From: Watersipora subatra
Lineage: Eukaryota > Bryozoa > Gymnolaemata > Cheilostomatida > Watersiporidae
DNA length: 64,000 nt
Direction of reading: 5' to 3'
Assembly (NCBI RefSeq): GCF_963576615.1
Contig: NC_088712.1
Coordinates: 57,863,010-57,927,009 of the forward strand
The notes beneath the pieces were generated by a model, which was not told the origin of the DNA, did not search any database, and saw only the letters and a list, made by a program, of their open reading frames with translations. Shown here in pieces: positions 1 through 64,000 of this stretch. A program made the translations under genes and the position numbers. How positions within the stretch are numbered: the first letter of the stretch is position 1; every line of letters begins with the position of its first letter.

Positions 1-371
1 TTTTATTTTTTCAAAACTTTCAGTTTAATGTGACTGCAAAGTGCTGCAGATAAGTTTAGTGTGAAAATATACTCCAACTTTCTGATTTAAAAAAAACCTA
101 TATTTAAAATAAAACAGAAACATTACTAATAAATACAGCTAAATATACATTGTAGTAAACATGACTTTGTTGATACTTCCGTAATTTGATTAATCCAAAA
201 TAAGAAACAAATTATTTTGTTGGCAAATATATACACAGTTTTAATGTTTTATTTAAAATATATATACAGATTGCACTTTAAAAAAGCATGAATAATGATT
301 GAAAGCATTCCAAAGAATCTCATTAAATTATACCTGGAGCAAAGACAGTAATTATGCTCTCTTTGTTTCAG

Positions 372-3300
372 ATCCACCACCAGGAGGTTGCGAGGTGTTC
401 AACTGCACCGAAAGAGGAATTTCTTGTCCAAATGGTTTTGTATTTGGAGTAGATGGATGTCAACTTGGATGTGGCTGTGGTGAGTCTAGTAGTTTTATTA
501 TATTCAAGAAGCAAACTATGACTGGTTATTCTTTTTCTGAAATATGGACATTACTAGCCGAACGTAGGGCGCTGCCCGGGTAATAGAATAATTACCTAAT
601 GAATTTGAGTGACTTACCTGAAAAGCTAGATCTTTACTAAAATGTTTACTAAAACAATATCCATGTTTTGGGCCAGCTGAACAATCGCTACATATAACGG
701 TCAACAGTAACCCCAAGCAAGTACTTTAAGCGTGAATATCTTAGCCAATGTAATGACTATTTGAGCAATGAATCTAATGTATTTTGTGTAGCTTAATAAT
801 TAAATTTGCCGCCTCTATGTCCAGAGGTCCCCGAGATCAAATGGGGTACCAAATAGATTTCTCACTGCTAGATTTTAATTGCTATAAGTGGATACACTGA
901 GATTTATAACATTTGATACATAGATTTGGATACACTGATACTTGAAACTAATTTTAGGAGTTATTATCTCTCTCTTTGTTGTAAATTTTGGGAAACTAGC
1001 TTTGTACAAATTATCAAGAACTGTACTGACATTTTCCATGTCTGCGTCTGTAGAAGTTTTCTAAGAATGAGTAAATGCATGCTTTGACAGGCCAACAGCC
1101 TGGGTGTCACTAGTTAACCTAAAATTACTGTAGGACATCAGGGATCAGTGAAATTGTGGACCTGTAGTACACTTGTAAGATTTTATAACATTTCATTTGC
1201 TTTTACTCACCTCTTGCAGTGATGCTTTTTATAAAATATTACCTGCTATTACTTGTCTGTTGGAACTGACCACCTTATGATAGCACCTATTCGTACCTGT
1301 CTCATGTGATGCTCATTTGAGTTCAATGAAAGATTACCTAACTTGTTCCGTGCCAAAATGTCACAAGCCATCATGTTTTATTAAGATGTCACCTGCTTCC
1401 ACTAGTCACAGCAAATGAGCATTATATGGCATCCTCTTTTTTGCAACCCTCAAGTGCTCAGTTAGCTTTAGTAAACTCAGCCTGTGTTCCACAAATATAG
1501 AGGTCTCTAATGTCCTTTGCAGCACTAGCCAAAGCATTGACTCACCACTATCGAGCTATAACAAAGGCTAACTTAAATGTTTGTGTTTTTATAAATACAC
1601 ACAGTTGGCAAGACTGGTATATGCGATGGTCTATACTCTTTTCTTCACTTTTAATTAAGCGTTCAAATAAATCAAAATAAATAAATTTGACCACAATTAA
1701 AAAAACTTAAAAATAATGCTAATCTTATTATCACCAAAGATATTATTCTTCTACCAAAATCTTCAGTAAGACAGCTGTGTAGCCTTCTGAGAAGTATCTT
1801 ACAGCCATATTTTTTACCACGTTGATCTTATTTTTTCAGATGGTTGTCCCAGACTAGAAAACTGTGATATAAGTTGTCCACATGGCTTTGCTACTGATGC
1901 TGAAAGCTGCCCTATCTGTGCATGCAGTGAGTCAGAATTTTATGTATACTTTGCATAGTATTTTACTAGTAGTTGTCTCCTCTATGGTTTATCCTCTCAT
2001 GCATATGGTAATCAGTATGATCATGAAACTCATTAGGCATTGAATAGTAAATCATCAAATTACTAACCTGCTTATCTAGTTCATCCTGCCATGGTCTAGT
2101 CGGCTGGCATGCTAGAGTAAAATAAACTTGTAAAATAATATATTTAGCATTAGTAGGTTTGAATAAAAAATTACACAATTTGCTGCTTAGCAAACAATAT
2201 ATAGCTCTGACTGGAAATCAACCAAAACTTATTTAATAAGCATCTTAACATTTGGTTTCATGTATTTAATTTGTGATTTGTGTTTTATTTTTATCAACAA
2301 AATTAGTTAAGCAAAAGAAAAAAGCTGGAGGAGTGATGAATCCCATAATACGCAATAGCATAGCTAGTCGTGGCGTTGGGCTTGTCGTCATCAGTTTTAC
2401 TCACATGTCAAAAGATGCAACCTGAGTTCTCTCTTGAAACTGGCCATCTTCTCTATGCCTTTAATAGACTTAGGGAGTTGATTCCAAAAAATGGCTTGTC
2501 CGAAATCCACCCTGCAATGGCCTGCACGGGAAAAAGATTGTGGGAGATTTACATTGAGATTTAGATGTAGCAGGATTATTGTGAGAAAGTGTGTTTACAA
2601 CCGTTGAGTAACTCTGAAAGTAGTTTTTTTGGGAATAAGGTGAGTCTTACCTTGTTTAGGTTTTGGAGTATGGGTCTCTACTAAAAAACTAAAACATCGT
2701 TTTTACAGTTTCCCAAAAAATATGCTAAATTTGTACCACACCTTGTTTTATAGATCCACCACCAGGAGGTTGTGAGGTGTTCAACTGTGTGGAAAAAGGT
2801 ATTACTTGTCCAAATGGTTTTGTATTTGGAGTAGATGGATGCCAACTTGGATGTGGTTGTGGTGAGGTTATTTATGCTATCAATTTTAATTTATAGGATG
2901 AAATATAAAACTTTTTATCTTATTTTCATCACATAAGAAAATGGCATGGCAAAAAGTACGTAGTTGTTTTTTTTCTTACAATATATTAATTTTCAAAAAT
3001 AGTGGGTATTCAACGAAAAGTAGTTTACACCGTCAATGCAGCAAACAAACAGAAAGTACTCGATGTTAGTTGATGCTGCAGGTCGCCCTGCGTCAGCATC
3101 ACTCACTACATATTTAATCAGTTGTTGCTAGACTAGAACATAACTAAGAGTTGTCTGACCATCAAAAGATAGATGCTCCCACATGTTTTAGTGTCATATC
3201 AATTTTTATTTATTTATAGTAGTTTGAGTATTTATTTAATTTGACCGTACTAGTTTATTAATTTCTTCTGAAGTAAGTTTCAAGCATCTGTAAAATGTTT

Positions 3301-6300
3301 TTGCTGTTGTAAGACTAAAATCTTTGCTATTTAGTAAGATGCCATGTCTGTCTGTTTGTCCAAAGCCGCAGTCAGAGGTTTGAAAATACGATTACATTAT
3401 ACAGCATAACCACTTGCAATTTTCAGCTGACAGATGATAATTTTCATTGACGGCATGACAGATTTCAATGACAGCACCTGTTCCTACCTGTCTCATGTGG
3501 TGCTCATATGAGTTCAATGAAAGACTAAATTATAATTGTATTTGTTTCTACTTTTATGCTTCTTATAAATTGTCTCATGCCAAATTGTCACAAGCCATCC
3601 TGTTTTCATTAAGATGCCACCTGCTTCCACTAGTCACACCAAATGAGAATTCTCCAAATTGTCACAAAAAAATGTTAACCTTTTTATTAACCCCAAGGTA
3701 TTATTTTTTCTGCCAAAACCTTCAGTGAGACAGCTGTGTAGCACTCTGAGAGGTATCTTGCAGCCATCTTGTTTACCTTGTTGATCTTATTTTTTCAGAT
3801 GGTTGTCCCAGACTAGAAAACTGTGATATAAGCTGTCCACATAGCTTTGCTACTGACGCTGAAAGCTGCCCTATCTGTGCATGCAGTGAGTCAGAATTTT
3901 ATCTATATTTTGAATAAATATTCTACCGGTAGTTGCCTCCTCTATGATTTATGCTCTCATGTATCTAGTGGTCTTGATGGTGAAGCCAACAGAACCTTAA
4001 ACAGATCATTATCAAATTGTTCACCTCCTTATTCATCTAATTTACTCTGTCATGGTCTATGTGGCAGTCATGCTAGTGTTGTAGAAGACTTGTAAAACAA
4101 TATATTTAACATTATTATGTATAAATAAAAAACATTAATCAATTGCTGTTTACTAAACAATATAAAGCTTTGACTGCTAATCAACTGAATTTGACACCTT
4201 TTCATAATAGTCTTGCTTGATGAAGCAAGACTATTATGAAAAGGTGTGTTCACAACCGTTGAATAACTCTGGGTGTAGTGTTTTATGAATAAGGTGTGTC
4301 TTGCCTTCTTAACGTTTTCGTAATTCAATTAATTTTTTTTACCAGGACAATAAACTACTCTGAAAAGCCTAATACAGTCAAACATGGATAACTCGTCCAC
4401 GGATAGCTCGAACACATGGTTAATTCGAACATTTCCTTTGGTCCGTTCCCACGTAATGATAAATTGCTATAGATAACTCGAACTCAACACTGTTAATTCG
4501 AACTGTTTTTTTGCCCAACAGCTACCGAAACGGTTGTTTTCGCTTTAGAAAATCACTTTATTCAAAGCCATAGAGGTAAACTTCATCTTTTCGTAATTCA
4601 TAAGCGTCGTTATTACCACCATCGGCAAAATATTTTTGTCAACGACTTTTCTAAAAGTTTGGTGAAATTTGATTTATACTGCGATACGATGAATAGCACG
4701 GGCTAGCCGGGTCACGCGCGCAAGGATTTTCGCCACGCACATACAAAACAAAAATCGCATGTTGTTTTGTATGTGCGTGGCGAAAATCTCTGAGTGCGTG
4801 ACTCGGCTAGCCCGTGATGAATAGTTTTCCGACGTTGATTCCGTGTTGAATCAACGTCGGAATGTTGAATGTTTAAAACGTCTTAAAAATTGTTGTAAGT
4901 AATTAAACGTATACGTTGTCTGAGCTACAAAAAACTATTCATCGTTTGACCTAAACACAGAATACGTGTGTACATTCAATAAGTATCTATTAAAAAAGTG
5001 TGAATGATATAGAATGTACCGTAAAACCTCGTAAAACTTCTAATTGAACTGCCTCGGAGTGTTGCTCTTAACGAATCCCAGGTAAAGTAAGGTAATCTGC
5101 ATAAACTTCAAGAAAAAACGGCAAAATTGATCGTGGGTAAAACCCCAAAAGAAAAAATGTCTTTTCTTTTGAGCATTTCAACAACGATCAAGTTTTGCCA
5201 ATGTCAATCTGAAAAACGTCCTGGCAATAACATCACCTCAAACAACAAACCAATCTCAAGTGATAGAAAAATCTCTATACTTTTTCATGAAAACGTTTTA
5301 AACTTTACATTAGAAGCATTTAATTTGAAACAAGCCATTTGTGCTTTTGATTTATATTATAGTTTGTATATGTACATGTATCTACTAATAAATAAGTAAA
5401 TATATGGACTTGTGACAGTGCTCTGATTACTTGAATGCTCTGATAATTCGAACACTTTTGCTCGGTCCCTTGAAGTTAGAGTTATCCATGTTTGACTGTA
5501 TTTGACAATGGCGCATATGAGTTATTATAACTTTGGAACCATAAGGTCTATTAAAAAATATTAAGATGCCAAATTAACCAACGTAAAACTTTACATCAGC
5601 TGATGCCATAAAAATACTACGAATGTGTTGCAGAATGAGCTAGAACTCTCTTTCAGCCTTTTTGCTACTACTGTGAGTAACAAGTTCAACATTTTTCAAC
5701 TTAGATGAGTTATCACTATTCTTATAGCTTACAGCATTATTATTATTGTTAAAAATGAAATCATTGCAATGTTAGCACTACTACTCAATGGATAATCACC
5801 CCAAGTCTGACGATCTACAATTTGTGAAAGCTTGGTAGCCATAATGTCACTGACATGGCTGGTCATTGCGAAGAAGAAATAATGATAAAAAATGTTTTTG
5901 AAAAGCTACACTCAGCTCGGCGTGGGTTGTAAACATATTTTATTTTAGCTTAACATGTACATATGATTGTTTCCTTTTTTTCTGAGTACAAACACAATAG
6001 GCTAATTAACTAACTACTCACGAATTAGCAATGTTTCGTACAAAGCCTACTGCAGCTGCACCAGGTGACTCTTGGTCATACGCAAAACACTGTGCTGAGC
6101 CCCACTGCCCAGCTCATGGTAAACAATTTGTTATACATGTATATAAATCATTAGAATTTGGTTTGTTATTGAAAAAAGTAGAACTAAATTTTTTAAATTT
6201 TTACCAAAAAAAGTGTACTAAATTTATGATTTAACTTTATTTTATTCAGATCCACCACCAGGAGGCTGTGAAATGTTCAACTGTGTGGAGAGAGGAATTT

Positions 6301-7720
6301 CCTGTCCAAATGGTTTTGTATTTGGGGTAGATGGATGTCAACTTGGATGTGGTTGTGGTGAGACTATTTATGTTATTTTTTTATTTTCAGGCTGTGATAT
6401 GAGCCTTTCACCATATTTTCGTTTCAGAAGAACATTGAAGAAATTAGGTAGTTATTTTTCTTCCTGCAAATTGAATGTCTAAAAGGTGTTCAATGAAAAG
6501 CGATGCACAATGCAAACAAACAGGAAATACTCGATGTTAGCCGGCGCTGCAGGTTATTACATGTTTGCATCAATCAATAAATGTGCAATCTATTGTCGCC
6601 ATACTGGATGATGACTAGGAATTGTCTGATCATCAAAAGAAGTTTGTGTACTGATATGTTGTATTCAGTTCTAATGAAATATACACACAGCACTGAGTAG
6701 TGAAAATATTGTTTTACATTTGTAAAAGTGCTAACTTAAACGTCTGGAGTTGTCTTACTAAATGATGATGGTTTATAGAGCCTGAGTTTAATAGTTATTA
6801 TTTTACTTACTGTTAAAACAGCACAATCTTTGTGATTAAGTTACATTTTGCTTTTAGTTAGAGAATTGATTATGTAATCGAGTTGCTTTTCACATTTTAT
6901 ACCCCATTCTTTGTTGTAATATTTATTTTTGTACATCTATTTATCAACTTATTTAAGTACAAGATAAAACCACTCTTCCTTACAAGTTTTCTTCTGTAGG
7001 AATAGAACTCCCATTTGAAGTTACTTGATTATAGAGGTGCTTCATCAAGGCACGTAACATCTACATTTGGCTGTATATTTATATTAACAGCCAAATTATT
7101 ATAAATTTTTACTGAAAGCTACACTAATGCTAACGATGGCAAGCAATGTATACCTATGTATAAAGACCTATATAATTTAAAGGGTAAACATTAGTATACG
7201 TTTGCCCTTTTTTGTGCAAACATATGTTAATGCGCTCACTTTGTAGATGGATGTCCAAGACTTGAATGCGATAGCCTGAGCTGTCCATTGCGTGGCTTTG
7301 CTGTAGATGCAAACAGCTGCCCCATATGCAGCTGTAATAGTAAGTAATTGCCAAAGCTACACATAGTGCAATAGAACACAATAAAACACCATGCAATGCT
7401 TAAAATTTGGCTTCTTCTTAGACCCGTTGTCGAAGCAATGCCTATAACTTCAGTGAGTACGTGCTGATTGTTGTCAACAACTTGCAGCGCGAAAAATTCT
7501 TCACATGAAGGAATTATGATCCGTTAGAGCTATTGTTCAAAGCTTCTGGAGTTGTCTGCTCAAAGTTGACAGTTACTAAATCAGAAATTTGTCCACCAGT
7601 TTTTAAGTAAACAGACCACCACAAACTACAAAACCATAAAAGCTGACAAGTGTTTCTATTTACATTACAGGTGCAACATATGACCCTGAAAACTTCCATC
7701 CATGGAATACGAAATATTAG
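372..7720 (+). CDS. Antistasin-like multi-domain protease inhibitor, 3' part of gene (5' end outside window)
   Basis: Seven exons with consensus splice sites are visible: 372-479, 1840-1926, 2754-2861, 3799-3885, 6250-6357, 7247-7339 and a last exon from 7671 ending at TAG 7718-7720. All joins are phase 1, so exons can be duplicated or skipped without breaking the frame. Two exon types alternate. Type A (108 bp) encodes a module beginning DPPPGGCEVFNC and ending DGCQLGCGC. Type B (87 or 93 bp) encodes DGCPRLENC..SCPHGFATD..SCPICAC. The Cys spacing with GF..D..(G/S)C..C.C is that of antistasin-type domains, small disulfide-rich inhibitors of serine proteases that act outside the cell. The last exon adds a short tail ending HPWNTKY. 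No start codon or signal peptide is seen, so the gene begins before base 1 or in an exon I missed. Fold class is well supported; inhibitory activity is inferred. Confidence 0.8.
790..905 (+). repeat. tRNA-derived SINE fragment (family with TTTTAATTGCTATAA tail)
   Basis: A B-box-like stretch near 825-850 is followed by a tail 'gattttaattgctataa' that is shared with copies at 37,005-37,125 (plus) and 35,735-35,880 (minus). It lies in the first intron of the antistasin gene. Confidence 0.45.
1190..3885 (+). repeat. Local duplication covering antistasin exons and introns
   Basis: Intron sequence around 1260-1440 (with 'cctgtctcatgtgatgctca') reappears at 3465-3640, and the stretch before exon 1840-1926 reappears before exon 3799-3885. 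The segment near 2590-2650 is matched by 4245-4310. Exons and flanking introns were therefore copied together as blocks of about 2 kb. The second type B exon differs mainly by Gly to Ser in CPHGF, which suggests recent copying. Confidence 0.7.
4194..4247. repeat. Perfect 25-bp stem hairpin
   Basis: Bases 4194-4218 and 4223-4247 are perfect reverse complements separated by the 4-nt loop GATG. It sits in an antistasin-gene intron, next to sequence duplicated from 2590-2650. The corresponding first copy does not show this palindrome. Confidence 0.75.
4697..4816. mobile_element. Nested 120-bp fold-back MITE with 8-bp target duplication
   Basis: The two arms, each about 55 bp and beginning CACGGGCTAGCC, are near-perfect inverted repeats around a ~10-nt loop. 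The 8-mer ATGAATAG flanks the unit at 4689-4696 and 4817-4824. An 8-bp duplication points to hAT-type mobilisation. It is inserted inside the pogo-like MITE, so it is the younger insertion. Confidence 0.8.
4827..4862. repeat. Short perfect hairpin, 15-bp stem
   Basis: Arms at 4827-4841 and 4848-4862 are reverse complements around a 6-nt loop, three bases after the nested MITE's target duplication. Confidence 0.6.
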
Positions 7721-8571
7721 CTACCGAAGATAACACAGTTAGTCAACGTAGTGCAGTACAGATCTTATATAATTGTTTCTTCATAGTGTTTCTTGACACA
7801 TTTTTAAACTAATATATACAATTGAAAAGATTAAGTTAGTTATTTGTGGTTAGGAGGTCAAGCTCATTTAATGACCAAATCTGGTATTGGCACTTTACTC
7901 TTTATAAATGTCATATATTTAATTAGTTCTATGAAATAAGTGCTCACTATAATACTGAGATACACATAGTTGTCATAAATTGCAGATCGGGCTTGATGGC
8001 GTATAAAAGTGAATCAATGCTTTGAAAAATAGCTCCTTGCTGTACTATTGTTGTGGGAATGAAATGCTTTGAAGAACTGGGTTGATCAGATAACTATTGC
8101 TGCTCTGTGTACACAACCTATCACTATAGACGCCTCTGGTTGACAATTACAGACAGCCATAATATAAACATGAGTATTGTTGATATTTATTTAATAGAAT
8201 AGCCTGAGTTCTATAATGTGACTTTGATATTAAAGCCATTATGCAATAGATTATAGGCTAAGATCTGGCCACACATTAACTAATGTTCCTATATGGAAAT
8301 TCATTGCATTGGTTGATATAATCTCATTATGACAAAGTCTTTTAAAAGCCATTATCAGGGCGAACTTAAGGAAAATAAACTTATATTCTTTATTTATTTT
8401 AAGAAAATAAATAAGGAAAATAGGTTTATTACCATCTAAACTTTTAGTAAAAAACTTTATTACTAAAATAAATGTAATGAAACATTATTTATTAGAAAAA
8501 CTTAGAAGGTAACTCACAGGGGTTGAATACCTGACAGACAGGAACAATGTTTACAATGAATACATATTTAA
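7721..8571. other. Intergenic DNA, nothing recognised
   Basis: AT-rich sequence after the antistasin stop codon. It presumably includes the 3' untranslated region, but I see no convincing ORF or clear element boundary before the fold-back element. Confidence 0.4.
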
Positions 8572-9468
8572 AGGTTGACTTGCAACAAACTCACATTACA
8601 GTTATTTGGTATCAAAATACTCACCATGTATTACTCTGCTGTGTTGTAGGTGCAAAATATGTGAAAACGTGATTACAAACTCTTAAAAGCTCAAAAACGA
8701 ACAGTTGATCGCAGCCATCACGAAACCACCGTAGATCGGAATCAGTTTATTTTTCTGATGTAGTCATTAAATTTGGTTATTGTTTTGTCACGTGATCTTC
8801 TCACACAAATTGAAAGGCTAATAAATGGCGCAATATAAAACTTCTCATAGCTCTAGTTTATGACAAACACTTCGGGTTTTACCGAAGACCCCGTATCAAA
8901 TATAGATGCTCGCTGCTTTACAGTTTTGTTTCGGCTTGGTCTAATTGCCTAGTTGTAATCTGATCATGTGACTCATACTTCACAAATAATTTCTGCAGCA
9001 TTTTTCGATTATCACAGGTGATCAACAGGCTTGTCATGTTTATCAGACACTGATATGTACTTCTTCAAGCTAGCGTTGAAAAATTAAACAAATTTTTGCG
9101 GTAAGTTATAGGATATCAGTGCTGACAGTGACAGCATAACAATGACAATAAAATAGACTCATAAGAACAATAGACATGGTTTTATTGAATGCGTGAAGTT
9201 TATTTGTAAAAATATTTCGACGAATGAGGTTGCGTGAAAGTGTAAACAGAAGCCATTTTGTACAACTACGTCCCATTTGAGCCACTTTTGAAAAAGGTTC
9301 CAATCTACAGCGGTTTTGTGATAGCTGTGATTAACTGTTCGATTTTGAACATTTAAGAGCTTGTAATCACATTTCCACATATTTTGTGCCTACAACACAA
9401 CAGAGTAAGACATGGTGAATATTTTCATATCAAATAACTGTAATGTGAATTTTGCTGCAAGTCAACCT
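8572..9468. mobile_element. Fold-back DNA transposon, 897 bp, TTAA-flanked
   Basis: The left end begins AGGTTGACTTGCA and the right end is its reverse complement. Both arms continue as imperfect inverted repeats for at least 200 bp; for example 8640-8740 matches 9290-9420 reversed. TTAA flanks both ends (8568-8571 and 9469-9472), as in piggyBac-type insertions, although the palindromic context TTTAAAGG makes the exact boundary uncertain. No transposase is present. A fragment of the same family is at 11,741-11,840. Confidence 0.65.
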
Positions 9469-9940
9469 TTAAAGAAATGAAGCTGAACTTTGTGAGGAGT
9501 TGTCACATAAACGTGAAATACGTTCTCAGTCACTAAATATTGTGTAAGAAGGCTATATTGTAAATTCTATAAGATAATAAGAAATTAATCAATAAAACTT
9601 GCTAAAAAGTTTAGCAGTTTTTTGGAGTAGCTTTGATATATTTTGTTATATTTTGCACGTTTCAATTGCCAGTCAGTTGAAAAAACTGAAGACTGTTCAC
9701 TGATATTATTAAACTAAACATGATACTACATGATACTCACACTGGTTTCTCCTGCAGTCTCATCAAATTAAAAACCTACTGTTTTCAGTTTAGCTAAATG
9801 TCAGTTATGAGTTTTAATACTCTTTTACTTCTTTACGAATGCCCCTGCAAATACTGCACCGGCCAGAGAGGTGTTGAACAACGTAAAAAAAGAATTCGTT
9901 GAAACTTGAAGGTTTTATTCAACTTAGAACATCCTAATTT

Positions 9941-10547
9941 CTGTTAATAGAGTGAGTACTGTTAACAGTATGTTAATAGAGTGAGTACTGTTAACAATCT
10001 GTTAATAGAGTGAGTGCTGTAAAAAATCTGTTAATAACGTGAGTACTGCTAACAAACTGTTAATAGAGTGAGTACTGTTAACAATCTGTTAATAGAGTGA
10101 GTACTGTTAACAAACTGTTAATATAGTGAGTGCTGTTAACAAACTGTTAATAGAGTGAGTACGGTTCACAGTCTGTTAATAGAGTGAGTACTGTTAACAA
10201 TCTGTTAATAGAGTGAGTATTGTTAACAGTCTGTTAATAGAGTGAGCACTGCTAGCAGTCTGTTAATAGAGTGAGTACTGTTAACAGTCTGTTAATAGAG
10301 TGAGTACTGTTAACAATCTGTTAATAAAGTGAGTACTGTTAACAAACTGTTAATAGAGTGGGTACTGTTAACAAACTGTTAATAGAGTGAGTGCTGTTAA
10401 CAATCTGTTAATAGAATGAGTACTGTTAACAGTATGTTAATAGAGGGAGTACTGTTAACAGTCTGTTAATAGAGTGAGTACTGTTAACAGTATGTTAATA
10501 GAGTGGGTACTGTTAACAGTCTGTTAATAGAATGAGTACTGTTAACA
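9941..10547. repeat. 29-bp minisatellite, about 21 copies
   Basis: The consensus unit is CTGTTAATAGAGTGAGTACT followed by GTTAACAAT or GTTAACAGT. Each unit carries GTTAAT and the palindrome GTTAAC, which are HNF1-like half-sites. Copies differ by one or two substitutions, mostly in the last three bases. Confidence 0.9.
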
Positions 10548-11150
10548 GAGCCATTGTCAAACTATAGTTCTCACCTAGGCAAAGCGCCTGATTTTACTAC
10601 TCCTGACTTCTTCAGTGAGCAGAAGAAATGTGGGTAGAAATCTCTACTTATGAGTTTTAAAGTAGTAAGAACAAAGGAGAATTGAGAATTTCTTTACAAT
10701 TGAAATAGCAGTTTCTCTGTTATATCACGGTCATAAGATTGATTTCCAATTTAGATGTCTCCTTGTTTTTATGTCGATGATGGCATCCAATTATATTGTG
10801 TTTCACTAATATCGGTTTCTGTCAAAGTAACTATCAACTGTCAACTAACTTATTCTTAGCATGTGGTCTCTCAACTTCTAGCTACCCTTACTGTTGTAAT
10901 TTATTTATACTACTAAGGGCTGGAGATAGCTGTTTTACAGGCATCAATTGTTCTTTATCCATTTTCTCATTATGTATGCTGCCAAGATTAGATGCTAATC
11001 AGATCTTGGTTGTCCAAAAAAATTTCGGAATTTATGTCAACTCAAATATTTGACATGGAAAGTCATTCAGATGAATAAAATGACACTAAGATAGAAAACC
11101 ACATCCTCCCCTAAATGTAACAACATCCTAAATAAAGGATTGGATGAGAA
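10548..11150. other. Intergenic DNA, nothing recognised
   Basis: No coding exon, RNA gene or repeat boundary that I can support. Open frames here are short and lack domain character. Confidence 0.35.
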
Positions 11151-11340
11151 ATCCCTCGAAGGCTGAGTATGATGTCTGCTTAGCTTGATGCAAGCAGAGA
11201 CTCTGTTGTTTTTAAGAGCCATTGTTGTACAAACATTGGCTATAAACATTGCTGTGGTCTTGGCTGGACATGTCTGAATCCAGTGGTAGGAGAAACTCAA
11301 AGATTGGATGCATGTTCAGTTGCAGAAAGCAGTTGTGATA
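11150..11340 (-). repeat. SINE fragment (family of 31,430-31,690)
   Basis: It shares 'gatgtctgc', 'aagcagag', 'gagccattgttg', 'ggctggacatgtctga' and 'gttgcagaaagcag' with the better-preserved copy at 31,430-31,690, in the same order. The tRNA-like head is not clear in this copy. Confidence 0.55.
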
Positions 11341-11579
11341 TCTCCGATCGTTGAGTTTCTCATGTATGCTACTAATCATAGACATGAGCCAAGACGTGAT
11401 TTAAGGATGATGCCTATCCGGTGAACTACCATAATCTATGATCTATCTCGCTGCTGTGCTAAGGATTGACTTAATAGGGAAATGGTTTCATCCAAGTAAG
11501 AAGGGGTGAGGTGATGAGTCATGCTGGAGGAGGTGCTAATATGCTATGCAAGATGTATGAGCAAATCTTGACAAATGTT

Positions 11580-11970
11580 TATGTTGCTTGGCTTACTGCA
11601 AGCAGAGGTTGTGCGGCGCTTTTTTGAGAGCCATTGTTGCACGACCAATGTCTCTGTGGTTTTGGCTGGACATGTTTGAGTCCGGTGACCAGGGAACCTC
11701 GACGACTGAAGACATCCCAGCTGCAGAGAGCAATTTAAAGACTTGCAACAAAATTCACATTACAGTTTTTTGGTATCAATAGGGTCACCATGTCTTACTC
11801 TGCTGTGTTGTAAGTGCAAAATATATGGAAATGTTTGAGAGCTGAGTTTCCCAGTTGCAGAGAGCAACTTAATGTTAGATGTCAATTCTGTCACCACTAA
11901 GGACTTTTTTAGAAATATAACTCCACCCTGTTGTTAACAGGTCAGGCATTTCGGATCACTAGGACTATAT
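11580..11970 (-). repeat. SINE copy interrupted by a fragment of the fold-back element
   Basis: The body at 11,580-11,735 and the head at about 11,850-11,970 match the 31,430-31,690 SINE. Between them, 11,741-11,840 matches the end of the fold-back element at 8572 ('gacttgcaacaaaattcac'). The phrase 'gttgcagagagcaa' occurs on both sides of the insert. Confidence 0.55.
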
Positions 11971-12559
11971 TTTACTAAACAAAACAAGCTAAATTCCACA
12001 ATGCCAACAACAAAATTTGATCAGAGATTAATGCAAGAATTAATGTACAAATGATATTTAAAGACTTCGGTTGATTTCCTAGAAAGATGGAGAATATCAC
12101 TGTTGCCTGATAGTTCAGTGATATATGATTCTCAAATCAAGTTAAATATCCTGTTGAAACAAATAATGCTCTAATAAATACAGCCATATCTCTCATCAGT
12201 GCCAATGCGCTGTCATCTTGACCATCTGCAAAATGATTTGTGCAATTATAAATCAAATCAAATAGCCAACAGATGTTTCTGGAAGCAATAAACTGTGCTA
12301 GAAATATTTTTTGCATTCTATTCTAAGCAATCTATGTCATATAATGAGTTTCCTTTTGAGTGTGAAAAGCTAAAAATCTGGATGTTAAGCCAACTAAAGG
12401 CTACCATAATACCAACTTTGAAAAGGTTTTGCATTTGGCTTTGTTTGCAATAAATTCAAAATATTCTGGATATATATTTTACAATCATGCAAGATAAAAA
12501 TGCGTGGGAATTTTTACCATAATAACAGCCATCCACTCATTTGCACGAAAACAGACTGT

Positions 12560-12660
12560 TTTCAATAGAATTTGAACTCACAGCTTGCAGTTTGGTAGAC
12601 CAAAGCTTTACCAACTATACAAATCACCAAATTGACCGCATTGCCATATTTCAGAATAAT
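12560..12660 (-). repeat. tRNA-like SINE head
   Basis: On the minus strand an A-box-like TATAGTTGGTAAAGC is followed at tRNA spacing by a B-box-like GAGTTCAAATTC. There is no cloverleaf good enough for a functional tRNA. Confidence 0.4.
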
Positions 12661-13431
12661 TGTACAGTTAGATATTGCAACTGACAATCTCTCACGGTAC
12701 AGCGGACTGCCAAGGTACAAGTAAAAATTATACTTGTAATTTCACAAAAGAATTTAATCCTTTTTTGTTACAAAACTATGAAAAGAAAACACCTCTAGGA
12801 ATATAATGTAAGTTTTGTGTTTGGCCAATCATCTAGAAGTTTGCCAACCAATCTCAAATTTGAATGTGTTTCATCCAATCATACGTACAAACTTATACCT
12901 GTATCTCATTGCCTTACTACAATGTTTGACTGTCAGTAGCAAAGCAAGTAGATACCAATTCCAGAGAACGATTGCTTTACATGTGACAAACTGTACACCT
13001 CAAACTATTTTGACATTGCCCTGCAGATGATAAACTAAACAACCATCTTAGCAAACTATTACAATATTGCACTGCAGGTGGCACATCCCACCCATATATA
13101 TGTTAGCAAACTAATGTGACATCTCAATGCAGGTGATGAACTACACCATTACATTATAAAAAATGTTTGAAAGTATTTCCAAAGCTTTAAATTAAGAAGT
13201 TAAATACGTACCGTAATAAGTTTTATTTATCTATGAAGCTTCTATTGGCTATAAAGCTATAAGCTTCTATTCTAAGTTTATAGCTTACAGCTACAAACTT
13301 CTCCATAGAAAATCTTTGTTAAATCTGCTACTTCCACCTCTTATAACTAACTAAAAATGCTTACGATTTTGTTAGAAGTCTGTCTCTAACAGGATCTTGC
13401 AGTCTTAAAAACAACTACTGACCTAACTGTC
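12661..13431. other. Intergenic DNA, nothing recognised
   Basis: Short imperfect repeats such as 'tgcaggtga' and 'gcaaacta' recur between 13,020 and 13,140. No gene is evident. Confidence 0.3.
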
Positions 13432-16259
13432 TCAGCAGTAGTCTTTGCTACAACTTTTGCTTTCTATAGAAGGGCCATAACAGCCTTGCCTGGCCAAATG
13501 TCTGGTGAGACACTGTCTAGCCCTGCTGTGAACACCTTCTCCACATGTTACTGTGCATTGTGACCAGGCAGTCCAAGTTGACCAACTCATACTAGGTATA
13601 TCTAAAAGCATAGCACAGGTCATGAAAATAGTAAACATTATTCTTAGCGTGCTGCAATGAAAAGTCTAAAATCCCATGCCCATGCATTGGGTTACATGTA
13701 AACATGACTAATAATTGGGCACATAAAACGCTAATGAAGTAGCGAGATCTATGCATATATATTTATTTCAGAAAAGTCTAAGCATATATAACATAAATAT
13801 ACGGCTTGATATACGGCTTGATGACGTAAAAAAAACGGGGGATTCCATTGTTTTTTTAGACGTCATGAAGCCTTTTGCACACGCACTCATTCACAAAAAA
13901 AGCCGCCATATTGGTAGAAAATGATCGTTATTCTTTTATTTAATAGTATTTTTTGATGCTGTTTTAATACTATAATAAAAAATTGCAAACAAACGCATCG
14001 TTTTCAAAAATTCATTGTAAAATCTTCGTGTTTTTAATGATAAAAGTTGTCTATAAAGATGGCTGACAACAATAGAATGATGTCACTAAAAATGAAGAAA
14101 TGCAAATAGTTTAATCAGAAACTTAACAAAGCACCAATATAGCTAAGATAAAAACAGCAAATTGAACAGTAAAATAATAATGGCTAGGAAAATGTGAAAA
14201 AACCAATGAAATTTGATAATAGCACCTAGCAGCCAATCAGATGAGCTGTTGTGATTAAACCAAACAAGTAACTGTTTGATCAAAGAGTTACTACGGAAAC
14301 CTTCAGCGCCTGGAATATTTTTATAAGTAGTTTTGAGCTATGCATTTATCTAATCAGATGCTTACAAACAGCTGTACGCTGTAGAGCATTAGCCGTTGCA
14401 AATAACTCACCCTTATCTCTCAAGCCAATACGACAAAAGAATAAAAAATTTAATTTCTTTGTTTTTTTCTGGTTGTATGACATAATTTGAAAAATATTTC
14501 TATTTGAAATGAAATTATTGCCAATAGAGTAATAAACACAATATAATATATTATATAATATAGTTAAACTAAAACTTAAGAATGAAGCTGACAAGAGGTT
14601 GTTCTAGTTCGGCTGCTGGCAGTGGATGCAAAAACATTTATGAAAAAGCCTTTTCAGGTTATTCAAATATTTTCTTGAGAATATTTTTGCGTATATTTTC
14701 TCAGAAGCTTTTGGTTGACAAAAGCTTCTGCCATACATAATTTTGGCTTCTTATTTACTAATAATTCTTTTAGAAATCCGCAAATGGTTTACCTTTTATT
14801 ACCAGAGAGATATTAAAAATTCATACTTTGAATATCTTTTTGGTTTGTATGGTACTTTTCTCAACAATTTAAAATTGTAAATAAATATACCTGTAAATCA
14901 CTAGATAAACAGAGTTTTATAAAAAATAAAAATTAATCGGTCTACCTACAAGGAGATGTCGTCAGTGGTGCACTAGGAGTAGGCTGTAAATACGATCTGA
15001 TATAAGAGCGATATCTCTGGGGGACCCAAGTGAGCCAAGAAAGTTGGTAATGTCTAACTTCACTTTGACGACCATGATGAGCGTCCTGGTATCCAGATGT
15101 CACACCACTCCCTCCATAATGTGCTCGGATGTAGCCTGAGAAGCATTCAGAGTTGAAATGAGTTGTAACGCTAATGTGAAGGATACAATACAGCGTAGAA
15201 AATTTATTAAGAATGGCTGGCTAAAATGAATGCATACGCCTTGAAACAACAAAACAACTAAACAAAACAACTAACAATATAAAATCTACAAAAAAGTGAC
15301 ATTTACTGTGCTGGGTAACTTTGAAATTTATAATACCCTATACAGGGAGTCCTTAGATTATGACGGTGCTGAGTCACTCTGTTACGATGTTACAAATGAT
15401 ATTAAGTTTTGTCCTGCCCTGCACCATTTGCGTCTTAAGCGATGTAAACAATTGCAAACTGATTTCTAGCACGCAGTGGATAAATATGGCTCCTTATGGT
15501 TGTCTCACTAAGTTTCAGTGAAAGGCTGTTCTGGTTGTGTACGCGAATTTTGTCTATCACATTTGTTTGAACATTTATTTTACCTTTTTAACTTCATTAT
15601 AGATCCTAACACGAAAAGGGTTCACTAGGGTTTCTACAGGTTTAATGGATTTACTGCAGTATTACAAAAAGATCTTGAATGAGAAAAGAATTCTGTTTGA
15701 CCAGTCTAACCCAGAGCAGTACTTTAACAAAGTATAAAGACTTACACTCTTTACCTCAGCTGTCTCTATTACTACGAACCTCTACCATCTACTTCAGCTG
15801 TCTCTATTACTGCTCCAGCTTCTTAACTATTTTATTAAAATGTCATTTAATTCTTGCCATAAGGAATTTTTTTTAACGAATTACTTATATATTATCTACT
15901 GCATGTTATTTATGATACAATTCAGTCCAGTACATATAGAGTAATTTTTTCAGGATGTTCCGAATTACAGTTAAACTTGACTTGCACCAAGTCTTAAAGC
16001 AGATCAACGTTATAAACTGAGGACCTTCTGTATTTACGTATCTTTGCATCAAAACCTTATCTCAAAGCCAAATTGTTGGACTACAAGCTAAGAATATATA
16101 AGACACGTACTCACAGAAGTTACCAACAGGAAGGCAAGAATTTTAGCAGGTTTCAGCATTTCTAAAACATAAACAACGTCACATTCAACTTTAAACTTCT
16201 GATGCCAAAAAAAGTAGCCAGATCAGATGATGATTAACAGAAGCTGCACTTACTCATTC
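13432..16259 (-). CDS. Small secreted protein with one thrombospondin type 1 (TSP1) domain
   Basis: Four exons are inferred on the minus strand. Exon 1 supplies ATG A (16,259-16,256). Exon 2 (16,161-16,115) continues in frame to give a signal peptide MKMLKPAKILAFLLVTS. Exon 3 (15,135-14,946) encodes about 62 residues rich in Tyr, Arg and Ser. Exon 4 (13,591-13,432) encodes a single TSP1 domain, WSTWTAWSQCTVTCGEG ... CYG..IESKSC, and stops right after its last Cys. The exon 3 to 4 join is in frame (AG|T = Ser). Exon 2 to 3 is off by one base, so a short exon of 3n+1 bases is probably missing. TSP1 domains bind matrix and glycans outside the cell; the partner here is unknown. The TSP1 exon is secure, the full gene model is moderate. 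Confidence 0.6.
13815..13872. repeat. Imperfect hairpin with GACGT arms
   Basis: 'ggcttgatgacgtaaaaaaa' and its near reverse complement around 13,851-13,872 form a stem with a ~15-nt loop. It lies in the large intron of the TSP1 gene. Confidence 0.5.
14440..14530 (+). repeat. Fragment of the LINE 3' end seen at 28.8 kb
   Basis: The stretch from 'cataatttgaaaaa' to 'aaatgaaattattgcca' closely matches 28,860-28,905, the region just past the decayed reverse transcriptase. Both copies have the same orientation. Confidence 0.5.
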
Positions 16260-16340
16260 TGACGATTCATTAAGTTTTGAGATCTAAACAGCTGACACCT
16301 TGCTGACACCTTGCTGACACCTTGCCACGGCTGCCAATTA

Positions 16341-16350
16341 GTTATATAAA
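16341..16350 (-). promoter_or_regulatory. TATA box of the TSP1 gene
   Basis: On the minus strand TTTATATAAC lies about 80 nt upstream of the proposed ATG at 16,259. Between them the 11-mer AAGGTGTCAGC is repeated three times in tandem (about 16,291-16,324), in the expected start-site region. Confidence 0.45.
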
Positions 16351-17029
16351 CCCCTTCTCTAGTCTCTACCATACATACATGTATATATCCTTTTACTTTC
16401 TGCCAATATGCCTTCTATTTCTATTGGTCAGTATTAAGTTAATTCTTTATAGGTAAATCAAAGGCAGGAAAGGATTGGCTTACAGTTGTTAGGTTTGTTT
16501 TCGTCTGTTGGCTTAAAAGTGGATATTCGCCATATGATAGGTTTTGTAGGTTGCTATAGCAACGGAAGCCAGCTTGACATTAATTGTGGGTTTATGTAAT
16601 ATAATTTATGCTCCTATGAGCAAAGTCATTTAAGTACAGCCAATGCTCTGCCTAAATCTGTAAGTGGAATGACTTTGGAGTGTGCAAGAAAGGAAACTGG
16701 CAAATGATTTTGTCATATCTCGTGAGTGTTTGGCCCGGTAGCAGGAACAGGGTGTATGCATTAAAGTCTGTCATATCACTAGCCAAGGCAAAGCTATTTC
16801 ATGGAAATGAAACAGAAGTAAGACATAGGTGAAGTTGTATGAATGCTTTATTAATCTAATATTAAATACATAAAATATAAAGCAAGCTTTCGAATTAATA
16901 TAAATACACGCAAAAATTATTATATTTCACAGTTTGTAGAAATTGTGGAATCGTTGTGCCATTTCCATAGCTTCAGTGCCAATACACGTAGGCCTACCTG
17001 TGTTATGTTTACGAGTAATGTATGTTTGT

Positions 17030-17600
17030 GACTTAGCTAAAAAGTATGCCTGCGCTTATCTATAATGCTACTTTAAGGTTCGGCTATAATACTTGGAGGT
17101 TAAGGCTATAACTCGTCTCTTTGGTTTAGCTAAAAGTGGAGTTATAGTTTAGGTTTAGATTAGGTTTAGCTATAATGTCTTTCTGAAGCTATAATGATTC
17201 CTAGCTTTAGCTAAAAATCCTCTCTTAGGTTTGGCTATAATGCTTTTCTAAAGTTTAGCTATAATGAATCCTCGTTTAAGCTATAATTTCTCTCCTAAGT
17301 TTAGCTATAGCACCTTTATAGAGTTAAGCTATACAGTCTCCTAGCTCTAGCTATAATTTCTCTCGTAAGTTTAGCTATAACACATTTATAGAGTTAAGCT
17401 ATAAAGACCCTTAGCTCTAGCTACTATTGTTTACCTAGGTTTAGCTATAATGCCTTTTTAGAGTTCAGCAAAAATCACTCCTAGCTTTAGCTAAAATTTT
17501 TCTATTATGTTCAATTATAACTTTTTTCTAAAGTTTAGCTATAAAGGCTCCTAGCATCAACTATATTGTCTCTCTCGTGTTTAGCTATGATGCTCCTGCA
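17030..17600. repeat. Degenerate AGCTATAA repeat array, ~35-bp period
   Basis: About sixteen diverged units each contain TTTAGCTATAA or a close variant, followed by a CT-rich stretch such as 'tgcttttctaaag' or 'ctcctagct'. Spacing is about 30-40 bp. It looks like an old minisatellite. Confidence 0.7.
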
Positions 17601-17689
17601 AATTTTTGATGCCATGCAAATTACAAAAATTAATTCATGACAAAAACAGAAACTTGGAAAAATTATTAACATGTGACGTTATGCTTATG

Positions 17690-18260
17690 TGATTTCATAT
17701 AAATTAATCAGTAAACAAAGGAAAATTACGAAGTTGTTACGCAGGAATGTAGCTTTGAAAACTTTACGAAGCAAACCAAAAAGTTTTAATCAACCAATCA
17801 AATGACTGAATCACACCCTGGATTTAATATTACTTAAATATGACAATTTAAAAATAAACTTCAATGAAAAATCTGAGAAATCCTAAATAGTCCAAATCCA
17901 ACTTGAATAAAAATTGTTTTTCATAGTCGCGATGTTAATGTAAAAGTTGAAAAAGATGGAAAACCTGATCGCATTCACACATTAAGACAAACTCACTGAG
18001 CAAATGAGACCAGATTAAAGGATTTGCTGATGAAGTAATTGATATACTAGACTGAGAGATATTATCCATGTAAGCGTTCACTGAACAAACAATCGTAAGC
18101 CTCTTTAGCACTTAATACGTCGCCAAGATGGTTGCTATGAAATAAGACGTAAGATATTTGTCCAAGCGTAACAGATAATTCTAAAAAGATATCTCTAGAC
18201 CATGGTATCACCAATGTAACAGTTTAGAGCTTCACTCACTTTCGATAATAAAAAACATCT
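17690..18260. repeat. Dispersed repeat, copy 1 (copy 2 at 38,580-39,200)
   Basis: Long collinear similarity to 38,580-39,200, with shared 'aatcagtaaacaaag', 'ggatttaatattacttaaa', 'gacaatttaaaaataaact' and 'aagatggtt' in the same order. Copy 2 carries a ~170-bp insert of another repeat. No terminal repeats were identified. Confidence 0.65.
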
Positions 18261-18559
18261 TGACCATCCGATTGAAAGTCAAGAGCCTAAATATGAGCTC
18301 TCTTCAAACTACTCTGTAGACCGATTGAAGTGCCATAGTAAATGTGATTGTGGTATGCTATCAGACATCCTCAGGAAGTAAGTTTGTATACATAGTATTA
18401 GAAGCTTGCCGGCTGGCCAAGAAATTCCACAACTAAGTCTTCAGAATTTGCCTATAAATGGGGAATTTCGCCTTTTATAGGCAATTTATATACCGTATCA
18501 AGTAGCATTCAACTTCTTATAAGCTTCAAATTTTTACTAGAATGAGATCCGTGTCTGAC

Positions 18560-18665
18560 CAAATCTATGGCTAGAGGCTGGAAAAAAGAACTGCTTTGTA
18601 TATTATTCGAACTTACAACTTTTGGCATTCTAAAACAACACTCTAACTACTGCGCATATTGGCCA
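18560..18665 (-). repeat. tRNA-like SINE head
   Basis: On the minus strand GTAGTTAGAGTGTTG resembles an A box and GTAAGTTCGAATAA a B box at tRNA-like spacing. Not a functional tRNA. Confidence 0.35.
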
Positions 18666-18669
18666 GCCA

Positions 18670-20300
18670 CAGGGTTAACAGATTAACTGTACGAATAACT
18701 ATTACACTTGATAATTTCTCACATTATACTAGGCTGCCAAAATACTAGCAAGGATAGATTAAAGTATTTACATTATTTCAGCTACAAAAATATGCATTTT
18801 AATAATTTGTAAATAATGTTAGGATATATCTTTCCTGTTAGTTTTTATTAAGCTAACCAAAACTAATTTGTAGCATCCAAGTACAGTAAACACTGATCTG
18901 ATAACTCAACACTAACAAATCAACTAATTAAATAGTCAATTTTTTTGCATTGAAATCAAATCACACATGCAGCTGAAATATGCCTCAAATTCCAAAAGCT
19001 TGTTTATATGCAACAAACGGAGATCTAGGGAGCTGATCACACTTGTTGTTTAGTAACAGAAAGTTACTATTTAGTAACTTTTTGTTACTAAATAACAAGT
19101 AGCCTATTTTTTAGCTTTTTACTATTTATTAAAAATGTACAAAGTAGAAGTTGTTAGATGATCGAGCAATTGAGCTATCGTTAGACAGTTAAGTGTATTT
19201 CAGCTAATAATTTGCTGTTGGTCTGTAGAAAACAGCAGTCAGAATCCCTTGCGCCATTTGTTTAATGATTGTTGATTTGTATTAAATCTATGACTATATT
19301 TATTGGCTAAATATTCATTAGTTTTTATTGTAATTAACTTGTATTGATTTGAAATACCCATGTGAAGTTGTAATACAATTTTAGTTACAGCAGTTAACAG
19401 TCACTAGTATAGAAAAATAGAAACATTGCCCGATGTTTTATCAGCCTATTAAGCATCTTTCTAGACGCGAAAAATGGCAAAAGCGGCAAAATTAGCCAAT
19501 GAGGAGTTGTCCACTATCAAAACTTTGTTAAGGGCTACTCCTTTCCCTTTTACAAGTGTCTGACTAATGTTTTAAATGATGATGTATTCTAAAAACAGTT
19601 GAATTTGGTTCCTTGCAATTGGTCAATAACATTGGAGCTGATTACCTAAATAATCTTTAGAAACAATATATTAAAAATAATGATCAAATTATTGTATTAA
19701 TTTTTTTAGGCAGTCTATGACTCCCAGGTTTAGAAAATAGCTTGTTTTGATTATTAATACTAATACTAATACCCTAGCAGTTTGTACTGTAAGAGATTGT
19801 CATGCACACTGATAAAGTGCAGATAATAACCATAGGCACAGTTATTCAGTAATGTTTTGTATAGCTGGCTGGTGGAGATGATACCATGTTGGGCTACTAA
19901 GACCAATGCCGTGAGTTGGAATCCTTCATGATGCAGTCTTTTTTACAATTTCAAACCACAACTTTCATCATAGTAAAGATCTGATTTTTTCAGGTTGTCT
20001 TACATCTATGTTTTTGATGCAATGAATTTGATAACAGTTTCTATATGTAGATTTTTATCTATGCATAGCTAAGTCACGGTTCTATTTGTAGATCAAAAGT
20101 AGTTAGTCATCATTATTTTTCATAGTTTTTTTAATTGTTCTAATTAAGAGACTGGATTTTTTGTTTACTTTCATAAACATGACACAGTGAAACCTAAAAT
20201 ATCCACAGTTGTTTGACCTGCTCACCAAGTTTTTTAAAAGTGTCAGCCCTGAAATCTTTTGATTAGTGGCAGGAGTAGTGTGCAGAAGTCTATGCGATGA
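18670..20300. other. Intergenic DNA with an imperfect hairpin and a SINE-like patch
   Basis: 19,047-19,100 forms an imperfect stem built on GTTACTA/TAGTAAC. Around 19,880-19,960 a B-box-like 'gagttggaatcc' resembles the SINE family of 56.2 and 59.6 kb. No gene recognised. Confidence 0.35.
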
Positions 20301-20303
20301 GGA

Positions 20304-20582
20304 TTGCTCAGAAAATTGCAACATTGGAGGGAAGCTCCAGATATAGTACCTATACCAGTGAGTACCTATACCAGTCAGTCAGTGAGAATGACAGTGGTAA
20401 TCTCCTCTGGAACTTTTATATCTCAAACTGACAAACATGTCTTGGCAAACCAGCCAGATATAGTAGCGGTAAACAAAAAGAGCAAAAGGGCTACTATAAT
20501 GGATATAATAGCACCTAATGACTACAACATAGCCAGCCAAGAAAAGGAGGACGTAGAAAAATATCTCTCACTTGTATATTAG
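20304..20582 (+). pseudogene. Retroelement-derived ORF fragment
   Basis: The frame reads ..DKHVLANQPDIVAVNKK.. then ..ATIMDIIAPNDYNIAS..KEDVEKY.., a block I recognise from tails of LINE-type retroelement proteins in many invertebrates ('ANRPDIVVVDK...IIDIA.P.D'). It ends at a stop after 'YLSLVY'. It overlaps in homology with the minus-strand fragment at 33,139-33,441, which carries the following part of the same type of protein. There is no catalytic reverse transcriptase motif here. Confidence 0.55.
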
Positions 20583-21540
20583 TTTTAAAACTAGTAATTG
20601 CAATAGTATATCAGTATAGCAATTTAACAAGTGTTGGCATGTGGTAACACTGGTTGTAATGTCAAATGTGACTAACCCTACGACCGGCAACAATCAACTC
20701 AAATAAACTGAAAAAGTTGCGCTGTTGGCACGACTATGATCTTAAAGCGAGTTCTTAGATTCTCAGGATTTTTATAGGAGACCCGCGTTTAAGTAGACAT
20801 TACCTACTGTAGGTTAACAAGAGTGAGAAAACAACTCTTTAGTTTTAGCCTAAGAATGAAGCCTGCCAAAGTCGGTCTCCAAGTCCTTCTCGTAGTCGAA
20901 ACTACTACAATGAGAAAGTTCCTCCGTTTGAGACTGGGTGTCACCATCATCACCCCACTCTCTAGCACTAAGTTGACAGGCTCCAGGCCAAAGCTGTCTG
21001 CCCTGCCTATGAACATGATGATCACACTGACACTAGTGACAAAAACGCAAATTAGTTTTAGGAATTTTTATACTTAAATACATGTATGTAAAATGAATAT
21101 GTAAAATTAATAAAATAATATGCATATTTTAAATAAAATACTAAGATAATTGAAATTAAATAAAAATTGAATTAATGGTAAAACAAGCAGAAGCATCTAT
21201 CTATTGATGGTAGGACAACTCTTAGTCTCATATAGCAGCAATATACATGTATTTCAGGTAGTAAATGATGTAGACATACAGTGACTTTCAGCAGCAGCTA
21301 ACACTGAGTATTTTTTGTTTGTTTGCTTCTTTGGCATTGTGCAGCACTTTTCATTGAATGCCTACTGTGTGTGCGTACGTGCATGCGTGTGCGCGTGTGT
21401 GTGTGTGTACTTTATGACAAAAATACAAACAAAGCTAAATAGACTGTCCGATGGTTTGTCACTAGCAGCAGGACAGCCCTCGCTGGCAATTTGCTGAAGA
21501 ACAGACACCGTTAAGAGCGAGGACCAGTAGCACCATCCCC
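20583..21540. other. Intergenic DNA
   Basis: The stretch 20,850-21,060 reads in one frame as ACQSRSPSPSRSRN.. and might be a retrocopied RS-type fragment, but in-frame stops follow. A short GT-rich microsatellite lies at 21,365-21,410. Confidence 0.3.
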
Positions 21541-21766
21541 TTGTATATACATGTAGATACAAGTATACACAAGTATACGCATGTATATAGATGTATATAC
21601 TAGTATCTACATGTATATACTTTTATATACATGTATATACTTGTATAAACATGTATATGCTAGTATATACAAGTATATACATTATGATACATGTATATAC
21701 TAGTATATACATGTATATTATACTAGTATATACATGTATATACACCTATAACATACATGTAGATAC
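21541..21766. repeat. TACATGTATATACTAGTATA minisatellite
   Basis: Near-tandem TACATGTATATAC and TAGTATATAC blocks fill the interval. They end exactly where the LINE homology begins. Confidence 0.8.
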
Positions 21767-23049
21767 AATTATCGTCCTATTTCTATCTTACCTATTTTTA
21801 GCAAGGTAATGGAAAAACCTGTAAATCAGCAAATTCTTGATTTCTTAGAATCCAACAACCTTCTCAATCAAAATCAATTTGGCTTTAGGCGGGCAAGAGG
21901 TACATCGGATGCAATTTTATTTTTTACTGATCAAATTCTAGAGTCTTTCAATAAAAGAGAATGTGTAATTAGTATTTTCATAGATTTTAGTAAGGCATTT
22001 GACACCATTGATCATAATATATTACTTAACAAGTTGAATAATTATAATTTTAATCCATTGACTATTAATTGGATCCCTATTTATCTGTCGAATAGAACTC
22101 AAGTCACACAAATAAATGATTCATATTCTAATTCCTGCAACATAACATGCGGTGTGCCTCAGGGTTCTGTGTTAGGGCCAACTCTGTTCTCACTATATAT
22201 AAATAATCTTTGTCAATCTCTACAGTATCTAACTCCAATTTTATATGCTGACAACACAAATTTGTTTTTTTCTTCTTCTGACTTGAATGAATCTTACACA
22301 AAAATTAATTTTGATCTTCAAAGACTGAGCCACTGGTGTCAAGTAAATAAACTAACAATTAATTGTGAAAAATCAGCTTACATTGTTTTCAAAAACTACC
22401 AGATCAGTTTTAAATTTGAACACTTATTAACTTTAAATGATAAAAATATTGTTGAAGTAGATGAAATTAAGTTTTTAGGCATTAAAATTGATAAGAAATT
22501 GAGTTGGTCCTCACACACACGCAATTTACTGATTGACTTAAGACCTATTTCAGGACTGTTTTTTCGATTAAGCACTACTGTTCCAAGAAAGATTCTGATA
22601 ATGCTTTACTGCTCTCTTATTCACTCTAAATTATGCTACTCTATAGAATCATGGGGAAATGCTTTTTGGGTTCACCTTGACAAATTAATTAAGTTTCAAA
22701 AGAAAATATTGCGTATTATACATGTATATAAAAAGCCTTTTGGTTACCCAACTTTTGATTTATTTCCCGACTCTAAGATTTTGACTGCTGATAGAATGTA
22801 TCATTACAAATAATTTATTAGAGCACACAAACTGTATCGTTCACAAACGTTTCAAAAACCTTCCCATTATAACACCCGATTTCAATCATCCTCACTTCCC
22901 GCTCCTTTTTATTCTTCATCTGCTGGTCAACGAACATCCAACTTTGTGATGTCTGCACTGTGGAATAAATTGCCATCGTCATTGAAATTAATAAAACCTA
23001 TTGGTGAGTTTAAAATGGAAATAAGGCTCCACTTTAGCTCGGCTTGGTG
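21767..23049 (+). pseudogene. 5'-truncated LINE reverse transcriptase (CR1/jockey-like), inactive
   Basis: The frame is open from NYRPISILPIFSKVMEK at 21,767. It shows the RT blocks FGFRR..GTSDA, FIDFSKAFDTIDH (catalytic Asp), GVPQGSVLGPTLF, LYADNTNLF and FLGIKIDKKLSW, then a C-terminal ALWNKLPSSL...FK block. The normal YADD box reads YADN here, so a metal-binding Asp is lost. An in-frame TAA at 22,811-22,813 splits the protein before the last ~78 residues, which continue in the same frame to TGA at about 23,049. The 5' half (endonuclease) is absent. A probable LINE 3' tail runs to about 23,150. Confidence 0.85.
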
Positions 23050-23159
23050 AGTATTAGTGTCTACACCTTATGCTGTCGACGCGGGCCTGCGACCGGTTAG
23101 CTTGGCTATTTCGCACTGGCCCCATCATCTCTGCTTTTGTTTGATTCTTGATATACAAT

Positions 23160-23300
23160 TGTTTGAAACACACACACACCACGCACCACGAACCACGCAT
23201 CACGCACCACGCACCATGCACACACACACACACACAGACACATGTATCTATATGTATATAGTGTGTGTGTGCGACTGCGCCTGTGCGTGTGGGTGTGCGT
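23160..23300. repeat. CA/GT-rich microsatellite
   Basis: CACACA runs and degenerate CACGCACCA blocks are followed by GTGTGTGTGCG. They lie directly 3' of the LINE tail. Confidence 0.7.
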
Positions 23301-23947
23301 GCGTGTGTAATTTATAACGAAAATAAAAGCAAAGCAAAAGGGACTGGTTGATATTTCAAGACTAGCAGCACAGTTTGCAGAAGAACAGACACAGTTATAG
23401 CATTACACAGACGAGTGAGCACCAGCAGCACAACCGTCATGTAAATGCATGTAGATACGTGTAAATGTTTGTACATACATGTATATAGCCACTACACAAA
23501 ATATTGTTTAACAATTTGAAGCTAAAGCTGTTGAGATTGATACTTGTAGTACTTTGACTCGGCCTTCTATAACTGTTAAAGTGCATAAATATTGTGTTGC
23601 TGCTAAGTAAACTGTTTGAGTTTCACATTTGGCAGCATGAGGAATCATGGAACAAGAAGGTCATTTGTTGAACTCGTATTTTTATAACCACACCCACTGA
23701 ACATAACCACACCCACTGAACATAACTGGCCAAAGTGGCACGAATATTATCAACTCCTTGCTTCAAAAAACATTAAAAATGACTCAATGAAAAGAAGAAT
23801 AGATCAAGTTAAATAAAACCATGCAACATGCTTATAAAACCAAACTATAGTGTATAAAGTGCTGCCTAAAGCATGTAAATGACAAGTAAATAACATATAC
23901 TTCCACCAGCCCTATGTAACAAACACCATGATAAGTGGAACTCCACC
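23301..23947. other. Intergenic DNA downstream of the peroxidase gene
   Basis: It contains a 21-bp direct repeat (ACCACACCCACTGAACATA) at about 23,690-23,725. Otherwise nothing recognised; it should hold the peroxidase 3' untranslated region. Confidence 0.35.
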
Positions 23948-25503
23948 CTAGTGCTCGACCATCTTTAAAAATGCTGTTTGGAAGTCGTTTGCCCATGTCT
24001 TCTGATCCTTAGCATACTTCACGACCTGCAAAAAATAAGTCTAAACCTGCCCAACATCTGCCAGTAATTTTGCTTAGTATTAAATGAGCATCAAATCAGC
24101 AGAATAATTTTTATTTCATAGTTAAATTATAGAAGAATACAAAATTGACCTGAAGCACCATATGATACTAAAACTTCAAAATGAATATAAACAAGTCTTA
24201 AATTGATTAAAATAAATAAAATTTAAGTAAAACTATCTTCTACCTGGTTCCGATCTGGTGAAGCAGAGCATTGGTTTGAAGTCTTACAGAGCGGTGTTTG
24301 ACCACTGGAGATTTTTAAATTTCGTGCGAGAGACATATCGGCATGGAGCATCATCTGTCCATTCTTACTCCACTGAGTGAAGCTGCAATTTGAGACACTT
24401 TTGATAAACAATGTTTGGCGATTAGACATTGTTATTCCCTTTGTTCAGATTATTAGCAAAATAATTATGTCATGCCTTCAAATTATGTGAAGGTAAGTTT
24501 TTGCACTTTAACTAATCAATTTGTTTATAATATTTTACACACCAAAAAACACTTTTTATTGTTAACAGGTTTTAGCAAACTAAGAGTAAAGAACAGCTTA
24601 CCCATTTGGAGCTTTTTTAATATCAAAGTTGGTGTTAGCTAAATTAAGGTAGAAGCCATTATCAAGAGTAGTAGTTGTCCTGTCCCATGGACCGACGAAT
24701 CCGCTGACAGACGCTTTGCACGTTCCCAAAGAATGAGCACCTTCAATATATAATGAAAAAGTTATCATAGGTTAACTCCAATGACCTCTACAAAATGATT
24801 GGCTTATAATGAATTTAGATCGTTCTACATACACTCATAATAGGAACAGTTTTGAGATATACGCACCTACTATGTCTATGAACAGAATACAATTAAAGTT
24901 GCTCAGCCCTGTTTATTAAAAAGTAAACATGTATTTGATTTTAAATAATCTTTGTATATTATTTTCTAAAGCTTACCCATTAGAGCTACAGCCTGATTTC
25001 TGGATAGCTTAAATTCCTTCATTAAGAATGCCAATGAGTTTGGGTCTTGACCCTGCAAGATTGTTCAATATCAATATTCACTCACACTCTTTTTGTTATT
25101 TTGAGAGAATAAATAGGAGAGAGAAAGAAAGTGAGAGAGAGAGAGAAATAAGGAAAAAGAGAGAAAAAGACAAAGAGAGAAGGAAAAAGAGATAAAGAGA
25201 AAAAGAGAAAAAGAGAGAGGGAAAGAGAGATAAAGAGAAAATGAGAGAGACAAAAAGTGGGAAAGAAAAAGAGAGATAGAGAGAAAAAGATAGATAGAGA
25301 GAAAAAGAGAGAGAGAAAAAGAGAGAGGGAGAGAGAAAAAGAGAGATCGAGAGAAAAAGAGAGAGAGAAAAAGAGAGGGGGAGGGAGAGAGAGGGAGAGA
25401 GAAAAAGAGGGGGGGAGGGAGAGAGAGAGGGAGAGAGAGGGAAAGAGAGAGAGAGGGAAGAAGAGAGAGAGAGAGGGAGAGAGAGGGAGAGAGAGGGAAA
25501 GAA

Positions 25504-25562
<59 letters not shown>

Positions 25563-28500
25563 AAGAGAGAGGGAGAGAGAGTGAATGGAGAAGAGTGTGG
25601 ATCAAAGAACTCAACATAGTAATAATATACACACTATTAATAATGATTATAATGAAAACAATTCTAGCAATACCAATGTGATTTACATGTCGCCACAAAA
25701 TATTATTCTAAAAATCATTGAGATTGGCTATGTAACTTTAGCTTCTTATAAATTAGAAGGTTTGCCAACTCGCTAATAAAATCAACCGCTTATAAAATGT
25801 TTGAAGAGACATTGCTGATAGTAATAGCATCTATTTACCTGATGATACTTATGAGAGAGTCTGTAATTGCTAGGATCTTTGCAAGCTGACCTCCCTGTTT
25901 TAAAAGGTAGTCTTCTGTGACCGGGACCTCCTAGAGCGAAACCAGTAAATAGGACCAGTTTATGGTTATCAATTGGTGTTATACAAAAGTTGGTGCACAA
26001 TTAATATCGTTGTACCTTATTTTATATATTTTATATTGACACACTTTCTTGAACATGTAATTATTTGCGCCAGTTCACAGTTGCTTTTAATAACTCCATG
26101 CTTGATTTTCCCTCTCAAGTATTATCGATTAATTTTTTAATACATATACTTCTAAAAAAACAAAACGATTTTAACAGACTTTAATTTCAATTATTTTTTG
26201 AAATTCATGGACAGGCATGCACGTATATGCGCTTATGAATTACTTATGTAACAAGGCTTTGCTGTCAGCATAGCAGATTGATACGTACCTTTGCGTGACA
26301 TGCCTAACTCGACAGCAACGGTTCCAAGTAATACAACAAAGTCAGCAAAAGATATCGGCTTGCCCAGGCTTTTCCAAAGGTTAATTGTGTCTTTGTAAAT
26401 TGTCTGTAGACCTGTAAGGAAAATGGAACATATAAACCTACAAGTGTTAACACTTTGCAAGAAAACCATTTTTAGGGTTAGACAAGAAAACTGCATGTTT
26501 CTATAGCAGATGTTTACATAATTAAACTATCAATATGTTTATTTTAAAAAGAAGAAGCAATAAATCAATATATAATAATAAACAACTACTCAGTAATTAT
26601 CATAATCTGTTATGTTTTTTTATGATGAAATTTACGTAGCTAAGCTATTGCGACTTTTATTATAAAGCAAACCAAAAAATAAATTATCAATTAATGAGAA
26701 TATAATAATATATACATTAGTTACCCAATACTTGTAATATTCTTTATTGCTTTTACAATGCGGTATTAAATACTCAAATTTTGCCTCACAAGTTATCAGT
26801 AAGTATTACTATATAAGCTTCTAGCATGTTCCCGATAACCACTAAACATGCTTAGTTTGAACCAAATCAAGGGACAAAAGTTCATAATCCTACCGGTATT
26901 TGCCTTGTCAGCTGTATTGATGCATCCATCACAGCCTGTGCTTCCTACACAACTGTGGAACACTAGCCTCAGCGCCAGTGGTAATCTGCTGTTTACCTAG
27001 AAATACTATATTAGCTTCACATTTCGCTTATTGATTAGGCTTTCTTTGATGAACAATTAATTTTGTTTCTGTCTAAAATTGCACTTAAAGTGTCTAATGT
27101 ATAGGATATGTAGAAATCATTAACAGCTTTTCCAAGCAATCATGACAAAAAAACAAATATTTAATTGTTTGTTAAAAGATAGAAATAAACTTTTTAGCTA
27201 TATTTATACAGATTAAAAATAATCACGGACTAGACAGCCGATAGCAGTTATTTGCCAAATCTAGTTAGCAGCCATTTTACCCGCATAGATTCCAGGTTTA
27301 GCGCAAGTCAAAAAAACTTGACTCGCCGTGTAAAATTGCTGAATAATATATAAATAATTTATTTTCAGGTGATGTTAGTTTTTGTTTTGGAGTATTTAAT
27401 TAATTTAATATTAATTAATGAACATCAAACTTGACTGTGAAAATTCTTTTACAAGTCAGCACAACCAGTTTGCTTGATGTCAACATGAACGGTTAGATGT
27501 AAGTGTAGAGTTTTCTTAATTCATGTACTTCTACTCTGTCTGACTTGTCAAGTCTTTATCGAGCGTTTACAGTAGACTACTTACAGACAGTTAAGGTATA
27601 TAGACAAATGATGTAGTACCAGAAAGTTTCAAATGGGATACAATTGGATTATTATTATAATATTATAATAATATTATAATATTAGAACCAAGATTAATTA
27701 TAGATACAGAGGTGAGAAGATTTGCTTGATGTTTTTGGATTTCAGCAAAGCTTTTGACTGTGTCAATCACAAAATATTATATCAGTAAACTACATTAGAA
27801 CTTGTTGGTTTTAAAAATAAATCGTTGCAAATAATGTACTTCAAAACTATTTTCACAAAAGGTGCTAAAAGGTCGTCATGAATGACAAGGAATCATTGAC
27901 ACAAGAAATAGATGTTGGTGTTCCACAGGGGTCACTTATGGCGCCAGTATTATTTTTAATATATATAAATGATCTTCTTAGACTTATTCCAAAAGGCTTT
28001 GCCTAAGCCGATGATACTGTTTTGTAAGTTATCACAAAGATCTGCAACTTCTTGAGACAAATTGCAATCTCATCATGCAAATTACCAGCAACTGGTGTAC
28101 ATCAAATCATATGACAATCAATTTACAAAAATCACGCATTCTTCTTTATAATGCTGATGAAAACCTTCGAAACAGCTTTACTCTTAAGTTTAACAGTCAA
28201 TCCATCACTTGTAGACATGAGACAAAATTGTTAGGATTTGTTTTGACAGATCGACTCTCTTGGAGTAATCATGTCGACACTATTTGTAGTAAGGTCACGA
28301 AGTGATTGACTCAGCTCCAGTTTTGCAGGCCATACATGAACTCAAAATCTGCTATTGCATTTTATTATCACTTTATATTTTGCCATATTATTTATGGTAT
28401 CCACATTTATTATAATCTAGCTCCAAGATATGTCACTAAGGATTTATTTTTGTTGCAAAAAGAAAGCATTTCGACTCATTGCAAATCTACATCATACTCC

Positions 28501-31500
28501 TGCATACATTCCACCAAATGATCTTACCAAATCTCTGCGTCTTCTTACTCTGCCTATGCTAAATATTTATTTTACTTCAATTCAATGTTTCAAGATTTTT
28601 CATGGTTTGTGTCCTCATTTTTTACATGACAGTTACAGGTTCTCAACTCATTTCAACTTATGTAGGGTGAAAAAAATTGCATAAAATCACTAACAATCAT
28701 TTTGAAAATGTCATTGCCACCTGCTTTAACAATCTTCCACCAAATAGCCACTCTCTTAGCAGAGAAAGGCATTTTAAACACTATTTGTCAGACTATTTAT
28801 TCAATTTTAATGGCTAACCGTTGCTTTTTTCCCCTTTTTTGTTTTACTATTGTTGTATGGCCTAATTTGAAAAACATTTCTATTTGTGAAATGAAATTAT
28901 TGCCAGTAAAGTACTATATATATACAGGTGTGAGTGCTCATCATCTGTCCTTCACTTATCCAGTAATAGTGACAAAAATCTTGCAACAACGACAAATCCA
29001 TATTGCACTGGTTTCAAACTTTGAACCTCCAATTTTGCATACAGGCACGGGATCCATTTCACTACAATGTCCTCACTATTCTCAGTGACAATTGCCACAT
29101 ACTTATGCAGCGCTAGCAAAAATACTATTGGTTAGTTACGACATTACACTTACTAGTGTGATTATATGCATAATTATAGGCACAAGCTGGCTGGCTTCTG
29201 TTTGCTTCTCTTTGCCTCGCTTCATTGCACTTGCCAAACAAGCGTAAGCTTCGCTTCAGACATTGCTCCTATTATACTAAAGATTTAAAGTTACTAGCTT
29301 AATTTACTAGCTTAAGTTACTCAGATTCATTTGATAAAGAAAGTTAATCAATGGCAGCTACATTACCTGCCATTGATTATGAGCTATTTTAAGTCTTGAA
29401 CAAATGTGTAGCATATACCCGTTCAATGCCTGCATTCATCTAGTTATGTTATGTGTTATATATATCTAGTTATGTTACATATTTCATGTATATATATGTT
29501 ATGTTATGTATGTTATATAGTATATGTTATATATAACTATATATATATAGTTATGTTATTCCAGCTATATTATATATATCTAGTTATGTTATGTATGTTA
29601 TATATATCTAGTTATGTTACATATTTCATCTAGTTATGTTATATTCAGCTAGTTATGTTTTATATATATCTAGATATGTTATATATACATGTATATATAT
29701 GTTATGTTATGTATGTTATATAGTATATGTTATATATAACTATATATATATAGTTATGTTATTCCAGCTATATTATATATATCTAGTTATGTTAAATGTT
29801 ATATGTTATATAAATAATTATATTATATATGTTATAAGTGAAGTAAAACTGATTAACTTATCAACGCTCTGAAGCATTACTTACATTTTTGCTGATGAAA
29901 CTTCTTATAGATCCACGAAGGGAATCAACACTACCTGAACCAGGCAGTCCAGGTCGTCCAGGTTGTCCGGGCTGCCCATGTTCTCCATGTTTTCCAGGCC
30001 TTTTACGACCATCCCTATCTTTGTGCCTAGATTTAAATGCATCAAAAGTCTGCACTGAATATGCAAGTGTAACGTCAATCATCTAAATGAACCCTAAAAA
30101 CTGGTAAAATTTTTAGACGTCTGTACACAGCAGAGTAAGGCTATTTGGACACAAAGAGGGCAAGAATCAAACTCAACACATTTCCTTTATTCATGGTTTG
30201 TCACTTTATTTCTAAAAGCAATAAAGTCCTTGCTGATAACCTGCATAAATGAAGGCTTAGAACAAAACCTAATCATTAGTGCTTCAAAGCCATAAACAGC
30301 AAACTAGATTGGTTAAAACAATTACCTGTCACTTTTCTAGACAGATAAACCATAGAGCAGCTCTGACAAATATTTGCCAATTAGAGAATTGGCAACAAAA
30401 TCACTTGTAACATAAACCATTTACTATTTTCTGAATCCACCAAAAACCGGGTCTATTTTATTTAAATAATTTAATGGGTGTTTAAAATTCTATTGCAATC
30501 GATAAGAATTTACTTTTATTGATAGAGATCTAAAGATTGTGATTAGCTTATTGATGTACTTCAGATGACTAACACATTAGTAACTGCTATTTGAGTCACA
30601 AGTACGTATTCACAGTGAAAAAAGCCCAAGCTTATACCTTGTAATCAGCTCAGCATACAGTGTTAATATCTATATTTAACATCACTCCTTGAAGGTGACC
30701 AGCTAAATATTACCACTGTCTGTAAGGATACTTCAACACACCTGTTACTGTTGTCATTGTAAAGATATTCGTCCAGTTATTTATATTTACAAGAGAATTA
30801 TGGGTAGTATCTGGTAATGGCACAACTCCAACAATGTAAACAAAGAACTAACAGTGAGATTTTTTTTAACTCAGCTTCGATTGTTGTGATGCTAAGGGGC
30901 TGAGTCAATAAAATGCATTTGAAAAAGGAACCTTGGATAGTATCTGCCTAATTTCACATCGTTTATCAACCAAATAGGAAGTGCTTAAATGATTTGGATA
31001 TTACACAAAAGTGATGAGTAGTATCATATTAACTGACATTTAGCTGCAATTGATAGTAGGTTAAAATGGTTTAAATTGTTTACGTGTACTTACTGCGTCA
31101 GCACACCTTGCAGGGCTCCCAAGACGATTAATACAGCAAAAATCTAAAAATAGATAAAGCAACATACAGCCTTTCAGACAAAGTAACCTGCATTAATGTT
31201 AGTCTGGGTAGATTTATGATCACACATATATTTTATTATGTGTGACTATTATGTGTTATTATTAATTTAACTCTCAAAAAGTTAAATTAATAATATTTTT
31301 AGGTTTATCATTGAAGAAAATATATTACTTCAACTTGTCAATTTTAATGATTTTCAGTGTGGCACATTAACAGATAACTGAGAAAAAATATTTTTGAGAA
31401 ACTAATACATTTGAGCAAACACTTGAGAATCTAGTACGATGTCTGCTACGCTTTCCGCAAGCAGAGGCTGTGTTCGTGTTTTAACAGCCATCGTTGCACA

Positions 31501-32238
31501 AACAATGGTTCTGTGATTTTGGCTAGACATGTCTGAGTCTACTGGCAAGACATCCTTGACAACTAGAAACATGTCCAGTTGCAGAGAGCAATTCATGGTT
31601 GGTTGTAACTTTTTCACAACCAGTGACCTTTTTCGGGAATTGAACCCCGATCTTTTGTTAGCAAATCAAACATTTTAGACGGATAGGTCACAGCTATCCT
31701 TAAAAGAAACCAACACATGGAACAAGTGAAGGTATTGCAGCATTTTTATGTCATCAAAACCTAGCATTGCAAGAGGCTAAATCCTACGCTATACTGGTTG
31801 TTCAGTTTATGTTTAATTTATTGATGCTTTTAATGAAAAAAAGCAAACGTGTTTACTGTTACAAAAAGCCCTATTTCCAAGCATAAATGAGAAATTTATA
31901 ACTACCCTTTATATGTTTATGTTATGTTATTCTACAGACTGAACATGACGAATACTTTTAAAAGGTGTTTATTCAGTAATTTTGTTGAATGGTCACAAAC
32001 GCAGTTGTTTTAAAAGGATGTATGTGAAAACCCATAAAAAATTGCTTGTGAGAAGTTTATGCAAACGTTAACGAGCAAGGATCAAATGTGAAAACATAAT
32101 AAAAATTACAATTATGAGAAATTGCTATCCACAGCAAAACTTATTTTTTTCTCCTACTATTAATTAAAGTTTTTTCTGTGGTCTTTAAGCTGACAGCAAT
32201 TGTCTTCTAGCAATCACCATACATACCTTGAAGTTCAT
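23948..32238 (-). CDS. Secreted plant-type haem peroxidase with N-terminal collagen-like segment
   Basis: Exons on the minus strand: 32,238-32,227, 31,143-31,094, 30,049-29,885, 26,996-26,894, 26,411-26,289, 25,930-25,839, 25,052-24,977, 24,740-24,602, 24,382-24,244 and 24,025-23,948. The last eight join in frame (305 codons with stop). The first two give a signal peptide, MNFKIFAVLIVLGALQG. The 165-bp exon encodes seven Gly at every third position (PGKHGEHGQPGQPGRPGLPG). The rest is a plant-type (PF00141) peroxidase: distal LRLVFHSC with Arg and His, GCDGCI, proximal GAHSLG His, GPW (Trp191 position of cytochrome c peroxidase), LDNGFYLNL, MLHADMSL (Asp235 position) and C-terminal KYAKDQKTW..DFQTAF. 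It should oxidise small donors with H2O2 outside the cell. The join from signal exon to collagen exon is not in frame with the strongest splice sites, so an exon or alternative donor (GT after 31,107) is unresolved. Confidence 0.85.
25096..25590. repeat. ~0.5-kb GA/CT polypurine tract in a peroxidase intron
   Basis: The plus strand is almost pure A/G (GAGAGA, GAAAAAGAGA, GGGAGAGA). On the coding strand of the peroxidase gene it is a continuous C/T tract ending about 45 nt upstream of the acceptor of exon 25,052-24,977. Long serine-rich and Arg/Lys/Glu-rich open frames over it are a product of the low complexity, not genes. Confidence 0.9.
27712..28800 (+). pseudogene. Decayed LINE reverse transcriptase inside a peroxidase intron
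   Basis: Recognisable blocks in shifting frames: CLMFLDFSKAFDCVNHKIL near 27,728, DVGVPQGSLMAPVLFLIYINDL near 27,910, an ADDTVL remnant near 28,010, NWCTSNHMTINLQKS near 28,090, KLLGFVLTDRLSWSNHVD near 28,225, and LAPRYV..LLQKESIS and SLRLLTLPMLNIYF blocks later. Several stops and frameshifts interrupt it. Orientation is opposite to the host gene. It lies between the collagen-like exon (29,885) and the distal-His exon (26,996). Confidence 0.75.
29440..29830. repeat. TATATATCTAGTTATGTTA minisatellite with ~204-bp higher-order duplication
   Basis: TCTAGTTATGTTA and TATATATAACTATATATATA blocks recur. A segment containing 'ctatatatatatagttatgtt' and 'ccagctatattatatat' appears twice with a spacing of about 204 bp. 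It ends about 50 bp from the donor side of the collagen-like exon. Confidence 0.75.
30120..31090. other. Peroxidase intron, no further exon recognised
   Basis: Searched on the minus strand for Gly-X-Y coding or a small exon that would repair the frame between the signal-peptide and collagen-like exons. No convincing candidate was seen. Confidence 0.3.
31430..31690 (-). repeat. tRNA-derived SINE, best-preserved copy
   Basis: On the minus strand the head has an A-box-like TGACCTATCCGTCTAAAATG and a B box GGGGTTCAATTCCC. A ~200-bp body follows that is shared with 11,150-11,340 and 11,580-11,970. It lies in the first intron of the peroxidase gene. The small ORF over it is not a gene. Confidence 0.7.
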
Positions 32239-33040
32239 CCTTTTCTAATTGAGAAGTAAGCTTGAAATATGTTGAACTTTCTAAGCTTTTTTCAGACTCT
32301 ACAGCTTGGTTGCACACTTCTCAAGTTCTGACAAAGCAATAAGTTTTTGTAACCTTTTAAAGGAATTTTACCAGGAACTACACAAGGAGATCCTAGAGTT
32401 AAGCCAAAGTTAATCTGTAATTATAGAATAATAACTTATGAACCCTTTTGTTAGGGTGACATGTAATCCTTGCCATCTATTTCAGTCTTCATAGATAGTA
32501 TTATCATTCATTTTCCTTTAAGAACACGTGAACTAACATACAGTATATATTTAAAATGTTTATTATTTTATTCATGCATCAAAATTATTTTTCAACATAA
32601 TAACATAACTTGATGCTTTTTTATACTTCATCTTTTCCGCAAGACTTTCTTAAAACGATTTAGGTTTTTTAAACTTAAGCAACCATGAAAAATTGAAACC
32701 TAGAAATGACCAGGCACAGATTTAGAAACACAAAAAGTGTTGTTTTGGCCTATTTCTTTTTCATTTCTTTTTTGAAAATTTATTGCCTTAACTTGGTAAG
32801 CCTCGCATCTATATATGAAACATCTAAGCAGCTATAATAATCAAAATTATAACTCGTATTTTTGGAACTTTTCAACATAAAATAACTTTGACTTGATAAA
32901 CCCAAACAAAATGTGACTCGCAGACAACAGCTCTGACCCCATATAGAGGTCGGAGTAGATTATTACTATTATTCTTATTATTATTATGATTATTATTATC
33001 ATGATTATTATTATTATTACTATTATGGTTGTAAAAGTTT
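32239..33040. other. Upstream region of the peroxidase gene
   Basis: AT-rich. An (ATT)n microsatellite lies at about 32,955-33,020. No clear TATA box could be tied to the ATG at 32,238. Confidence 0.3.
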
Positions 33041-33441
33041 TTCTTCACAGTCGTGTGGTGGTAGGTGACTGGTTGTTGTCCATGTTGAGTCCGGGTCTTA
33101 ACAAAAGGCCAAAGGATCCAACATCTTCCTCAACTCCACTAAAAGAGGACCTTCCTCAAAATGTGAGCTGTTCCTAAGATGACCGTCTTCTGTATAGTCT
33201 CAAAAGACATGTTCACTCCCACCTCCGCCAAGTATGCTATATGCCTCATTGATATTGTTCCGAGTGCACCAATTACTATTGGTATCACGCCGGTCTTCAC
33301 CTTCCACAGTCTGTTTATCTCAAACCTAAGCTCTTTGTATTTACCAATCTTCTCATCTTCCTTCTGTACTACCCTTGTGTCTCCAGGTATTGCTATGTCT
33401 ATGACCTGACACTGTTTGGTTTCTTTATTTATTAGTATCAT
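33040..33441 (-). pseudogene. Retroelement ORF C-terminal fragment
   Basis: The minus-strand frame 33,441-33,139 reads ..QVIDIAIPGDTRVVQKEDEK..KYKELRFEINRLW then VIPIVIGALGTIS and ILGTAHILRKVL. This is the common tail of a LINE-type protein family in invertebrate genomes. It lacks catalytic blocks and is flanked by ATT microsatellites on both sides, so it is a relic. Confidence 0.65.
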
Positions 33442-33600
33442 TCTTTATTTATTTATGCTTACTATTATTCTTATTATGATTATGATTATTATTATTATGA
33501 TTATTATTATCATGATTATTATGTTAATCAATAAAATTATTATTAGTGTTATAATATTATACTAATAATATTATATTATTATCATTATTACACTAATGAT
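33430..33600. repeat. ATT/ATG trinucleotide microsatellite
   Basis: Repeated TTATTATGATTATTATTA-like sequence. It mirrors the one at 32,955-33,020 on the other side of the retroelement fragment. Confidence 0.75.
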
Positions 33601-35640
33601 ATTTATGTGCTTATATCTATGTTTTCATTTTACTTCTCTTGAGTCAGAAGGATTAGTATCACAAGCTAGCATTGTTATTACACATTTTTGAGCTCATTTT
33701 TTTGGCATTCAGCCTATTAAAGCTAATAAACTACAAGCAATGTTAAATAGCTTATCTACCTTTAAAAAAAGACTGAGATTATTTTGAAAGCTGAATTTAA
33801 AGAATAATGGGTTTTAAGACACCCATCTCTATAATTCTAGATCGCACTAAACATCCTCAACTTCCCTCCCTGAAAAGCTAGGTTATGTCACATATTTATG
33901 GGCGGGGCTTGTTGTGTCAATTGTGTGGTTTGTGACACCGATATTAAATCGCTGTAAAAAAGCCTTCAAAAACAAAAATGACTTTGAAATTTAGTGGACC
34001 AGTTTTTATTTTGAGTACAAAATCGTAATCATCGTGTCTGATTACCTTTGAACAAACAATGAAAGCTGTTCGTGGCAGATATGCTTTAACTAATTATTAG
34101 CAAAGCAGCTGATATTCACTACTGGGTAAAATACGAAAGGCCTGATATTAAAGCGCAATGTTAAAAAACTCAAACTAGAACTGGTAGAAAATATGTTGTG
34201 TTTCTATCACAAGACACTGAAACCTGATCAAAGTGACCAAACCAGTTCAGTTTTGATGTTATCTTTATTCAAATTGTTTCGAGCGTATTGCGAGCAAAAT
34301 TTTAAGATTTTTCATTTTGGCTAAAATAGAAGGTAAGAATTGACGGATTGGTGCATTTTTTAGAGTATAGGTTTAAATAAAATACAATGTAATAATAAAA
34401 TATCGTTTTGTCAAGAGTGAAAGTGAGCAGCCAACATCTTCTGAATGCACTCATGACAAAATGAGACAGCCAAGTTGGTAAATTAAGATCGACTGCCTGA
34501 TTCAAAAACATTTTTCTACCATTACTAATCTTTCTGTTGATATTGTGTGTCTCTAATGAGAGCTGTGTTAGCACCACTAGTGTTCAGTGTGTTTCAATGA
34601 AGCTCCAGTTTGCAACCTTAACAGAACTGGTAATTAATTGCGAATCATTACCCTCGTGACACTTCCAGTCTGGCTGTGTTTGGTAAATGACCTCATAAAG
34701 AAGAATGGGAAATACTGATCATATTCGAATGATCCCGGATTATTCGAACTATTGTTACCAATAAGTTTGGGTAGACACCGTGCTCATATCAAACTAACTT
34801 ATGGAAGCCAGAAGGATGTTCGTAGCAAGACATGCAGTATACCCAGCCTGACTGATGATGGCTAATTTTGTCACCGTCACTTGACGAATAGAATTTCTTG
34901 CTAGTGTCAGTAGTAGCAGACAAATCTACAAGATAAACTTATATTTCATAGCATTAACTTCCGGATTTAAATTGACATGCATCACGTCGAAATCGCATGC
35001 TCTAGCGCTAGGCGTAAATTGATATATAAGTGTGTCTTTTACTTCTGTATATTGGTTGAAACTTTGCTGGTCTATAAATAATGACTGGCAGATTCCAACA
35101 AACTTAATGTAGTGTAAAGCTTATTCTATGTCTAAAATGCTCTATTGTTTAAAGGTGGTATCTATCAGTCCTATGTAAGGTTCATCTGGAATAGGATTGA
35201 CAGGTACCAACTTCAAACAACACTATTACAATCGTTTTTCAACATTTAGAAATAAGTGCAAATGATTAAGCTCTAAGCTAAGTAAGCATATATGACCATT
35301 ACAAGATCAGAACATAAATTATGACATCAAGTGGAGCATAGTGGGAAGAGTAAAATCATAAAATAAGACTTTAGGCAGACGTTACTTACATCTATATAAA
35401 TGTCAGTGTTCATTTTTTGACTTTTTGTGCACCCTGTCTAGTTATAGCAATTAAATTCTATAAATCAAAAAGTCGTATTGCAAAGGATTTGATCTTGAAA
35501 TATCCCATTCACAAGGTGACAAGCTAACCTATAAATGCATTGGGATACAATGGATTCATAGAACAGATAGTCATTATCTGGGTTAAAATAGGCATAGCGA
35601 CTCTGTGTTACAGAACAACTACACTAGCTTACTCAAATTA
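33601..35640. other. Intergenic DNA, no gene recognised
   Basis: Only short open frames without domain features. Sequence around 33,880-34,100 has the look of a dispersed repeat but no boundaries were found. Confidence 0.3.
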
Positions 35641-35734
35641 GCCAATGGCTACTACATTACCTGCCCCTGTTTATAAGCTCTTTTAAGCTGTTTTTTAATA
35701 CCCGTGCGTTCAGCTAAAAATTTACTTGTCTTTC

Positions 35735-35880
35735 TGTACACCTTATGTTCAGTTATAGCAATTAAAACCAGCTATGAAAAATCCACATGGTCACGGGATT
35801 GAACTCCGAAACCTGATTTGTTCAGAACACATATCACTTGTTCAACCCACCACTCCACACTGCTATTTAGCTCCGCAATA
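35735..35880 (-). repeat. tRNA-derived SINE (TTTTAATTGCTATAA-tail family)
   Basis: On the minus strand a tRNA-like head with B box GGAGTTCAATCCCG is followed by GGATTTTTCATAGC and TTTTAATTGCTATAACTGA. The tail matches the copies at 790-905 and 37,005-37,125. Confidence 0.65.
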
Positions 35881-36666
35881 GTATAGCCCTCATACTTAAT
35901 GCAGCTACCAATCAAAGTGCACATGACTGCTCATGCACGCATCTGAATGCAACCAGTTTTATTGCCGGGATGTGCAATCTTTTTTCCCAACATTTTAGCT
36001 ACGCTATAGTCGAGCTTTTTCGCGACATGAGCTTTTCTGTGAGCTGTATCCGGTTTAAAAAAAGGCTGCTTTTAAAATATACACTTCTCCCAGCTGACTT
36101 ACGTGCTGAACAGCTTGCTTGCCACAATTATTGAAAACGGACAAAACTTTTTCTATTTTTCTATTTACAGCTTTTACATTATTTTATTTATTTATTTTAA
36201 TTAAAACTAATTTTTTTATAATCAACTACATTTTATCAATTTCATTTAAAGTATTGTCGTTTGCATGCATGATATCGCATGTTATAGGGATATAGTACAT
36301 TAACATGGAGAATTTCCTTTCATCAACAGATGAGTGTTGAGTTCATTACGAGCGTTCATCACAGAAGCTTGTTACAGTATTTTTTGTGTGTATCCTCCTA
36401 CAAATTTTTTCCTTCGACTTTCATAAATGCGTTACCGCTTTCTCTCTCCACTCCACCAGACAAAAAACATTGTTTACCCTTGAGTGCTTCAATGATGTAT
36501 TTAATTACGATATCTCATTTTAATGGATAGCTTCTACAGCAACCGAAATCTTTTTTATACGCACACTTCTACGTACTCATTGGTAATATTAGTTTAACAG
36601 CTTCATGACTTTTATTTTGTTTTCTCAGTTTGTATTAATTGTACCAGTATCAAATATTTTGATCAC

Positions 36667-36715
36667 TGGCTAGATAAAATCTTTTCATTGTAGTAGAAAA
36701 GATTTTATCTAGCCA
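36667..36715. repeat. Perfect 20-bp stem hairpin, 9-nt loop
   Basis: Arms TGGCTAGATAAAATCTTTTC (36,667-36,686) and its exact reverse complement (36,696-36,715) flank ATTGTAGTA. It could be a small fold-back element or an RNA hairpin; nothing in the flanks decides. Confidence 0.7.
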
Positions 36716-37004
36716 TTGCTTGCTAATTATTTCACATTTAAACACCTTTACTGATGTTTTACTTTACATCAGTAAAATAAAACAGTCTGCTGTCTTATTT
36801 TTTTCTGTAAAATCTTTTGAACTGCACAGAAAAAAAATTTCTTGTGGGATGAAGTTTCAAAAGATTTTTATTCTCATTTTCATATAATAAGATTTACGTG
36901 CAACAATCAATTTCTTTAGATATTACAAATTGGATAAAATTTCGGTGGTTGATATGCTTATTGGGAAAGATTCGGATGTGTAATGAGCATGTTCACAATG
37001 TGTT

Positions 37005-37125
37005 CCATAGTGTATTAGATAAATACCTGTCTGCAAAACTGGAGGTTCCAAGTTCAATCCCAGCACCAAGTAGATTTTTCATTGCTAGCTTTTAATTGCT
37101 ATAACTAGATAAAGGGTGACAAAAC
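37005..37125 (+). repeat. tRNA-derived SINE (TTTTAATTGCTATAA-tail family)
   Basis: B-box-like AAGTTCAATCCCAGC is followed by 'agatttttcattgctagc' and 'ttttaattgctataacta'. The order matches the other copies. Confidence 0.65.
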
Positions 37126-37379
37126 CCAAAAAACTGAAGATAAATGCGTCTTCCTTTAAAATGATAAATTAATAAATTTGGTAAGTTATATAAAAATGAA
37201 TGTTCTGCGCAAAAACTTTTATATTATGTACCTATGTAACACCGAGTATTATGTAATTATATACAAACCTAACAGTGCTACTTCAAACACATTATTTTAT
37301 AGTAGCTATTCTAAACATACTTTGACCAATTTATCACCAGACAATAAAAATAATGTTTTTTACCGCCTAAAATTTAAGT

Positions 37380-37930
37380 TATCTTAAACAGCTTAACATG
37401 AACAGTTTTCTTTAACGATGCTAGCCCAAGTTCTTTGAATGATGAAGGTTTGTGGGCTGTTCACTATAAATTAATTCTCTAAACCTCAGGCTATTTGGGA
37501 TCTTCATGAGTTTATTTTCCCCTCTACTGATTTGATTCTTTTGATAAACTGATAACCTTTGGCAATTTTTATGTTATATTATTATGTTGTGTTGAGTTGT
37601 GTTAAGTTCATTAAAAGCGCTTATCACAAAAAATTGTTGCACTATTTGTTTTGTGTATCATGCAACAAATCTTTCCTTCAAATTTCACGAAGGAATTTCA
37701 TGTCTAAAACTTCAACTTATCTTAAACAGCTTAACATGAACAGTTTTCTTCAACAATGCTAGCCCAAGTTCTTTTCACGATGAGGATTTGTGAGTTAATA
37801 GCTATAGACTAGTTCTCTAAACCTCAGGCTATCTGGAACCTTTATGAGTTTATCTTCTGCTGAACTTATATGATTCTATTGATGAACTAATGATCTTTTG
37901 CATTTTTTATGCTATATTATTAGATAGCAA
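37380..37930. repeat. ~340-bp direct tandem duplication
   Basis: 'cttaaacagcttaacatgaa' begins at about 37,383 and again at about 37,723, followed in both by 'atgctagcccaagttctt' and 'ctaaacctcaggctat'. A third partial copy containing 'aaacctcaggctatctg' is at 41,705-41,810. Part of the unit also resembles 36,330-36,450. Confidence 0.7.
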
Positions 37931-38579
37931 AATAAATGTTTTTTTTTTCATAACTACCAAATATAATTCATCTTATTTAGCAGATGTCCTGAAACGTAGT
38001 CACATGTTTACTTCAACTTTTTTTAGACGTGTAGCATTTAAAGGGAATTTCCAAATAGCAAAATTAATTCATGCCAGTGTGTGCAGAGGTCATAACAAAG
38101 TTTGATAGTCCTTAAAAATTATCTTGTTACTAACACACAAAGAGGTGAAGTGATTATATAATGAAGGGGTTATAGAAGAGTTTTATTGCTGAAGCTATAA
38201 AGCTTTTTCAAAGCTAACTGCTCATACACAAACAACTGCTGAAGTATTTTTAGTTTGCTATGAGAGGTTAACACAAAATATAACACAATTTTGTGTTATA
38301 TTTGGTGTCTCGATTCCTGATTTTTTTTTCTTAACAACTTCCTCAAAATAAGAAATCATAAACTAAAGTTTATACTGCTTACAATTGCATATGAAAATTT
38401 ACAACAAAATTTTAGTTTAAAATCAAAGAAGCCTTGAATGCTCAAAATCTGTCTAGTAAGTGAGAGTTAGTTTCGTTATTGTGCATTGTTAGTGTAGAAG
38501 TTGATAGAAGTTAGAAGAATTTGATGAACCAGCTATTCTCTCTGAGCACATGAGACAAAAATAAAGAAGAATTTTAATA

Positions 38580-39200
38580 AATTAATTGTATAAACTAATC
38601 AGTAAACAAAGAAAAATTAAGAAGTTCTTATGAAGGACCGTAGCTTTTAAAACTTTATGAAGCAAACAAGATGTTTAATCAACCAAATGACTAAATCGTA
38701 CACTGGATTTAATATTACTTAAAGAAAGATGACAATTTAAAAATAAACTTTAATGAAAGATCTAAGAAGTCCTAAATAACCAGAATTTAACTTGTATAAA
38801 CATTATTTTTCATACAAGCATTGTTAATGTAAAAGTTGAAAATAGATATAAATCCTGATCGCATTAGCTCATAAAGATAAACTCACTGAGCAAAAGAGAA
38901 GAGACTAAAGGAGGATTTGCTGATTAAGCAATTGATACAATTTCTTCTGCAGTCAGTCAAGAAGACTAAGACTGTCTAAGGTTGTGGCTTACGTATGATA
39001 GCAGATATCCAATCAGCACAATTACAAGCAATCATCTGCCGTGGGTTCGTTCTGATCGCCCACCATTTTCAATTCTTCTGCGGAACATCTTTATAGCAGT
39101 ATATATTCATACTAGGTTAAGAGATAGTATCAGTGTAAATGTTCACTGAGCTAGAGCTTGCACGCTTCTTAAAGCACTTTACGCTTAAGATGGTTCCCAC
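38580..39200. repeat. Dispersed repeat, copy 2 with insert
   Basis: It matches 17,690-18,260 collinearly. At about 38,935-39,105 the match is interrupted by another repeat containing 'ggcttacgtatgata', which also occurs at 40,125-40,240. Confidence 0.65.
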
Positions 39201-39205
39201 ACAGC

Positions 39206-39253
39206 AGGTGTTAGACACATAAAATTATTTATGTATCATTGTGTCTAACACCT
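39206..39253. repeat. Hairpin with 13-bp perfect stem
   Basis: AGGTGTTAGACAC at 39,206-39,218 pairs with GTGTCTAACACCT at 39,241-39,253. Confidence 0.55.
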
Positions 39254-42200
39254 TATTTTTCTTGTACCGTGATTGTTTGGTTATGATTAAAATCGATAAA
39301 ACATGATCACACTTAAAAAACTAAGCGCGACATCCTTGGTCGCTAAGACCGTTTTTATAACACAAAGATGGCTAATACAGCAATACTTCCAAACAGATGT
39401 TTGTCTTCCAAACAGCAACCCTGAATCATAACAGAATGAGAACAACCCGGCTGTTTTCATGACGACATTGCAGCACCATATAAGGGAGGAGGGATGTGTG
39501 TCGCTACCCTATCACTGTATAGTGACTTAGTAATAGTCAAATGTTTGTTCCAGTTTTTGTATGAAGTGTGACATTAAAAGCCAAGTTACAGAAAGCAGGA
39601 TTAGCCTGTACCAGTGCATGCTCACTTGTAGTCAGTCAAGGTGACTAAAGGCTGGTTCACATTACATAACCGTGTGTCAGCGTTGTCCTTCGGCTTTCAT
39701 AGTTGACTATAGGCACCATTAACCAAAAGCATCGATGAAGCAACATTGAAACATCAAAAAAGTTTGCAGGCGTCATAATTTCTCGATATTTTGCTGAGCA
39801 TCGACAACAGCTTGTACAACGTGTACGATTTTGGTAATAGTAGTTCACTGTCACCGATATCCCAATTTATTTATTTCTGTTTATGGTAGCTGCTGCAGGA
39901 CTAGTATTTGACTCGAGCACACAAAAACAAAGAGGTTCCTTTGAAACAAATTATAAAGAAAAATTAGAACTCTACCTTACAAAGTATCTTCTGATGTGAC
40001 GGCGGACATGTTTGTGATTGCGTGAACATTGTTATCACAGATAATCGCCTAAGTATTGCGATATCAACACCGAGATACGGCGATATAACGTGAGTCAGCT
40101 TTCAGACCGCATATAATGGTGGCTTACGTATGATACCAGATATCCGAGTGGCTCGATTACAAGCAGTTATCAGCAATGAGTTTGTATTGATTTGCCTCCA
40201 TTTTAAGTTTCTCTTTGCTGCATCTTTCTAGTAGAGTCTAGGCCTTCCTTGACTTCGCTTACCATCACAATGTTGTGAGTATAATAGTTGAAATGGAAGC
40301 CAGTCTTATTCCATTCTGTTTACATGGTCCAATCATCTCAGAAGTTTTTCAATAAGAACGTCAGCCATTGATGATACGCCTGCCGATTTTACAATTTTTA
40401 ATTTTGCATTATATCTTGCCACTTGATGTTCATGATGTCCCTCAAGTGTCTTACCATGATGAGAAACAGATAATTAAGTTTTTCTGTGACCAACGTGTGC
40501 AGAGGTCATAATAAAATTGAATAGTACTTACAATTTTTTACTGACCTACAAAAAATGAAGTAGTTTAATAGTGAGCAAATTTAATTAGGTCATGTGCTTT
40601 TAAACTTTTGAGCTAGGGTTCCTTAAGCTTGAGTTCAGTAAGAATTGCGCAAATATAAATTTTAAGATTAATGCATGTATACTAGATAATGAAGTTGGAC
40701 GACAAATAGAAGCGCAGGCAAACGCTGTGGAGACCGCAGCAACAAACACTCAACTGAACTATTATGTACACAGCACGCCAAAAGTTTACAAATTGAAAAC
40801 ACACAAACAAAAGCCAAAAATTGTTTCACTAAACACATCCCACTAAAAACATCTTTACTGATATTCATAAACTGACCAGCTTTATTGGTGCTTATGTTGT
40901 TTTTTCCTAAATGAATATTCCTAGAAAAACGCAGACGAGAGTATTTGTAGAATCAATTTTTTATCGCGATAGCATATAATATTAATATTAACATTATTTG
41001 TTGCTGTTCAGTATCGAGTTTATCATCTATTATTATGAATTATCACCATTTTTGTGCTATTTATGAGTGACGACTCATTCTGTTGTTCAAGTAATAGAAT
41101 AATTCTTTTGTTAATCTACAAATCACTGACTACGCTTAGTTGGTAATTTCCGTGCTATAGTTGCTATTAATTTCTGTGACCTAAAGTATTCTTTTCAATA
41201 GAAAACATCTACTGCGGTCATTGATAACTGTGAGGCAGCATCATGCAAATAAACTGACCAATGAGCAGTAGTATAATTTTTGTACGTTTTACTAATTTTC
41301 TCAGTCAGCTTAAGGGATGAGAGTTAGCCAGCATTCTATCTCAAAGATGGACTTACGCAAAATTTAAATTGATTATATCAGAAAGTATGGGTATTTTTTA
41401 TTATTTGCGATTGTTTTTGATGTTTGAGGTGATCTGATTGCAAGGATGTTTCATGTTTAAAATTGACGCAACTTGATTGCAGTTAAAAAGCTCAGATCAA
41501 GCATTAGTGTGACTATGACATCTATAGTTGCAAAGAGATTAACAGAATAGAGACACGTAACGTGCAACTTGAATGCAATAGCCGATATCAACGATAGTAA
41601 CGATAGCAACTATTGATGTCTTTTGCATGTGTTTTTCTTCTGAGTGTTTTAACAATAATGAAGTGTTGTCGATTTTAATCTTGGTTATTTGCAATACACT
41701 AAGTCTTTAAACCTCAGGCTATCTGTAACCTTGATAAGTTTATTCTCACCTCTACAAATGAATCTGTTGATGAACTGATAATCTTTAGCTGTTTTAGATA
41801 ATTTTCTGCTTTCTTCATCCAAGAAGATTAAGAAATAAAAGCTAAACCAGTTCTTGTATATAAGAGTTCTTTCAGCCAAGTTGGTTTAGAAGTCAGAACT
41901 GGAACACCATCTACAGTAGAGTGAGAATCATTGGAAGGAAACCAACTGGAGTGTGAGGTGAGTGTACATTTGTACGTAAATGTACTAGTGAGTTTGTCAC
42001 TGTACATGTGTAAGTCTGTGTGTATTTTATGTGTTACTTTATTGGCAATTACTTCAATTCAAACAAATGTTTTTCTAATTATGTCAAAAGAATCGTACAA
42101 CAACCAAAAATAAAGAAGGCAACAGTTGGCCACTAAAATGAAATAAATGGTTTTACAAGTTTTGAAAATACTTTGCTGTGCTAGAAGAATAGGTAGCAGG

Positions 42201-43277
42201 TAGAACATTGTTTAAGAAACTAGAATAAAGTTTTAAAATAAATATTAGTGGTTGTATGTTTGTTCATATTGCGTAGGTTGAAATGAATTAAACCTGTTAT
42301 TGTCATGAGGACACAACCAATGAAAAGCCTTTACCTCTAATTAACCCAGAAGAAACATATGTCGTAGTTGACCCAAAATAAAATTTTTTTAGTTTGAACT
42401 ATCCATCCATAGAATGTTGACAAGTGTTGTCTTTATTGCAGCTACAAGTATACTAGTTGGAGTGGAGAAATGTAAGTACAGTAATTAATTGTTTTGATGT
42501 CAATGCGTAGTGTATGGTTTTAAATGCTCATTGTTATACATGTATATGTTGATTATTTAGCGAGTAACAATTTTCCTTTCATTTTCTAGACAAATTTAAT
42601 TGCGCATAATTTATATAATAAAACAATAGTTTTTAGTTTCATAGCATATAACATTAGCAATATATTTTCAGATGAGACGATCCTAATGAGCAGACCTGGC
42701 AAACTGGAACTTTCTGATACCTTATCCATAACTATCACTGCACCACAGATATTTTTTTCTGCACAAAGCACCAATATTATTATCATCCCATACTTCCGAT
42801 GTGCCATATTTGAGTGGATAACTCCAACTCGTTGTATATAGCAAATATTTTATAGGTTGTGGTTTTGTGTTTCACCCAGCACGCCGTTGTTTCTATATCA
42901 TTTGTACATATGTGTAATGTTTGCCCAAAGCCAGTTTCCAGAATGTTCATTTTTGCTGAGTTTCTTCATCTTCATCTCTGACAAATATATTTGTGGCTAT
43001 AAATAACCCTCGACAGTTTATCTGCACAGCTTCCTGGCTTTACTTTGCCTCTAGTAACAAGAATTCATACACGTGCATAACCAATTGAGCTTCGGGCTAT
43101 ATTCAAGTGAAGCATTTGCTTGTTAGCGATTTGTCAGCAGAAATTAAGATATGTTGGCCTTGTGCGAATCGGCTGCTATAAAAAATGACGCAGCAGCACA
43201 ATTTTTTGCTGAAGTGTTGTTTCCTATTAAAACTTATTTTGCTGTAAAATAGAAGCAATGAAAGACTGAAGCAGAAA
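39254..43277. other. Repeat-rich intergenic DNA, no gene recognised
   Basis: It holds relics shared with other places: 40,125-40,240 with 38,975-39,100, 40,495-40,570 with 38,080-38,150, and 41,705-41,810 with 37,480-37,560. A possible tiny spliced exon pair near 41,930-41,960 and 42,442-42,471 (consensus splice sites) has no supporting protein. Confidence 0.35.
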
Positions 43278-43283
43278 ACCAAC
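43278..43283. repeat. Left target-site duplication ACCAAC
   Basis: Identical to 54,698-54,703. Each copy directly abuts the outer base of a terminal inverted repeat. Confidence 0.85.
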
Positions 43284-43775
43284 AGTAGTATATAGAGAGC
43301 AGATCTACACATAAAAGTGACGGATCCAGCGGGGGGATAGGAAAAGGGGGGGTTGTGAATTAAATTGGCTAGGGGTGTAGATTGAATCGTGTGGAGTTGA
43401 ATGAGATGTTGGGGTTTGGGGGGAAATTGTGGTGTAGAGTAGGGGGTTGAATTCGAGGGGTTACGGATCCGCTCCTGGCGTAATCGGCGGATTATCTGTG
43501 GATGAGTCATCGGATTAGCGGGGGATGAGTCATCCGATTGAACGCGGATTATCGCGGGATTAGTCGGGGGAATCGTCGCGGATTAGTCGGGCGAATCGTC
43601 GCCGATTATCGGTGGAATAGTGGGGGTGAATATCTGGGACATCGAGGGCTGGATGGTTTTCCAAAGTGGATCTCGCGGATTATCGAGGAGAGCGAGAGAT
43701 TACCTAGCGGATGAGTGAGGGGGTTAATATCTGGGACACCGAGGGGTTGATTTTCCGGAGATTGTTATATATTTG
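43284..43775 (+). repeat. Left terminal inverted repeat, ~492 bp
   Basis: It matches the reverse complement of 54,207-54,697 with only scattered substitutions (for example around 43,664) and one-base length changes in G runs. It is G-rich on this strand (several runs of 4-7 G) in an otherwise AT-rich region. It contains about six GGATTA motifs and two ATGAGTCAT motifs. Host similarity stops sharply at both ends. Confidence 0.9.
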
Positions 43776-43838
43776 GTTGAATGAGAGATAAGTTTTTATT
43801 ATAAAATATAAACTATAAATGTTACAAAAAATTCAAAA

Positions 43839-44552
43839 TCATTCTGTCATTCGTTTTAAAAAGGAAAGTTTTGGAATACATCTTTCATCAATTTCTGTGT
43901 CACATCGAAGAACTAAAATAAGAGTTGATTTTCCCAAAGAATTGAGAAACTGAACAGGAAGTAACAAATCTAATCCTTCATTATTTCCAATATTATCATA
44001 TATGAAGGTATCTTTAGGTGTAGTAGAATTTGAAATAGGTTGAAGATTACAGATAAAGTCAATATCTTGAAAATTCGATCCTGGAGGACATTGCAACATT
44101 GAAAGAGTAGAGTTATATCCACATAATTCTCCTCTGTAGAATAATTTGAAATCAATTAGAATATCGATTGTGGAATTTTGAACTGAATATTCACATTCAG
44201 AATATGTTAGAACTTGCTCCGATGAAGCTGACACTATAGGATTAAGGTATAGGTTTTTTCCATCTGTTTCATCTTCATTTAGTAGTTCTTTACACGCAAA
44301 TCTGTGATTGCCTGGTAATGGATAACCACAATGAATGTAGTCCAATGGAAATATTCTTCCGCATGTTTCATTATTCTTGTGATATAAAGTAGTTTCTTCG
44401 AATGGAAGTAGTAATGAAACTTCAAATTCATTGAGTGTTCTGCTTAAGCAGTTATTCGCATCGGTAACATATTGAATTCTTTGATTTCCATTTATTATTC
44501 CCGTAAAGCGTAAAATGAGAAATATTATAATGTGCAAATTCATTATAGTCAT
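43839..44552 (-). CDS. Element-encoded secreted or ectodomain-like protein, unknown function (237 aa)
   Basis: It begins with a hydrophobic signal-peptide-like stretch (NLHIIIFLILRFTGIING, residues 4-21). The rest is about 215 residues with roughly ten Cys and several N-glycosylation sequons (NET, NST). No transmembrane segment is clear near the C-terminus. A TATA-like CTATATATATT lies upstream on the minus strand near 44,630. It is the last gene before the left terminal repeat. I do not recognise a family. A secreted protein on a Polinton-type element might be a virion-surface relic or a host-directed factor; that is speculation. Confidence 0.65.
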   Translation of the reverse strand: MTIMNLHIIIFLILRFTGIINGNQRIQYVTDANNCLSRTLNEFEVSLLLPFEETTLYHKNNETCGRIFPLDYIHCGYPLPGNHRFACKELLNEDETDGKNLYLNPIVSASSEQVLTYSECEYSVQNSTIDILIDFKLFYRGELCGYNSTLSMLQCPPGSNFQDIDFICNLQPISNSTTPKDTFIYDNIGNNEGLDLLLPVQFLNSLGKSTLILVLRCDTEIDERCIPKLSFLKRMTE

Positions 44553-44764
44553 AGTGTCTTTTTAAAATACTACTCTCTTGACTGAAGTAGGCAAAGAAAA
44601 TGCATAAAAAAGTATGTCAATATAATATATATAGTTCATTCTTCAAAATTATCTTGAAATACTATACAAAAAAAAGTTATTCAATTCTATTTGATGAGTC
44701 AATCCTTCTTGGATATAAAGTGATTAAATATAAAGAATTATGCAAAGTCTAACTGTGATGATTA

Positions 44765-45265
44765 TCAATTCTTCCCATTGATATGTAGGAGTTCACTGAA
44801 GTAACGATTTGTAGCATGTTGATCATTGGCTTCTCCTCTCAAATATGGATAAAGTCTTGTTTCGGTTAATATTATGTTTGAAGGTGTGTTCCAATCAAGT
44901 GAGGATAATAATGATAGTTGGACTTTGTCACTCCTTGGTCCGATTTGAGCAGATTCCAAACACGTTCCAATATCGAGTTCGGCAAAAGTCTCATGAAGTT
45001 CTTGTCGAGTCAATCCTTCATTTCCATATCGTATTTGCATTATTCTAATACAATATTGACATCCTCGAGCTCCCTCGAAGCATCCACACCGACTTTCTAA
45101 ATATGTTACGAAACGTTTATAGATATAGAATCCGATAACATAGTAAAAAGTTTCTTCAGTAACTCTTCTGATGAATTTTTTTGTGTTTTTCTTTACAACC
45201 ACTCTTGATAATTGTCCATCCTTAAGATGAGCTGGAATAAACTCCTCTAGAAATATAACCGACAT
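44765..45265 (-). CDS. Small Cys-rich protein, paralogue of the upstream ORF (166 aa)
   Basis: It shares with the neighbouring 195-aa ORF an N-terminal (F/I)(V/I)P block, then I(R)..(L/V)TEE..YY..G....K.., and a cluster C.C....(R)C..C (about residues 59-71 here) that could bind zinc. The two genes are adjacent, same strand, with ~120 bp between, so they arose by tandem duplication. The TEE..YY..G....K plus C..C arrangement faintly recalls the C-terminal region of some transposases, but I would not assign function on that. Starts at the first ATG. Confidence 0.65.
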   Translation of the reverse strand: MSVIFLEEFIPAHLKDGQLSRVVVKKNTKKFIRRVTEETFYYVIGFYIYKRFVTYLESRCGCFEGARGCQYCIRIMQIRYGNEGLTRQELHETFAELDIGTCLESAQIGPRSDKVQLSLLSSLDWNTPSNIILTETRLYPYLRGEANDQHATNRYFSELLHINGKN

Positions 45266-45387
45266 TGTTTCTGTTTTCTTCGATTTTTTTTTTTTTTGGT
45301 TCCTTCACCAACAGAGCTAAATTGAAGAATGGTGGAGAAATCTAGAGGAGTAGACTTAATATCATTCCGAATCTTTTTTTTTTATTT

Positions 45388-45975
45388 TCATCCAACAGAT
45401 TTTTCATCTATAATTACATCATCAATTTCATGCTCGATTTCCTCTTCCACGCTTTCTCCGATTAATGGAAATTGTGCTATATGAATGAGTCTTCTGAAGA
45501 GCAGTTGTTTCGTTTCATCACGTTGAGTAGGATGAGTCATGTAGTGCCGAATTCTATTCCAAAACACGGTTTCAAAAATCGTTTCTTCCATCGTTTTAAA
45601 ATCGGTCGCGATAAATCTGTTAATCCATTCTAAATCAACCTCTTTTCCAATTTTACCTTCTCGAATGGTAGCTTCAAGATCAACCCATTCAAAGGTCATC
45701 TTCAAATCTGAGGGTGTTATCGATATTTCTTTTACACATAATGTTGATTCCAAACATTCCCTGCATTCCAACGCACTGCAGACACAGTTGGACTTTAATC
45801 TTTTCAATGACACAACTTTTCTAAAAGCAGCTGTTCCTAGAATGTAGTATAAACATTCCTCGGTAAGATGCGTACGAATTTGTTCATTTTTGTCAAGATG
45901 AACCAAGATGTTATCTGGGATTATTTCTGCAACCTCGAATGGAACAAAATCTTTAATCAGAATGTTTTGAGTCAT
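45388..45975 (-). CDS. Small Cys-rich protein, paralogue of the downstream ORF (195 aa)
   Basis: Carries LTEECLYYILG at about residues 37-47 and CVC..LECREC at 64-73, aligning with the 166-aa neighbour. The C-terminal tail is acidic (ESVEEEIEHEIDD). On the minus strand a TATA-like ATATAAATTC lies about 60 nt upstream of the ATG. It lies just downstream of the polymerase gene, in the same direction. No family recognised. Confidence 0.65.
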   Translation of the reverse strand: MTQNILIKDFVPFEVAEIIPDNILVHLDKNEQIRTHLTEECLYYILGTAAFRKVVSLKRLKSNCVCSALECRECLESTLCVKEISITPSDLKMTFEWVDLEATIREGKIGKEVDLEWINRFIATDFKTMEETIFETVFWNRIRHYMTHPTQRDETKQLLFRRLIHIAQFPLIGESVEEEIEHEIDDVIIDEKSVG

Positions 45976-46174
45976 GTTACTATGAGAAAGTCTACATTCG
46001 AAATGATTTTACATTGGATAGTATATTGAATTTATATGAGCTTAGTTATATATTATTGATATTGTATATACGAAAAGAAGAGCCAATGAAGAAAATAAAA
46101 TTTTATAGTAATAATACATCGAGGAGCAAAACTCTACTATCATATATACTTAACAACAAATTCACTTCTAAAAA

Positions 46175-49100
46175 TTATGCTAAAATATATTCTGTGCTCA
46201 CTCCATCGTTACATACTCTTCTTTTTGAATAAAAATATGTTAATCCAGTTCTAAGTTGAGTGTATGAGAACACTCTATTGTCTTTTTTTACAGAACCTTT
46301 GTTTACCCCTTCCTTAGGAGATCTTGAATGTAATACTTTTAAAAAAGTGTCTTTTGTAAAACTATTCGTAGTTTTACTTAATCCTTTACTGCTATGCTTT
46401 GTAGAATGAGTTTCATCATTCCAGCAAAAGTAAGTCTTAGAATTTAAGGCTACTATTCCATGTCCTGAAAATTCTACTTTGAATAAACCAGGAGTCCTTA
46501 TATCATATTGATATACTTCTTTGCAACAATTTTGTAATTCCCACAACTTTGTAGGAACAGATTTACAGAGTTGGAAATCATCCGCGTGTCGATCGCAATA
46601 CATCCTAGGAAACCATTTTCCATATTCTTTGTAGTATATATCAGCGATCTCTTTTCTAACGATATTATCCATAGGTGCTGAAAGAGCCATGTAGGCACTA
46701 TCTGTATCCATCGCCACATACTGGAAGTCCTTTCTGTCGAAGTATCTAAAATAAAAAATTTCAATCCTTAATTCTTGTTATCTTAGTATTATAATACTCC
46801 CATTTCAAAAATTATCATTCAAATGTTTACCATTATACATATTTTTTCTAAAAGATACAAATGAGATTACTTACCTATCCATGAAGTCATAGTAGAACTC
46901 CAACATCCGAAGTTTAGCCAGTTGTAATATGGAGAATCCGATATGTACAGGTATATCCATTTTCATCTGAATAAATATATATACAGTCCTATTAGATTCC
47001 TTTACATATATTAGCTCAAGTAAATTTTTCATTATGATTCAATTATATCAATAAGATAATAAATATATACTACTAACCAAAGGCTTGTGTTGAGTCAACT
47101 CATAGAAGCTATCAACGATTTCCTCCAAAGATTCAAATCTGTGTGATCGTATTCTCAAGGATGCTTCATAATCTCCTTGAATATACTTGACATTTCGATG
47201 TTTTAATTTCTCAGTGATTGTTTTCCCGTACGATGAATTTCCAATGAGTTTATTGGTTGTGGCTATCAACTCTTGGTCAGGATCTTTGTCACCAGCTCTT
47301 CTAGCATTTGAGACAGATTCTCCAAATGACTGGAAAACTCTTCTAGGGGTGTATTCTATGACTTGATATATTTTGGTTATAATCAATCCATGATTAAGAT
47401 ACCATTTTGCTAAAGTGGTGAGTAGTAAAATTTTTTCTCCAAACATACTCCCCACCAAAGTTCGTTGTTCTTGAGCTAGCATTCCTTCCTTTTCAGCAAA
47501 TTCTTTCATACTTTCACTAAGATGATTTCTATTCAAAGATGTATTCTTGAAAATGGGGCTCATTTCTGAAAACTTTTCGTATAAGTTTTCAGGAACAGAT
47601 ATATCGCATTCAATGAATCCATATATCTCCCCTTTTATAATCTGCTGAATAATCTCATCCTCGGTGGCAAAGGAATTGGAAGGATAAAACTCTTCGTTGA
47701 AGATACTAATAAAGTTCTTAATCTCGGTGTTATCCTCAATCATCTTGTTCCATTCACACTCCCAGATTCTTACTAAACGATATCCAAGTTCTTTAACATA
47801 TTCTTCCTTCTTTATCGTTTCCTCCAGAACTTCACTCATGGGTCGATTCTTATATGGATGTATACTTATTCCTTTGGTCTTGTTACAGTTATGTCCATGC
47901 CAGAAACATCCATGAAATTGAAACACTGTATTCGATTCTTCACAATATCCATCAACAGGAAGATTATGTTGTCCAATTCTAAATTCTTTATCGTTGTTTT
48001 CATGTAAGATTTGAATATTGTCCTTCCAAGTCAAAAATTGTAACCATCCATGAGCAGCCATGCTATTTTTTCGAGAATGAGTGTATGCAAATCCATTTTC
48101 GAATCGTCTTATTCTAGGGTTTCCAGTAGGCATTTCTTGCATCATACTCCACAAATATAATGCATTTGCATCAACTCCTAGAATAAGTTCACAAAGTTTG
48201 GATTCCTTTCCAAACTTTCTTTCTCGAATCAGTGTTTTCTTCGACTCATGAAGTCTGTGAAAAACAATGCTAGGTCCACCTATGATATTGTCCTTGATAG
48301 TAAAGTAAATATCTTTATCACTTTCCTTGATCAGACAGACAGGTTGACAAGCTTTGAAATGATGTGATGAGATTGTCTGATGATGAGAACTCATAGGATG
48401 AGGAGGCGAATCTGAAAGTTTCAACATCCATTTTACTGCCAATCCAGGAAGTGAAATGGCATCTTTCAACATATCGATTCCCATGGTTCTGTAAACTTCC
48501 TTTTGTTTTTCTACAGCTTCAACAAATGGTACTACATCGAGATTGTTGTACCATACTAGAAAATCTTTTAACGTTTTCATCTTCTCTTGTTTCCAAATGT
48601 TTAAACAGATTTCATAATCAGCATCCGAAATATGTTCATCTCTCAAAGAACTGTAAAAGCATTCTTTAGCTGGTAGAAACGGTTGTTTCAACTTCTCAAG
48701 ATCATCCATATATTCATAAGGATAGAATCCTTTTTGTTGAGAGCATTTGAAAGCTTTGAGATACTTTGCATAGGAAAATCCTGGAGCAATGAAGTTGGAA
48801 ATATCCAAGAATTTGAATCTTCTTGATTGAATACAGCTCATCTTGTTTGTTCTTTTCACTACAAAATCAAAATCTTCGTCTTCTGTGTCTTGAAGACATC
48901 GAAGTAGAGGTCCTTTCATCACATTCAGATCGTAGTTTTGTGAATTAAATCCTAGAATCGGAATACATGAGATGAATTTGTCGAAACGATTAAATAAATG
49001 ACAAAATTCCTCTCTTGAATGGTATACTCGAGGATTGGAAAATTTGCAGGATTTAAATCTTTCTTCAACTTTTCCTTGCTTTTCAGCTTTTGCCTTCATC

Positions 49101-51252
49101 AACTGTCTAATGTAGTAAAGTTTTTTTTCAAGGATATCCCGGGCTTCATCAGCAATTTGGGAAATATACTGAACAAAAGAAGATATACAAGAATCAGTAT
49201 CTCCCTCACTTACAAAACACTTTGGATCCTTAAATCCGGGTACATTTGAACAAACTGATATACTCATCAATTCGTGTCTCGATGTGAATGTAACCGAATT
49301 GGAATTTGGTGGAAGGTCGGATTTTGGAAGATAACACTCGATATCATAGGTGATTAAAAAGGGATAATAAGTATCTTCCTCAGCCACGGATATTCCTATC
49401 TCTCGTTTCAGTTGTTCGAAAATTGTAGGTGTTGCCTTAAACTTTCCTCCTTCGAAGATGAAGTTTGTTACTACTTCTTGACTACATTTATGTCTATTGA
49501 AATTTCCTCTTTTTGTAAAGCTCACTTCACAGGAAGGACAACTAAACCCTTTAGTATAAGCATTAACATCCTTGATGAAACTGAAATGAGAGTTCTGCAA
49601 ATCGAGGAAGAGTTCCTTTCCCTCTTTTTGGGACGATGTCCAGATGACTGTTGAGGTTTCATCAGCATTCAGAGAAAATATGGTTATACGGAGGTCAAAA
49701 CATTTCTCAAGAGAAATTAAGTCTCCTAACTCAATTCCAGGAAAATTATTCATCAGATCTTTGTAGGATGAGGAAGAAGAAATGTGTTTTGAGTACTTTT
49801 GAAATAGCACCTTCACAAGTTGCTGTTTTGGTCTTTGTCTGGTGCAACTACATCGGTTTGAACACTTACACATTACCTTCAATGCTAAACATCTGAAGAA
49901 ACAGAGATTGTCTGTGTAAGGAGTGCAGCTACGAGGAATGTTATGCATAGTGATTACATGTCGATTGTTAAGAATGTGAGTCGGAAGATCTGAAGCCAAT
50001 CCTATTTGCCCCATTCCAATCAATTTATAGAAATAGAATGAAATATTGGTAATTACATTCAATTTCCAAGCTGTATTCGGGCGTTCTCGAATCGCTATAG
50101 CAGCAAGATCTTGTCTTGTCAATTCTTCAAAGAAATTCTGTAGTTCCTGTCTTGTTGTAATCAGTTTTGCTTTTTTGAAAATTGTAGCATTATTCGATGA
50201 AGCATGAAAATATCTTAATTCTCCTGAAGTTTTATGTTCAAGAATGCATCCCACACTACAATTTAACTTAGCTCTTGTTTGTAACCCATTCCAAGTTGTC
50301 AACATCTCGTTCCATATTCTTTCCGAATGGTTTGGAGTTGGAAGTTCTGCTTGAGGAATATTTCCATTCCATAAATTTACGTTTAACGTTTCAACAACTC
50401 TTCCTCGTCGTCTTTTTGTTTTCATAGCATTCCAATATCTTCTTATTAACTCATCCCATTCCTCATCATCATTAACAGGAATGATATCCTGATTATCTTG
50501 TTCTCTTTCATTTTCGATAGGAACGATGGGCTCGACTCTATCATTAATACCAACTAAATTGTCATCATCAGCGTCCACTTCATTTTCGTTTCTTTCGATT
50601 TGATTTGTAGGTTGATCAGATAAATATCTATTTTCTTCGATTTCATTTGTATTTTCTTCTTCTGATACATCTGATTCATCGGATTCATCATCAGCAAGAT
50701 TTCGAGTAATAGGAGTTACTGTTATCTTAGATCGACTAAGATCTCCTCTTCCAATTTGAGTTGAAGCAGAACGAAATGAAGAATGATGAGAAACAATCTT
50801 TACTTTTTCGAAAATGAAAGGGGGATTGGAAACTTGTATAATAATCGAGGCATCATCATCATCATCATATTCGTGATATTGTTCCGAAGAATCATTAGTT
50901 GATGTTGTAAACGATTCTGAACTTTCATTCGATTGGAGATGAATGTGTTTAACATGTCTTTTGAGGTTTGATTTTTTGTTAAATGAAGTCGAACATTCTA
51001 AGCAGATATATTTATTAGCTGAAACGGATGATACACTTCTTTCCCTACTTCTGCTTCTTTCTCTATTATCAATTGAAGTGGAAGGAGCAGAATTTTCCGA
51101 TGAAATTAAATTATGCTCTCGTGAAAGCTTGAACATCTTTGAGGAAGATTTCCAGCTGCCAAGAATTAAAAATCTCATTTTACTATTCTCTCTACATTTA
51201 TTCATTCATTAAAAATTTTTTCCACCAATTATTGTAAATCAACTCACCTCAT
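46175..51252 (-). CDS. polB: Protein-primed family B DNA polymerase with spliceosomal introns
   Basis: Residue numbers count from the ATG at 51,205. An N-terminal C2H2 finger (66-88) and an acidic linker precede an OTU-like block (DNLCFFRCLA about 432, His about 540) and a second finger (556-574). The exonuclease follows: YDIECYL about 620, FNSQNYDLN about 753, YNNLDVVPF about 886. Polymerase motifs are VDANALYLWSMMQEMP about 1011, an FHGCFWHGHNC...WECEW insert resembling Vsr-type nucleases, NSSYGKT about 1323, then MDTDSAYM and SKTY. Two introns must be removed, 47,077-46,967 and 46,874-46,746; the join restores KMDIPVHIGFSIL and RYFDRKDFQYV in frame, giving about 1,596 aa. A third intron, 51,247-51,156, would remove the ATG at 51,205, with the start at 51,252 (MS|WKSSSKMF). 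Replicates the element from its ends. Confidence 0.88.
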
Positions 51253-51321
51253 CAGATTTGCTCCAGTCTCCTTCTGAATGGGAAGATGCCGGATACATTT
51301 CCTTGATGTATTCAAATTTCG

Positions 51322-52090
51322 GAGATATATAATCCAGTGAAACAGAGATAATCCAAAGTTCTGAGAGAAGATTATACATAGATATCCAAATTGTAGAATT
51401 AATCCAAACTTTTGTGAGATATATAATCCAGTTAGTTCGGAGAAATATAATCCAGTGAAACAGAGATAATCCAAAATTCTGAGAGAAGATTATACATAGA
51501 TATCCAAATTGTAGAATTAATCCAAACTTTTGTGCGATATATAATCCAGTTAATTCGGAGAAATATAATCCAAAGTTCTGAGAGAAGATTATACGTAGAT
51601 ATCCAAATTGTAGAATTAATCCAAACTTTTGTGAGATATATAATCCAGTTAGTTCGGAGAAATATAATCCAGTGAAACAGAGATAATCCAAAGTTCTGAG
51701 AGAAGATTATACATAGATATCCAAATTGTAGAATTAATCCAAACTTTTGTGAGATATATAATCCAGTTAGTTCGGAGAAATATAATCCAGTGAAACAGAG
51801 ATAATCCAAAGTTCTGAGAGAAGATTATACATAGATATCCAAATTGTAGAATTAATCCAAACTTTTGTGAGATATATAATCCAGTTAGTTCGGAGAAATA
51901 TAATCCAAAGTTCTGAGAGAAGATTATACGTAGATATCCAAATTGTAGAATTAATCCAAACTTTTGTGAGATATATAATCCAGTTAGTTCGGAGAAATAT
52001 AATCCAAAGTTCTGAGAGAAGATTATACGTAGATATCCAAATTGTAGAATTAATCCAAACTTTTGTGAGATATATAATCCAGTTAGGTAT
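51322..52090. repeat. 118/99-bp tandem array rich in TAATCC
   Basis: The landmark TTCTGAGAGAAGATTATAC occurs at 51,359, 51,477, 51,576, 51,694, 51,812, 51,911 and 52,010. Unit lengths are therefore 118, 99, 118, 118, 99 and 99 bp. The long unit differs by one 19-bp block (CCAGTGAAACAGAGATAAT). Each long unit has four TAATCC motifs, each short one three, about 25 in all. The array lies between the polymerase start and a minus-strand TATA box, so it would be in the polymerase 5' leader. The overlapping open frames here follow from the repeat. Confidence 0.9.
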
Positions 52091-52143
52091 AGAAATAGTT
52101 CGAAAAAAACTCTCGATAATGGTGAGTCCATCAAACTTGGCTG

Positions 52144-52151
52144 TATTTATA
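52144..52151 (-). promoter_or_regulatory. TATA box for the leftward (polymerase) transcript
   Basis: On the minus strand GTATAAATAC is a canonical TATA box. A start about 30 nt further would produce a long leader through the 118/99-bp array into the polymerase gene. The assignment is inferred from position. Confidence 0.5.
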
Positions 52152-52220
52152 CTAGTCAAGTTCAAGGAGGTGGAACCTGCACAAAAGCTATAAATCACTT
52201 CTAATCCAACTTGTCTCACT

Positions 52221-52605
52221 CAACTTTCGCGAAATTGGATTTCGCGAAAGTGAATTTCGCGAAATTGGATTTCGCGAAATTACACATTATATATATTATA
52301 TAGTCAACTTTCGCGAAATTGAATTTCGCGAAAAGTGAATTTCGCGAAATTGGATTTCGCGAAATTACACATTATATATATTATATAGTCAACTTTCGCG
52401 AAATTGAATTTCGCGAAAAGTGAATTTCGCGAAATTGGATTTCGCGAAATTACACATTATATATATTATATAGTCAACTTTCGCGAAATTGAATTTCGCG
52501 AAAAGTGAATTTCGCGAAATTGGATTTCGCGAAATTACACATTATATATATTATATAGTCAACTTTCGCGAAATTGAATCTCGCGATTTTCAATTTCGCG
52601 AAAAG
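52221..52605. repeat. 85-bp tandem array of TTTCGCGAAA palindromes
   Basis: CAACTTTCGCG begins at 52,221, 52,305, 52,390, 52,475 and 52,560, giving an 84/85-bp period. Each unit has four copies of the palindrome TTTCGCGAAA (or one-base variants) followed by ACACATTATATATATTATAT. About 17 palindromes occur in total, and the last partial unit is diverged. The array sits between the divergent promoters, where an iteron-type control or replication site would be expected. Confidence 0.92.
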
Positions 52606-52673
52606 TCTTCTGATATTATGGATGATGCAACTAAATTTATCAAAACTCATTAATCATTTGATGAGGAGAATTG

Positions 52674-52680
52674 TATATAA
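52674..52680 (+). promoter_or_regulatory. TATA box of the rightward gene
   Basis: TATATAA at 52,674-52,680 is followed about 34 nt later by an initiator-like TCAGT (52,706-52,710) and by the ATG at 52,750. Confidence 0.55.
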
Positions 52681-52749
52681 CCAGCAGAATTTTACTAAAA
52701 CGATATCAGTTCTTCATTCAAACTCAGAGAATTAACACACTACACAACT

Positions 52750-53667
52750 ATGGAGGATAATACTCAATCTGGAGTGATAAAACCTGGATCGAATAGTTCA
52801 GTGAAGATGACGAAAAAGAGAATTTCACCTATAACTCTTTCTAACACGACTCCTTCAACGAAGAAGAAGAAATCCAACCAAATCGAAACGAATTTGGAGC
52901 AAAGGGTAAAAGATGTGGCAGACAAGTTAAGAACATTAAGTAAGGCTACTTTAATGGAAGCAAAATCATTGCAGAGAATGTCAGATCTTTCAATAGGATT
53001 GATTATGGAGGTGACAAAAACGGAAGAAGCTCATTCGATCCATGGAGCGTGCTGTATCATTCACTTCAACTATGTGGAAAATGGGATTAGTAAATCTACT
53101 GCTGTATTTGCTCCACAACGATTTCTGGATGGATCGCTGTCTTATCCAAGTATTATGGTATATCTTGGATTAAAACCTAAGGCTAATGGACAGGGAAGTT
53201 ACCATGACTTAAGAAGAGTAACAGAAGGAACCTCAACTCCCTCAGACATGAAACGTACTCTAGCCAATCTGAGATCGAAGAAACTTGAAAAACTTATACA
53301 ACATTTCGAGATTCGTCATCTCAAGGAGTTCAAAGCACCATCTATTTTCCACTATCACAATGTTGGAGCAAGTGAATACAAAGATGGTGAAGGCAATGTG
53401 GATGTGGTACCAACTGTAGCATTTTCAACCAAAGTTGATGGAGAGGAAGTTCAAGGAACTTTAACGATGCCTTCGAGATGTGCCCTTTCGTTGAAAGAAA
53501 ATTATCCGGGTATCATTATATACAAGGGGCTAGTAACATCTCACAATACTCGCGAATACTACGATGTAGTAGTCATGGGACATGAAGAAGCAAGCAGATT
53601 TTACGAGAGTTCGGTACAATGCAAAAAGGATCCTGCTATCTCACTTATTTCCGATGACGATGAGTGA
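52750..53667 (+). CDS. Element-encoded basic protein, possible nucleic-acid-binding protein (305 aa)
   Basis: The N-terminal ~45 residues are Lys/Ser/Thr-rich with KKRIS and STKKKKS, likely nuclear localisation. Two beta-rich halves follow, each with a similar ending: residues ~83-145 (FNYVENG..STAVFAPQRFLDG) and ~220-277 (FSTKVDGEEVQGTLTMPSR...YYDVVVMG). The F.P.RF pattern after a beta hairpin recalls small OB-fold-like proteins found with protein-primed polymerases, so an ssDNA-binding role is plausible but unproven. The C-terminus ISLISDDDE looks like a SUMO-interacting motif. The only rightward gene of the element; AATAAA lies at 53,991-53,996. Confidence 0.75.
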   Translation: MEDNTQSGVIKPGSNSSVKMTKKRISPITLSNTTPSTKKKKSNQIETNLEQRVKDVADKLRTLSKATLMEAKSLQRMSDLSIGLIMEVTKTEEAHSIHGACCIIHFNYVENGISKSTAVFAPQRFLDGSLSYPSIMVYLGLKPKANGQGSYHDLRRVTEGTSTPSDMKRTLANLRSKKLEKLIQHFEIRHLKEFKAPSIFHYHNVGASEYKDGEGNVDVVPTVAFSTKVDGEEVQGTLTMPSRCALSLKENYPGIIIYKGLVTSHNTREYYDVVVMGHEEASRFYESSVQCKKDPAISLISDDDE

Positions 53668-53689
53668 TTGATGAACAACTCGATACAAA

Positions 53690-53879
53690 CTTCGTTTTAA
53701 AGAATGTACATGATCATTTTCTTATATATATTCAATGTTTCATTTATACTATATTATCTTTATTCTGACTTATCTACTTGTACACTTCGTTTTAAAGAAT
53801 GTACATGAACATTTTCTTATATATATTCAATGTTTCATTTATACTATATTATCTTTATTGTGACTTATCTACTTGTACA
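53690..53879. repeat. 95-bp unit repeated twice in tandem
   Basis: CTTCGTTTTAAAGAATGTAC begins at 53,690 and 53,785. The two units differ at only two or so positions. It lies directly 3' of the 305-aa gene. Confidence 0.85.
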
Positions 53880-54109
53880 TTTCATATATTTCAAGTTAAA
53901 CATAAACTATTTTATTTTTATTGAAACGAAATGATGATGGAAATAATGAATAATACATATAAATATATCTTTTAAAGTGAATAATTTTGTAATAAAACTG
54001 ATCTTTCATTCAACATATATAAAAAAACCGAAAATAAAAATCCTTAAAATTCTTAACCATTCAAGAGCTTCAACATTACAAAAACATCAAATCTTCAAAA
54101 AAAATAACT

Positions 54110-54225
54110 TTGTACATAAACACTTTCTCATATATATTCAACGTTCTCAAATATATAACATTCTCCACTTTGCACATAAACACTTTCTCATATATATTCC
54201 ATGTTTCAAATATATAACAATCTCC
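54110..54225. repeat. ~60-bp direct duplication at inner edge of right terminal repeat
   Basis: 'acataaacactttctcatat' occurs at about 54,114 and 54,174, each followed by an 'aaatatataaca' block. The second copy runs into the right terminal inverted repeat. Confidence 0.65.
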
Positions 54226-54697
54226 GGAAGATCAACCCCTCGGTGTCCCAGATATTAACCCCCTCACTCATCCGCTAGGTAATCTCTCGCTCTCCTCGAT
54301 AATCCGCGAGATCCACTCCGGAAAACCATCCAGCCCTCGATGTCCCAGATATTCACCCCCACTATTCCACCGATAATCGGCGACGATTCGCCCGACTAAT
54401 CCGCGACGATTCTCCAGACTAATCCCGCGATAATCCGCGTTCAATCGGATGACTCATCCCCCGCTAATCCGATGACTCATCCACAGATAATCCGCCGATT
54501 ACGCCAGGAGCGGATCCGTAACCCCTCGAATTCAACCCCCTACTCTACACCACAATTTCCCCCCAAACCCCAACATCTCATTCAACTCCACACGATTCAA
54601 TCTACACCCCTAGCCAATTTAATTCACAACCCCCCTTTTTCTATCCCCCCGCTGGATCCGTCACTTTTATGTGTAGATCTGCTCTCTATATACTACT
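54207..54697 (-). repeat. Right terminal inverted repeat, ~491 bp
   Basis: Reverse complement of 43,284-43,775. Proline-rich frames beginning MTHPQIIRR occur in both copies simply because the repeats match; I do not call them genes. Confidence 0.9.
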
Positions 54698-54703
54698 ACC
54701 AAC
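54698..54703. repeat. Right target-site duplication ACCAAC
   Basis: Identical to 43,278-43,283, marking the right edge of the inserted element. Confidence 0.85.
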
Positions 54704-56234
54704 TACAAATTAAAATTTGCAGTTTTAAAATTGAAATGTTTATAAAATCGCATAAACCCATCAAATGCATGCATATATGAGAATAGCTGCACAAACGGTT
54801 TTTAACATAAAGAAAGCTTCTAGTTTATCAACATTAGCAAAACTAAAACAAACGTATTATTTTAGATTATACAATACATTATGCAATATTTTACACACAT
54901 AATATATATTATATATCATGCTTCAATATTTTATTTCATTTATGAATGATTTAATCATGAATTTTATTTCATAAACCATTTTAGTAGTACTTAACCATTG
55001 AACAAACATTGCAGATTTTCAAACACTAAAGAAAAAACTCCTACCGTATGATAAAACCCGTTGCTGCTACAAACACAGTTGTCTGCTCTTTTCTAAAGTA
55101 AACCTAGTAAATGTATATAACCCCTTAAAACTACATTAAGATTGAACTATAAAGCTTGAATACTTTAAAAACTATCGAAAAAGTTACATGTTCCCATATT
55201 GTGTACATGATAATATGCCCATTAACATCTTATACAAAATATTCAAAAACCATCGAAAAGTACTTCACAAACATCTTTTTATTGCAAATCTGCAAAAATT
55301 CTTTTTGAACATTATAACAAAGGTAAATCAAGTAATTTTTAATATTCTGTTTATAACACGCCTTGTTTAACCACAAAAGTTAAAACGAAGAGCATAAGTT
55401 ACAAGGCTTGATGACAAACATGTGATAACATCAATAAGGGTAGATAAGTTGAATATTTGACTAGTTCTGTATGTCTAGTTAAAAGCCAGCAGTAATACTA
55501 AACTCTTTGCACTTTGAGACAAAACTGTTCAATTTTTATTAAATCGTAGAGAGAAGAATGATTAACTATTTTTAAGGAATCTATGTTAGTTCTGTTAATA
55601 TAATGCATGTCTGTCAATTATAACAAATATACTGCTTCAAGAAAGTAAAATTAAGTCAATACTTGAAGCAATGTAGAACTTTTGGGTTAACACCATATGA
55701 ATAAAGAGTGCGTGGTACATGGCTACAATAGCAAATTATGAGCACAAATTAAACACCTCAAAATAAAAGAGAACTAAATTGAATCGGATGTTGTAGAAAA
55801 AGCGAATAACAATTTTAAAATACTGAAATAATTTATATTAGTTAAAGGCTGATTGATGGACCTGTGATGAGATGATGTACAATCATGTTTATTTATATAC
55901 TACCTTTTATGCAAGCTGCTGATCTGGTAGTTCACTTGAATGAAACCAGTACTTTACATGAAAACTGATAGACTAGTGTGATGCCTGTGGAAGTTTTACT
56001 GGCTCGTAGACAAATAAGAAGCTCTTCTTTAAATGGGATCTATTTTGGGAACATCCAATTTGCAAAACACTTTTATGATGCAGTAAACTTGATTTTAGTT
56101 TTTCACGCAACAAAAACTGAAGTTTTCTAGACGCCTTATTCACTACTAGTACCCGTCGACCCAGTTTGCCATAAGAGATTGCCAGTTGTACTGATAAATC
56201 ACAGAAAATGGCTGTGTGGACAACCATTCAGACT
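54704..56234. other. Intergenic DNA right of the element
   Basis: AT-rich, with short open frames only. No gene or repeat boundary recognised. Confidence 0.35.
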
Positions 56235-56370
56235 CATCAGAAGGCAGTAGAAGAGCGCAGTTGTTAGTGTAGAGCTAGTATGCTATGAGCCGAGAGTTCA
56301 AATCCTGTATGATGCTTTCCTTTTTTCAACCATGACCTTGGACAGACGGACACAGCTTTTATTATAATAA
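56235..56370 (+). repeat. tRNA-derived SINE (GTTGTTAGTG family)
   Basis: A tRNA-like head with 'gttgttagtgtagagctagt' and B box GAGTTCAAATCC is followed by 'tgtatgatgc' and 'ccttggacagacggacac', then an A-rich end. The same order is found at 59,605-59,745 and partly at 63,415-63,550. Confidence 0.65.
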
Positions 56371-56641
56371 AAAATGGTTAAATTTTAAATAAATAAATGT
56401 AACAGTATAAAATAAAATGACTAAAAAAAATAAAATGACACTCAGTCTGATTAGTCTAAAAATTTCATTTTGCTAGCTCTGCTGTAGCAGAACCAGGTTG
56501 CGCCTTTTAAACCGGGAAGGTCAGCCTGAAGAGATCATAGCAACTACAGACTCTCTCATATGTACCATCAGTTAAATAGCTGCTACTTTCAATGCTCTTC
56601 ATCAGCAATCTCTCTTTAAATATTCTATAGGCGGTTGAACC

Positions 56642-56845
56642 ATGTCTCAGAGTATTCTTCTCATAACTGTAATCTTCTCGTTAACGCTGCTGTCGCATGG
56701 CGAGTTCGCGAGAGGCGCTTGTACTGAACTGCGCATTTGTTTCCTTATTACAGCCAGAGAATTCACCTTCAGGCTGCAGTATGCTTCTCAAAGTAAAAGT
56801 TGGTTGTTTTGTCTTCAAGTCTTCATAAATACAGCCAAAGCCTGA
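56642..56845 (+). CDS. Possible signal-peptide exon or small secreted peptide (67 aa frame)
   Basis: The frame starts with a typical signal peptide (SILLITVIFSLTLLSHG) in good context. The rest (FARGACTELRICFLI..) has no recognised domain. It lies 450 bp upstream of the cyclase promoter. It might be an orphan first exon of a related gene or chance. Confidence 0.3.
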   Translation: MSQSILLITVIFSLTLLSHGEFARGACTELRICFLITAREFTFRLQYASQSKSWLFCLQVFINTAKA

Positions 56846-57212
56846 AAACTTTATTATTCTAGAAGTTGTCTTCTACTTCCGAACCAAACAAAATGCTGGT
56901 GAACGCACACACCAGCTACAGTGTTTTGGCGCTAGCAAGATAGTTTTATAATTTTATTATCTAGCCAGTTTAGGACAACATTTTGGAATTGCATTTGTAA
57001 ATGTAGTAAACCATTCAAGACGTGAAAACACCAATAAAAAGTAACGTTGCGTACAAGATAACAAACCAAAGTTAATGATTGTTATAGCAGCTTTAATAAA
57101 GCAAGACTATTGCTGCATTTACAAGTAATCAAATCTATGGTCTATGAAGGGTACACTTCATCAATAGCTGTTGTCACGGTACTCTAACTTTGATGCCAGC
57201 TTGACTCTGCCC

Positions 57213-57218
57213 TATATA
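57213..57218 (+). promoter_or_regulatory. TATA box of the cyclase-family gene
   Basis: TATATA in 'gccctatatattctac' lies about 30 nt upstream of an initiator-like TCAGATT (about 57,244) and 79 nt before the ATG at 57,292. Confidence 0.5.
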
Positions 57219-57291
57219 TTCTACTTGACTGTGTTACTTGGTATCAGATTCAGAGCAGTGCTTGAGACAGCTTTATTCCCCTAAAAGAAAA

Positions 57292-60200
57292 ATGGCTACT
57301 CGCTCAATGCTGGTACGTTTCATATTATCTAACTTTAAATTAGAAGAAACACTATTCGATGATAACAAATATTTTTCTATTATTTGCATGTTAATTTTAA
57401 CGATTTTCTTTGGCGTTTAGGGTGAAATATGGAAGTATAGATATTTCCTTATATAAACCTTGCAGATTTGGTGGTTTGCTTATGTAAGAATTATGTAAGA
57501 AATAATTACAAAACAAAACAAATAACAATTATGTAAAAAATTTTGTCAAAAGAAAAATTCATTTGATCACGTCTTAATAATTTCCAGAAGAATTGCTATT
57601 AACTTATCCAACTGATTTTTTGCTGAATAGAAATAAACATAAAATGCAAATAATAAAACATAACGAACATAAATGAACTTATTATACAAGCAACCAGAAG
57701 TAATAATGATTTTTGAAAGTTTTGTGCCAATATTGAAATAGTCCAAAATTAAATAGAATAAATTTTTACTATAAATTTAAACTTGCTCACAACTTGTAAC
57801 ATATACAATGTAAGTCAAGTGAGTAGTAATAATGGGCATGATTCACATAATGATCATCGAACGGTAACATAAAACGCATTCAAACTCATTCTGATGTCAT
57901 TTCCTCAATTGCTTTTGAACTGTTCTATTACTAACAATGTAAAACAATAAGAATGGCTTATCCTTGTGGCTTAGCCTTAAATGACGAGAGTTCAAATTCA
58001 GTATGGTGGTCGTTTTTCGTTGCTAAAACTTTTTCGCGATAGCTGAACAAAGGAACAATGGACAAATGACAGAAAAACACTGAAATTCATATAGATATAA
58101 TATATCATATATATTATACATGTATAATATACATAATATATTATATATAATATATTGTGTATATATTTATATATATACATTATATATAATGTATTATATA
58201 TAATATATAGATTACATTACATACATATATATAAGAAATATATGTAATAAAAAGTATACATGAGTGATATATACATGTATGTTATTATATATAGAATATT
58301 ATATATTATAATCAATTTTTTTTTTTTAATTTTTTTAGATATGGTGCAAAAATAAACAAAAAGAAATAAAAAGGTATTTGCATAGAGTGTCATGAATGTA
58401 AAAACAACAATCTAAACAAGGAAGACTTGAAACTGCTAAGTTTCAATATGCATTTTATCTTTTTTGACAAAAGATTAAAATAATTAGCAATACAATTGTT
58501 GAGTGCATCTTAGGGTAAGTATAAAATAAAATCATTGTGCTATAATAATTAATATTGCAGGTAGTTATGTGTTGCTTTGCACTACTTGAAAGTAGTCTGG
58601 GAGCAATGAAATACGTCGATCTTTCCCACTCCCTCAATTCACAAACTCACCACTGGCCGGCAAGTAAGTGTTTCACACTCAAGAATCTCTTGTACACTTA
58701 TTAACTGTCGCACCCAAAATTTAATTTGCAGAGCGATTGATTTACCTAAAAACTTATGAGCTCATACCTGTACACGCCTTTATTATTGGTCTAAGAAATT
58801 CAGGTCAAGTTTTCACTACTTTTAGATAAGGACTTCGAGCAGACAGTCATAGCCAATGGGACTTCACCAAACGGAGGCTGGTATGCCAACAATGATATGT
58901 CACTTGGTGAGCATACTGGCACACACCTGGATGCCCCAGCACACTTTGCCATGAATAAGGATGTGTTTTATGCCTCAACCATTCCTGTAGAACGGTAAGA
59001 CACAGTGTCAGCTAAATGAGAGTGATAGACAAGTGTCCACGAATTAGTATATTTGTGAATATTTCAATACACAAACCCTTTGAATGCAATAAACATTAAC
59101 CACTGTTATGCAAAGAATGACAGAAAAAAAAATTTAAGAAATACCCATTTCAATATCTTATATATTTTATTCCAATATATTATATTTTATTTTAATCTGT
59201 TGTAGTATATTATTTTATATTACATCATATTTTATTTAAATCTATTTATATTATGTTAATTTATACTATATTGCATTGTACATGTATTTTCTTTCAATCT
59301 ATTATACTATATTCTATTCAAATATCATATTATATTACACATAATATTTTATGTCTATCTATTATATTATGTCTTTTTTCAAAATATTATATTTCATTTC
59401 AATCTATTATAATATAATTTTTTTAATCTATCATATTTCAATCAATTATATTATATTTTGTTTCAATCTATTAGATATATATTTTATTCTAATCTACTAT
59501 ATTATATTGTATGGTATATTACACTAGCATCTTGGCAATCCGGTGTGCTGCGAGAAGCTGACAGGTGTAATAGCTATACATACAATTATTCTGGAAAGCC
59601 AGGAGGTAGATGAATGGCCGTTGTTAGTGCGTCAGTCTACCATGCAGTGAGTTAGGAGCGCAAACCCTGTATGACGCATTCCCTCTAACCAACCTCCAGC
59701 CGCGGCTTTGGACAGACAAACATGTTATTGTAAAAATTATATTATATACAAATCTATTATTTTTACTGTTCTTTTGCAAGCTTTTTGACGCTGAGTAAAA
59801 AACATTGCAGCCGGATGTTGCAGCTATAAAAACGCGAAGTTTTTATTAACAAAAAAACATTAAGTTTTGAAGTCATCACTTCTCTCATTTTAAGTTGTAA
59901 TAAATACAAGTAATAACAACTCTTTAAGCTAATTCTTTTTAGAAGTAAAATATCATAAACTAGTACAGCTTAACAGTCTTGACAATACCGCTGATAGGGA
60001 GAGTTACCGTGGCCCGGTGGTGTAGAGCGCTAGACCTCCAAACAGGAGGTCTGAGCTTAATTTACATAAAGGTCATCGCTGGTATAACTAATGATGCCCT
60101 AATCTAGATCGCTCCCTAAAATTGGGCATGTCTTCAGTTGTCAAGGGTTCTATGTCACTGGACTCAAACACTTCCAGCCAAGAGCCAAGATTTAGTAAAG

Positions 60201-63200
60201 CAGACATATTTGCTGTTTGAGAGATTACCCACACACACTGTTACTTTTGAATTTTTGGTGAAAAAGTTTAACTATAATAAAAGTTGTGTCTGCTCATCTG
60301 TCTCAAGCCATGTTAAGAGCATTAGGAAAAAAGATTCCACTGCACGGCAGTCGAACGGGGATGTTCAGATTTCCAGTTAACCAAACTACTACCTGCACCC
60401 CTCAACCACATTGAGGCAGCTAAGAATAATTTTACACATGCTTATGACTTACTTAATAATTGTGGGGATACTTGTGCACATACTTATGACACATGGCGGT
60501 CTCTTACAGAGCATGGGACTGCCAGTATACTTGTATTTGTAAAATGAGCTGGCAACAAAAACGCAAAGCGTGCTGAGTGTAGAAATACAAATGATTTGAG
60601 TAAAGTAATATGCAGCTGCTAGTTTACCAGCTTAAACACTAAAATATGATTTGAAAAGATTCAGTTTCTTAATGCATTGAAATCTACTTTTAATAGGTAT
60701 TCGATGATATTTTGAGTTAGCAGAAAACTTTGAGTTGAAATAATGTCTTTTTGATTACTTTAGATAAAAGGCTGACATATAAGTTAATATATCATAATAG
60801 TGATATGTTAGCTGATTTATTGTATTCGGCTTTTATGATTAAAAAACAAACAGAGAGCTTTGTTGATAATGTTCAATGCAGGGTAGACTTAGATTTGTGA
60901 TGTCAGAATTTAGTTATAAGTTCAAATGAATATTTTTCTTACTTTACTGGCAATAATTTTATCTCATTATTAGATTAAAAATACTGAATGGTTTAATTCG
61001 TTCATATATCACTGATATGTTTCAATTTTGAAGTACCGGATATCTACAAGGTGATGACTTTATTTTGTACTTACCAAAAGATGCACTCAACAATTGTATC
61101 ACTAAATATTTTAATCTTTTGTCAAAAGTGACAAGATGTATACCTGAACATACATGTAGTTTCAAGTATTCCTTGCGTAAATTATTGTTGTTGCGTTCAT
61201 GATGCTACACGGCAATACCATTCTATTTATTTTTTTGGTGGCACCATGTGTAAAATTTTTTTTGCTATAAATGATTATGAACTTCTCAATAAAAGCATAC
61301 AGTATATATATTTTAAACAGAAATAGTTTCCAAACTATGCCATGTAAGAATAAAAAGGACAAAGAATAAATTGGCAATAAAATAAAATGAATGGTTTTAT
61401 TTGATGCTATTTATTTGTTGTGTTCTTGGTGTCAACTTGTCTGTTAACTGTATGTTACTTTTCTAGAATATACAAAAGGCACTAAAACAACCTTGAATGT
61501 ATCTAAGATTGTTGGGTAAACAGAAAAAAGTTACAATCTTCTCTATCGATAATCTACCCATGATCTTACATGTATATTGCTATCTGCTTCTGGTAATGAC
61601 TCTCTAACCAAACAAATACCTTTAGACTGGTGAGGCCACTCAGCATTATCAACTTGGCAGACAAAGCCGTGGCTGATAGAGACTATTATGCAACAGCTCA
61701 TGACATCCTTGAGTGGGAGAGAAGATACGGCATGATACCTAGAGGAGGAATCGTATGTTCAGAATATTATAATATCAGTAGGGAGTTGTCTTCTTTGTTT
61801 AACAAAAGTTTGTATAAACCGTTTTTATTCAAATTAAAAAAAATTGATATTAGTATGCTTTTCCACTTCAATTTTTTTAAAACTGGACATTCTTGAATAA
61901 TTGAGAGTTGCGTTATCTTTGATGATGAGTTAAATTCCAATTGGAAGGATGCCCAATCAGTCAGGACTTGCTCTTTTTGAGAGAAGATTTAAATGAATAG
62001 TGTAGTGCTGCACGATATCTTTGCATGTACATTCAATTATTTGGTCTCAAAATATATCGAATATCAAAAAGTATCGAACATTGGAGTTGTCTTCTTTCGA
62101 TATATAGTGTTAGGCTTTAACATGAACGATATGAGAGTACATTGATTAATATCGTTTAAAACAGGAGTTGTCCCCTCGTTACAATAGAGAGAATAGACAA
62201 CTCCATTTTTGCAAAATAAAATCGGCCGATATTTCGATAAAATATCGGCTTTGATATTCATATCGACTTGAAAAGTGACCAAATATAAAATCATCCACTG
62301 AAATATATCGTCATATCGAATTATATCGTGTTATCGTGCAGCACTAGAATAGTGATTTCAAGTCATGATGCTGCTACTATTTTCACAAAAATACTTTTTG
62401 AAAGATCAGTAATGCATCTTAACTTGCAGGTACATAATATTTAAGCCACTTTGCATGTTACAGGTAATCTTTAACTATGAGTGGGCAAAACACTGGAATA
62501 GCCATGATGATATCTTTGGCTCAAACAGCTTTGATCCATCAACATTCCACTTTCCAGGCGTAGGGCTGTGTGCAGCAAGAGTTTTAGCAATAAGAGGAGT
62601 CTATGGTAATAATTGACAGTAATGAGTCACTTGATATTAATGAGTCACTTGATAGTAATGAGTCACTTGACAGTAATGAGTCACTTGATAGTAATGAGTC
62701 ACTTGATAGTAGTGAGTCACTTGATAGTAATGAGTCACTTGATAGTAATGAGTCACTTGATAGTAATGAGTCACTTGATAGTAATGAGTCACTTGATAGT
62801 AGTGAATCACTTGATAGTAATGAGTCACTTGATAGTAGTGAGTCACTTGATAGTAATGAGTCACTTGATATTAATGAGTCACTTGATAGTAATGGGTCAC
62901 TTGATAGTAGTGAGTCACTTGATAGTAATAAGTCACTTGATAGTAATGAGTCACTTGATAGTAATGAGTCACTTGATAGTAATAAGTCCCTTGATAGTAA
63001 TGAGTCACTTGATAGTAATGAGTCACTTGATAGTAGTGAGTCACTTGATAGTAATAAGTCACTTGATAGTAATGAGTCACTTGATAGTAATGAGTCACTT
63101 GATAGTAATGAGTCACTTGATAGTAATGAGTCTCTTTACAGTAATGAGTGGCTTGATCAGCAAAAAACCTTTTTGGGGAAGTAGACGGAAATTTGCAATT

Positions 63201-63968
63201 TCTGTCTACTTCGTGTCTACTTCAACTTTGGGTTTTTGGAGGGTGGCTAGCAACTTGGCAGGGTTAAAAACAAAATCTAACAAAAGGCAGAGGAGCTCCT
63301 CTGCAAGCCAATGGTAAACTAGCTAAAGATGGTGTCTCGAGAGGCAGTCTACTCCACTGTGAAATACTATAATCATAGAACAATTATTCCTAAATATTAG
63401 AAGTCATTTAATTGGTGCAGGTGTTAGAGTGTTGGTCCACCAACCTGAATTGCACGAAAGCGTTTTTGCAAGAAATCGTTCATCCTAATGTCTAAGCATG
63501 ACTTTGGGTAGATGAATTAATGGCATAGGTCTTATTATAGTAAAGACTGACATAACATCAACTGCAGCCACATACTTTTTATCAAATGGATCAATGCTCA
63601 CCATTTATCATATTTGCTGAACTTGAATCCTCTACCTATGGCATTACAAAAACGGTTTCTATGCACATTCTTTTACAATATTTAACCATATTATATTTAT
63701 ATTTATCACCAAATTAGCATGAAATTAAATCCAAACGATCCATTGTTTAATTTCTCCCACAATGCTCAGTTTAAGGGCCCAGAACCATTTGTACAAAGGC
63801 TTCGTCTCGCACTTCTACTGTGCTATTGAACAGGCGTAGGTATTGACACCCCATCCATGGACTATGGACAATCTGAGGGCTCTCCTGTGCATAAATATCT
63901 CATGGAAAGGAATGTTTTCTTCCTAGAGCTTGTCGGTGACATGTCTGCTCTTCCAGATGGTGGAAAAG
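57292..63968 (+). CDS. Secreted cyclase-family hydrolase (kynurenine formamidase/isatin hydrolase-like), 5' part
   Basis: Six exons join in frame: 57,292-57,312, 58,561-58,663, 58,826-58,994, 61,626-61,752, 62,464-62,605 and 63,834-63,968; the gene continues beyond the window. Exons 1 and 2 together encode a signal peptide (MATRSMLVVMCCFALLESSL), so the enzyme is exported. Family landmarks follow: YVDLSHSLNSQTHHWPA, then the metal-binding GEHTGTHLDAPAHF (HxGTHxDxPxH pattern, written H.GTH.D.P.H), then HDILEWERRYGMIPRGGIV, EWAKHW, FHFPGVG and GVGIDTPSMDYG, matching the cyclase superfamily PF04199. Members hydrolyse amide bonds such as N-formylkynurenine or isatin with a divalent metal; the substrate here is unknown. 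About 232 residues are in the window, near full length for the family. Confidence 0.88.
58080..58315. repeat. TA-rich microsatellite
   Basis: Dense TATATA and ATATAT with ATGTATAATAT variants, in the first intron of the cyclase gene. Confidence 0.8.
59150..59520. repeat. Degenerate TATTATATTTTATTTCAATC repeats
   Basis: About a dozen imperfect units of 30-40 bp, each with 'attttattt(c)aatctatta'. Located in the third intron of the cyclase gene. Confidence 0.75.
59605..59745 (+). repeat. tRNA-derived SINE (GTTGTTAGTG family)
   Basis: 'gttgttagtgcgtcagtcta' and the B-box-like 'gagcgcaaaccctgtatgac', with tail 'ggctttggacagacaaacat', match the copy at 56,235-56,370. Confidence 0.65.
60005..60150 (+). 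repeat. tRNA-like SINE, different family
   Basis: GGCCCGGTGGTGTAGAGCGC resembles a tRNA 5' arm and A box, followed by an anticodon-arm-like palindrome (GACCTCC AAACA GGAGGTC). The B box is degenerate, so it is not a functional tRNA. It lies in the third cyclase intron. Confidence 0.5.
62613..63150. repeat. 18-bp satellite array, ~29 copies, each centred on TGAGTCA
   Basis: The unit is AATGAGTCACTTGATAGT. About 23 units keep an exact TGAGTCA (the AP-1/TRE core); others have AAGTCA, GAATCA or GGGTCA. It begins about 8 bp after the donor of exon 62,464-62,605. Because 18 is a multiple of three, long repetitive open frames exist on both strands; they are artefacts of the array. Confidence 0.92.
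63415..63550 (+). repeat. tRNA-like SINE (GTTGTTAGTG family, diverged)
   Basis: The tRNA-like head 'gtgcaggtgttagagtgttggtc' and the tail 'catgactttgggtagatgaa...cttattatagtaa' resemble the family at 56.2 and 59.6 kb. It is in the fifth intron of the cyclase gene. Confidence 0.45.
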
Positions 63969-64000
63969 GTCAGTGAATCAGTTTGCTATTTCAACTTTAT

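Follow-up and report, generated by a model that had tools for sequence, protein, structure and literature searches.

A Maverick/Polinton-like repeat family of the bryozoan Watersipora subatra with its own polymerase gene and no recognisable integrase

The window analysed here is a 64,000-nucleotide stretch of the Watersipora subatra genome. At positions 43284-54697 it holds an element of 11,414 bp with inverted ends and five genes, the number given in the initial annotation: a predicted DNA polymerase gene (PolB) and four orphans. Its features are the following.

43278..43283, no strand: target-site duplication ACCAAC, left copy, a perfect 6-bp direct repeat
43284..43775, plus strand: left terminal inverted repeat, starting AGTAGT, with a 23-bp minisatellite inside
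43839..44552, minus strand: 237-aa ORF whose start resembles a signal peptide by eye; frame open in 14 of the 20 copies sampled
44765..45265, minus strand: 166-aa ORF with Cys residues, paralogous to the 195-aa ORF
45388..45975, minus strand: 195-aa Cys-containing ORF, 121 of 129 near-full-length genome matches without internal stop
46175..46745, minus strand: PolB exon 3, with polymerase motif C (DTD), stop included
46746..46874, minus strand: PolB intron 2, GT-AG, 129 nt, splice sites conserved in 19 of the 20 copies sampled
46875..46966, minus strand: PolB exon 2
46967..47077, minus strand: PolB intron 1, GT-AG, 111 nt, splice sites conserved in all 20 copies sampled
47078..51205, minus strand: PolB exon 1, with zinc finger, vOTU-like Cys/His motifs, Exo I-III, motif A, VSR-like insertion and motif B
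51318..52086, no strand: tandem array of 118/99-bp units
52220..52586, no strand: tandem array of an 85-bp unit rich in TTTCGCGAAA
52750..53667, plus strand: 305-aa ORF, 123 of 129 genome matches without internal stop
53689..53883, no strand: tandem repeat of a 95-bp unit
54207..54697, minus strand: right terminal inverted repeat, final bases ACTACT
54698..54703, no strand: target-site duplication ACCAAC, right copy, a perfect 6-bp direct repeat

The initial annotation had described 5'-AG inverted ends of ~490 bp and a perfect 6-bp duplication, ACCAAC, and both are borne out. The ends are ~491 bp long and 98.8% identical end to end (inverted-repeat detection splits them into one arm of 444 nt and one of 68 nt), and their termini are the Maverick end motif AGTAGT//ACTACT, published as (AGT)2//(ACT)2 (PMC8097293). 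The duplication lies at 43278-43283 and 54698-54703; a genome search with the joined flanks matched the window locus only, in two pieces overlapping by exactly the six bases of ACCAAC, and returned no paralogous empty site. Perfect 6-bp duplications were likewise present in other copies, so that all three elements with both flanks read have one: ACCAAC in the window, ATTGCT and ATTATA elsewhere. The ATTATA-flanked element has the right end ACGACT, one base off the ACTACT motif. These ends and the 6-bp duplication match those published for vertebrate Mavericks, which supports the explanation we favor below. Intact vertebrate elements, however, measure 12.7-24.6 kb, against 11.4 kb here, and have intronless ORFs, whereas PolB is spliced here.

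By homology and motifs, PolB is assigned as a protein-primed family B polymerase, in agreement with the earlier reading and with the addition that the gene has three exons and two GT-AG introns, a structure that rules out a broken frame or a single ORF plus fragment. Its coding length, taken from the coordinates, is ~1,596 codons, and its intron lengths drift among copies while the splice sites are conserved. An unnamed protein shares 60% identity with PolB across 99% of the region used as query, and for named animal proteins the identity is ~39-45%. Exon 1 itself did not match PF03175, a profile that many of its relatives do have; it matched no polymerase among solved structures, and viral contigs held no relative of PolB or of the PolB alignment. 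The catalytic motifs and the VSR-like insertion are conserved. This insertion is no novelty, since PMC10328495 gives it as a defining trait of group I Mavericks.

The two Cys-rich ORFs are distantly related to each other as paralogs, with 22-23% identity and E-values from 2e-6 to 2e-5. Homology searches returned three relatives for the 305-aa protein and two for the Cys proteins; viral contigs held none for the 195-aa or 305-aa protein, and AlphaFold2 gave no usable fold for either (mean pLDDT 45 and 37, respectively). In comparisons with ten copies from more divergent subfamilies, dN/dS is 0.17-0.32 in nine of ten for the 237-aa gene; for the 166-aa and 195-aa genes it is 0.32-2.46 and 0.62-1.55, which shows no clear purifying selection. 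Separately, some annotated host proteins appear fused to the 305-aa protein.

The element resembles group I Mavericks/Polintons in its (AGT)2//(ACT)2 ends, an inverted-repeat size in the reported range, the 6-bp duplication and a PolB with a VSR-like insertion, but differs from them in lacking any recognisable gene for an integrase, capsid, ATPase or protease. Intact Mavericks are described with integrase and virion genes, and PMC10328495 treats the rve integrase as universal to Mavericks plus one PLV. In the window element's genes and longer frames, scans found no recognisable match to an integrase, RVE type included, or to a capsid, protease or ATPase, as the initial annotation had stated; no ORF of the element matched an integrase. 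By our reading of frames and repeats, the unassigned stretches outside the tandem arrays are too short for an integrase gene. None of the genome's 15 capsid (PF21738) places lies in the window. Neither an adenain-like protease nor a packaging ATPase was found there, and PF00770, a weak protease test that misses the host's capsid loci too, has two genome places, neither in the window.

An integrase could nonetheless be present in unrecognised form, with the VSR-like domain of PolB and each of the four orphan proteins as candidates. The scarcity of relatives for the 305-aa and Cys proteins leaves room for this, and several VSR-like columns are invariant across all 19 aligned PolBs. However, PMC10328495 describes the VSR-like insertion as an established feature of group I Mavericks and calls the rve integrase universal to Mavericks. 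We regard this alternative as improbable.

The initial annotation had proposed a search for copies with the same termini, and the element proves to belong to an amplified family. Its 22-nt end occurs at 364+376 = 740 genome places at no more than one mismatch (reversed control, 0). Near-full matches to the 195-aa gene number 129 (121 without stops), as do matches to the 305-aa gene (123 without stops). Twenty copies, picked through 195-aa gene matches and so uninformative in their uniformity about other element classes, share their first base, are collinear and show 96.5-99.5% identity in their longest matched pieces. They extend over the leftmost ~9.3 kb of their elements, with the right end for one (L036), and in that span no integrase or capsid gene was seen. 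The ends, the two sets of gene matches and the collinear copies together rule out a lone deleted copy.

We could pair 96 of the 100 ends listed from the 740, all perfect matches on contigs C1-C4 (4 were unpaired), into 48 elements, the longest of which reach at most 13.7 kb. Ten more divergent copies are absent from the listed ends because their end is one base off. Both the 195-aa and the 305-aa genes lie in 24 of the 48 elements, and 23 of these 24 span 10,981-11,578 bp; in a further 22, of 4.3-13.5 kb, there is no scored 195-aa match. This tally omits 16 of 150 rows for the 195-aa gene (5 second pieces and 11 paralog rows) and 32 of 150 for a 98-aa exon discussed below (the 30 with the lowest scores and 2 from small contigs); the 48 elements contain no row from among those 30.

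Do such copies depend on their own polymerase? The family might instead have arisen by simple internal deletion, be amplified passively through a full-size partner and no longer need PolB. The window copy and 6 of the 20 sampled copies have a fully open PolB exon 1, and the other 14 do not; one of the 20 has lost ~2.9 kb within the exon 1 region, and in comparisons with ten copies from the window's subfamily exon 1 dN/dS lies nearer 1, at 0.60-1.46. All of this would suit a dispensable gene. However, exon 1 dN/dS is 0.54-0.80 in ten of ten comparisons with copies from the more divergent subfamilies, the splice sites of the two introns survive in 20 and 19 of 20 copies despite intron-length drift, and the 48 paired elements include no same-ended partner above 13.7 kb. 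We regard passive amplification as an unlikely account.

Three elements without a scored 195-aa match have ends 98.2-100% identical to those of class 1, the class of the window element, and different interiors in the parts read. Mean end identity is 99.2% within class 1 (range 98.0-100) and 99.3% between classes (98.2-100), from 15 and 4 ends, the 15 all being of the window's subfamily. Both interior classes have 6-bp duplications, the other class in the one element with both flanks read. Inward of their ends, other-class elements retain class-1 DNA, including remnants that keep the frame of the 237-aa gene in L003 and part of the 305-aa gene in L007. One holds a 98-aa last-exon-like frame that is protease-like by eye; its identification as a Polinton protease is unsupported by Pfam, PHROG, PDB or PF00770 searches.

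These elements bear on a further alternative. Bidnaviruses have a divided genome, and by analogy a divided Maverick would comprise at least two same-ended kinds served by one enzyme, with the replicase and orphans on one and complementary genes for integration (perhaps also for virions), along with captured host genes, on others; mobility would then depend on the coexistence of element kinds. The 22 paired elements without a scored 195-aa match, the near-identity of the four other-class ends to class-1 ends, the shared 6-bp duplication and the protease-like look of the 98-aa exon are in keeping with such a system. But that exon has no Pfam, PHROG or PDB support and also occurs in inverted pairs ~2 kb apart elsewhere in the genome, as expected of another repeat; the two PF00770 and 15 PF21738 places fall outside the sampled C10 element and, on C1-C4, outside the 48 paired elements; and the class-1 remnants are what derivatives would carry. 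We consider a divided system improbable.

Full-size Polintons coexist with the element in this genome: 6 of the 15 capsid loci are preceded on their own strand by a PolB at a distance of 8.5-9.3 kb. Their presence makes an integrase supplied in trans plausible, although one might instead reside in the interior of the other same-ended class. The 5 capsid loci on C1-C4 have none of the 100 listed perfect-match ends nearby, and a genome-wide PF00665 search located no integrase for the full-size Polintons among the 150 of 5324 candidates scored, many of which sit in very long, retrotransposon-polyprotein-like frames.

Altogether, we favor, with somewhat better than even confidence, a model in which the element is a Maverick/Polinton derivative reduced to the replication half, autonomous for its replicase and dependent on others for integration. 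Judging from its gene, motifs and splicing, the element would make its own protein-primed DNA polymerase, which by analogy with the family would copy a linear molecule from the inverted ends. Because the element has no recognisable integrase, one is probably supplied to its ends in trans; an RVE integrase, most simply from the full-size Polintons of the same genome, would join the Maverick-type ends to host DNA and leave the 6-bp duplications, and the same machinery would also move same-ended relatives with a different interior. The orphan genes, open in most copies, would probably serve replication or host interaction. Weighing against this model are the lack of a located integrase in the full-size Polintons, the many copies whose PolB exon 1 is not fully open, its dN/dS nearer 1 within the window's subfamily, the lack of clear purifying selection on the 166-aa and 195-aa genes, and the missing match of exon 1 to PF03175 or to a solved polymerase. 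The streamlined self-replicating lineage first proposed for this locus thus stands as regards Maverick ends, 6-bp duplication, PolB and amplification as a family, while its integrase in trans fits the coexisting full-size Polintons and is a step that we infer.

Several known systems share parts of this organization. Linear plasmids with protein-primed PolB and transpovirons have a PolB-type replicase and inverted ends and neither capsid nor integrase; the element shares the replicase type and the ends and has no recognisable capsid or integrase gene either, but it is nuclear-chromosomal, with Maverick-type duplications and spliceosomal introns. Pack-type non-autonomous DNA transposons carry host sequence, and the same-ended elements with another interior and the host proteins seemingly fused to the 305-aa protein recall them, but the ends and duplication here are Maverick-type. 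The Bidnaviridae have a small linear genome with inverted ends. Their PolB is Polinton-related, according to a study of PolB domain relations that includes linear plasmids (PMC11071308), but in our element no capsid gene was found, and it forms a chromosomal repeat family. In the open-licence literature we found no integrase-less, non-autonomous, divided, Watersipora or bryozoan Polinton, apart from one paper's phrase on an inferred ancestor.

A replicase-only family with its own gene set and hundreds of same-ended places would mean that replication has been separated from integration. With such a family one can test which set of proteins suffices for a Maverick to spread, and whether the integrases of Mavericks work in trans on ends other than their own.

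The 11,414-bp element at 43284-54697 bears out what the initial annotation had observed: inverted ends, a short duplication on either side and a polymerase (PolB) gene, without a recognisable integrase or capsid.

43284-43775 and 54207-54697: inverted ends, outermost AGTAGT//ACTACT
Flanking the element on both sides: direct repeat ACCAAC

According to the pertinent passages of PMC8097293, vertebrate Mavericks most often end in (AGT)2//(ACT)2, make 6-bp duplications, have inverted repeats of 46-1,447 bp and measure 12.7-24.6 kb, a size range below which the window element falls. Of its five genes, four point leftward, namely PolB and those of 237 aa, 166 aa and 195 aa; the 305-aa gene points rightward. 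Pfam scans of these genes and nine further frames detected no integrase, capsid, ATPase or protease. As described in part of PMC10328495, all Mavericks and one PLV share the rve integrase. Judged by Maverick membership, the element is derived from Mavericks without being a complete one, since searches for an integrase and a capsid found neither. Among 5.8 billion proteins searched, three are relatives of the 305-aa protein, two of them named W. subatra, and two are relatives of the Cys ORFs (166 aa and 195 aa). The longest non-gene stretch, 51206-52749, is mostly tandem arrays. Elsewhere in the window lie long minisatellites at 9940-10547 (29-bp units) and 62613-63157 (18-bp units), and a 353-aa open frame at 21752-22813 that by eye resembles a non-LTR reverse transcriptase.

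The PolB frame meets a stop at 47048 and continues in other frames, with GT-AG sites at the breaks. Both splice sites of intron 1 (109-115 nt) are present in all 20 copies fetched from the genome and those of intron 2 (129-132 nt) in 19 of 20, and the lengths vary between copies by non-multiples of three. Because GT-AG sites are kept while intron lengths drift in this way, the breaks reflect splicing and not a decayed frame. Exon 1 contains vOTU-like Cys and His motifs, exonuclease motifs I-III and polymerase motifs A and B, with motif C located in exon 3. The role of the vOTU-like motifs is treated in PMC11071308. In a profile search a VSR-like domain in exon 1 matched Vsr endonuclease chains at E 1.7e-5; such an insertion marks group I Mavericks in the relevant part of PMC10328495, and the window element's PolB shares it. 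No solved polymerase structure was matched by exon 1 in structure-database searches, including a profile search, and exon 1 itself does not match PF03175, though many of its relatives do. Relatives of PolB at E<=0.001 number at least 1421 among 7948 candidates scored; those named among the 120 matches listed come from lancelets, sea cucumbers, starfish, a sea urchin and a sea anemone.

The 784-Mb assembly (239 contigs) holds many further copies. With at most one mismatch, the 22-nt end occurs at 364 forward and 376 reverse places across the whole genome, against 0 for the control. Among 100 end places listed, 96 form 48 convergent pairs: 24 paired elements have both the 195-aa and 305-aa genes (23 of 10,981-11,578 bp and one of 13,709 bp), two have the 195-aa gene without the 305-aa gene, six have a 98-aa exon belonging to another interior class, and 16 match none of the three. 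Stop-free matches number 121 of the 129 near-full ones for the 195-aa protein (best 150 of 274 candidates genome-wide) and 123 of 129 for the 305-aa protein (best 129 of 300), copy numbers that are lower bounds because scoring covered the best candidates only. The 20 sampled copies, fetched by way of their 195-aa gene, all begin at the identical base with AGTAGT and align along the window element; the ten more divergent of them have a one-base end difference, AGTAGTATGTAG. One of the 20 lacks ~2.9 kb and others show smaller losses. The 195-aa frame is open in all 20 copies, the 166-aa frame in 19, the 237-aa frame in 14 and PolB exon 1 in six.

Comparing the window copy with two subfamilies that are more divergent, ten copies in all, gave dN/dS of 0.54-0.80 for PolB exon 1 and 0.17-0.81 for the 237-aa gene (<=0.32 in nine of ten); inside the window's own subfamily, PolB exon 1 gave 0.60-1.46. 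Given the low counts and the shared ancestry of the copies, these values are weak evidence that selection kept PolB and the 237-aa gene. For the two Cys genes, the ratios against the same ten copies (0.32-2.46 and 0.62-1.55) give no evidence of such maintenance.

The same ends also enclose a different interior. Three elements, represented by fetched pieces L003/L004 (one element, contig C10), L006 (C10) and L007 (C8), have ends 98.2-100% identical to those of class 1, the window element's class. Like these three, 22 paired elements on contigs C1-C4, among the end places listed, are without a scored 195-aa match.

G000:C10:43781413-43791860: same-ended element of pieces L003, L004 and L049, in the host genome

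A perfect ATTGCT duplication surrounds this element. Inward from the ends, class-1 DNA reaches the 3' end of the 237-aa gene in L003 and the DNA adjoining the 305-aa gene in L004 and L006 before giving way to other DNA, and L007 retains a 36-codon piece of the 305-aa gene with other DNA further inside. L003 also has a set of short stretches that resemble exons, bordered by GT and AG as read by eye, and the set terminates in frame with the final 18 codons of the 237-aa gene. The 98-aa exon lies ~1.4 kb upstream of four 305-aa matches. Its last-exon-like frame (L049:20-316), protease-like by eye without database support, has many genome copies (150 places scored), some as inverted pairs ~2 kb apart. 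In translated frames, TTTCGCGAAA-type tandem arrays appear in both interior classes (window 52220-52586 and L049:864-1256). Two annotated W. subatra relatives of the 305-aa protein are fusion-like: P0123 joins its first ~63 residues to a RING/B-box (TRIM-like) protein, and P0122 joins a different start to its last ~120 residues. As a lead, they raise the possibility of host-gene capture.

The element combines its ends, duplications, copies and spliced polymerase gene without a recognisable integrase, and the genome also contains full-size Polintons. The double jelly-roll capsid profile PF21738 has 15 places above cut-off, six of them preceded on their own strand by a PolB at a distance of 8,515-9,339 bp; none of the five on C1-C4 lies inside any of the 48 paired elements. 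For PF03175 all 66 candidates were scored, giving 35 matches. Of these, 29 lie >25 kb from any PF21738 match, many in ~1,300-aa frames, and appear to be further PolB lineages in which any virion genes present went unrecognised. The chief alternatives to consider are a divided system and an integrase that escaped recognition. What the initial annotation observed holds, and its interpretation is supported in part. Its proposal of an integrase in trans is one we infer from the coexisting full-size Polintons. By analogy with the Maverick family, a linear form would be replicated by protein priming and inserted by an RVE integrase, which full-size Polintons in the same genome probably provide.
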